Shown: positions 1 through 35,553 of the stretch, piece after piece | How the letters are laid out: each line of letters opens with the position of its first letter | Position numbering within the stretch: position 1 is the stretch's first letter | NCBI GenBank assembly: GCA_902826715.1 | Contig: CADEFX010000018.1 | Coordinates: 1-35,553, forward strand | Direction: 5' to 3' | Length of the DNA stretch: 35,553 bases | Source: an uncultured Hyphomicrobiales bacterium | GTDB taxonomy: Bacteria > Pseudomonadota > Alphaproteobacteria > Rhizobiales > Hyphomicrobiaceae | Program-made: the position numbers and the translations under genes | The notes under the pieces: model-generated | What the model saw: the letters and a program-made list of their open reading frames with translations, nothing else | Told to the model about the DNA's origin: nothing | Databases searched by the model: none

Positions 1-1296
1 CAGCGTGCGGGCCTGGCTGTAGGACTGGCCGTTGGTGGCGTTGCAGTTGATGTCCGCGCCGTTTGAGTTTTTGGCCTCCGCACCGTTGCAGTACATCGTG
101 TTGTACTCGCCGTCCGTCATCAGGATCGCGTACTTCTGCAGCTTGTCCGCGCCGTAGGCTTTGGGCTGGTTCGCCGACGGCCACAGGTAGGCCCAGTTCG
201 GCGACAGCATGTACCACGCCCACGCTGTTCCCAGGTGACCGGCCGTACCGCCGCCATCCTTGAGCTTGTCGATGCGGCGCTTCAGCATCGTCTTGTCGCT
301 GCTGAGCGGCTGAACGGTGTTGACCTCGGCGTCGCCGGTGCTGACGACTAGGTCACCGCAATTGCCGGCCGAGTTGCTATTGGTGAAGTAGCCCGGGCCG
401 ACTTTTTTGGAACCCGAGTTTGGTGCATCGTCGCTGTAGGCCGAGCCTCCGGTGCGCTCTGTCACGCACCGATCAGACACCTTGAAGGTGTTGGTGCCCG
501 AGCCGCTGGCCTTCGGGAACTGATACCACGTGGCAGGCGTGCCGAAGACCCATGGCAACAGGCCGGCTAGTAGATTGCTCAGCAAGCTGATGCAGGGGTT
601 GCCCGACGTGAGGCAGCTTCCGGTGCGCAAAGTGCCGCGCACGCTGTTTGCCAATGCCGTCGTGCCGACGTTGACCGTATTGGCGAACGGCACAATGGCG
701 ACCTTCGACGTGTATTCGCTCTGATCCGCCCACACCACGATGTCGATGAAGTCTTTCGCAGCCAGCTTGAGGTCGGCGATCTTGCTGCCGGCCATCGAGC
801 CCGTCACGTCGAGCATCAGGGACACCTCGACGCTCTGTCCGGCGTTCTGGCCGACATCGAGACGCGCTTGCGCGTGTGCGCCGACCGTGTAGCCCACATG
901 CCGCACGAGGCTTAGAAACGGAGTCGGAACCACGCCCTCCGCCTGCATCGAGATCGTGTTGGCGGTGAAGTCCGGCGTAAATTTCGACACCTGGCTGGAG
1001 AAGGTCAGAGGCTTGTTGTTGTTGTAGTGCACCAACCCCTTCTCCTGCGCGAGGTCTATGTCCTTCTCGGTCTGCCACACGCGCGCCGCGGCGAGCACGG
1101 CCGAGTCGACGGCTTCCTGAATCTGATAGCGCGCGTGCACCGCGCGGCCATAGTCGATGGCGCCACCGACGAGCGACAGCACGACGACCGTCGTGAGCGC
1201 GAAGATGATCGCCACCGCGCCCGACTCGTCCTTGCGGAATTCGCGAGCGCCGGAGCGGCCGGCGCGATGCGCCAGACGGTCGAGAACGCTGAACAT
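1..1296 (-). CDS. TadG-like pilus assembly protein with von Willebrand A domain (C-terminus beyond window)
   Basis: The frame is open from ATG at 1296 to base 1, giving 432 codons with no stop, so the 3' end lies outside the window. GGAGG at 1303-1307 sits 6 bases before the ATG and fixes the start. The N-terminus is TadE/TadG-like: a short basic cytoplasmic stretch ending in RKDESGAVAI, one membrane segment at about residues 27-47, then an extracytoplasmic region. A vWA domain starts near residue 156 with the metal-site (MIDAS) motif DVTGS at 163-167, and later shows MTDGEYNTMY. Known of the family: TadG/TadE proteins act as minor pilins or anchors in Flp/Tad pilus biogenesis and adhesion. 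The role is inferred from this architecture. No other tad gene is visible here. A secreted vWA protein of unrelated function is the alternative. Confidence 0.85.
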   Translation of the reverse strand, partial: MFSVLDRLAHRAGRSGAREFRKDESGAVAIIFALTTVVVLSLVGGAIDYGRAVHARYQIQEAVDSAVLAAARVWQTEKDIDLAQEKGLVHYNNNKPLTFSSQVSKFTPDFTANTISMQAEGVVPTPFLSLVRHVGYTVGAHAQARLDVGQNAGQSVEVSLMLDVTGSMAGSKIADLKLAAKDFIDIVVWADQSEYTSKVAIVPFANTVNVGTTALANSVRGTLRTGSCLTSGNPCISLLSNLLAGLLPWVFGTPATWYQFPKASGSGTNTFKVSDRCVTERTGGSAYSDDAPNSGSKKVGPGYFTNSNSAGNCGDLVVSTGDAEVNTVQPLSSDKTMLKRRIDKLKDGGGTAGHLGTAWAWYMLSPNWAYLWPSANQPKAYGADKLQKYAILMTDGEYNTMYCNGAEAKNSNGADINCNATNGQSYSQARTL

Positions 1297-1560
1297 GACT
1301 CGCCTCCAGATAGATTTTTATGTAGTTTGAACAATGTGGCGAAATCTATTTAGAAGTAGTAAAAATGTTGAAGCATGACGCAATTTATTTTCGAGAGATA
1401 AAGCTAAAATATATATAGTATTTGAATATAATTTGCATAATTAAATTATATCTCTATTAACCTAGGTGCGCCGTTTGTTCTCGCGATGCGCCGCGTTTTG
1501 GGCTGCCTGATCCGGTGGCGTATGCGAGTAGGGCGTATCGCTTCTCCTCGGGCGAGACAT
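1297..1560. other. AT-rich intergenic island between tadG-like gene and ahcY
   Basis: No gene is seen. From about 1308 to 1465 the sequence is dominated by A/T runs (for example around 1401-1455), in sharp contrast to the GC-rich flanks. It probably holds the promoter of the minus-strand tadG-like gene, but no -35/-10 pair stands out against the AT background. From about 1465 to 1560 base composition returns to normal, and nothing coding is recognisable. Confidence 0.6.
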
Positions 1561-1576
1561 ATAAAGATTTCTTTAT
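1561..1576. promoter_or_regulatory. Palindromic operator upstream of ahcY (SahR-like candidate)
   Basis: ATAAAGA-TT-TCTTTAT is a perfect 7-bp inverted repeat with a 2-bp spacer. It ends 7 bases before the -35 box of the ahcY promoter. ArsR-family SahR regulators, which sense S-adenosylhomocysteine, are known to control ahcY and methionine-cycle genes in Proteobacteria through AT-rich palindromes. The match to that type of site is from memory and not from a motif search. Confidence 0.55.
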
Positions 1577-1583
1577 GTCGCTG

Positions 1584-1612
1584 TTGCGGGCGGCTTCTCT
1601 ACCCGCTATAGA
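1584..1612 (+). promoter_or_regulatory. Probable sigma-70 promoter of ahcY
   Basis: TTGCGG (1584-1589) and TATAGA (1607-1612) are separated by 17 bases. The predicted transcript would start near 1619, leaving a leader of about 50 bases before the ahcY ATG. Confidence 0.55.
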
Positions 1613-1669
1613 GGGCGCTCACGGCCGTCGGGCCGATCGACGACTCCTCAAGCTAAGGGAACCGGACAC

Positions 1670-3076
1670 ATGGCGGGCAAGGGCGATTATGTCGTAAAGG
1701 ACATTGGTCTCGCCGAATGGGGCCGCAAGGAAATTGCCATCGCCGAAATCGAGATGCCCGGTCTTATGGCTACCCGGCAGGAGTACGGCCCGAGCCAGCC
1801 TCTGAAGGGCGCCCGCATCGCCGGCTCGCTGCACATGACCATCCAGACGGCCGTACTGATCGAGACGCTGAAGGCGCTTGGCGCCGATATCCGCTGGGTG
1901 TCGTGCAACATCTACTCGACGCAGGATCACGCCGCCGCTGCCATCGCGGAGGCCGGCATCCCCGTTTTCGCCTGGAAGGGCGAAAGTCTAAAAGACTACT
2001 GGGATTATACGCTGAAGCTCTTCGAGTGGTCGGACGGCGGCATGCCGAACATGATCTTGGACGACGGCGGCGATGCAACCCTGTTCGTGCATCTGGGCGT
2101 ACGCGCCGAGGGCGGTGACACCGCGTTCCTCGACAAGGCTGGCTCCGAGGAGGAGGAGATCCTGTTCGCCTTGCTCAAGAGGGCGCTGAAGGAGAAGCCC
2201 AAGGGGTGGTTCGGCCAGCTCGCCACGACGATCAAGGGCGTTTCCGAGGAGACGACGACGGGCGTGCATCGCCTCTATGAGATGCAGAAGCAGGGCAAGC
2301 TGCTGTTCCCGGCCATCAACGTCAACGACAGCGTGACAAAATCGAAGTTCGACAACCTCTACGGCTGCCGCGAGAGCCTCGTCGATGGCATTCGCCGCGG
2401 GACCGACGTCATGATGGCCGGCAAGGTGGCAATGGTCGCGGGCTATGGCGATGTCGGCAAGGGCTCCGCCGCGTCCCTGCGCCAGGCCGGCTGCCGTGTC
2501 ATGGTGTCCGAGGTCGACCCGATCTGCGCCCTGCAGGCTGCCATGGAGGGCTATGAAGTGGTCACCATGGAGGACGCCGCACCGCGCGCCGACATCTTCG
2601 TCACCGCCACCGGTAACAAGGACGTGCTGACGGTCGATCATATGCGCGCCATGAAGGACCGCGCGATCGTCTGCAACATCGGCCACTTCGACAACGAGAT
2701 CCAGGTCGCCGGCCTCAAGAATTTCAAGTGGCACAACGTCAAGCCGCAAGTGGACGAGATCGAGTTCTCCGACGGGAAGCGCATCATTCTTCTGTCGGAA
2801 GGCCGCCTTGTGAACCTCGGCAACGCCATGGGTCACCCCTCGTTCGTTATGTCGGCCTCTTTCACCAATCAGACGCTGGCCCAGATCGAGCTCTGGACCA
2901 ACCCCGGCCAGTACGAGAAGAAGGTCTACACGCTGCCCAAGCACCTGGATGAGAAGGTGGCGCTGCTGCATCTGAAGAAGATCGGCGTCAAGCTTACGCA
3001 GCTGACACCGTCCCAGGCTTCCTACATCGGCGTGTCCGCACAGGGTCCCTATAAGTCGGACCACTATCGCTATTAA
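1670..3076 (+). CDS. ahcY: Adenosylhomocysteinase (S-adenosylhomocysteine hydrolase)
   Basis: A 468-residue NAD-dependent cytosolic enzyme that splits S-adenosylhomocysteine into adenosine and homocysteine, removing the product inhibitor of methyltransferases. Family signatures are all present: [14 protein letters not shown] at about 78-91, DDGGD at 131-135, SEETTTG at 192-198, SVTKSKFDN at 221-229 (Lys224 and Asp228 are the catalytic-type residues), the NAD-binding GYGDVGKGS at 258-266, and the C-terminal KSDHYRY that contributes to the neighbouring subunit's cofactor site. Length fits the bacterial form, which carries an insert compared with the mammalian enzyme. AAGGGA at 1655-1660 precedes the ATG by 9 bases. 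It has its own promoter and a candidate SAH-responsive operator upstream. A 322-bp gap follows, so it is probably not co-transcribed with the kinase. Confidence 0.98.
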
Positions 3077-3398
3077 GCCACGCCTTGATCAGGATCGTTT
3101 CGGATTGAGCCACCTTGCCCACCCGAAGCGCCGCGGCCGAAACGTCAATTCTATTCGATTTCATTAGTTTAGAGCGCGATTCACGTTTCACGTAGAAGCG
3201 AAAGCGCTTCCAGGTGAAACGATCGCGCTCAAGGGCGCGAACGGCGTGCTGTCTATGGTCAGCGCGCGGGAAGGCCATCATACTGCTTGCTGATTCGTTA
3301 ATTCGATCAGTCATCGATGACAGCCTCGTTGCGCTAAGGCCAAATCGTACCGCGTAGACCGGAGCACATCGGGGCCCTTCAAGAGTGCTCTGGCCTCG
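3077..3398. other. Intergenic region ahcY-divL
   Basis: No gene is seen in these 322 bases. It contains the palindromic unit at 3172-3230 and a perfect 12-bp palindrome, GTCATCGATGAC, at 3310-3321. No convincing -35/-10 pair or U-tract terminator was found. The divL promoter should lie in the right half. Confidence 0.5.
3172..3230. repeat. Palindromic intergenic unit (REP/RIME-like)
   Basis: The outer arms GAGCGCGAT (3172-3180) and ATCGCGCTC (3222-3230) are perfect complements. The inner arms at 3185-3200 and 3205-3220 match at 14 of 16 positions around an AAAG loop. The whole forms one long hairpin with an asymmetric internal loop. It looks like the dispersed palindromic units common between genes in rhizobial-type genomes. 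Only one copy is seen in this window. It lies 95 bases after ahcY and lacks a T-run, so terminator function is only possible. Confidence 0.65.
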
Positions 3399-5894
3399 AT
3401 GTGGATTGCTGGCAATTTCGGCAAGGACCCCGGCGCGCGCACGGAGCTCGTTCTGCTCCTCGCCGCGAGTTTGGCCTGTGCCATCGTCCTGACGGTGGCC
3501 GCTGCAGGCCGCCCTGATTCGGTCGGCTCCTTCCGTCTTATCCATATTCTGGCCATCGCCGTGTCGGCCGGCGCCATAGCCGCCGCCACCATGCGCCTGT
3601 GGCGCTCGACCAGCCTTGCGCGGGGTATCGGCCTGCGACGGCAGGACGAAGTGGCTGAGCTGCGCCGCAACCTCGCCGCCGCCGAATCGATGCTCCGGGC
3701 GGAGCCTCAGGTTCTCGTCTATTGGCAGCACGGCGACAGCGTCCGCATCGTCTCGCACACTTTGTCCACCGTTCCGGGCGTGCCCGAGGATCCCCAGCAG
3801 CTTCTGCGCTTCGGTCAATGGCTGGAGCCGTCGGCAGCGCACGAGTTGAAAGAGGGGCTTGATGCGTTGTTTGCCTCGGGCCGCCCCTTCAGCATGCTTT
3901 TGAGGACCAACGCCAGCGGGCATGTCGAGGCTGAGGGGCGGGTCTCCGGCGGCCGCGCTATTCTGCGCTTGCGTGATGTGGCCGGCTATCGCCGCGACCT
4001 CGCGCGCATCATCGACCAGCACCGCCAGCTCGCACGCGACATCAGCCTCGGGCGTGCTCTGTTCAATGCGTTACCGATGCCGGTCTGGCTTCGCGGCGCC
4101 GACGGCCGCATCGAGTGGGTCAACAAGTCCTACGTCCAGGCCGTCGAGGCTGCCGACGAGGAGGAGGTGCGCGAGCGCCAGGTCGAGCTCCTGGAATCGC
4201 GCCAGCGCCAGGAGCTGCGCCGCACCATCGGCCTCGGCGAAACCTTCAAGCAGCGCCTGCCCCTCATTGTCGGCGGCGAACGCAAGTCCCACGATGTCGT
4301 GTCACTGCCCGTGGGTGAAGCAAGCGCCGGCGCTGCCCTCGACGCCGCCGCTCTCGAGGACGCCAAGGGGGAGGTGCAGCGCCAGGTGGCTGCCTTTCAC
4401 CGCACGCTCGATCGCGTGGCCACCGCCGTCGCCATCTTCGACCGCGATCAGCGGCTGACCTTCTTCAACGACGCCTTCCGCACGCTCTGGCAGCTCGATG
4501 CCGATTGGGTGGCGTCTCGCCCCTCACACGGCGAGGTCCTGGATCGCCTGCGCGAATTTTCGCGCCTGCCGCCCGTGGTCAATTATCGCGAATGGAAAAC
4601 GAAAGTGCTCGCCGGGTACAAGACCGATTCCGAGCCTGAGGAATGGTGGCATCTGCCGGATGGTCGGTCTCTGCACGTCATGGCGGAGGAACGCCCCGAC
4701 GGCGGCATCACCTATCTCTATGAGGACGCCACCGAGCAGCTTGCCCTCGAAAGCCGATACAATGCCTTGATCAGCGTGCAGGCCGAGACGTTGGATCACC
4801 TCACTGAGGGCGTTGCGGTGTTCGGCACGGACGGCCGTCTCAAGCTTTTCAACTCGGCCTTCGAGCGTATCTGGAAGCTGTCGCGCCGCGCGCTGCAGGA
4901 GCACCCGCACATCGAGGAAATCGTCCGCCAGTGCCGGGTGCTGCACGACGATCCCCAAGGCTGGGACCGCATCGCGCGCTCAGCCACCGCCATCTCGGAC
5001 CAGCGCCAGCCTGTCGATGGGCAGATGACGCGCGCCGATCAAAGCGTCATCGACTTCTCGGCCCTGCCGCTGCCCGATGGCGGCACGCTCGCCACCTTCG
5101 CGGACGTCACCGACTCCAAGCGCTACGAGCGTGCCCTGATCGAGCGCAACGAAGCCCTCGTGGCCGCCGACAAACTCAAGAGCCAGTTCATCAGCCACGT
5201 GTCCTACGAGCTGCGAACACCGCTCACCAATATCATCGGCTTCAGTGAGCTTCTGGAGAGCCCGCGCACCGGCCCGCTCAACCAGAAGCAGCGGGAGTAT
5301 CTTACCGACGTCTCAGCCTCGTCCAAGACGCTGCTGGCCATCATTGATGACATCCTGGATCTCGCCAACATGGACGCAGGCGCGCTCGAGTTGAAGCTGT
5401 CGCCCGTAAAGGTCGTGCCGATTGTCGACGCGGCCGTTCTCGGCGTCCGCGACCGCGCCGCCCGCGCCAAGATCGCGCTTGAAATCTCCATCGCGGACGA
5501 TGCCGTGGAGTTCATCGCCGACGAGGCCCGCGTGCGCCAGATCCTCTACAACCTTATGTCCAACGCTATCGGCTTCTCCATGCCCGGCGGACGCGTTCAG
5601 CTCATGGGCAAGAACGACGGGGACCATATCGCCTTCACGGTCGTGGACGAGGGCGTCGGCATCCCGAAGGACCAGCAGCGCAGCGTGTTGGAGCGTTTCG
5701 TCTCGCGCAGCCAGGGTTCCAAGCATCGCGGCGCGGGCCTCGGGCTCTCCATCGTGAAGAGTCTCGTCGAGTTGCACGGCGGCGACATTCTCCTGCACAG
5801 CGAGCCCGGCCAGGGCACGTCGGTCACGGTGCGCTTCCCGAAGGGTGGCGTACGTCCCGTCGACACCGCCGATGTCGCACCCAAGCGCGCTTGA
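3399..5894 (+). CDS. divL: DivL-like PAS-domain kinase with Tyr in place of the phospho-acceptor His
   Basis: An 831-residue membrane sensor kinase. Two N-terminal hydrophobic segments (about 15-36 and 46-66) are followed by PAS-like regions at about 220-300, 330-450 and 465-575, a coiled linker, a dimerisation/H-box helix near 590-655 and a C-terminal ATPase domain. ATP-site boxes look intact: N box NLMSNA with Asn718 as its first residue, G1 box DEGVGIP from Asp750, G2 box GAGLGLS from Gly778. In the H-box, SYELRTPLTN has Tyr603 where histidine kinases have His; His600 is three residues earlier. This is the hallmark of DivL, the Caulobacter protein with PAS domains that works through the CckA-CtrA cell-cycle pathway. 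The function here is inferred from that similarity. The ribosome-binding site is weak (AAGAG at 3381-3385), so the start is uncertain. Confidence 0.85.
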   Translation: MWIAGNFGKDPGARTELVLLLAASLACAIVLTVAAAGRPDSVGSFRLIHILAIAVSAGAIAAATMRLWRSTSLARGIGLRRQDEVAELRRNLAAAESMLRAEPQVLVYWQHGDSVRIVSHTLSTVPGVPEDPQQLLRFGQWLEPSAAHELKEGLDALFASGRPFSMLLRTNASGHVEAEGRVSGGRAILRLRDVAGYRRDLARIIDQHRQLARDISLGRALFNALPMPVWLRGADGRIEWVNKSYVQAVEAADEEEVRERQVELLESRQRQELRRTIGLGETFKQRLPLIVGGERKSHDVVSLPVGEASAGAALDAAALEDAKGEVQRQVAAFHRTLDRVATAVAIFDRDQRLTFFNDAFRTLWQLDADWVASRPSHGEVLDRLREFSRLPPVVNYREWKTKVLAGYKTDSEPEEWWHLPDGRSLHVMAEERPDGGITYLYEDATEQLALESRYNALISVQAETLDHLTEGVAVFGTDGRLKLFNSAFERIWKLSRRALQEHPHIEEIVRQCRVLHDDPQGWDRIARSATAISDQRQPVDGQMTRADQSVIDFSALPLPDGGTLATFADVTDSKRYERALIERNEALVAADKLKSQFISHVSYELRTPLTNIIGFSELLESPRTGPLNQKQREYLTDVSASSKTLLAIIDDILDLANMDAGALELKLSPVKVVPIVDAAVLGVRDRAARAKIALEISIADDAVEFIADEARVRQILYNLMSNAIGFSMPGGRVQLMGKNDGDHIAFTVVDEGVGIPKDQQRSVLERFVSRSQGSKHRGAGLGLSIVKSLVELHGGDILLHSEPGQGTSVTVRFPKGGVRPVDTADVAPKRA

Positions 5895-5927
5895 CGGCAG
5901 GTCGGCGGCACTGTTCGCTGCCGGGCG

Positions 5928-7481
5928 ATGACCGCAACGAGACACCTCATCCCCGACCTCGACGAGGCGGGCCTCGCCCTCGTCGCCGAGGTGCTGGCGC
6001 TGTCGGTTCGGCCCGGTGACATTTTGGCGCTTCGGGGCGATCTCGGCGCCGGCAAGACGACGTTCGCGCGCGCCTTCATCCGCGCCGTGCTCGACGATCC
6101 CTCAGCCGAGGTGCCGAGCCCCACCTTCACGCTGCTCCAGACCTACGAGACAAGCCGCTTTTCCATCGCGCATGTCGATCTCTACCGCACCGTGGGCGCT
6201 GCCGAGCTTGAGGAGATCGGCTTCCATGAGGCCGTCGCGACCAACGTGGTGCTGCTCGAATGGCCCGAGCGCGCCGAGCATGCGCTTCCCGCCTCTCGCC
6301 TTGAGATCCAGCTTGAGACGGCTGCCGATCCAAATCGACGCGCTTTGCATCTGATGGGCCTCGGCGATTGGGCGCCACGGCTCGACCGCATCCGCGCGGT
6401 GTATGCGTTTCTGATCGATCACGCGCACCGGACAGGATCAGCCCCCTCGCGTCTGCGCTATCTCCAGGGCGATGCCTCCCCGCGCGCCTACGCGCGTCTG
6501 GACTTCGGCGGCAGCTCGCGCGTGCTGATGAATGCCCCCGCCATGCCCGACGGGCCTCCGGTGCGGGACGGGCAGCCTTACAGTCGCATCGCGCATATCG
6601 CCGAAGCTGTGCGTCCTTTCGTTGCCGTGACACAGGCTCTTGGCCAGCGCGGTCTGGCCGCGCCTCAGGTCCATGCACAGGATCTCGCGCAAGGTCTCGT
6701 CCTGCTCGACGATTGCGGCGATCTCATCCTCGGCCGTGCCATCGCAGCCGGCGTCTCCCAGTCTGATCTCTGGCGCGACGCCGTCGATGCTTTGATCGCG
6801 CTCCGCCGTAAGGGTCCTCCCCCCGCCGCACTTCCGATTGCAGACGATGCGTTTCATGCGCTGCCCGACTTTGATCACCACGCACTCAGCATCGAGGCTG
6901 AGCTGCTCCTCGACTGGTATTGGCCCGCCGCCAAGGGCCAGCCCGTTCCCGCCGATGCGCGCGACGCGTTCATTGCGCTTTGGACGGGTCAGTTCGATTG
7001 GCTGACACGCCTTCCCAAGGGCTGGGTCCTGCGCGACTACCATTCTCCCAATCTGATGTGGATGCCCAAGCGCGACGGCATCGCACGCATCGGCGTCCTC
7101 GATTTTCAGGACGCCATGGCAGGCCCATGGGCCTACGATCTTGTGTCTCTGCTGCAAGATGCCCGGCTCGACGTTCCCGCAGCCCTCGAATCGGACCTGT
7201 TTGCACGGTACTGCGACCGCGTGGCCGCAATAGAGCCGGATTTCGACCGCACCAGCTTCGCCCATGCCTATGCCGCGCTGGGGGCCCAGCGAAACACCAA
7301 GATCCTCGGTATCTTCGCTCGTCTCGCGCGGCGCGACGGCAAACCTGCCTACCTCCAGCATATGCCGCGCATCTGGCGCTACCTCGCGCGCGATCTCGCC
7401 CACCCCTCCCTGGCGCCTCTCCAGGTCTGGTACGACCGCCATTTTCCACAGGCGGATCGCACACGTATCTTGGCGGCGTGA
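5928..7481 (+). CDS. TsaE ATPase fused to an AmgK-like sugar kinase (aminoglycoside-phosphotransferase fold)
   Basis: A 517-residue two-domain protein. Residues 1 to about 155 are TsaE: Walker A GDLGAGKTT at 37-45, SPTFTLLQTYE at 64-74, HVDLYR at 82-87 and EWPE at 111-114. TsaE is the ATPase partner of TsaB/TsaD in making t6A at position 37 of ANN-decoding tRNAs. Residues from about 165 to 517 are a phosphotransferase of the APH/choline-kinase fold: RDYHSPN with catalytic-type Asp370, and DFQD at 392-395 for magnesium. The next gene encodes a MurU-like nucleotidyltransferase, so the C-terminal half is most likely an AmgK-type anomeric kinase for MurNAc/GlcNAc in peptidoglycan recycling. The frame is continuous across the junction, so this is a real fusion. 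It begins 33 bases after divL. Substrate identity is inferred from context. Confidence 0.85.
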   Translation: MTATRHLIPDLDEAGLALVAEVLALSVRPGDILALRGDLGAGKTTFARAFIRAVLDDPSAEVPSPTFTLLQTYETSRFSIAHVDLYRTVGAAELEEIGFHEAVATNVVLLEWPERAEHALPASRLEIQLETAADPNRRALHLMGLGDWAPRLDRIRAVYAFLIDHAHRTGSAPSRLRYLQGDASPRAYARLDFGGSSRVLMNAPAMPDGPPVRDGQPYSRIAHIAEAVRPFVAVTQALGQRGLAAPQVHAQDLAQGLVLLDDCGDLILGRAIAAGVSQSDLWRDAVDALIALRRKGPPPAALPIADDAFHALPDFDHHALSIEAELLLDWYWPAAKGQPVPADARDAFIALWTGQFDWLTRLPKGWVLRDYHSPNLMWMPKRDGIARIGVLDFQDAMAGPWAYDLVSLLQDARLDVPAALESDLFARYCDRVAAIEPDFDRTSFAHAYAALGAQRNTKILGIFARLARRDGKPAYLQHMPRIWRYLARDLAHPSLAPLQVWYDRHFPQADRTRILAA

Positions 7482-7514
7482 TATCATCGCGCATGTACAG
7501 GGGAACTGGGGTCC

Positions 7515-8240
7515 ATGACGTGGTGCCCGCAATCAGCCATGGTCCTTGCCGCCGGTTTCGGCACGCGCATGCGTCCCGCCGCCAATGGCCTGCCCAAGCC
7601 GCTGGTTCCACTCGGCGGACGCGCCCTCATTGACCACGTACTTGACCGCATCGCCGATGCCGGCGTGCCGCGCGCCATCGTCAACGTCCACTACTGTGCC
7701 GACCAGATCGTGTCGCATGTGGCGCGCCGCACGCGTCCCGCCATCGTCATCTCTGACGAATCCGACCTCATTCTCGAGACGGGTGGCGGGGTCCGGAATG
7801 CCCTTTCGCATCTCGGCGATGCCGCCTTCCTCGTGCACAACTCAGACTCGGTCTGGATCGAGCACGCGGCTTCCAATCTCGCCCGCCTGTTCGCGCGCTG
7901 GGACGACAGCACCATGGACTGTCTCATGCTCCTCTCGCCCGTCGAGACCAGCCTCGGATACGCCGGCAAGGGCGACTTCTCGCTCGCCGCCTGCGGAGAG
8001 GTCATCCGTCGTGGCACCGCAAGCCACGCCGACTACGTATTTACTGGTGTATCCCTGATGCACCCGCGTTTGTTTGCCGACAGTCCGTCCGGCGCGTTCT
8101 CGCTCAATCTTTTGTGGGACAGGGCCATCACCTCGCATCGCATCTACGGTCTCACGCTCGAAGGCGTGTGGATGCATGTCGGCGATCCCGTCGCGCTCGA
8201 TCAGGCGGAGAAACGGCTGGCCCGTGCAGTTCATCCTTGA
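7515..8240 (+). CDS. murU: MurU-like sugar-1-phosphate nucleotidyltransferase
   Basis: A 241-residue cytosolic enzyme of the sugar-nucleotidyltransferase family. The N-terminal nucleotide-binding signature is AAGFGTRMRP (about residues 12-21) followed by LPKPLVPLGG, with the usual GRALIDHVLDRI helix after it. ETGGGVRNAL near 95 and the metal/sugar-site HNSDSVW near 115 match the MurU/GlmU-type core. MurU makes UDP-MurNAc from MurNAc-1-phosphate in the recycling route that bypasses MurA, the fosfomycin target. Pairing with the AmgK-like domain just upstream (33-base gap) is the main support for MurU rather than a generic mannose- or glucose-1-phosphate enzyme. GGGG-rich sequence precedes ATG 7515. 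The 3' end overlaps addB by 17 bases, pointing to co-transcription. Confidence 0.8.
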   Translation: MTWCPQSAMVLAAGFGTRMRPAANGLPKPLVPLGGRALIDHVLDRIADAGVPRAIVNVHYCADQIVSHVARRTRPAIVISDESDLILETGGGVRNALSHLGDAAFLVHNSDSVWIEHAASNLARLFARWDDSTMDCLMLLSPVETSLGYAGKGDFSLAACGEVIRRGTASHADYVFTGVSLMHPRLFADSPSGAFSLNLLWDRAITSHRIYGLTLEGVWMHVGDPVALDQAEKRLARAVHP

Positions 8241-11200
8241 TCTCTTCGGCGCGCCTGCAAAGCCTCAGGCGCGCTCCCGGATTTTCACGGTCCCTCCAGG
8301 GCAGCCGTTCCTGACGGCTTTGGCGCAGGCCATCCTGCGCGGCGATCTGCCGAAACCCGGCGGCAAGGCGCCGGATCCGCTCGATCTGCCGCAATACACC
8401 ATCCTGCTGCCCACGCGCCGCGCCGCTCGCGCGCTGCAGGACGCGTTTCTCAAGGCCGGCGGCGGCAAGGCCATGCTGCTGCCGCGCATCACGCCGATTT
8501 CCGAAGGCCAGGAAGACCTCGGCCTCCTGGAAAGCGCGATCAGTCCGCTGGATCTTGGCGACGAGGCCGACACGCTTCTGCCCGCCGTCGCTGAGCTCGA
8601 GCGCCGCCTCGTGCTGACGCGCCTCATCATGGCCTGGGCCGCCAGGCAGACCGCCGAAGGGCACACTGTCGCCGCACCCACTCCCGCGCAGGCCGTGCGC
8701 CTCGCTACAGAACTCGCGCGCCTCATGGACGCCGTTGAAACGGAAAACGTCGATTTCTCCGGTCTGCGCGATCTGGTGCCGGACACGTTCTCCGAGCATT
8801 GGCAGAAGACGCTCGAGTTTTTGACCGTCGCCACTGAGACGTGGCCAGCATATTTAGAAAGTAGTGGGCTTGCCTCGCCTATGCGCCGGCGCAATCAGCT
8901 TGTGCGCTTGGAAGCCGCGCGTCTTGCAGCCAACCCGCCGAAGCATCCCGTCATCGTCGCCGGTGTCACCGGCTCCGTGCCCGCCACGGCTGAGCTGATG
9001 CGCACGGTCGCGGCCGCGCCGAACGGCGCCATCGTCCTGCCCGCGCTCGATCCTGGTCTCGATAACGAGACATGGGCCGCGCTCGCCGGCGATCCCGGCC
9101 ACCCGCAATCGGGCTTTCGCACCTTGCTCGATCAGCTTCAGGTCGAGCGCCGTCACGTCGCCATGCTGCCCGGCAGTGTCGTCGGTCCCGTGCCATCGAC
9201 GCGCAGCGCCATCGTCGCCGAGGCATTGCGCCCGGCATCGTCGATGGGGCACTGGCGCACCTTTGCCCAAAGCTCCGACAAGGCCGCACTGTCCGCCGCG
9301 CTCGCGGATGTCGAGCTGATCGAGGCGTCCGGTCCGCAGGAGGAATCCGAGGCCGTCGCCCTCATTCTCCGGGAGGCACTTGAGACGCCCGGCCGAACGG
9401 CCGCGCTGGTCTCGCCCGACCGCTTGCTCGCGCGCCGCGTGGCCGTCCGCCTGCAAAGCTGGGGCATCCGCGTGGACGATTCCGCCGGTCGCCCGTTCGC
9501 CAAGACCGTGCCCGGTACCTTCCTCGATCTCGTCGCCGACGCTGCCACCAGCCATTTCCGGCCGGCCGAGCTGATGGCGTTACTCAAGCACCCGCTGACG
9601 CGGCTCGGCCTGCCGCCCGGACAGCTCCGCCGCACGGCGCGCATGCTGGAGCTCGCGGCCTTCCGCACGCTCTATCTCGATCGCGGCCTCGCCGGCGTCG
9701 AGGCGGCGCTCGAACGCGCCGCACGTGGGGTTGCCGCCGGTACGCGGCGCCAGCGCGCGGTCCGCCGTTTGTGGGACGCCGATTGGAACGCCGCGCGCGA
9801 TCTCGTGCAGCGCCTGACAGCGGCCATGTCACCTTTGACCGAGGTATTCTCGGCCCAAGGACAGTTGCCGCTAGGCACGCTCGCTGCCGCTCACATTGCC
9901 GCCGCCGAGGCGCTGGCGCAGCCGCCAGATGACGACACAGAAGGTTCACCGCTCTGGCAGGGTGAGGCGGGCGAAGCCGCAGCGCGTCTGTTCGCGGGGC
10001 TGCTCGATCAGGAGGCGCTCGCGCCGCATATCGCGCCGGCCGACTACGCTGAATTCTACCGCAGCCTCATCGCCGGCGAGAGCGTGCGGCCGCGCGTGCC
10101 GGTGCATCCGCGTCTCTTCATCTGGGGGCCGTTTGAGGCGCGCCTGCAGCAGACCGACGTGATGGTTCTCGGCTCGCTTAACGAAGGCACGTGGCCCGCA
10201 CCCGTCGATCCCGGCGCCTGGCTCAACCGTCCCATGCGCGAGGCCATGGGCCTGCCTGCTCCCGAGGTCGAGATCGGCCGCGCCGCGCACGACTTCACGA
10301 CCTTTTTCGGCGCCGACCGTGTCGTGCTGACGCGCGCACGCAAGATGGATGGTGCCCCCACCGTTCCCTCACGCTGGCTCATGCGGCTGAAGGCGCTGCT
10401 TGAAGGCGCCGGCATGGCCAATGCTCTCGCCGTTCGCGCGCCGTGGCTCGCGTGGGCCCGTGCCCGCAACGATGTCGTGCGGCGCACCGCCCTGCGCGCA
10501 CCCGAGCCGCGGCCGCCCGTCGCGCTGCGTCCGCGCGGCGCCAGTGTCTCCGACGTCGAGACATGGGTCCGCAATCCCTACGAAATTTTTGCAAAGCGTG
10601 TTCTGTCCCTCGAACAATTGCCCGAGCTCGGCGCTGAGCCGGGGCCGCAGGAAAAGGGGCAGATCCTGCACGAGGCGCTGTCGCGCTTCGCTGGCCGCTT
10701 TCCGCAGCGGCTGCCGCCCGATGTCCGCGGTTCGTTTCTCGAGATCGCGGCCGAAGTGGTGTGCGATCTGTCAGGCCATCCGCGAGTCGCGGCGTTCTGG
10801 ATACCGCGGTTCGACCGTTTTGCGGATTGGTTCGCGCAGACGGAAGCCGATCGCCGCGATGGCGTGACGCGCCTCGTGGCGGAGGTCGCCGGTGCCCAGG
10901 TCCTGAACGGTCCGGGGGGGCCGTTCACGCTGCGCGCACGCGCCGATCGCCTTGATGTGACGCGGGACGGTGTCGTCATCACCGACTACAAGACCGGCGC
11001 GTTGCCGAGCGACACCGCCGTTCTGTCGGGATATGCCCCGCAATTGCCGCTTGAGGCGGCCATCGTCGCAGCCGGCGGATTCGATCATGTCCCTGAGACC
11101 GCCGTCGCTTCCTTGCGCTACATCCGCGCCACGGGTGCCGAGCCGCCAGGGGCGGAACGCATTGTCAAAACGGATGACGTGACGGCGCTTGCCGCCGGCT

Positions 11201-11373
11201 CGCTGGCCGGTCTGCAGCGCTTGATCGCCCGCTTCGACGACGCCGCGACGCCCTATCGCGCCGTGCGCCGCGTGCGCTTCAATTACGACTACGACGACTA
11301 CGCCCATCTCGCGCGCGTGGCCGAATGGACCAGCGACAGCACCGAGGAGGACGACCCATGGACGTCCCCCTGA
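8224..11373 (+). CDS. addB: AddB, double-strand break repair nuclease/helicase-like subunit
   Basis: Subunit of the AddAB helicase-nuclease, the RecBCD counterpart that resects double-strand breaks for RecA loading. The open frame extends upstream inside murU, but the family N-terminus (RIFTVPPGQPFL at about 19-30) places the start at GTG 8224, giving 1049 residues, the usual size of the alphaproteobacterial type. No ATG lies between. The N-terminal part is the inactivated UvrD-like region. The C-terminal PD-(D/E)XK nuclease shows ILHEAL (His816, Glu817) and ITDYKTG with Asp921 and Lys923. A GGAG lies about a dozen bases before the GTG. It overlaps murU by 17 bases and addA by 16, an arrangement typical of translational coupling. 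Confidence 0.93.
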   Translation: MQFILDLFGAPAKPQARSRIFTVPPGQPFLTALAQAILRGDLPKPGGKAPDPLDLPQYTILLPTRRAARALQDAFLKAGGGKAMLLPRITPISEGQEDLGLLESAISPLDLGDEADTLLPAVAELERRLVLTRLIMAWAARQTAEGHTVAAPTPAQAVRLATELARLMDAVETENVDFSGLRDLVPDTFSEHWQKTLEFLTVATETWPAYLESSGLASPMRRRNQLVRLEAARLAANPPKHPVIVAGVTGSVPATAELMRTVAAAPNGAIVLPALDPGLDNETWAALAGDPGHPQSGFRTLLDQLQVERRHVAMLPGSVVGPVPSTRSAIVAEALRPASSMGHWRTFAQSSDKAALSAALADVELIEASGPQEESEAVALILREALETPGRTAALVSPDRLLARRVAVRLQSWGIRVDDSAGRPFAKTVPGTFLDLVADAATSHFRPAELMALLKHPLTRLGLPPGQLRRTARMLELAAFRTLYLDRGLAGVEAALERAARGVAAGTRRQRAVRRLWDADWNAARDLVQRLTAAMSPLTEVFSAQGQLPLGTLAAAHIAAAEALAQPPDDDTEGSPLWQGEAGEAAARLFAGLLDQEALAPHIAPADYAEFYRSLIAGESVRPRVPVHPRLFIWGPFEARLQQTDVMVLGSLNEGTWPAPVDPGAWLNRPMREAMGLPAPEVEIGRAAHDFTTFFGADRVVLTRARKMDGAPTVPSRWLMRLKALLEGAGMANALAVRAPWLAWARARNDVVRRTALRAPEPRPPVALRPRGASVSDVETWVRNPYEIFAKRVLSLEQLPELGAEPGPQEKGQILHEALSRFAGRFPQRLPPDVRGSFLEIAAEVVCDLSGHPRVAAFWIPRFDRFADWFAQTEADRRDGVTRLVAEVAGAQVLNGPGGPFTLRARADRLDVTRDGVVITDYKTGALPSDTAVLSGYAPQLPLEAAIVAAGGFDHVPETAVASLRYIRATGAEPPGAERIVKTDDVTALAAGSLAGLQRLIARFDDAATPYRAVRRVRFNYDYDDYAHLARVAEWTSDSTEEDDPWTSP

Positions 11374-14300
11374 CGCCGCAAAGCCTCGAGACAGAACGCA
11401 AGCGCACGTCGCAAATGCAGCGCGACGCCGCCGATCCCGCCGTCTCCGCCTGGGTATCGGCCAACGCCGGCACCGGCAAGACGCACGTGCTGACCATGCG
11501 CGTTCTGCGTCTCCTCATCGAAGGCACGTCGCCCGATCGCATTTTGTGCCTCACCTACACCAAGGCGGCCGCCGCCGAGATGTCTCAACGCGTGTTCCAG
11601 CGCCTGTCCGGCTGGGTGACGATTGCCGACGCCGCGCTCGATGCCGCGCTGTCGCAGTTGCTCGGCCGCGCGCCTGTCGATGCGGAACGCCAGCGAGCGC
11701 GGCAGCTCTTCGCCCAGGCCATCGAGACGCCCGGCGGCCTCAAGGTCCAGACCATCCACGCCTTCTGCGAACGCCTGCTGCAACGCTTCCCGCTGGAGGC
11801 GGGCATTCCTCCGCACTTCGCCATTCTCGATGAGCAAGCCTGCCGCGAGCTTCAGCGCGAAGCCATCGACGATCTCCTCACCCAAGCCACTCGCAACCGC
11901 ACGTCCGAGATCGGCCGGGCACTCAATAAGATCGTCGCTTACGCTGCCGACGACCGTTTCGATGAGCTTCTGCGCGATGCCCTGATCCGGCGCGACTGGC
12001 TGGAGGACGCAAGCCGCTTTGAGGCCGGCGACGGCCCGATATTCTCCGGCGTCGAGACGCTTTACCGCCGCGCCTTCGGCGTGAGCCCGGACGTGTCGCT
12101 TGAGGATATCGAGACGCGCATCGTCCAGCTTTTGTCCGAGGAGCACTGGCGCACGGCCCGCGGCGTGCTTGCGGCGGGTTCAACAAGGGATTTGGAAGGC
12201 GCCGACCGTGCCGCGGCCGTCCTCGACGCGCGGACACCTCAACAGCGCGCCGACGCGGTCTGCAACTTTTTCATCACGTCGGAGAACGGTCCGCGCAAGT
12301 CTCTCATGACTAAGGGGATCACCGCCGAGCGCGGTGATGTTCTCGCTTACCTCTCGCGTGCTCAGGATGCGGTGATCCCACTCAGCGCCGAGCGCGGGCA
12401 TCTGCGGGTCATCGAGGCGACGATGGCGCTGCTGCGCCTCGGCGACGCTGTCATGCAGCGCTACACCAACTTGAAGGCGCGTCGCGCTGCGCTCGATTTC
12501 GACGATCTCATCCGCAAGACAGCCAATCTGCTCGGCGATCACGCCAGTGCCGAGTGGGTGCTTTTCAAGCTCGACGGCGGCCTCGACCATATCCTCGTCG
12601 ATGAGGCGCAGGACACCAGTCCCGTCCAGTGGGACGTCATCGAGGCGCTCGCCAACGAGTTCTTCGCAGGGGCCGGCGCGCGCGAGGGCGCCGTGCGCAC
12701 GCTGTTCGCCGTCGGTGACGAGAAACAGTCGATTTACGGCTTCCAGGGCGCGCGGCCCGAGCTGTTTGCCCGCCTGGGCCGCACCTTTGCATCTGCCGCC
12801 GGAAATGCCGGTCTCGCGTGGCGTCATGTGCCGCTCACGTTGTCCTTCCGTTCGGTTGCTCCCGTTCTCGCCGCCGTCGATGCCGTCTTTGCCGACCGCA
12901 ATCGCACGCGCGGTATCACGGCGGACGACGTGAATGTGAAGCACGTTGCCATGCGCCACGGTCACGCCGGTCTGGTCGAGATCTGGGAGACGGAAAAAAG
13001 CGACGACATGCAGCCCGCCGACGTCTGGACGCCGCTCGACGACAAGCCGTCGGGCTCTCCCGTCGTGCGCTTGGCCCGGCGCATTGCCGACACGATCGAG
13101 CATTGGCTTGATACGGACGAGGCTCTCGTTTCCGCCAACCGGCCGATCCGCCCCAGCGATATCCTGATCCTCGTGCGCAAGCGCCGGCCGTTCGCCGAGG
13201 CCATGGTCGCCGAGTTGAAGGCACGCGGCATTCCCGTCGCCGGCGCCGACCGCATCCGGCTCGCCGACCAGATCGCGACGCAGGATCTCATGGCGGTGGG
13301 CGATTTCGTCTTGCTGCCCGAGGACGACCTCGTTCTCGCGACCCTGCTCAAGAGTCCTTTCTTTGATCTCGACGACGATGATCTCATCGCCATCGCGCCC
13401 AACCGAAAGGGCTCCCTGTGGTCGGCAATGCTGGCCGCTGCTGAAACGCAGCCGCGCTTCCGCGATGCCGCGGACACTCTCAAGCGTTGGCGCGCCCGGG
13501 CGGATTACGCCCCGCCCTTCGAGTTCTATGCCGAGCTTCTGAATTCGGAGCACGGCCGCATGCGATTGCTGGAACGCCTTGGCGCTGAGGCTGCCGAGCC
13601 CATCGACGAATTTCTCGATCTGGCCCTCAAATTCGATGATGGCGCACCGCCTTCGCTGCAAGGCTTTCTCGATTGGCTACGTCGGAGCGAGGTCGTTATC
13701 AAGCGCGACATGGAGCACGGACGCGGCGAGGTTCGCGTCATGACCGTGCACGGCGCCAAAGGACTGGAAGCGCCCATCGTTTTTCTCCCCGACACGTGCA
13801 CCACGCGATCCGGTGAGCGTCCCGGCGGGCTTGTGGCCTTGCCTGATGTCGAGCGTCCGGCGCGGATGGCGGAGCCGTTTTGCTGGCCGGTGAAGGGCAC
13901 AGCACGCGTCTCCGGCGTCCGCAACGCCCGGCATGCGGCCGGGCAGCGCGAGACGGAGGAGCGCAACCGCTTGCTCTACGTCGCTCTGACGCGCGCACGC
14001 GATCGCCTTTATGTCGCTGGGTTCGAAGGAGCCAACGGCCGCGCTGAGGGATGCTGGTATGATCTCATAGCTGACGCCTTGGCGCCTGTGACGGTAGAGG
14101 CGCGCGACCGCCAGGGCCTTCCCGTCCGGCGGCTCGCCGCCCCGCAGGATGCACCGCACGAATCCACGCAGGACGCTGTCTCCGGGGATCCCGATCCGCA
14201 GCCGCTGCCCAAGTGGGCACATAAGCCGGCGCGGCCCGAGCGCGACCTCGCCATTCCATTCGCGCCCTCGCGTCTCGCACCGCTCGAAACCGATGCCGAG

Positions 14301-14948
14301 GGCGATCCCGTGGATACGCCCGGCAACCCGCGCCAGGCTTCCGAGCCGCGTGCGCCGGGCCCGGTCGCCATGGCCGACGGCCACCGCTTTGCGCGCGGGC
14401 TCCTGACGCACGGCCTGCTGCAGTATCTGCCGGCACTCGACCGCCGCGGTTGGAAGGGTGCCGCTGAGCGCTTCGTCGCCATACGCGGCGCCGGCCTGCC
14501 GCAACGTACCCGCGAAAGCATCGTCACAGAGACGCTCGCCGTCCTGACCGATCCGGCGTTCGCCGCGCTGTTCGGTTCCGAAAGCCGTGCCGAGGTGCCG
14601 ATCGTGGCCGAGATCGCCTGCCCCGGCGAAAAGGATCGCAAGTTGCGGCTCACAGGGCAGATCGATCGTCTTGTTCGCGTCGGCAAGGAGATCCTGATCG
14701 TCGACTACAAGACGAACCGGCCGCCGCCGCGCCGCGTCCAGGACGTCTCGGAGGCCTATACACTGCAATTGGCGGCCTACCGCCTCGCCGTGCGGCAGGC
14801 CTTCGCCGGCGCGCCCGTGCGCGCGGCCCTTCTATGGACGGATGGCCCTCGCATCATGGAAATCCCGGCCGATGTGCTCGATAACGCAGAAAAACGTGTG
14901 TTCACGGTTGATCGAGCCAGCCTTGACGCTAGGGGTGGCGATACCTAA
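11358..14948 (+). CDS. addA: AddA, UvrD-family helicase/nuclease
   Basis: The ATP-driven helicase-nuclease subunit of AddAB, 1196 residues from ATG 11358. GAGGAGG at 11344-11350 lies 7 bases before this ATG and favours it over the in-frame ATG at 11325. Helicase motifs in order: I SANAGTGKT with Lys41; Ia CLTYTKAAAAEM; II VDEAQD with Asp415-Glu416; III GDEKQSIYGFQGA; IV LTLSFRS; V TVHGAKGLEAPIV; VI LLYVALTRARDR. A C-terminal RecB-type nuclease carries GQIDRL and VDYKTN with Asp1116 and Lys1118. Partner of AddB in the same operon. The recombination hotspot (Chi) used by this organism cannot be read from the gene. Confidence 0.96.
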   Translation: MDVPLTPQSLETERKRTSQMQRDAADPAVSAWVSANAGTGKTHVLTMRVLRLLIEGTSPDRILCLTYTKAAAAEMSQRVFQRLSGWVTIADAALDAALSQLLGRAPVDAERQRARQLFAQAIETPGGLKVQTIHAFCERLLQRFPLEAGIPPHFAILDEQACRELQREAIDDLLTQATRNRTSEIGRALNKIVAYAADDRFDELLRDALIRRDWLEDASRFEAGDGPIFSGVETLYRRAFGVSPDVSLEDIETRIVQLLSEEHWRTARGVLAAGSTRDLEGADRAAAVLDARTPQQRADAVCNFFITSENGPRKSLMTKGITAERGDVLAYLSRAQDAVIPLSAERGHLRVIEATMALLRLGDAVMQRYTNLKARRAALDFDDLIRKTANLLGDHASAEWVLFKLDGGLDHILVDEAQDTSPVQWDVIEALANEFFAGAGAREGAVRTLFAVGDEKQSIYGFQGARPELFARLGRTFASAAGNAGLAWRHVPLTLSFRSVAPVLAAVDAVFADRNRTRGITADDVNVKHVAMRHGHAGLVEIWETEKSDDMQPADVWTPLDDKPSGSPVVRLARRIADTIEHWLDTDEALVSANRPIRPSDILILVRKRRPFAEAMVAELKARGIPVAGADRIRLADQIATQDLMAVGDFVLLPEDDLVLATLLKSPFFDLDDDDLIAIAPNRKGSLWSAMLAAAETQPRFRDAADTLKRWRARADYAPPFEFYAELLNSEHGRMRLLERLGAEAAEPIDEFLDLALKFDDGAPPSLQGFLDWLRRSEVVIKRDMEHGRGEVRVMTVHGAKGLEAPIVFLPDTCTTRSGERPGGLVALPDVERPARMAEPFCWPVKGTARVSGVRNARHAAGQRETEERNRLLYVALTRARDRLYVAGFEGANGRAEGCWYDLIADALAPVTVEARDRQGLPVRRLAAPQDAPHESTQDAVSGDPDPQPLPKWAHKPARPERDLAIPFAPSRLAPLETDAEGDPVDTPGNPRQASEPRAPGPVAMADGHRFARGLLTHGLLQYLPALDRRGWKGAAERFVAIRGAGLPQRTRESIVTETLAVLTDPAFAALFGSESRAEVPIVAEIACPGEKDRKLRLTGQIDRLVRVGKEILIVDYKTNRPPPRRVQDVSEAYTLQLAAYRLAVRQAFAGAPVRAALLWTDGPRIMEIPADVLDNAEKRVFTVDRASLDARGGDT

Positions 14949-14955
14949 TTTCCGC

Positions 14956-14986
14956 CACAACATATTGTGCCTGTCCGTATCGGACA
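14956..14986. promoter_or_regulatory. Two adjacent small palindromes upstream of trxA
   Basis: CACAA-CATA-TTGTG (14956-14969) and TGTCCG-TAT-CGGACA (14972-14986) lie side by side in the 58-base addA-trxA gap. They could be an operator pair or a hairpin in the leader. No clear -35/-10 pair was found. Confidence 0.35.
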
Positions 14987-15006
14987 CTTCTAGGAGACAA
15001 TCTGAA

Positions 15007-15330
15007 ATGACAGCGTTCGTTACTGACGCAAGCTTCGAAGCTGAGGTGATCAAGTCCGCTGAGCCGGTGGTGGTGGATTTCTTCGCCGAGTGGTGTGGCC
15101 CCTGCAAGGCAATGGCACCGGCGCTGGAGCAGGTCTCCCAGGAGATGGCTGGCAGGGTGAAGGTCGTTAAAATCGACGTCGACCAGAACCCCGAGATCAC
15201 CCAGAAATACCGCATCCAGGCGATGCCGACGCTAATGGTCTTCAAGGACGGCAAGGTCGCCGCCCAGCAGGTCGGCGCGCTTGTCCAGAAGAAGAAGCTG
15301 GAAGACTGGATCAAGTCCTCGATCCAATAG
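15007..15330 (+). CDS. trxA: Thioredoxin
   Basis: A 107-residue cytosolic protein-disulphide reductase. The redox motif WCGPCK has Cys30 and Cys33, Phe-Phe-Ala-Glu precedes it, and the cis-proline loop AMPTL has Pro74. Length and sequence are those of classical TrxA. The open frame runs further upstream, overlapping the end of addA, but AGGAG at 14992-14996 lies 10 bases before ATG 15007 and the protein begins exactly where thioredoxins do. It sits 58 bases after addA, so it may be read from the operon or from its own promoter. A terminator-like hairpin follows at 15357-15382. Confidence 0.97.
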   Translation: MTAFVTDASFEAEVIKSAEPVVVDFFAEWCGPCKAMAPALEQVSQEMAGRVKVVKIDVDQNPEITQKYRIQAMPTLMVFKDGKVAAQQVGALVQKKKLEDWIKSSIQ

Positions 15331-15356
15331 TCGCCTTACGCTGAATAACGCATTGG

Positions 15357-15382
15357 GGGCTCCGGACGCGTGTCCGGGGCCC
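15357..15382. terminator. Terminator-like hairpin between convergent trxA and folC
   Basis: GGGCTCCGGAC (15357-15367) pairs with GTCCGGGGCCC (15372-15382) around a GCGT loop, an 11-bp stem with one G-U pair. It lies between convergent genes and can serve both strands. The T-tract is poor on either side. Confidence 0.6.
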
Positions 15383-15415
15383 TATGTCGTTTCAGGCTGG
15401 GCTGGCGCAAGTGCC

Positions 15416-16747
15416 CTAATTCGTTTGCGGTGTAACGCCCTGCTGCAGCGCCAGCACATGGCCCGCGAGGTAGAGCGACCCGCATATCAATATGCGTACG
15501 GCGCCATCCGTGCTTTCCATGATCCGCCGCAGCGCGGCCGGCACCGAGCCCGCCGTTTCCGACGGCAGTCCGAGCCCTTCCGCGATGTCGACCAATGCAT
15601 CCGGCGTGGCCGCTGCCTCGTGCGCATTGGGAATCGGCACCGCGATCATACGCCGGGCGAGCCCTTGAAACGGCTCCAGGAAGCCCGCCGTGTCCTTCTG
15701 GCCCATCATGCCCACGACCATGTGCAGCGGCCGCGGCGCGCGCTCCTCCAGGTCCGCCAGCGTCTGCGCGACGGCTTGTCCGCCGGCCGGGTTGTGACCG
15801 CCGTCGAGCCACAGCTCGCACTCCTCCCGCAGCAGGCCTGAAAGTGCTCCTGATCCCAGCCGTTGCATCCGCGCGGGCCAGTGTGCGCTCGTCAGTCCGC
15901 GCTCGATCGCGGTTTCGGTGATGCGCGGATTGCCGAACGCCAGTGCCGCAGCGATGGCCGTGCCTGCATTGACAATCTGATGCGGTCCGATCAGCGCCGG
16001 AAGCGCAAGGTCTAGCAACTGGTCCTGCTGCTGGAACACCAGCCGTCCGCGCTGCTCGAACGCGTCGAAATCCTGGCCCCACCGAATGAGCGGCGCTCCG
16101 CGCTGCGCCGCTTCCGCCTCCAGCGTCTGCGATACCGCCGGCGTTTGCCGCGCGACGATGCACGGCACACCGCGCTTCATGATGCCGGCCTTCTCGAACG
16201 CGATTTTCTCCACCGAATCGCCGAGCTTGTCGGCGTGGTCCATGGAGATAGGCGTGATCACGGTCAGCGCCGGTGCGTCGATCACGTTGGTCGCGTCGAA
16301 ACGGCCGCCAAGTCCCACCTCCAGCAGCACCACGTCGGCCGGCGTTTCCGAAAATGCCAGGAAGGCCGCCGCCGTTGTGATCTCGAAGAATGTGATCGGC
16401 GCGCCGGCATTCACTGCTTCCACGCGCTCCAGCAGGCGCACCAGCTCCGGTTCCGGCATTGGCCGCGTGTGGCCGTCCACGCCGGGAACGGCGATGCGCT
16501 CGTTGAAGCGCACGAGATGGGGCGACGTATAAGCGTGCACCCGGCAGCCGGCCGCCTCGACCATCGCTTTCAGGAACGCGATGGTCGAGCCTTTGCCGTT
16601 GGTGCCGGCCACATGGATGACCGGCGGCAACTTCCGCTCGGGATGTCCAAGCTGGGCGAGCAGCCGCTCGATCCGTCCCAGAGACAGATCCATGTACAGC
16701 GGATGCAGCCGCTTCAAATCGCTCATAATGTCGTCGCTCGTGCGCAT
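15416..16747 (-). CDS. folC: Bifunctional folylpolyglutamate synthase / dihydrofolate synthase
   Basis: A 443-residue Mur-ligase-family enzyme that adds glutamate to dihydropteroate (making dihydrofolate) and to reduced folates. Mur-ligase features: ATP loop HVAGTNGKGST at about 45-55, the YTSPHLVRFNERI segment at about 73-85, FEITTAAAFLAF near 121-132, the carbamylated-lysine region EKAGIMKRGV, and the C-terminal LWLDGGHNPAGG ending the substrate-binding domain. Two starts are plausible: ATG 16747, with AAGGAG about 12 bases upstream, or ATG 16725 (MSDLKRLHP). It is the last gene of the trpF-B-A-accD-folC series, 91 bases after accD. Confidence 0.95.
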   Translation of the reverse strand: MRTSDDIMSDLKRLHPLYMDLSLGRIERLLAQLGHPERKLPPVIHVAGTNGKGSTIAFLKAMVEAAGCRVHAYTSPHLVRFNERIAVPGVDGHTRPMPEPELVRLLERVEAVNAGAPITFFEITTAAAFLAFSETPADVVLLEVGLGGRFDATNVIDAPALTVITPISMDHADKLGDSVEKIAFEKAGIMKRGVPCIVARQTPAVSQTLEAEAAQRGAPLIRWGQDFDAFEQRGRLVFQQQDQLLDLALPALIGPHQIVNAGTAIAAALAFGNPRITETAIERGLTSAHWPARMQRLGSGALSGLLREECELWLDGGHNPAGGQAVAQTLADLEERAPRPLHMVVGMMGQKDTAGFLEPFQGLARRMIAVPIPNAHEAAATPDALVDIAEGLGLPSETAGSVPAALRRIMESTDGAVRILICGSLYLAGHVLALQQGVTPQTN

Positions 16748-16838
16748 CCGCGATGGGCGCTCCTTGAAGCAGAACGATACTAGCCGCGGGCGGGAGCGCG
16801 CGGGACGTCAAAACGACGGATTGATTGCCGTGCCGGCC

Positions 16839-17933
16839 TCAGGTGCTGCGCGGACTGTCTTTGTTGGGCTGCGTCCGCGGACTGGCGCTTTCCGCTTCGC
16901 GCGCCGGCTTGCGCGCCTCGATCCGGGCCGGGTCGAAGCGTTCCGCGCCCTCCACCGCCTCCGGCTCGACGACATCGCCTGTACGGGCGAGATTCTCCAG
17001 CAGCTTACCGTCGACGGAGCTGCCGTTCATATACCGGCGCGCCGTCACCGACTTATCCGTCTTGGCGTTCTTGGCAGCCGTCGCTCCGGACATGAGGATG
17101 TGCAGCAGCGTCGCCAGCGTCTGCGTCAACTGGTGCCGGTGCACAACCATGTCGATCATGCCGTGCGCCAGCAGATACTCCGCGCGCTGGAAACCCTCCG
17201 GCAATTGCTCTCGAATCGTCTGCTGGATTACACGCGGACCGGCGAAACAGATCAGCGCGCCAGGTTCGGCGATGTGAATGTCGCCCAGCATCGCGTAGGA
17301 CGCCGTGACGCCGCCTGTCGTCGGATCGGTCAGCACAACGATGTAGGGCAGCCCCGCGCTCCGCAGCCGCTGCACGGCTATGGTTGTGCGCGGCATCTGC
17401 ATCAACGACAGGATACCTTCCTGCATGCGTGCGCCGCCCGATGCGGCGAACAGAATGAACGGCACCTTCTTCTCGACCGCCCGCATCATGCCGGTGATGA
17501 CGGCTTCACCCGCCGCCATGCCGAGCGAGCCGGCCATGAACTCGAAATCCTGTGCCGCCACCACGACGGGCTGGCCTTCCAGCTTACCTTCGCCAATGAG
17601 CACGGCGTCCTCGAGTTCGGTCTTGGCCTTGGCATCCTTGAGGCGATCTGTGTAGCGGCGGCCGTCGCGAAACTTCAACGGATCCTGGGCCACCGGTGGC
17701 ACGGCAACGGTCGTATACTCGCCGCCGTCAAACACGATCTTCAGGCGATGCTCCGCCGTCATGCGTGCGTGGAAGCCGCAGCAGGGGAACACGAACCGGT
17801 TCTCCTCCAGCGCCTTGCGGTCTGACATCTGCCCGCAGCCGCCGCACTTCAGCCAGAAATTATCGGGCGGCTCGCGACGGGTCGTGAGCAGGCTCCGAAT
17901 CTTCGGCCGGACGACGTTATTGATCCAATTCAC
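16839..17933 (-). CDS. accD: Acetyl-CoA carboxylase carboxyltransferase subunit beta
   Basis: A 364-residue beta subunit of the carboxyltransferase that, with AccA, moves the carboxyl group from carboxybiotin to acetyl-CoA to make malonyl-CoA for fatty-acid synthesis. The core is typical: [28 protein letters not shown] and the [10 protein letters not shown] segment. The N-terminal zinc ribbon is altered: Cys30 and Cys33 are present, but residue 49, normally the third Cys, is Phe, and the fourth site reads PCC with Cys51 and Cys52. The start is GTG (17931-17933), supported by the family N-terminus [10 protein letters not shown]. No clear Shine-Dalgarno is free, because a long inverted repeat ends one base upstream. 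The C-terminal tail from about 310 is variable and charged. Confidence 0.96.
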
Positions 17934-17934
17934 A

Positions 17935-18012
17935 CTAGTGTCCCGATTCCGACGTTCGCCTGATCTTGTTGCTAGGTCCCGGAGCGAACTTCGGAATCCA
18001 AAGGGACACTAG
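17935..18012. repeat. Long imperfect palindrome abutting the accD start codon
   Basis: The left arm 17935-17959 (CTAGTGTCCC then GATTCCGACGTTCGC) pairs with the right arm 17984-18012 (GCGAACTTCGGAATC, CAAA, GGGACACTAG). Twenty-four of 25 bases pair, with a 4-base bulge in the right arm and a 24-base loop. On the minus strand the stem ends one base before the accD GTG, so it covers the ribosome-binding region. It resembles a dispersed palindromic unit. Its copy number cannot be judged here. Confidence 0.8.
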
Positions 18013-18030
18013 CATCGTAGACTTGCCAGC

Positions 18031-18096
18031 GTGATTGAGATCGGGAAATTCGCTCCAGGATGTGCGGCAAATGCCGGCGAATTTCTCGATCATCAC
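18031..18096. repeat. Second inverted repeat in the trpA-accD gap
   Basis: GTGAT + TGA + GATCGGGAAATTCGC (18031-18053) pairs with GCGAATTTCTCGATC + ATCAC (18077-18096). There is one mismatch and a 3-base bulge. The 23-base loop contains a smaller palindrome, CGGCA-AA-TGCCG. Together with the element at 17935-18012, most of the 244-bp gap is structured. The remaining bases to 18177 show nothing coding. Confidence 0.7.
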
Positions 18097-18177
18097 ACTG
18101 GTGGCTCCGCGCACTTGCTGCATCTCCAAGCCGGGTCGAGATTGTGGCAGCTCGAAGGCCCCACATGTCGGGTGGGT

Positions 18178-19005
18178 TCAGCCTGTGCGCAACGACTGAC
18201 TTAGGCTTTTCACCAGATGTAGGACCGCAGGGGCTGTCTTGCCACAACTTCTCCCCTGCGCATCCAGGGTTTCTTTTATCGCGGTAATCAAGGCCGAGCC
18301 AACCACCACGCCGTCGGCCCCCTTAGCGATCGCCCGGGCCTGATCCGGCGTCCTGACCCCAAATCCAACGGCGATGGGGAGGTTCGTGTGTTTCTTAAAT
18401 TCTGCAACTTTGGCGTGCACATCCTTCTGATCCGGCGCCGCCGTGCCCGTGATGCCAGTGATAGAGACATAATACAGGAAGCCCCCCGTGTTCCTCAACA
18501 CCGCCGGGAGCCGCTTGGTATCCGTCGTCGGGGTCGCCAGGCGAATGAAATTCAATCCTTTTTTGATCGCCGGCAGGCATAGCTCGTCGTCGGCCTCGGG
18601 CGGCACATCGACCACCAGCAGACCGTCCGCGCCGGCTGCCACCGCGTCATCGAGGAAGCGCTCGGAGGGGTAGACATAGATCGGATTGTAGTAGCCGAAC
18701 AGGACGACGGGCGTATCCTGGTCGTGTTTGCGGAACTCACGGACGAGTTCGAATGTGCGTTTGGTGGTATGCCCCGCCGCCAGCGCCCGCTGCGAGGACG
18801 CCTGGATCACAGGTCCGTCCGCCATGGGATCGGAGAACGGCATGCCGAGTTCGATAACGTCGGCTCCTGCGCCCGGCAGCCCCAGGAGGATCTCCTTGGA
18901 GACCTCATAGTCGGGATCACCCGCGGTTAAGAAAGTGACGAGCGCTGCGCGGCCCTCTGTCTTCAGAGCGGCGAAGCGGCGGTCGATGCGGGTTTCACTC
19001 GTCAC
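18178..19005 (-). CDS. trpA: Tryptophan synthase alpha subunit
   Basis: A 275-residue TIM-barrel subunit that cleaves indole-3-glycerol phosphate to indole and glyceraldehyde-3-phosphate and passes indole to TrpB. The catalytic Glu lies in [16 protein letters not shown], which also holds the catalytic Asp. TFLTAGDPD near the N-terminus and the phosphate-binding GFGVRTPDQ and [10 protein letters not shown] segments are present. The frame extends to an upstream ATG at 19071 inside trpB, but TrpA proteins begin at the position of GTG 19005 ([13 protein letters not shown]), 25 bases after the trpB stop. The operon is normally tight here, yet a 244-bp gap with two palindromes separates trpA from accD. 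Confidence 0.95.
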
Positions 19006-19030
19006 GGCAGGTGCCTTTGCACGGTCGCGG

Positions 19031-20278
19031 TCACAGATCCAGTCCCAGATGGCCGGCCACCGCGAACACATCCTTGTCGCCGCGCCCGCACATGTTCATA
19101 ACCAGCAGGTCGTCCTTCGGCAGGGTCGGTGCGAGCTTCGTCACCCAGGAGAGCGCGTGCGCCGGCTCCAGCGCCGGAATGATACCCTCGAGGCGCGTGC
19201 ACAGTTGGAATGCCTCCAGCGCATCCTTGTCCGTCGCCGAGGCGTAGGTGACGCGGCCCGTATCCTTCAGCCACGAGTGCTCCGGTCCGACACCTGGATA
19301 GTCGAGGCCCGCCGAGATCGAATGGCCTTCGAGAATCTGCCCATCGTCATTCTGCAGCAGGTAGGTGCGGTTGCCATGCAGCACGCCGGGCTTTCCCCCG
19401 TTCATGGACGCCGCGTGCCCGTTCGGCACATCGAGCCCATGACCCGCCGCTTCGACGCCGTAGACCTTCACGTTCTTGTCGTCGAGGAACGGATGGAACA
19501 GCCCGATCGCATTGGAGCCGCCACCGATGCACGCCACCAGCGTGTCGGGGATGCGGCCTTCCGCCGCCATCATCTGCTCGCGCACCTCCTTGCCGATGAT
19601 CGACTGAAAGTCGCGTACCATCGCAGGATAAGGATGTGGCCCTGCCGCCGTGCCAATGATGTAGTAGGTGTCGTGCACGTTGGTGACCCAGTCGCGCAAC
19701 GCCTCGTTCATCGCGTCTTTCAGCGTGCCTGCCCCGGACGTTACCGGGTTCACCTTGGCGCCGAGCAGGCCCATGCGGAACACGTTCGGCTTCTGCCGCT
19801 CGACGTCCGTGGCGCCCATATAGACTTCGCACGGCATGCCGTAACGCGCGCACACGGTCGCCACGGCGACGCCGTGCTGGCCCGCGCCCGTTTCCGCGAT
19901 GATGCGCGTCTTGCCCATGCGCCGCGCCAGCAGGATCTGGCCCAGGCAGTTGTTGATCTTGTGGCTGCCCGTGTGATTGAGCTCGTCGCGTTTGAAGTAG
20001 ACCTTCGCGCCGCAGCCGGTTTTCGACAGTCCGCGCACATGCTCCGTCAGACGCTCGGCGAAATAGAGCGGGCTCGGCCGTCCCGAGTAGTGCGTATTTA
20101 GATGATCCAGCTCGGCCTTATAGACGGGATCGGCCTTGGCCGCGTTGTAGGCCTGCTCCAGCTCTAGGATCAGCGGCATCAACGTCTCAGCCACGTAGCG
20201 CCCGCCGAAAATGCCGAAGAAGCCCTGCTCGTTGGGGCCGGTGCGATAGCTGTTGGGAGGTGTCGATGCGGTTGTCAT
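19031..20278 (-). CDS. trpB: Tryptophan synthase beta subunit
   Basis: A PLP-dependent enzyme that condenses indole and serine to tryptophan, 415 residues from ATG 20278. The PLP lysine is Lys107 in [10 protein letters not shown]. The phosphate-cradle motif [10 protein letters not shown], the [11 protein letters not shown] segment and the [16 protein letters not shown] region are typical. An in-frame ATG at 20308 would overlap trpF by 20 bases and add ten residues not expected in the family. Neither start has a good Shine-Dalgarno. ATG 20278 lies 10 bases after the trpF stop, so translation may be coupled. Confidence 0.97.
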
Positions 20279-20288
20279 GGGTTGGAAT

Positions 20289-20948
20289 CTAGGGGTGGGC
20301 GGCGACATACGCCGGCTTGGCGGCCGTGAGAAAACGCCTGATGAGGTCGGCAGACTTGACGCCCGACGCGGTTTCGACGCCGGATGAAACGTCGACGGCG
20401 AAGGGCGCTGTGATGCGAATGGCCTCGGCCACGTTGCCGACCGTTAGCCCACCCGACAGCATGTAGTCGATGCGGCCGCGTAAACTATCCAGCATGCGCC
20501 AGTCGAACGTCAGCCCGTTGCCGCCGGGAATGGCGCTCGCCGGCGGCGCCTTGGCATCAAACAGCACGAATTCCGTCACGTCGCGATAGGCGTGCGCCCT
20601 GTCGGCATCCGCAGCGGTTGTCACCGAGAGGGCTTTGATCAGCGGCCGGCCGAACAGTCGCGCAATCTCCGCTACGCGCTCGGGGCTTTCTTTCCCATGC
20701 AGCTGGATCAGGTCGGGTTCCACCGTCGAAATAATTTGCTGCAGCAGCGCGTCATCGGGATCGACCAGCACCGCCACCGTCCGCGCCCGCCCGCGCGCCC
20801 GCGCCGCCAGGCTGCGCGCACCCTCAGGTGCCAAGCTGCGTGGGCTCGGCGGGAAGAAATTGAAGCCGACGAAATCGGCACCGCCGTCCAGCGCCGCGTC
20901 GAGCGTCGGCTCGTTCTTCAAACCGCAGATTTTGACCTTCGTCGTCAT
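20289..20948 (-). CDS. trpF: Phosphoribosylanthranilate isomerase
   Basis: A 219-residue TIM-barrel enzyme that performs the Amadori rearrangement of phosphoribosylanthranilate in tryptophan synthesis. The catalytic general base Cys8 lies in VKICGLKN and the general acid Asp131 in FVLFDAKAP. The phosphate-binding [11 protein letters not shown] and DVSSGVET segments are near the C-terminus. Full length for the family. First of trpF-trpB-trpA in this strand. No trpCDE genes are visible, consistent with split trp genes in alphaproteobacteria. The 111-bp gap to lapA could hold a promoter, but none is obvious. Confidence 0.96.
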
Positions 20949-21059
20949 CGCTGTTCAGGCGTTATTTGCGGGGCTTCATGCGGTCCGCAGTGTCACCAAC
21001 GGCAGTTGGCCCGCGCCGTCAAGGGCTTTTGGACGAAGGCTGCGCTGACAAGATCAAGG

Positions 21060-21407
21060 TCAGCGGCCAGCCAATGCAACGGCCTTGGAGGCGGACACGT
21101 TGCGGTCGCGCTCGCGCGCCAGCCGATCGGCCTCGGCTTGCCATCGCATCGATTCCAGCGCACGCGACCGTGCCGTGCGGCGCCATTTGCTCTGCGTCAT
21201 CCAGGTGGCAACGCCACCAAGAACGACGCCTCCGATCAGGGCGATGAAAAGCCACGCATAGAACGGAAGCTGCAGCGACAACACCGGCGTCTCTGGCCGG
21301 AACGGATCGAGCACCAGCCGCACAGCATGTCGATTGGCGATGGCCAAGGTCACGAGAATGGCCGCCGCCGGAAGGGCTAGAAGCAGCCAGATGACGCGTC
21401 TCAGCAC
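21060..21407 (-). CDS. LapA-domain (DUF1049-type) small inner-membrane protein
   Basis: A 115-residue protein with two membrane segments (about 5-24 and 47-68) separated by a short loop, RHAVRLVLDPFRPETP, and a basic, coiled C-terminal tail rich in Arg and Ala. This is the layout of the lipopolysaccharide-assembly protein A (LapA/YciS) domain. In enterobacteria LapA, with LapB, tunes LpxC turnover. Whether that holds here is unknown. Position between ihfB and trpF is the usual one in Rhizobiales-type genomes and supports the call. It starts 35 bases after the ihfB stop. Confidence 0.75.
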   Translation of the reverse strand: MLRRVIWLLLALPAAAILVTLAIANRHAVRLVLDPFRPETPVLSLQLPFYAWLFIALIGGVVLGGVATWMTQSKWRRTARSRALESMRWQAEADRLARERDRNVSASKAVALAGR

Positions 21408-21428
21408 AGCTATCGCCTCACGTCTTGT

Positions 21429-21455
21429 GCCGCAGACGCGCTCTAGGCCTGCGGC
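21429..21455. other. Intercistronic hairpin at the ihfB stop
   Basis: GCCGCAG (21429-21435) and CTGCGGC (21449-21455) form a 7-bp stem over a 13-base loop that includes the ihfB stop codon. It could stabilise or attenuate the ihfB-lapA message. No T-run follows. Confidence 0.3.
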
Positions 21456-21736
21456 TTTGTCTTGTTGAGCTTCTCGCGCAACTCCTTGCCGGTCTTGAAG
21501 AACGGCACGAATTTTTCATCCACGGCAACGGATGCGCCGGTGCGCGGATTGCGGCCCTGGCGCGGCGGACGGTGCTTCACCGTGAACGCACCGAAACCTC
21601 TGAGTTCCACCCGGTCACCGCGAGCCAAAGCATCCACGATCTCGTCGAAAATCACGTTGACGATGCGCTCGATGTCCCGGTGATAAAGATGGGGATTTGC
21701 AGCGGCAATTTTCTGAATCAACTCCGACTTAATCAC
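21443..21736 (-). CDS. ihfB: Integration host factor subunit beta
   Basis: A 97-residue nucleoid protein that, with IHF-alpha, bends DNA sharply at specific sites in recombination, replication and sigma-54 promoters. Diagnostic features: N-terminal [17 protein letters not shown], the [13 protein letters not shown] core and the beta-arm [12 protein letters not shown] with the intercalating proline, then the C-terminal helix [12 protein letters not shown]. The N-terminus and length separate it from HU and from IHF-alpha. It lies between sppA (37-bp gap) and lapA. Confidence 0.95.
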
Positions 21737-21773
21737 GACTGGCCCTCCGACGCCCCAAGCCGATTGTAATTAT

Positions 21774-22736
21774 TCAATTTTTAGGAGGCTGCCAAACCGA
21801 GACAAGTCCGTCAAGCTGCAACAGGCCGAGGCCTGGATTGTCGGCCAGTCCGAGGATGCGGGCGGCACTGCCGCCGATCAGGCCGTCTAAGGCCCGCCTC
21901 GTCATGCTGAACAACCCCCAGCCGTCGTCGGCCTTGGGCTTCCAGTCAACGATCTTCAGCCCGGGTGTGACGCCGCGCTGCTCTTCCAGCCACTTTTGCG
22001 CTTCCGTCTCGCCCCCGATCCGATCGATCAGCTTGTGCTCCAGGGCCTCGCGTCCGGAGAACACGCGACCCTGCTCTAGTCCCGGCACAGTGGCCGTGTC
22101 GATGTTGCGGCGGGAGGATACGAGGCTCTTGAACCACTCCATGGACTCCGCCACCATCTGCTGGGCGTTCTGACGTCCCGCCTCGTCCACCGGCTGGAAC
22201 GGAGACGGATTGGCCTTCAGCGGTCCGCTCTTGATCTCGTTCATTTTTACGCCGAGCTTGCCGAGCAGCTCCGACACCTCCGCCCACTGGAAGATCACGC
22301 CGACGGAACCGGTTATGGTGTTGCCGCGCGCCACGATCTGATCGGTGGCGAGGCCGGCGATGTAGGCCGCCGAGGTCGCTATAGTGCCAAACTGCGCCAC
22401 CACCGGCTTCTGAGCGGCGACGCCGCGGATCGCCTCGAAGATGGCCTCGCCGCCCGAGGTCGTGCCGCCCGGACTGTTGACGAACAGGATCATCGCCTCG
22501 ACGCTTTTGTCCCTGGCGATGTTCTTGAACATGGCGAGCTGATCGCGGTCCTCGGTGATAATGCCCTCAACGTTCACGCGGGCGATTTGCCGTTCACCGA
22601 AACCGGCTCCGCCGGTACCCTTGAAAATGAGGGCGCCGATGGCGATCACTCCGGCAAGGACTGCCGCAACGCGCCAGAACGTGACGTGACGCCTCAGGCG
22701 CCGGCGATCGAGAATGGCTTCCGTCTCAAGGCTCAT
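21774..22736 (-). CDS. sppA: Signal peptide peptidase SppA, short 36K type
   Basis: A 320-residue membrane-anchored serine protease that degrades cleaved signal peptides. One transmembrane anchor lies at about 21-40, after a basic N-terminus. The Ser/Lys dyad is visible: Ser122 in GTIATSAAYIAG and Lys174 in KSGPLKANPSPF. The oxyanion-type segment FVNSPGGTTSGGEAI and the TGSVGVIFQW segment match the family. It is the single-domain form, about half the length of the E. coli enzyme. It follows rpsA after a strong hairpin at 22800-22836 and therefore may have its own promoter within 22737-22799. Confidence 0.93.
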   Translation of the reverse strand: MSLETEAILDRRRLRRHVTFWRVAAVLAGVIAIGALIFKGTGGAGFGERQIARVNVEGIITEDRDQLAMFKNIARDKSVEAMILFVNSPGGTTSGGEAIFEAIRGVAAQKPVVAQFGTIATSAAYIAGLATDQIVARGNTITGSVGVIFQWAEVSELLGKLGVKMNEIKSGPLKANPSPFQPVDEAGRQNAQQMVAESMEWFKSLVSSRRNIDTATVPGLEQGRVFSGREALEHKLIDRIGGETEAQKWLEEQRGVTPGLKIVDWKPKADDGWGLFSMTRRALDGLIGGSAARILGLADNPGLGLLQLDGLVSVWQPPKN

Positions 22737-22799
22737 GTGGCGTTCCGGATCTTGTGCATCTGAAGAGACGAGGTGACAAGGATATCGTCAAGACTCCCG

Positions 22800-22836
22800 C
22801 CGCACCGCCATCCGTTCACTTCGGATGGCGGTGCGG
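22800..22836 (-). terminator. Strong hairpin downstream of rpsA
   Basis: CCGCACCGCCATCCG (22800-22814) and CGGATGGCGGTGCGG (22822-22836) are perfect 15-bp complements with a 7-base loop. It begins 29 bases after the rpsA stop on the minus strand. No U-tract follows, so it may act as a partial terminator or as a 3'-end stabiliser before sppA. Confidence 0.7.
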
Positions 22837-22865
22837 TCGGTGTATCCTAGCCCAAGGCTGGGGCC

Positions 22866-24593
22866 TTACTCCTTGCCGTCTTCCGCGTTGTCGCGCTTCT
22901 TGAGTGCCGCCTTGAAGATGTCGCCGAGCGAGGCACCCGAGTCGGTCGAGCCATACTGTGCCACCGCCTGCTTCTCTTCGGCGATTTCGAGCGCCTTGAT
23001 CGACACGGTGATGCGGCGGCTGTTCTTGTCGAGGCCGATGATGTCGGCATCGACCTTGTCGCCGACATTGTAGCGCTCTGGCCGCTGCTCGGAGCGGTCA
23101 CGCGACAGGTCTGAGCGCTTGACGTAAGTTGTGATGTCGCTGTCGGCAAGGCGCACCTGAATGCCGTTAGGCTCCACCGCGATAACCTCGCACGTGACGG
23201 CATCGCCCTTCTTGAACTTGCCGATCGTCTCCATCGGATCGCCGCCGACCTGCTTGATGCCGAGCGAAATGCGCTCCTTGGTGCTGTCGACGTCGAGAAC
23301 GGCGGCCTTCACGTTGTCGCCCTTCTTGTAGTCCTTGATGGCCTCGTCGCCGGACTTGTTCCAGTCCAGGTCCGACAGATGCACCATGCCGTCCACACCG
23401 CCGTCCAGGCCGATGAACAGGCCGAACTCGGTGATGTTGCGCACGGGGCCTTCGACGATCGTCCCCTTCGGATGGGCCGAGAGGAACGCATCCCAGGGAT
23501 TGTCCTGCGTCTGCTTGAGACCCAGTGAGATACGCCGCTTCTGCGGATCCACCTCGAGGATCTGCACTTCGACCTGCTGGCTCGTTGACACGATCTTGCC
23601 GGGATGGACGTTCTTCTTCGTCCAGCTCATCTCCGAAACGTGGATCAGTCCTTCCACGCCCGGTTCGAGTTCCACGAATGCACCATAGTCGGCGATGTTC
23701 GTGACGGTTCCTGAGAAGCGGGCGTTGACTGGATACTTGGCCTCGATGCCGGCCCACGGATCGGCCTGCAGCTGCTTCATGCCGAGGCTGATGCGCTGCG
23801 TCTCCGGGTTGATGCGGATGATCTGCACCTTCACCGTGTCGCCGACGTTCACGACGTCGCTCGGATGATTGACGCGGCGCCAGGCCATGTCGGTCACGTG
23901 CAGCAAGCCGTCGATGCCGCCCAGGTCGATGAACGCGCCGTAGTCGGTGATGTTCTTGACCACGCCGTCGATGACCTGGCCTTCGCCGAGACGGGCCACG
24001 ATCTCGGACCTCTGCTCCGCGCGGGTTTCCTCGAGCACGGACCGGCGGGACACGACGATGTTGCCGCGGCGGCGGTCCATCTTCAGGACCTGGAACATCT
24101 GCGGCGAGTTCATGAGAGGGCCGATGTCGCGCACGGGACGAATGTCCACCTGTGAGCCCGGCAGGAACGCCACGGCGCCATCGAGGTCGACCGTGAAGCC
24201 ACCCTTGACCTTGTTGAAGATCACGCCCTCGACCTTCTCGTTGGCGTTGAACTTCTGCTCGAGTTTCGTCCAGCTCTCCTCGCGGCGGGCTTTGTCGCGG
24301 CTCAGCACGGCCTCGCCAAGCGCGTTCTCCATGCGCTCGAGGTACACCTCCACCTCGTCGCCGACCTTGAGATCGGCCGGCTTGCCCGGCAGAGCGAATT
24401 CGCGCAGGGGCACGCGGCCTTCCATCTTGAGGCCGACATCGATGACGGCGAGATCTTTCTCGATCGCCGTGATCGTGCCCTTGATGACGCTGCCTTCGAA
24501 GGCATTGTCCTCTGAGAGCGTTTCACTGAGAAGCGCTGCGAAGTCGTCGCGCGTCGGGTTCATGTCCCTGGATTGGCCGGTGGTGCTGGTCAT
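22866..24593 (-). CDS. rpsA: 30S ribosomal protein S1
   Basis: A 575-residue RNA-binding ribosomal protein that recruits mRNA to the 30S subunit. Six S1 (OB-fold) repeats can be followed. The first two are divergent (GTITAIEKDLAVIDVG and GVIFNKVKGGFTVDL). The later four show the canonical core (VVKNITDYGAFIDLGGIDG, TVTNIADYGAFVELEPG, PVRNITEFGLFIGLDGG, and the diverged EVIAVEPNGIQVRL). The open frame extends 33 codons upstream, but AAGGAG 6 bases before ATG 24593 and the family N-terminus settle the start. It follows cmk in the conserved aroA-cmk-rpsA series. A 214-bp leader region lies between and contains a GC-rich hairpin. Confidence 0.97.
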   Translation of the reverse strand: MTSTTGQSRDMNPTRDDFAALLSETLSEDNAFEGSVIKGTITAIEKDLAVIDVGLKMEGRVPLREFALPGKPADLKVGDEVEVYLERMENALGEAVLSRDKARREESWTKLEQKFNANEKVEGVIFNKVKGGFTVDLDGAVAFLPGSQVDIRPVRDIGPLMNSPQMFQVLKMDRRRGNIVVSRRSVLEETRAEQRSEIVARLGEGQVIDGVVKNITDYGAFIDLGGIDGLLHVTDMAWRRVNHPSDVVNVGDTVKVQIIRINPETQRISLGMKQLQADPWAGIEAKYPVNARFSGTVTNIADYGAFVELEPGVEGLIHVSEMSWTKKNVHPGKIVSTSQQVEVQILEVDPQKRRISLGLKQTQDNPWDAFLSAHPKGTIVEGPVRNITEFGLFIGLDGGVDGMVHLSDLDWNKSGDEAIKDYKKGDNVKAAVLDVDSTKERISLGIKQVGGDPMETIGKFKKGDAVTCEVIAVEPNGIQVRLADSDITTYVKRSDLSRDRSEQRPERYNVGDKVDADIIGLDKNSRRITVSIKALEIAEEKQAVAQYGSTDSGASLGDIFKAALKKRDNAEDGKE

Positions 24594-24632
24594 TCGTACT
24601 CCTTGAAGAGATGTATTGCTGATGTCCGGGAA

Positions 24633-24651
24633 CCGCAGGCGGGGCCTGCGG
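24633..24651 (-). promoter_or_regulatory. GC-rich hairpin in the rpsA leader
   Basis: CCGCAGGC-GGG-GCCTGCGG is a perfect 8-bp stem with a 3-base loop, about 40 bases before the rpsA start. It could take part in S1 autoregulation or terminate some cmk read-through. No T-run is present. The rest of the cmk-rpsA gap (24594-24807) shows no gene and no clear promoter. Confidence 0.4.
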
Positions 24652-24807
24652 TGCGTGATGCGCCGAGCCATCAGCTTATCGTCACGGCCCAAGGGCCGAT
24701 CGATAAAGCTGGCGTGCTCGCGCGTGGTGTCGAGATTTGCCTGGTCAACGCCGCCGAGAGAGGGCCCTTGCCCGCCAATCGTGAATTGAACGCGCTATCG
24801 CGCGCTC

Positions 24808-25434
24808 CTATTGGCCAATCTTCCTCTTGATCAGTCCAACGGCAGCATCGAATGCGGCTTCTATATCCAAATTGGAGGTGTCAAGCAAGATTGCGTCGTC
24901 GGCTGGCCGCATCGGGGCATCGGCGCGGCTCGAATCCCGCTCATCGCGCCGCAGGATCACATCGAGAACACCCTCGAACGTCACGGGCTCGCCGCGCTGC
25001 CGCAACTCCTCGTATCGCCTCCGCGCCCGCACCGGCGCCTCGGCCGTTATGAAAATCTTAACGTCGGCATTGGGGCACACGACCGTGCCGATATCGCGCC
25101 CGTCCAGCACGGCGCCCGGCTCCTGGCGGGCGAAATCACGCTGAAGATCAAGGAGCGCGGCGCGGACCGCGGAGATGCGCGCCACCACGGAGGCCGCCTC
25201 GCCGACGCCCGGCAGCCGCAAACTGGGATCGCTCAGCGTCGCCGGATCGATGGTCCGGGCCACTGCGGCTGCCTCCGCCTCGTCCTCCAGCGATCCGCCG
25301 CGCGCCAGCACGTCGCGCGCCACTGCCCTGTAAAGCAGGCCTGTGTCCAGGCAGGCCAACCCGAAATGGCCGGCGACGCGCCGCGCAAGTGTCCCTTTGC
25401 CCGAGGCCGCCGGCCCATCGATGGCGATGATCAT
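24808..25434 (-). CDS. cmk: Cytidylate kinase
   Basis: A 208-residue P-loop kinase that phosphorylates CMP and dCMP. Walker [10 protein letters not shown] is at about residues 7-15, the [10 protein letters not shown] helix at about 31-40, and the CMP-recognition segment [18 protein letters not shown] follows at about 116-133. The LID-type REPVTFEG and the [14 protein letters not shown] segment are typical. Full length. It starts 10 bases after the aroA stop, so the two are almost certainly co-transcribed. Confidence 0.96.
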
Positions 25435-25444
25435 TGCGGCAGTC

Positions 25445-26776
25445 CTACTTGGGCGTCTCGAACGCCGCGCCGAGCTTTTCCATGAGGCCGCGGAACTCCG
25501 GGAAACTGGTTGAAACGTAGGTCACGTCGTCGACCGCCACTGGCCGATCCGAGCCGAGACCCATGACGAGAAAGGCCATGGCGATGCGGTGATCCATATG
25601 CGTCGCCACCATCCCGCCGCCACGCACGCCCCCACCGGCGACGATCAGCGAGTCCGCGTCGACGCGTGCACTGACGCCGTTGAGCTGCAGGCCGGTTGCG
25701 GTGGCCGCCAACCGGTCGCTCTCCTTGACCTTCAGCTCTGCCAGCCCGTCCATGCGCGTCTCGCCTTCGGCATAGGCCGCGAGTGCAGCCAGCACCGGAT
25801 ATTCGTCGATCATGCTCGGCGCGCGTTCTGGCGGAACGCGTACGCCTTTCAGGCGCGAATGCCGCACGCGAATATCCGCGATTGGCTCGCCGCCCTCGTC
25901 GCGCTGGTTGAGGAACGCGACGTCCGCGCCCATCTCCCGCAACGTCATGTAAAAGCCCGTCCGCGTCTCGTTCACGAGCACGCCCTCGATCGTCACCTCC
26001 GACTCCGGCACGATCAGAGCCGCCGCCGTCAGGAACGCCGCCGAACTCGGATCACCCGGCACGATCACGTTGCGCCCTTCGAGCTCAACATCACCACATA
26101 CCGTGATGGCCATGCCGCCATCGCGCTTTGCCGTACGGATGTCGGCTCCGAAGTGGCGCAGCATTCGTTCGGTATGGTCTCGCGTTGCCTCCCGCTCGAC
26201 CACCGTCGTCTCGCCGTTCGCGCACAGTCCGGCCAGAAGGACGGCGGATTTGACCTGCGCGCTCGGTACCGGCGTCGCATACTCGATGGGGATCAGGTCG
26301 CTGGATCCCTTGAGAGTCAGCGGCAGCGTCTCCTTGTCGTCTTCGACCTCCGCCCCCATCTGTCTGAGCGGCGCGAGGACACGGCGCATAGGCCGGCGCG
26401 ATAGCGATGCGTCGCCGACGAGCCGTACCCGGACGTCATGGCCGGCCAGAAGGCCCATCATCAGGCGCACGCCCGTACCCGAGTTGCCGAAATCGAGGTC
26501 TTGGCTGGGCTGGGAGAAACCGCCCACGCCGCGGCCGATCACTTCCCAACTGCCTTTTACCTTCCGGGCAGGGCAGCCGAGGGCCGTCACCGCCCTGCCG
26601 GTATTGAGGACGTCCTCCGCCTCCAGCAGGCCGGAAATAGATGTGCGCCCCGTCGCCATGGCACCCAGCATCAAGGCGCGGTGCGAGATGGATTTGTCGC
26701 CCGGAACACGCGCTATACCTTTGAGCGCACGGGCTTTCAGCGCCTGCAGCGGCGTGGCGTTGAGAGAATGGGACAA
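25445..26776 (-). CDS. aroA: 3-phosphoshikimate 1-carboxyvinyltransferase (EPSP synthase), class II-like
   Basis: The shikimate-pathway enzyme that joins PEP to shikimate-3-phosphate. 443 residues from TTG 26776. Motifs: [12 protein letters not shown] at about 24-35, [10 protein letters not shown] at 95-104, [42 protein letters not shown] and VKESDRL. SAQxK, RxHxE and NxTR are the marks of class II enzymes. Residue 100 is Gly, where the glyphosate-insensitive Agrobacterium CP4 enzyme has Ala. The open frame extends to ATG 26923, but that lies upstream of the probable promoter (26831-26859), and the extra residues are not family-like. The Shine-Dalgarno before the TTG is weak, so the start is likely rather than certain. 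Confidence 0.93.
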
Positions 26777-26830
26777 AGCGGGCAAACCTAGGTTGCGTTG
26801 TGTCGAAGACCGATTAGTTAGAGAGGCAGC

Positions 26831-26859
26831 ATAGAGCGTGGCGCCTAGACCCCTGTCAA
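26831..26859 (-). promoter_or_regulatory. Probable sigma-70 promoter of aroA-cmk-rpsA
   Basis: Reading the minus strand, TTGACA (26859-26854) is followed after 17 bases by CTCTAT (26836-26831). A transcript would begin near 26824, about 48 bases before the TTG start of aroA. Confidence 0.6.
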
Positions 26860-26885
26860 TCGGCGCCGCAGGTGCGGAAATGCTT

Positions 26886-26914
26886 TTGACAGGCCGATGC
26901 GGCCCGTGGCAAGA
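26886..26914 (+). promoter_or_regulatory. Possible promoter of the FYDLN-acid gene
   Basis: A perfect -35 box TTGACA is at 26886-26891. The base pattern 17 bases on (GCAAGA) is a poor -10. It lies back to back with the aroA promoter, 26 bases away. Confidence 0.4.
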
Positions 26915-26949
26915 GCACCGCAAATTTTGTCGGAATAGGAAGAATGGCG

Positions 26950-27315
26950 ATGGCCAAGAAAGCTGACCGCGGCACCAAGCGGACGTGCCAGAACGCGTCC
27001 TGCGGATCCCGTTTCTACGATCTGGCGCGTGATCCGATCACCTGCCCGGTATGCGGCACTGTCTACGCTCTGGCACTTGCGCCGCTTGCCGAGGAAAGAA
27101 CGCGACGGCCAGTCAAGAAGCCCGAATATGTAGCTCCCAAGCCGGCAGCCGAACTGCCTGAGGCCGAGGGCGAAGACGCGCTGGTGGATGCCGAGGCCGG
27201 CGAGGCCATCGCGGCCGATGATGATGAGACCTTCCTCGAGGAAGAGGAGGAGGATGGCGGTGACGTCTCCGGCATCATCGGCGGCCCCGTGAGCGAGGGC
27301 GGCGAAGAACCCTGA
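26950..27315 (+). CDS. FYDLN-acid domain protein (TIGR02300 family)
   Basis: A 121-residue protein of unknown function found mainly in alphaproteobacteria. The N-terminal zinc-ribbon-like part has four Cys in CQNASCGSRFYDLARDP and TCPVCG, and the C-terminal half is a long acidic tail rich in Glu, Asp and Ala, ending in a Gly-rich segment. The family-defining FYDLN reads FYDLA here. Two ATGs are close together. AGGAAG at 26937-26942 is 7 bases before ATG 26950 but almost touches ATG 26944, so 26950 is preferred. It is transcribed divergently from aroA, as is usual for this family. Function is not known. Confidence 0.85.
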   Translation: MAKKADRGTKRTCQNASCGSRFYDLARDPITCPVCGTVYALALAPLAEERTRRPVKKPEYVAPKPAAELPEAEGEDALVDAEAGEAIAADDDETFLEEEEEDGGDVSGIIGGPVSEGGEEP

Positions 27316-27359
27316 GACTGGATGGACTTATCCCCAGGAAGCGGGCGGACAAGATTTGC

Positions 27360-27388
27360 TTGCGCAAATGGTGATGGGGAACTAGGTA
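27360..27388 (+). promoter_or_regulatory. Possible promoter of tRNA-Ala
   Basis: TTGCGC (27360-27365), 17 bases, then TAGGTA (27383-27388), about 40 bases before the tRNA. The -35 overlaps a small palindrome, ATTTGC-TTGC-GCAAAT. The match to consensus is modest. Confidence 0.3.
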
Positions 27389-27435
27389 AGCGGCGCCGGC
27401 AGGGATTTCCCGCGCCGACACTTCCCGACAGGTTT

Positions 27436-27511
<76 letters not shown>

Positions 27512-27554
27512 GGAAGGCCTGAACTGTCGATCTGCTGACGCCTGCTGGTTTCCG

Positions 27555-27581
27555 CCGCCGGCGGTGGCCGCATATGCGGCC
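27555..27581. promoter_or_regulatory. Two palindromes between tRNA-Ala and the MFS gene
   Basis: CCGCCGGCGG (27555-27564) and GGCCGCATATGCGGCC (27566-27581) are perfect palindromes one base apart. The second ends 5 bases before the GGAG of the MFS gene. They may form a terminator for the tRNA transcript or an operator for the transporter. Confidence 0.4.
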
Positions 27582-27597
27582 GTGTCGGAGACCATCC

Positions 27598-28836
27598 ATG
27601 CAGGATAAGCACGGGGCCGACGGCCAGCCCACAGGTGTCGGCCCGAGGCTCAAAACCTCCTTCGCTGAGTTCGTTGTGCTCACGGCGCTGTTGATTTCGC
27701 TGACGGCGATGTCGATCGACATCATGCTGCCGTCGCTGCCGCAGATCGGCGCCGCCTTCTCCGTCGCCCACGCCAACGAAACGCAGCAGGTTCTTACCAG
27801 CTACATGCTCGGCCTCGGTATCGGCCAATTGGTCTGGGGCCCGCTCTCGGACCGCTTCGGGCGCAAGTTTCTGTTGCTGCTCGGGCTGCTTGTCTTTGTG
27901 CTCGGATCGCTCGCCTGTTTGCTGGCGCCGACGTTGGGTGCCATGCTAGGCGCACGCGCAGTCCAGGGGTTCGGTGGCGCTGCCGCTCGCGTCATCTCGG
28001 TTGCTATCGTCCGCGACCTGTTCGCGGGGCGCCAGATGGCACGCGTCATGTCGACCGTCATGACGGTTTTCATCGCCGTGCCGATCTTTGCCCCATCCGT
28101 GGGCCAGGCCCTCGCGCACGTCGGCAACTGGCGCTGGAACTTCTATGTCCTGCTGTCCGCCGGCCTTATCGGCATGGTGTGGGCTGGCTACCGCCTGTCC
28201 GAGATGGCACGACCCGCTGGCGCCGGTAGGCTCGGCTTCATCGATGGATGCCGGGCCGTCCTGAGCAACCGCGTCACGCTGGGCTACACCATTGCCAGCG
28301 GCTTCATGTTTGCGTGCCTCGTCAGTTACATCAGCAGCGCGCAGCAGGTTTTCGTCGATGTCTACGCTCTGGGTTCGCTATTTCCGGTCATGTTTGGCGC
28401 CATTGCCGGCAGCCTGGCAGTCGCCTCATTCGCCAATGCCCGGATGGTACAGCGGCTCGGCATGAGGCGCGTCTCGCACAGCGCGCTGTTCGCGTTGCTG
28501 GTGGTGGCCTCGGCCATGTCGCTGGTATCGCTCGTCGGCCGGCCGCCGCTCTTCGTCTTCGGCCCGCTCATGGCCCTGGCTTTCTTCTGCTTCGGCCTGA
28601 TGTTCGCGAATTTCAATGCCATTGCCATGCATCCCATGGCTCATGTGGCCGGCACGGCCGCCTCGTTCATCGGCTTCACCTCCACCCTGATCGGCGCGTC
28701 CCTTGGCTGGATCGTCGGGCGCCTGTTCGACGGTACGGTCCGGCCGCTGGCCATCGGCTTTCTTCTGCTCGGGATCGCGGCATTGGCGTGCGTCCTTGTT
28801 GTCGAAGGCCGAAAGGGCTTGTTCAAGGGCGAATAG
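27598..28836 (+). CDS. MFS transporter, Bcr/CflA drug-efflux type
   Basis: A 412-residue inner-membrane protein with about twelve hydrophobic segments, fitting a DHA1-type proton-coupled exporter. The first segment ends in SIDIMLPSLPQI, the loop 2-3 motif A reads GPLSDRFGRK, and the motif near segment 5 is VFIAVPIFAPSVGQAL. These fit the Bcr/CflA group (bicyclomycin, chloramphenicol or sulphonamide export). The substrate cannot be read from sequence. GGAG at 27587-27590 lies 7 bases before ATG 27598, favouring it over the in-frame ATG at 27574. The two palindromes just upstream suggest local control, but no regulator gene is adjacent. Confidence 0.88.
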   Translation: MQDKHGADGQPTGVGPRLKTSFAEFVVLTALLISLTAMSIDIMLPSLPQIGAAFSVAHANETQQVLTSYMLGLGIGQLVWGPLSDRFGRKFLLLLGLLVFVLGSLACLLAPTLGAMLGARAVQGFGGAAARVISVAIVRDLFAGRQMARVMSTVMTVFIAVPIFAPSVGQALAHVGNWRWNFYVLLSAGLIGMVWAGYRLSEMARPAGAGRLGFIDGCRAVLSNRVTLGYTIASGFMFACLVSYISSAQQVFVDVYALGSLFPVMFGAIAGSLAVASFANARMVQRLGMRRVSHSALFALLVVASAMSLVSLVGRPPLFVFGPLMALAFFCFGLMFANFNAIAMHPMAHVAGTAASFIGFTSTLIGASLGWIVGRLFDGTVRPLAIGFLLLGIAALACVLVVEGRKGLFKGE

Positions 28837-28915
28837 GCTCCCAAACGGCACTTGACGAGTTCCGTCAGCGCGTCGTTCCCTGTCACAGATCAAGGTTTGT
28901 GGAGCGCGAATTGAG

Positions 28916-29467
28916 ATGGCACGAGTGAGCATCAAGCGCCGCGAGGATCTCGCAGAGGATTTGCGGCCTCTTTGGGACCGCATGCAGGCCTATGGCGACT
29001 TCGCGAACATGGCAGGGGCCATGGCCCACCGCCGCCCGATCTTCGAGCACATCTGGTCGCTGCTGATCGCGCTCGGTGAGAACCCGGTCATCTCCAAGCG
29101 CCATCTCTACCTGCTGATGGTCGTGACCTCGCAGATCAACCACTGCGCCTATTGCGTTGCCCACGATCAGCCCAAGCTCGCCGCCTACGGCCTGTCGGAG
29201 GACGGCGCCGCCCGTCTCCTCGACTTCAAGGATCATCCCGAACTCGACGAAGCCGACAAGCTCGTCGTCGAATACGCCATCGCCGTGAACAACAATTGGA
29301 ACCGCACGCGCGATGATGTATTTGCGCGGCTCGGCAAGCATTTCACTGAAGCCCAGATCGTCGATCTCACATTTCGCACGGCGTTGACCGGAGCTTTCAA
29401 CCGGTTCAACGACATCCTGCAGATAGAGACCGAGACGGTCGGCTTGACGCGCGAGGCGGCCGAGTAG
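28916..29467 (+). CDS. Carboxymuconolactone decarboxylase / AhpD-like family protein
   Basis: A 183-residue all-helical protein of the CMD/AhpD superfamily. The key site is CAYCVAHD, a CxxC followed by His, preceded by the helix LLMVVTSQINH. In AhpD-like proteins this pair is redox active and supports peroxidase or disulphide-reductase activity. True carboxymuconolactone decarboxylases lack the CxxC, so a redox role is likelier than aromatic catabolism. No peroxiredoxin gene is adjacent. GGAG at 28901-28904 lies 11 bases before the ATG. It is followed 25 bases later by argJ, so the two may share a transcript. The physiological substrate is unknown. Confidence 0.85.
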   Translation: MARVSIKRREDLAEDLRPLWDRMQAYGDFANMAGAMAHRRPIFEHIWSLLIALGENPVISKRHLYLLMVVTSQINHCAYCVAHDQPKLAAYGLSEDGAARLLDFKDHPELDEADKLVVEYAIAVNNNWNRTRDDVFARLGKHFTEAQIVDLTFRTALTGAFNRFNDILQIETETVGLTREAAE

Positions 29468-29492
29468 CCGCCCAGTTTGGAGACCACGCACG

Positions 29493-30743
29493 ATGGCCAA
29501 GGCCGCAGCAGCTGCATCCCCGTTCGCACCGGCAACCATTCCGGACATGCCGCCGGTCGAGGGCGTACGCTTCGCGGCTTGCGAGGCGGGCATCCGCTAC
29601 AAGGGCCGCAAGGATCTAATGCTCGCCGTTTTCGCCGAGGGCACCGCGGCCGCTGGCGTTCTCACCCAATCCAAGACCTGCTCGGCGCCTGTGTTGTGGT
29701 GCAGGCAGAAACTGAAGACCGGCACGGCGCGCGCGCTCGTCGTAAACTCCGGCAATGCCAATGCCTTCACCGGTCGCAAGGGCCATGAGGCTGTGAGCAT
29801 CACGGCCGACTTCGCGGCCAAGGCTGTCGGCTGCACGCCGCAGGACGTGTACCTCGCGTCCACCGGAGTTATAGGCGAGCCGCTCGACGCCGCGAGTTTC
29901 GCACACCGCCTCAAACACCTGAACGAGGTGGCCAGCACGGCAGGCGGCGCCGATGCCGCAAGTGCCATCATGACCACCGACACGTTCCCGAAGATCGCGT
30001 CGCGCACGGCCCGCATCGGCGGTGTCGAGGTCACTATTGCCGGCTTCTGCAAGGGCGCGGGCATGATCGCGCCCGACATGGCAACCATGCTGTGCTTCAT
30101 CTTCACCGACGCGGCCATCGCCCAGGCGCCGCTGCAGCGTCTCGTCGCAGAAGGCGCGGCAACCAGCTTCAACTGCATGACGGTCGATGGCGATACCTCG
30201 ACCAGCGACACCTGCCTGCTGTTCGCCACCGGCGCTGCCGGGAAGCGCGGCCAGGCGTCCGTCACCGAGGCGAACGACCCTGCGCTCGGCGATTTCAAAG
30301 CGCGACTTGATGAGCTGATGCGCGACCTCGCCATCATGGTGGCGAAGGACGGCGAGGGGCTTTCGAAATTCGTCACGCTCGATGTCACGGGCGCGGAGTC
30401 CGACGCGGCTGCGCGCAAGATCGGCCTCGCCGTCGCCAACTCTCCTCTGGTGAAGACCGCCATCGCCGGCGAGGATCCCAATTGGGGCCGCATCGTCATG
30501 GCTGTCGGCAAATCCGGCGAGGCCGCCGACCGCGATCGTCTCTCCATCTGGTTTGGCGATCGCATCGTCGCGCGAGACGGCGAGCGCGCGCCCGAGTATC
30601 ACGAGCCCACCATGGCCGCGTACATGCAGAGCCCGGAGATCAACATCCGCGTCGATGTCGGCATCGGCAACGGCCGCGCCCGCATCTGGACCTGCGACCT
30701 GACGCACGGCTACATCTCGGTCAACGCCGACTACCGCAGCTGA
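29493..30743 (+). CDS. argJ: Bifunctional ornithine acetyltransferase / N-acetylglutamate synthase
   Basis: A 416-residue enzyme of arginine synthesis that moves the acetyl group from N-acetylornithine to glutamate. The bifunctional form can also use acetyl-CoA. The autoproteolysis site and nucleophile lie in KGAGMIAPDMATML, cleavage being expected before Thr198, giving alpha and beta chains. STGVIGEPLD (oxyanion region), TTDTFPK and the C-terminal EDPNWGRIVMAVGKSG with the final NADYRS are all family-typical. The open frame is full length. It is followed 17 bases later by mutT. Confidence 0.97.
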   Translation: MAKAAAAASPFAPATIPDMPPVEGVRFAACEAGIRYKGRKDLMLAVFAEGTAAAGVLTQSKTCSAPVLWCRQKLKTGTARALVVNSGNANAFTGRKGHEAVSITADFAAKAVGCTPQDVYLASTGVIGEPLDAASFAHRLKHLNEVASTAGGADAASAIMTTDTFPKIASRTARIGGVEVTIAGFCKGAGMIAPDMATMLCFIFTDAAIAQAPLQRLVAEGAATSFNCMTVDGDTSTSDTCLLFATGAAGKRGQASVTEANDPALGDFKARLDELMRDLAIMVAKDGEGLSKFVTLDVTGAESDAAARKIGLAVANSPLVKTAIAGEDPNWGRIVMAVGKSGEAADRDRLSIWFGDRIVARDGERAPEYHEPTMAAYMQSPEINIRVDVGIGNGRARIWTCDLTHGYISVNADYRS

Positions 30744-30760
30744 CCGGGCGAGGGCCGCCC

Positions 30761-31168
30761 ATGAGTCGTGACGTTCTCCTCGTGGCGGCGGCCGCCCTCG
30801 TCGACCGCGATAACCGGGTCCTCATCGCCCAGCGTCCGGCCGGCAAGAGCATGGCTGGTCTGTGGGAGTTCCCGGGCGGTAAGGTCAACCAGGGTGAGAC
30901 GCCGGAGGCCGCACTCGTCCGCGAGCTGAAGGAGGAACTCGGCATCGACGTCTGTGACGCCTGTCTCGGGCCTTTCACCTTTGCCAGCCACAGCTATGAG
31001 GCGTTTCACCTGCTGATGCCCTTGTATCTCTGCCGCAAGTGGGAGGGCGAAATCGTCCCGGCGGAGGGGCAAGTCATCAAATGGGTCAGGGCCACCCGGC
31101 TGGCCGACTATCCCATGCCGCCCGCCGATTTGCCGCTCATCCCCATGCTGAGGGATTTGCTCGGCTGA
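30761..31168 (+). CDS. mutT: Nudix hydrolase, 8-oxo-dGTP diphosphatase (MutT)
   Basis: A 135-residue sanitising enzyme that hydrolyses oxidised dGTP to prevent A:T to C:G mutations. The Nudix box (Gly40 to Ile62, with Glu46, Arg54, Glu55, Glu58, Glu59) follows the pattern GX5EX7REUXEEXGU exactly. MAGLWEFPGGK before it and FHLLMPLYLCRKWEG after it are typical of MutT rather than other Nudix families. The open frame reaches upstream into argJ, but ATG 30761, preceded by a GAGGG stretch and 17 bases after the argJ stop, gives the normal length. Confidence 0.93.
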   Translation: MSRDVLLVAAAALVDRDNRVLIAQRPAGKSMAGLWEFPGGKVNQGETPEAALVRELKEELGIDVCDACLGPFTFASHSYEAFHLLMPLYLCRKWEGEIVPAEGQVIKWVRATRLADYPMPPADLPLIPMLRDLLG

Positions 31169-31368
31169 TGCGCATGCTTTGCAGAATATGCCCAGGCGGG
31201 TTCCGGCGCGTGCTTGCGTTAGGAAAGGTGTGCTAGATTTGAAACAGGTTGCGCCTAGGTTAACGACCTGATGCCCGGAACGAGAAGCGGGGCGTGCGGA
31301 CTCCGACGGTCAACACGGGCTCGTATCGTTAAGGCGATGCACAGGCGGTCAATAGGGTACAGTTCCGT

Positions 31369-32619
31369 ATGCCGTGGAAACGATGGCCGTTGGGCCTGGC
31401 CGCTATTGCTCTGATCGGTGCCGCGTATGCGGGCCGAGACCAGTTGCGGCCGTTGTGGGACACCGTCGCATCGGCGTTTCCTGCGGCGGAACAGAAAGTG
31501 GCCGGCAAGGGCGACGGCAAGCAGGCGCGGTCCGGCGCATCGGGGCCGCCGGTCACAGCGGCGTTGGCTGTCGAAGCCGATATGCCCATCATCCTCTCCG
31601 CACCAGGGACGGTAGAGCCGCTCGCCACCGTCGCCATCAAGCCGCGGGTCGATGGCCAGATCATAGAGGTCGGTTTCCAGGAAGGCGCGCTTGTCACCGA
31701 GGACCAACTCCTCTTTCGCCTCGACGATCGCCTCATGAAAGCGCAGATCCGGCAGGCCGAGGCCAACGTCGCCAAGGACGAGGCGACCTTGCGCGACGCT
31801 CAGTCGACCTTGCAGCGGCGCGAGGCTCTCGTCGGCCGCAAATACGTGACCGAAGCCTCCGCCGAAACCGCGCGCCACACTGTCGATGCCCTGACCGCCG
31901 GCATTGCGGCCGGCCGCGCCCAGCTCGAGATGCAGAAGACGCAGCTCGACTATCTCGTCATCCGCGCACCTATCACAGGCCGCACCGGCAGCATCGGGGC
32001 CAAGCTCGGCGCCACGGTGCGGGCGCAGGATGCGGCGGCGCTCGTGACCATCAATCAGACTCGGCCCATCACTGTCAGTTTCTCGGTGCCGCAGACGGAA
32101 CTTGGCGCATTGAAGAAGGCGCTTGCCTCCAAGGCGAGCGCTGAGGTGACCGTGAGGGGTACGCGCCCGGCCACGCTCACCGGCAGCATCGCCATGGTGG
32201 ACAACCAAGTCGACAAGATGACCGGCACGGTACAGGCCAAAGTCACCGTCAAGAATGCCGACGAGACGCTCTGGCCGGGGCAGGCCGTTGACCTTGCCCT
32301 CACCGTGGAGACCAAATCCAAGGTGGTATCGGTGCCCGCAAGTGCCGTTCTGCCGGCGCAGCAGGGGATGCTGGTCTGGGTTATCGGGGCCGACAGAAAT
32401 GTGATGCCGCGCACCGTTGTCGTCGATCGTATTGTTGGACAGACGGCATTCCTTCGCGATGGGCTGACGAGTGGGGAACGCGTGGTGACCGATGGGCAGA
32501 TCAGGCTCTCCTCTGGTGGCAGCGTCAGCGTGCAAAATCCCGATGCCGCGCCTTGGGTTCCGGCGAAGGCGACCCCTAGGCCAATGGAAGAGGCTGAACG
32601 GAGCGGAGCCGGGCCTTGA
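31369..32619 (+). CDS. RND efflux pump periplasmic adaptor (membrane fusion protein)
   Basis: A 416-residue adaptor linking an RND permease to an outer-membrane channel. A single N-terminal hydrophobic segment (about 5-22) anchors it. Then come a lipoyl half-motif (GTVEPLATVAIKPRVDGQI), an alpha-hairpin (about 125-190, heptad-rich, EANVAKDEATLRDAQ), the second lipoyl half (LDYLVIRAPITGRTG), a beta-barrel domain (about 220-300) and a membrane-proximal domain. The sequence resembles MdtA-type adaptors. The stop codon overlaps the TTG start of the permease (TTGA at 32616-32619). The 200-bp upstream gap (31169-31368) shows no gene and no convincing promoter. Substrate unknown. Confidence 0.93.
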   Translation: MPWKRWPLGLAAIALIGAAYAGRDQLRPLWDTVASAFPAAEQKVAGKGDGKQARSGASGPPVTAALAVEADMPIILSAPGTVEPLATVAIKPRVDGQIIEVGFQEGALVTEDQLLFRLDDRLMKAQIRQAEANVAKDEATLRDAQSTLQRREALVGRKYVTEASAETARHTVDALTAGIAAGRAQLEMQKTQLDYLVIRAPITGRTGSIGAKLGATVRAQDAAALVTINQTRPITVSFSVPQTELGALKKALASKASAEVTVRGTRPATLTGSIAMVDNQVDKMTGTVQAKVTVKNADETLWPGQAVDLALTVETKSKVVSVPASAVLPAQQGMLVWVIGADRNVMPRTVVVDRIVGQTAFLRDGLTSGERVVTDGQIRLSSGGSVSVQNPDAAPWVPAKATPRPMEEAERSGAGP

Positions 32620-35553
32620 AGATCTCAGAGCTTTGTATCCGCCGTCCGGTCATGACGATCCTCGTCATGGCCTCTTTGTTGCTGGCAGGTTTCTTCGGTT
32701 ATCGGCAATTGCCGATCGCGGCCATTCCCCGCATCGACGTTCCCACTATTTCCGTCAGGGCGGAGCTGCCCGGCGCTAGTCCGGATACCATGGCTGTGTC
32801 GGTCGCCGCTCCGTTGGAGCGCGAGTTCGCAACCATTGCCGGTGTCACGTCGATCACGTCCTCCAGCACGTCGGGCTTCACGTCGATCACGCTTGAGTTC
32901 GAGCTCAATCGCAGCATCGACGCCGCGGCGCTCGACGTGCAGTCGGCCATTTCCGTGGCCACGCGGCGGCTGCCCGAGGATCTCCCCGCACCGCCGAGCT
33001 ATCGCAAGGTGAACCCCGCCGACACGCCGGTCATCTTCCTGGCATTGACCTCCGAGACGGCGCGCTCGCAGGAAATCAACGAGTTTGCCGACAAGGTCAT
33101 GAGCCCTCGCATCTCCATGCAGTCGGGCGTCGCACAGGTCGGCATCTATGGCGCACAAAAGCGTGCGGTGCGTATCCGCTACGATTTGGAGGCTTTGGCT
33201 TCGCGCGGCATCTCGGTCGATGACGTCCGCAGTGCCGTCACTGCGCTGGCTGCGGTCAGCCCACTCGGCAGTATTCGCACGCAGCGCCAACTGTATATCC
33301 TGGAGACCAAAGGCGCCGAGCCCACTGCGGCCTACTTCAAACCGGTGGTGATCGCCTGGCGCAACGGAGCGCCGGTCCGCCTCGAGGACGTCGCTCGGGT
33401 CGAGGATTCGGTGGAGAACGAGGAGGCACGAGCCGAGTTCAACGGCGTGCGGTCCATCATCGTCGCCGTGGAGCGCCAGCCGGACGCCAATACCGTCGAG
33501 GTGACTGAGGCGGTCAAGGGGCTGATTCCGCAGTTCCAGCAGGAGTTGCCGCCGACCATCAAGCTGCAGGTTCTGAGCGACCGCTCTCAGTCGATCCGGG
33601 ATTCCGTGCACGACGTGCAACTCACCCTTATGCTGACTGCGGTTCTTGTCGTCCTCGTCATTCTCGCCTTCCTGCGGACGTGGCGCGCGACCATCATCCC
33701 GGCGCTGGCCCTGCCGCTGTCGATCATAGGCACCTTTGCCGGCATGGCGTTGTTCGGTTTCTCGCTCGATAACGTCAGCCTTCTGGCCTTGACGCTGGCG
33801 CTCGGATTCGTTGTCGACGATGCCATTGTCGTGCTCGAAAACATCGTGCGCTACATCGAGCAGGGCATGAAGCCGTTCGAAGCGGCTATTCGCGGGTCTC
33901 GCGAGATCGGCTTCACCGTGCTTTCCATCACGCTGTCTCTGGTCGCCGTGTTCATTCCCATCCTCTTCATGGGTGGCGTCGTGGGCCGCTTCTTCTTCGA
34001 GTTCGCGATGACGATCAGTATCGCCATTCTGCTGTCGGGCTTTATCGCCCTGACGCTGACGCCCATGCTTTGCGCGCGCCTGCTCAGGCGCGAGGCGGAT
34101 GAAGTGCGCCATGGCCTCCTTTCTCGCACCTTCGAGAAGGCCTACGAGAACATGGCGCGCGGCTACCGTGTATCGCTCGATGCATCGCTTCGAGTGCCCT
34201 GGCTGATGCTCCTTTTGACTTTGGGCACCGTGGTCGCAACCGTGTGGGCATTCAGCGCCGTCAAGAAGGGCTTCCTGCCCACCGAGGACACCAGCATCAT
34301 CATTGTACGTACCGAGGCAGCCCCGGATATTTCCTTCCAGGGGATGCTCCAGCGCCAGAGGCTGGTCGCCGAGGCGGTTCGTGCCGACCCCGATGTCCTT
34401 TACGTGAATTCCAACGTCGCCTCGGGCGGCTTCAATCCGACGCTCAATCGTGGCTCGGTGTTCGTGCAACTCAAGTCGCGAAGCGAGCGGCAGGGCCAAG
34501 CGACGATCACCCAGGTTCAGGCTCGGTTGCGCGGCAAGCTCGCCGGCATCACCGGCATCCGCGCCTTCCCCGTGCCATTACAGAATCTGCGGATCGGCAG
34601 CCGCAGCGGTGCCGCCTCCTACCAGTACACGCTGACCAGTGTCGATCAGGCGGAGCTATACACGCAGGCGCAGCGCCTGATCGAGCGCGTGAAGGAGACC
34701 CCGGGTTTCTCGGATGTGACGAGTGACCTCACGCTTGGTGCGCGTCAGCTTCTGCTGACGGTCGACCGCGATGCCATGGCTCGCTTCGGTATCGCCATGG
34801 ACACCGTTCGTACCACTCTTTATTCGGCTTTCGGCACGCGCAAGATTGCGACCGTCTTCACGCCCTCGAACGACTATGCCGTGATCCTTGAGGCCGACAA
34901 GGCCGACATTCTCGATCCGACAGTGCTTTCGAAGGTCTTCATCAAGAACAACACGGGTCAGCAAATTCGCTTCGATACGATAGCAACCGTGAAGCTGGAG
35001 CCGGGTCCTGTCTCGGTCGCCCGCCAAAGCCAGCTTCCGGCCGTGACCATCACGTTCAATCTTTCTCCAGGATTTACGCTGGGCGAGGCCGTCGTCTCCA
35101 TGCGCGCAGCCGAGCAGGCCCTCAATATCCCGGGCTCGATCACTGGGCAGTTTGCCGGCACGGCGCAAGTGTTCGAACGTTCTTTTCGCGATCAACCACT
35201 GCTGATCGCGGCGGCCGTACTGGTCATCTATATTGTCCTCGGCATCCTGTACGAGAGCTTCATCCATCCGATTACCATTTTGTCGGGTCTGCCATCCGCC
35301 AGCCTGGGCGCGTTGCTCATCCTGTGGCTGTTTGATGTCGAGCTCACCATCATCGCCGTCATCGGCATCATCATGCTGGTCGGCATCGTCAAAAAGAATG
35401 CCATCATGATGGTGGACTTCGCCATCGAGCGCCGCGCGCTTGGTGCCAATCCGGTCGAGGCTATCCGCGAAGCTTGCCTGCTGCGCTTTCGGCCCATCAT
35501 GATGACGACGATGGCGGCCCTGTTTGGCACGATGCCGATTGCAATCGGCTGGG
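32616..35553 (+). CDS. RND multidrug efflux permease, MdtB/MdtC-like (C-terminus beyond window)
   Basis: The frame is open from TTG 32616 to the window end, 979 complete codons of an expected 1020-1060. Known of the family: a trimeric inner-membrane proton antiporter that exports drugs through the adaptor and an outer-membrane channel. The N-terminus KISELCIRRPVMTILVMA is the family start, one helix then a large periplasmic porter domain, helices 2-6 near 335-480, a second periplasmic domain and helices 8 onward. The proton-relay aspartates Asp401-Asp402 lie in GFVVDDAIVVLEN and the matching lysine is Lys927 in GIVKKNAIMMVDFA. The TTG start shares four bases with the adaptor stop, indicating coupled translation. 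An upstream ATG alternative does not exist; ATG 32652 would remove the conserved N-terminus. Confidence 0.94.
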   Translation, partial: MKISELCIRRPVMTILVMASLLLAGFFGYRQLPIAAIPRIDVPTISVRAELPGASPDTMAVSVAAPLEREFATIAGVTSITSSSTSGFTSITLEFELNRSIDAAALDVQSAISVATRRLPEDLPAPPSYRKVNPADTPVIFLALTSETARSQEINEFADKVMSPRISMQSGVAQVGIYGAQKRAVRIRYDLEALASRGISVDDVRSAVTALAAVSPLGSIRTQRQLYILETKGAEPTAAYFKPVVIAWRNGAPVRLEDVARVEDSVENEEARAEFNGVRSIIVAVERQPDANTVEVTEAVKGLIPQFQQELPPTIKLQVLSDRSQSIRDSVHDVQLTLMLTAVLVVLVILAFLRTWRATIIPALALPLSIIGTFAGMALFGFSLDNVSLLALTLALGFVVDDAIVVLENIVRYIEQGMKPFEAAIRGSREIGFTVLSITLSLVAVFIPILFMGGVVGRFFFEFAMTISIAILLSGFIALTLTPMLCARLLRREADEVRHGLLSRTFEKAYENMARGYRVSLDASLRVPWLMLLLTLGTVVATVWAFSAVKKGFLPTEDTSIIIVRTEAAPDISFQGMLQRQRLVAEAVRADPDVLYVNSNVASGGFNPTLNRGSVFVQLKSRSERQGQATITQVQARLRGKLAGITGIRAFPVPLQNLRIGSRSGAASYQYTLTSVDQAELYTQAQRLIERVKETPGFSDVTSDLTLGARQLLLTVDRDAMARFGIAMDTVRTTLYSAFGTRKIATVFTPSNDYAVILEADKADILDPTVLSKVFIKNNTGQQIRFDTIATVKLEPGPVSVARQSQLPAVTITFNLSPGFTLGEAVVSMRAAEQALNIPGSITGQFAGTAQVFERSFRDQPLLIAAAVLVIYIVLGILYESFIHPITILSGLPSASLGALLILWLFDVELTIIAVIGIIMLVGIVKKNAIMMVDFAIERRALGANPVEAIREACLLRFRPIMMTTMAALFGTMPIAIGW

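Follow-up and report, generated by a model that had tools for sequence, protein, structure and literature searches.

We report here that TsaE, the ATPase of tRNA t6A synthesis, and a putative AmgK-type kinase are encoded by one gene in an uncultured bacterium of the order Hyphomicrobiales (Rhizobiales), just upstream of a gene for a MurU-like nucleotidyltransferase. The best explanation, to which we give a probability of about 0.87, is that two operon neighbours merged into a bifunctional protein whose halves work independently, the kinase half serving together with MurU in the recycling of MurNAc. The window, i.e., the whole stretch of DNA that was analysed, is 35,553 nucleotides long, and the features discussed below are located in Table 1.

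Table 1. Positions of the fusion gene, its two domains and the neighbouring genes within the window.
Feature	Positions	Strand	Basis
ahcY, adenosylhomocysteinase, conserved upstream neighbour	1670..3076	+	NCBIfam; locus comparison
PAS sensor histidine kinase, conserved upstream neighbour	3399..5894	+	Domain match; locus comparison
tsaE-amgK fusion gene, 517 aa	5928..7481	+	Open-frame reading of the window; Pfam, NCBIfam; single match in 109/121 genomes of the order
TsaE domain, aa 17-137	5976..6338	+	Pfam; alignment of 24 fusions; the genome's only TsaE
AmgK-type (APH-fold) kinase domain, aa 167-511	6426..7460	+	NCBIfam; residues invariant in 70 relatives
murU-like uridylyltransferase, 241 aa	7515..8240	+	NCBIfam; structure ranking; motifs
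addB, start overlapping the murU end	8224..11373	+	TIGR02786, 969 bits
addA	11325..14948	+	TIGR02784, 1210 bits
Thioredoxin (trx), final gene of the conserved block	15007..15330	+	WCGPC motif; start codon chosen by eye

The original prediction, made from the sequence alone, held that one open frame joins a complete TsaE to a kinase of the aminoglycoside phosphotransferase (APH) fold, and this is fully borne out. Pfam places TsaE in the N-terminal part of the single frame (E 1.4e-31; 109.6 bits for a cut-off of 26.6) and APH at aa 177-433 (E 6.5e-18), while the NCBIfam TsaE model TIGR00150 exceeds its own cut-off (90.7 vs 60.1 bits). The TsaE half has its Walker A motif around G37-G42-K43, together with D84 and E111-W112, unchanged across 24 aligned fusions, and its closest solved chains are TsaE proteins of several bacteria. 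A genome-wide search gave one TsaE match only, which is the fused copy, and also found TsaB with a score above cut-off. For the C-terminal part, the top NCBIfam match is AmgK (NF045698, 261 bits, 1.4e-77), below the 500-bit equivalog cut-off of that model. Its catalytic residues D370 and N375 and the metal-site residues D392 and D395 are invariant in all of the 70 relatives compared (44 fused, 26 split). The closest solved chain is PDB 3csv (E 1.2e-47), a stand-alone, unfused protein of 333 aa from an alphaproteobacterium, deposited under the generic name 'aminoglycoside phosphotransferase'. Since full-length fused homologues with 31-56% identity occur across the order, the fusion is neither a chance event nor an assembly error.

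The adjoining gene, which starts 33 bp past the stop codon of the fusion, had been called MurU-like, and our data agree; the stretch 5928-8240 picked out from the sequence consists of exactly these two genes. Its top NCBIfam match is MurU (NF045697, 273.5 bits, 1.2e-81), again below the equivalog cut-off (370 bits), and its product carries the nucleotide loop LAAGFGTRMRP, a PKP motif and the metal-site NSD. The solved chains closest to it in sequence are those of Pseudomonas MurU, and with a model built from five sequences (pLDDT 85) ranks 1-5 of a Foldseek search against the PDB were all MurU chains of P. putida and P. aeruginosa. Moreover, MurU was found downstream of the fusion in 34 of 34 loci examined, usually within 60 bp. 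The second metal-site Asp (W-x-D-x-G-T in Pseudomonas MurU) is a His here (GVWMHVGDP, window 8163-8189); in our alignment this position is commonly His in the order, Thr in Sinorhizobium and Asp in Sphingomonas. Because it varies among alphaproteobacterial MurU proteins, this Asp is a weak test of membership. The metal site is variable in an enzyme that is conserved otherwise.

As both the AmgK and the MurU scores stay below the NCBIfam equivalog cut-offs, the family score alone does not settle the substrate. The name AmgK-type given to the kinase half thus reflects a sub-cut-off score, and we infer its probable function from the genomic context and from the genetics of relatives. A genome search revealed AnmK and a single GH3 hydrolase as the NagZ candidate, as well as two Gph-like phosphatases as MupP candidates (102.6 bits for the copy on contig 64 vs 83.1 bits for the other, both far below the MupP cut-off). 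When MurQ was searched in this genome, none was found, just a weak fragment match at 6e-4. This setting resembles the AmgK-MurU pathway of Pseudomonas putida and P. aeruginosa, which operates with AnmK and MupP: the same two enzymes are adjacent in the same gene order, the kinase catalytic residues are the same, AnmK is present and MurQ is absent. It differs from Pseudomonas in the N-terminal TsaE domain of AmgK, in the His at the MurU metal site and in a gene block that includes the PAS histidine kinase, addBA and trx.

The genetics come from two alphaproteobacteria. In Agrobacterium tumefaciens, a member of the same order, Tn-seq under fosfomycin named AnmK, MupP, AmgK (Atu0026) and MurU (Atu0025), and both AmgK and MurU were required (PMC9790009). 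The two locus tags are adjacent. That paper leaves TsaE and a fusion unmentioned; the present work adds a description of the architecture and follows it across the order. Judging by the fused genes of Rhizobium, Sinorhizobium and Pararhizobium, Atu0026 is very probably the same fused gene. In Caulobacter crescentus, where AmgK (CC_3535) is followed by MurU (CC_3536), MurNAc recycling was shown genetically, the deletion of amgK increasing both MurNAc and fosfomycin sensitivity; AmgK is described there alone, and TsaE is unmentioned (PMC13046382, PMC11980594). Our literature search found no paper bringing together TsaE and AmgK, or YjeE and aminoglycoside phosphotransferase, or using a bifunctional product name; most subscription papers were outside its coverage, and the fusion may be described elsewhere.

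In a rival reading, the kinase and the nucleotidyltransferase would act on another sugar, for instance mannose phosphate for LPS or exopolysaccharide. The MurU-like protein does distantly resemble GMPP, HddC and RmlA, and BAB1_2103, the gene in the MurU position in Brucella, was read as a mannose-1-phosphate guanylyltransferase (PMC9491525). This reading is nonetheless highly improbable, given that the MurU models and structures are clearly ahead (273 bits vs 59 for the mannose-1-phosphate guanylyltransferase model) and that the genetics of A. tumefaciens and Caulobacter (PMC9790009, PMC13046382, PMC11980594), the association with AnmK and the alternation with MurQ all argue against it. The AmgK/MurU recycling route put forward in the original prediction is instead supported by the family matches, the nearest structures, the invariant residues, the AnmK and NagZ candidates, the lack of MurQ, the joint loss of AmgK and MurU described below and the A. 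tumefaciens Tn-seq data (PMC9790009). The recycling interpretation is very likely right, and it is largely known in relatives.

The genes around the fusion are shared with Brucella abortus, where the same run, ahcY - histidine kinase - TsaE gene - nucleotidyltransferase - addB - addA - trx, was reported as part of the 16-gene bvrR/bvrS operon, the gene in the fused position being annotated as TsaE alone (PMC9491525). The window differs from that operon in being without bvrRS, hprK and pts ahead of ahcY. The position of trx after addA is seen in Sinorhizobium as well as in Brucella. The PAS histidine kinase matches in position the gene called divL in Brucella and retains the H-box His (SHVSYELRTPL). 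In Sinorhizobium meliloti (L120 8932-10446) and Rhizobium sp. (L122 5923-7437), a fused gene of 504 aa bears the name TsaE alone, and MurU is given the unspecific label of nucleotidyltransferase; in both, ahcY is preceded by genes for a sensor kinase, an HPr-kinase-like protein and the PTS.

The distribution of the fusion was followed in a sample of 121 genomes of Hyphomicrobiales/Rhizobiales. All 121 gave a match, which ran as a single match across both domains in 109; TsaE only was found in 6, and in the other 6 the locus was broken into two matches or cut by contig ends. The fusion is retained over some 50 families, with Pararhizobium, Methyloligella, Notoacmeibacter, Sinorhizobium meliloti and Rhizobium among its carriers, and this order-wide presence indicates that it is no artefact of the 412-contig draft assembly.

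We also compared the positions of TsaE and AmgK over 289 genomes of Alphaproteobacteria. Among the class-wide matches listed, 81 genomes had both, AmgK being directly downstream of TsaE and in the same orientation in 69, within one match in 9 and apart in 3. The gap between the two domain matches had a median of 78 bp in the 69 adjacent cases (among the matches listed, with strong hits favoured). It should be noted that a single match across both domains can conceal a stop, as G103, G190 and G029 proved split on inspection. In 42 split loci the tsaE and kinase frames abut, overlap or sit a few bases apart. In Sphingomonas, the histidine kinase, tsaE, phosphotransferase and nucleotidyltransferase genes overlap by a few bases (4 bp each for tsaE/kinase/nucleotidyltransferase), which is likely the ancestral state. 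Since the genes of other Alphaproteobacteria are usually adjacent, separate and often overlapping, the fusion appears as a merger of operon neighbours.

In a tree of 70 kinase domains, the fusions of the order form one clade (SH-aLRT 97), pointing to a single origin of the fusion within the order. At least 4 changes of state are needed over the class, and fused genes also exist beyond the order, in families f17, f38, f55 and f79, apparently by a few parallel fusions; as the well-supported branches force only 1 change, the number of parallel events is not firm. A second, unfused AmgK-like gene was seen in addition to the fused one in some genomes (G305:C5:251788-252561, G332:C3:204027-204824 and G053:C79:14185-15159).

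A single frame may in principle give rise to two proteins, either because translation also starts inside it or because the product is cleaved by proteolysis, so that the cell would contain little fused protein. The frame does hold an in-frame ATG at aa 143, close to the domain border, but this codon is without a preceding ribosome-binding site and the Met is not conserved across the order. For these two reasons the internal start was dropped, and production as two proteins is extremely improbable.

The natural losses of AmgK are informative about which partner it follows. The 6 genomes of the order without an AmgK domain have all kept TsaE, and in 5 of them tsaE is still directly behind the histidine kinase. 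In two (G379, G338) amgK and murU are both gone and addB comes directly after tsaE, whereas in G343 amgK is gone and murU remains. By Fisher tests that treat genomes as independent and ignore shared ancestry, so that their p-values are optimistic, MurU is absent in 4 of the 6 AmgK-less genomes vs 3 of the 115 others (6e-5), and among the genomes with AnmK a near-full-length MurQ-like gene is present in 3/3 without AmgK vs 14/108 with it (0.003). The three MurU absences among the 115 genomes are at loci that meet a contig end, and 2 AmgK-less genomes retain a divergent MurU. Only near-full-length MurQ matches were counted; the weak, short matches found in most genomes, inside frames of ~610 aa, were excluded and are probably the SIS domain of GlmS. 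AmgK seems to be replaced by MurQ in AmgK-less genomes: those with AnmK and a MurQ-like gene are G293, G343 and G295, which appear to have exchanged the MurU route for the etherase route, and in the remaining 3 AnmK is missing too. AnmK was not detected in 7 AmgK-bearing genomes either. Overall, this pattern indicates that the presence of AmgK goes with that of MurU and of the anhydro-MurNAc pathway, to which TsaE is indifferent.

These losses bear on the further proposal of the original prediction, namely that the fusion physically couples recycling to tRNA modification, possibly through shared sensing of the ATP state. If the fusion had such a regulatory purpose, or one of channelling, the kinase half, MurNAc or the ATP state would tune TsaE, wall turnover would be linked to translation, t6A synthesis would respond to wall recycling (or the reverse), and the TsaE-AmgK join would be a selected, order-wide link. 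The maintenance of the fusion in so many families and its presence in a few other alphaproteobacterial lineages are what one would expect of such a purpose. On the other hand, most other orders have separate genes in the same block, in several lineages within the order AmgK is missing, mostly together with MurU, and TsaE stands alone in the same place, and AmgK tracks MurU rather than TsaE. A model of the complete fusion protein built on five sequences is too poor (pLDDT 61) to judge or reveal an interface. As the partners are split in other orders and lost independently within this one, the coupling is unsupported; we hold it to be possible but disfavoured, and on balance improbable.

We thus return to the merger of two independent functions, which may have proceeded as follows. 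The starting point would have been an old operon of the Alphaproteobacteria, in which two adjacent genes, probably coupled in translation, became one through a probably near-neutral join of overlapping genes that was fixed once in the order. The N-terminal half is the sole TsaE of the cell, which would drive t6A synthesis on tRNA with TsaB/TsaD. The AmgK half, preceded in the pathway by AnmK and a MupP-like phosphatase, would phosphorylate MurNAc, and probably GlcNAc too, at carbon 1, and MurU would convert MurNAc-1-phosphate into UDP-MurNAc, so that recycled muramic acid could rejoin wall synthesis past MurA. The domains, the catalytic residues, the gene block, the distribution and the co-loss were observed directly, and from there the substrate, the flux through this route, the way in which the join arose and the independence of the two halves, which is most likely, are inferred.

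New here are the architecture of the fusion and how far it extends, along with its single origin in the order and the natural deletions. Annotation can be corrected order-wide, since the records of Rhizobium, Sinorhizobium and Brucella say TsaE only and present MurU as a generic or mannose enzyme, which conceals a fosfomycin-relevant wall-recycling route. Moreover, a full 'amgK' knock-out in a fusion carrier deletes the only TsaE, so that the first ~150 codons have to be left intact when mutants are made. In several Rhizobiales, this wall-recycling route lies beside the ChvG/ChvI (BvrS/BvrR) envelope-stress genes.
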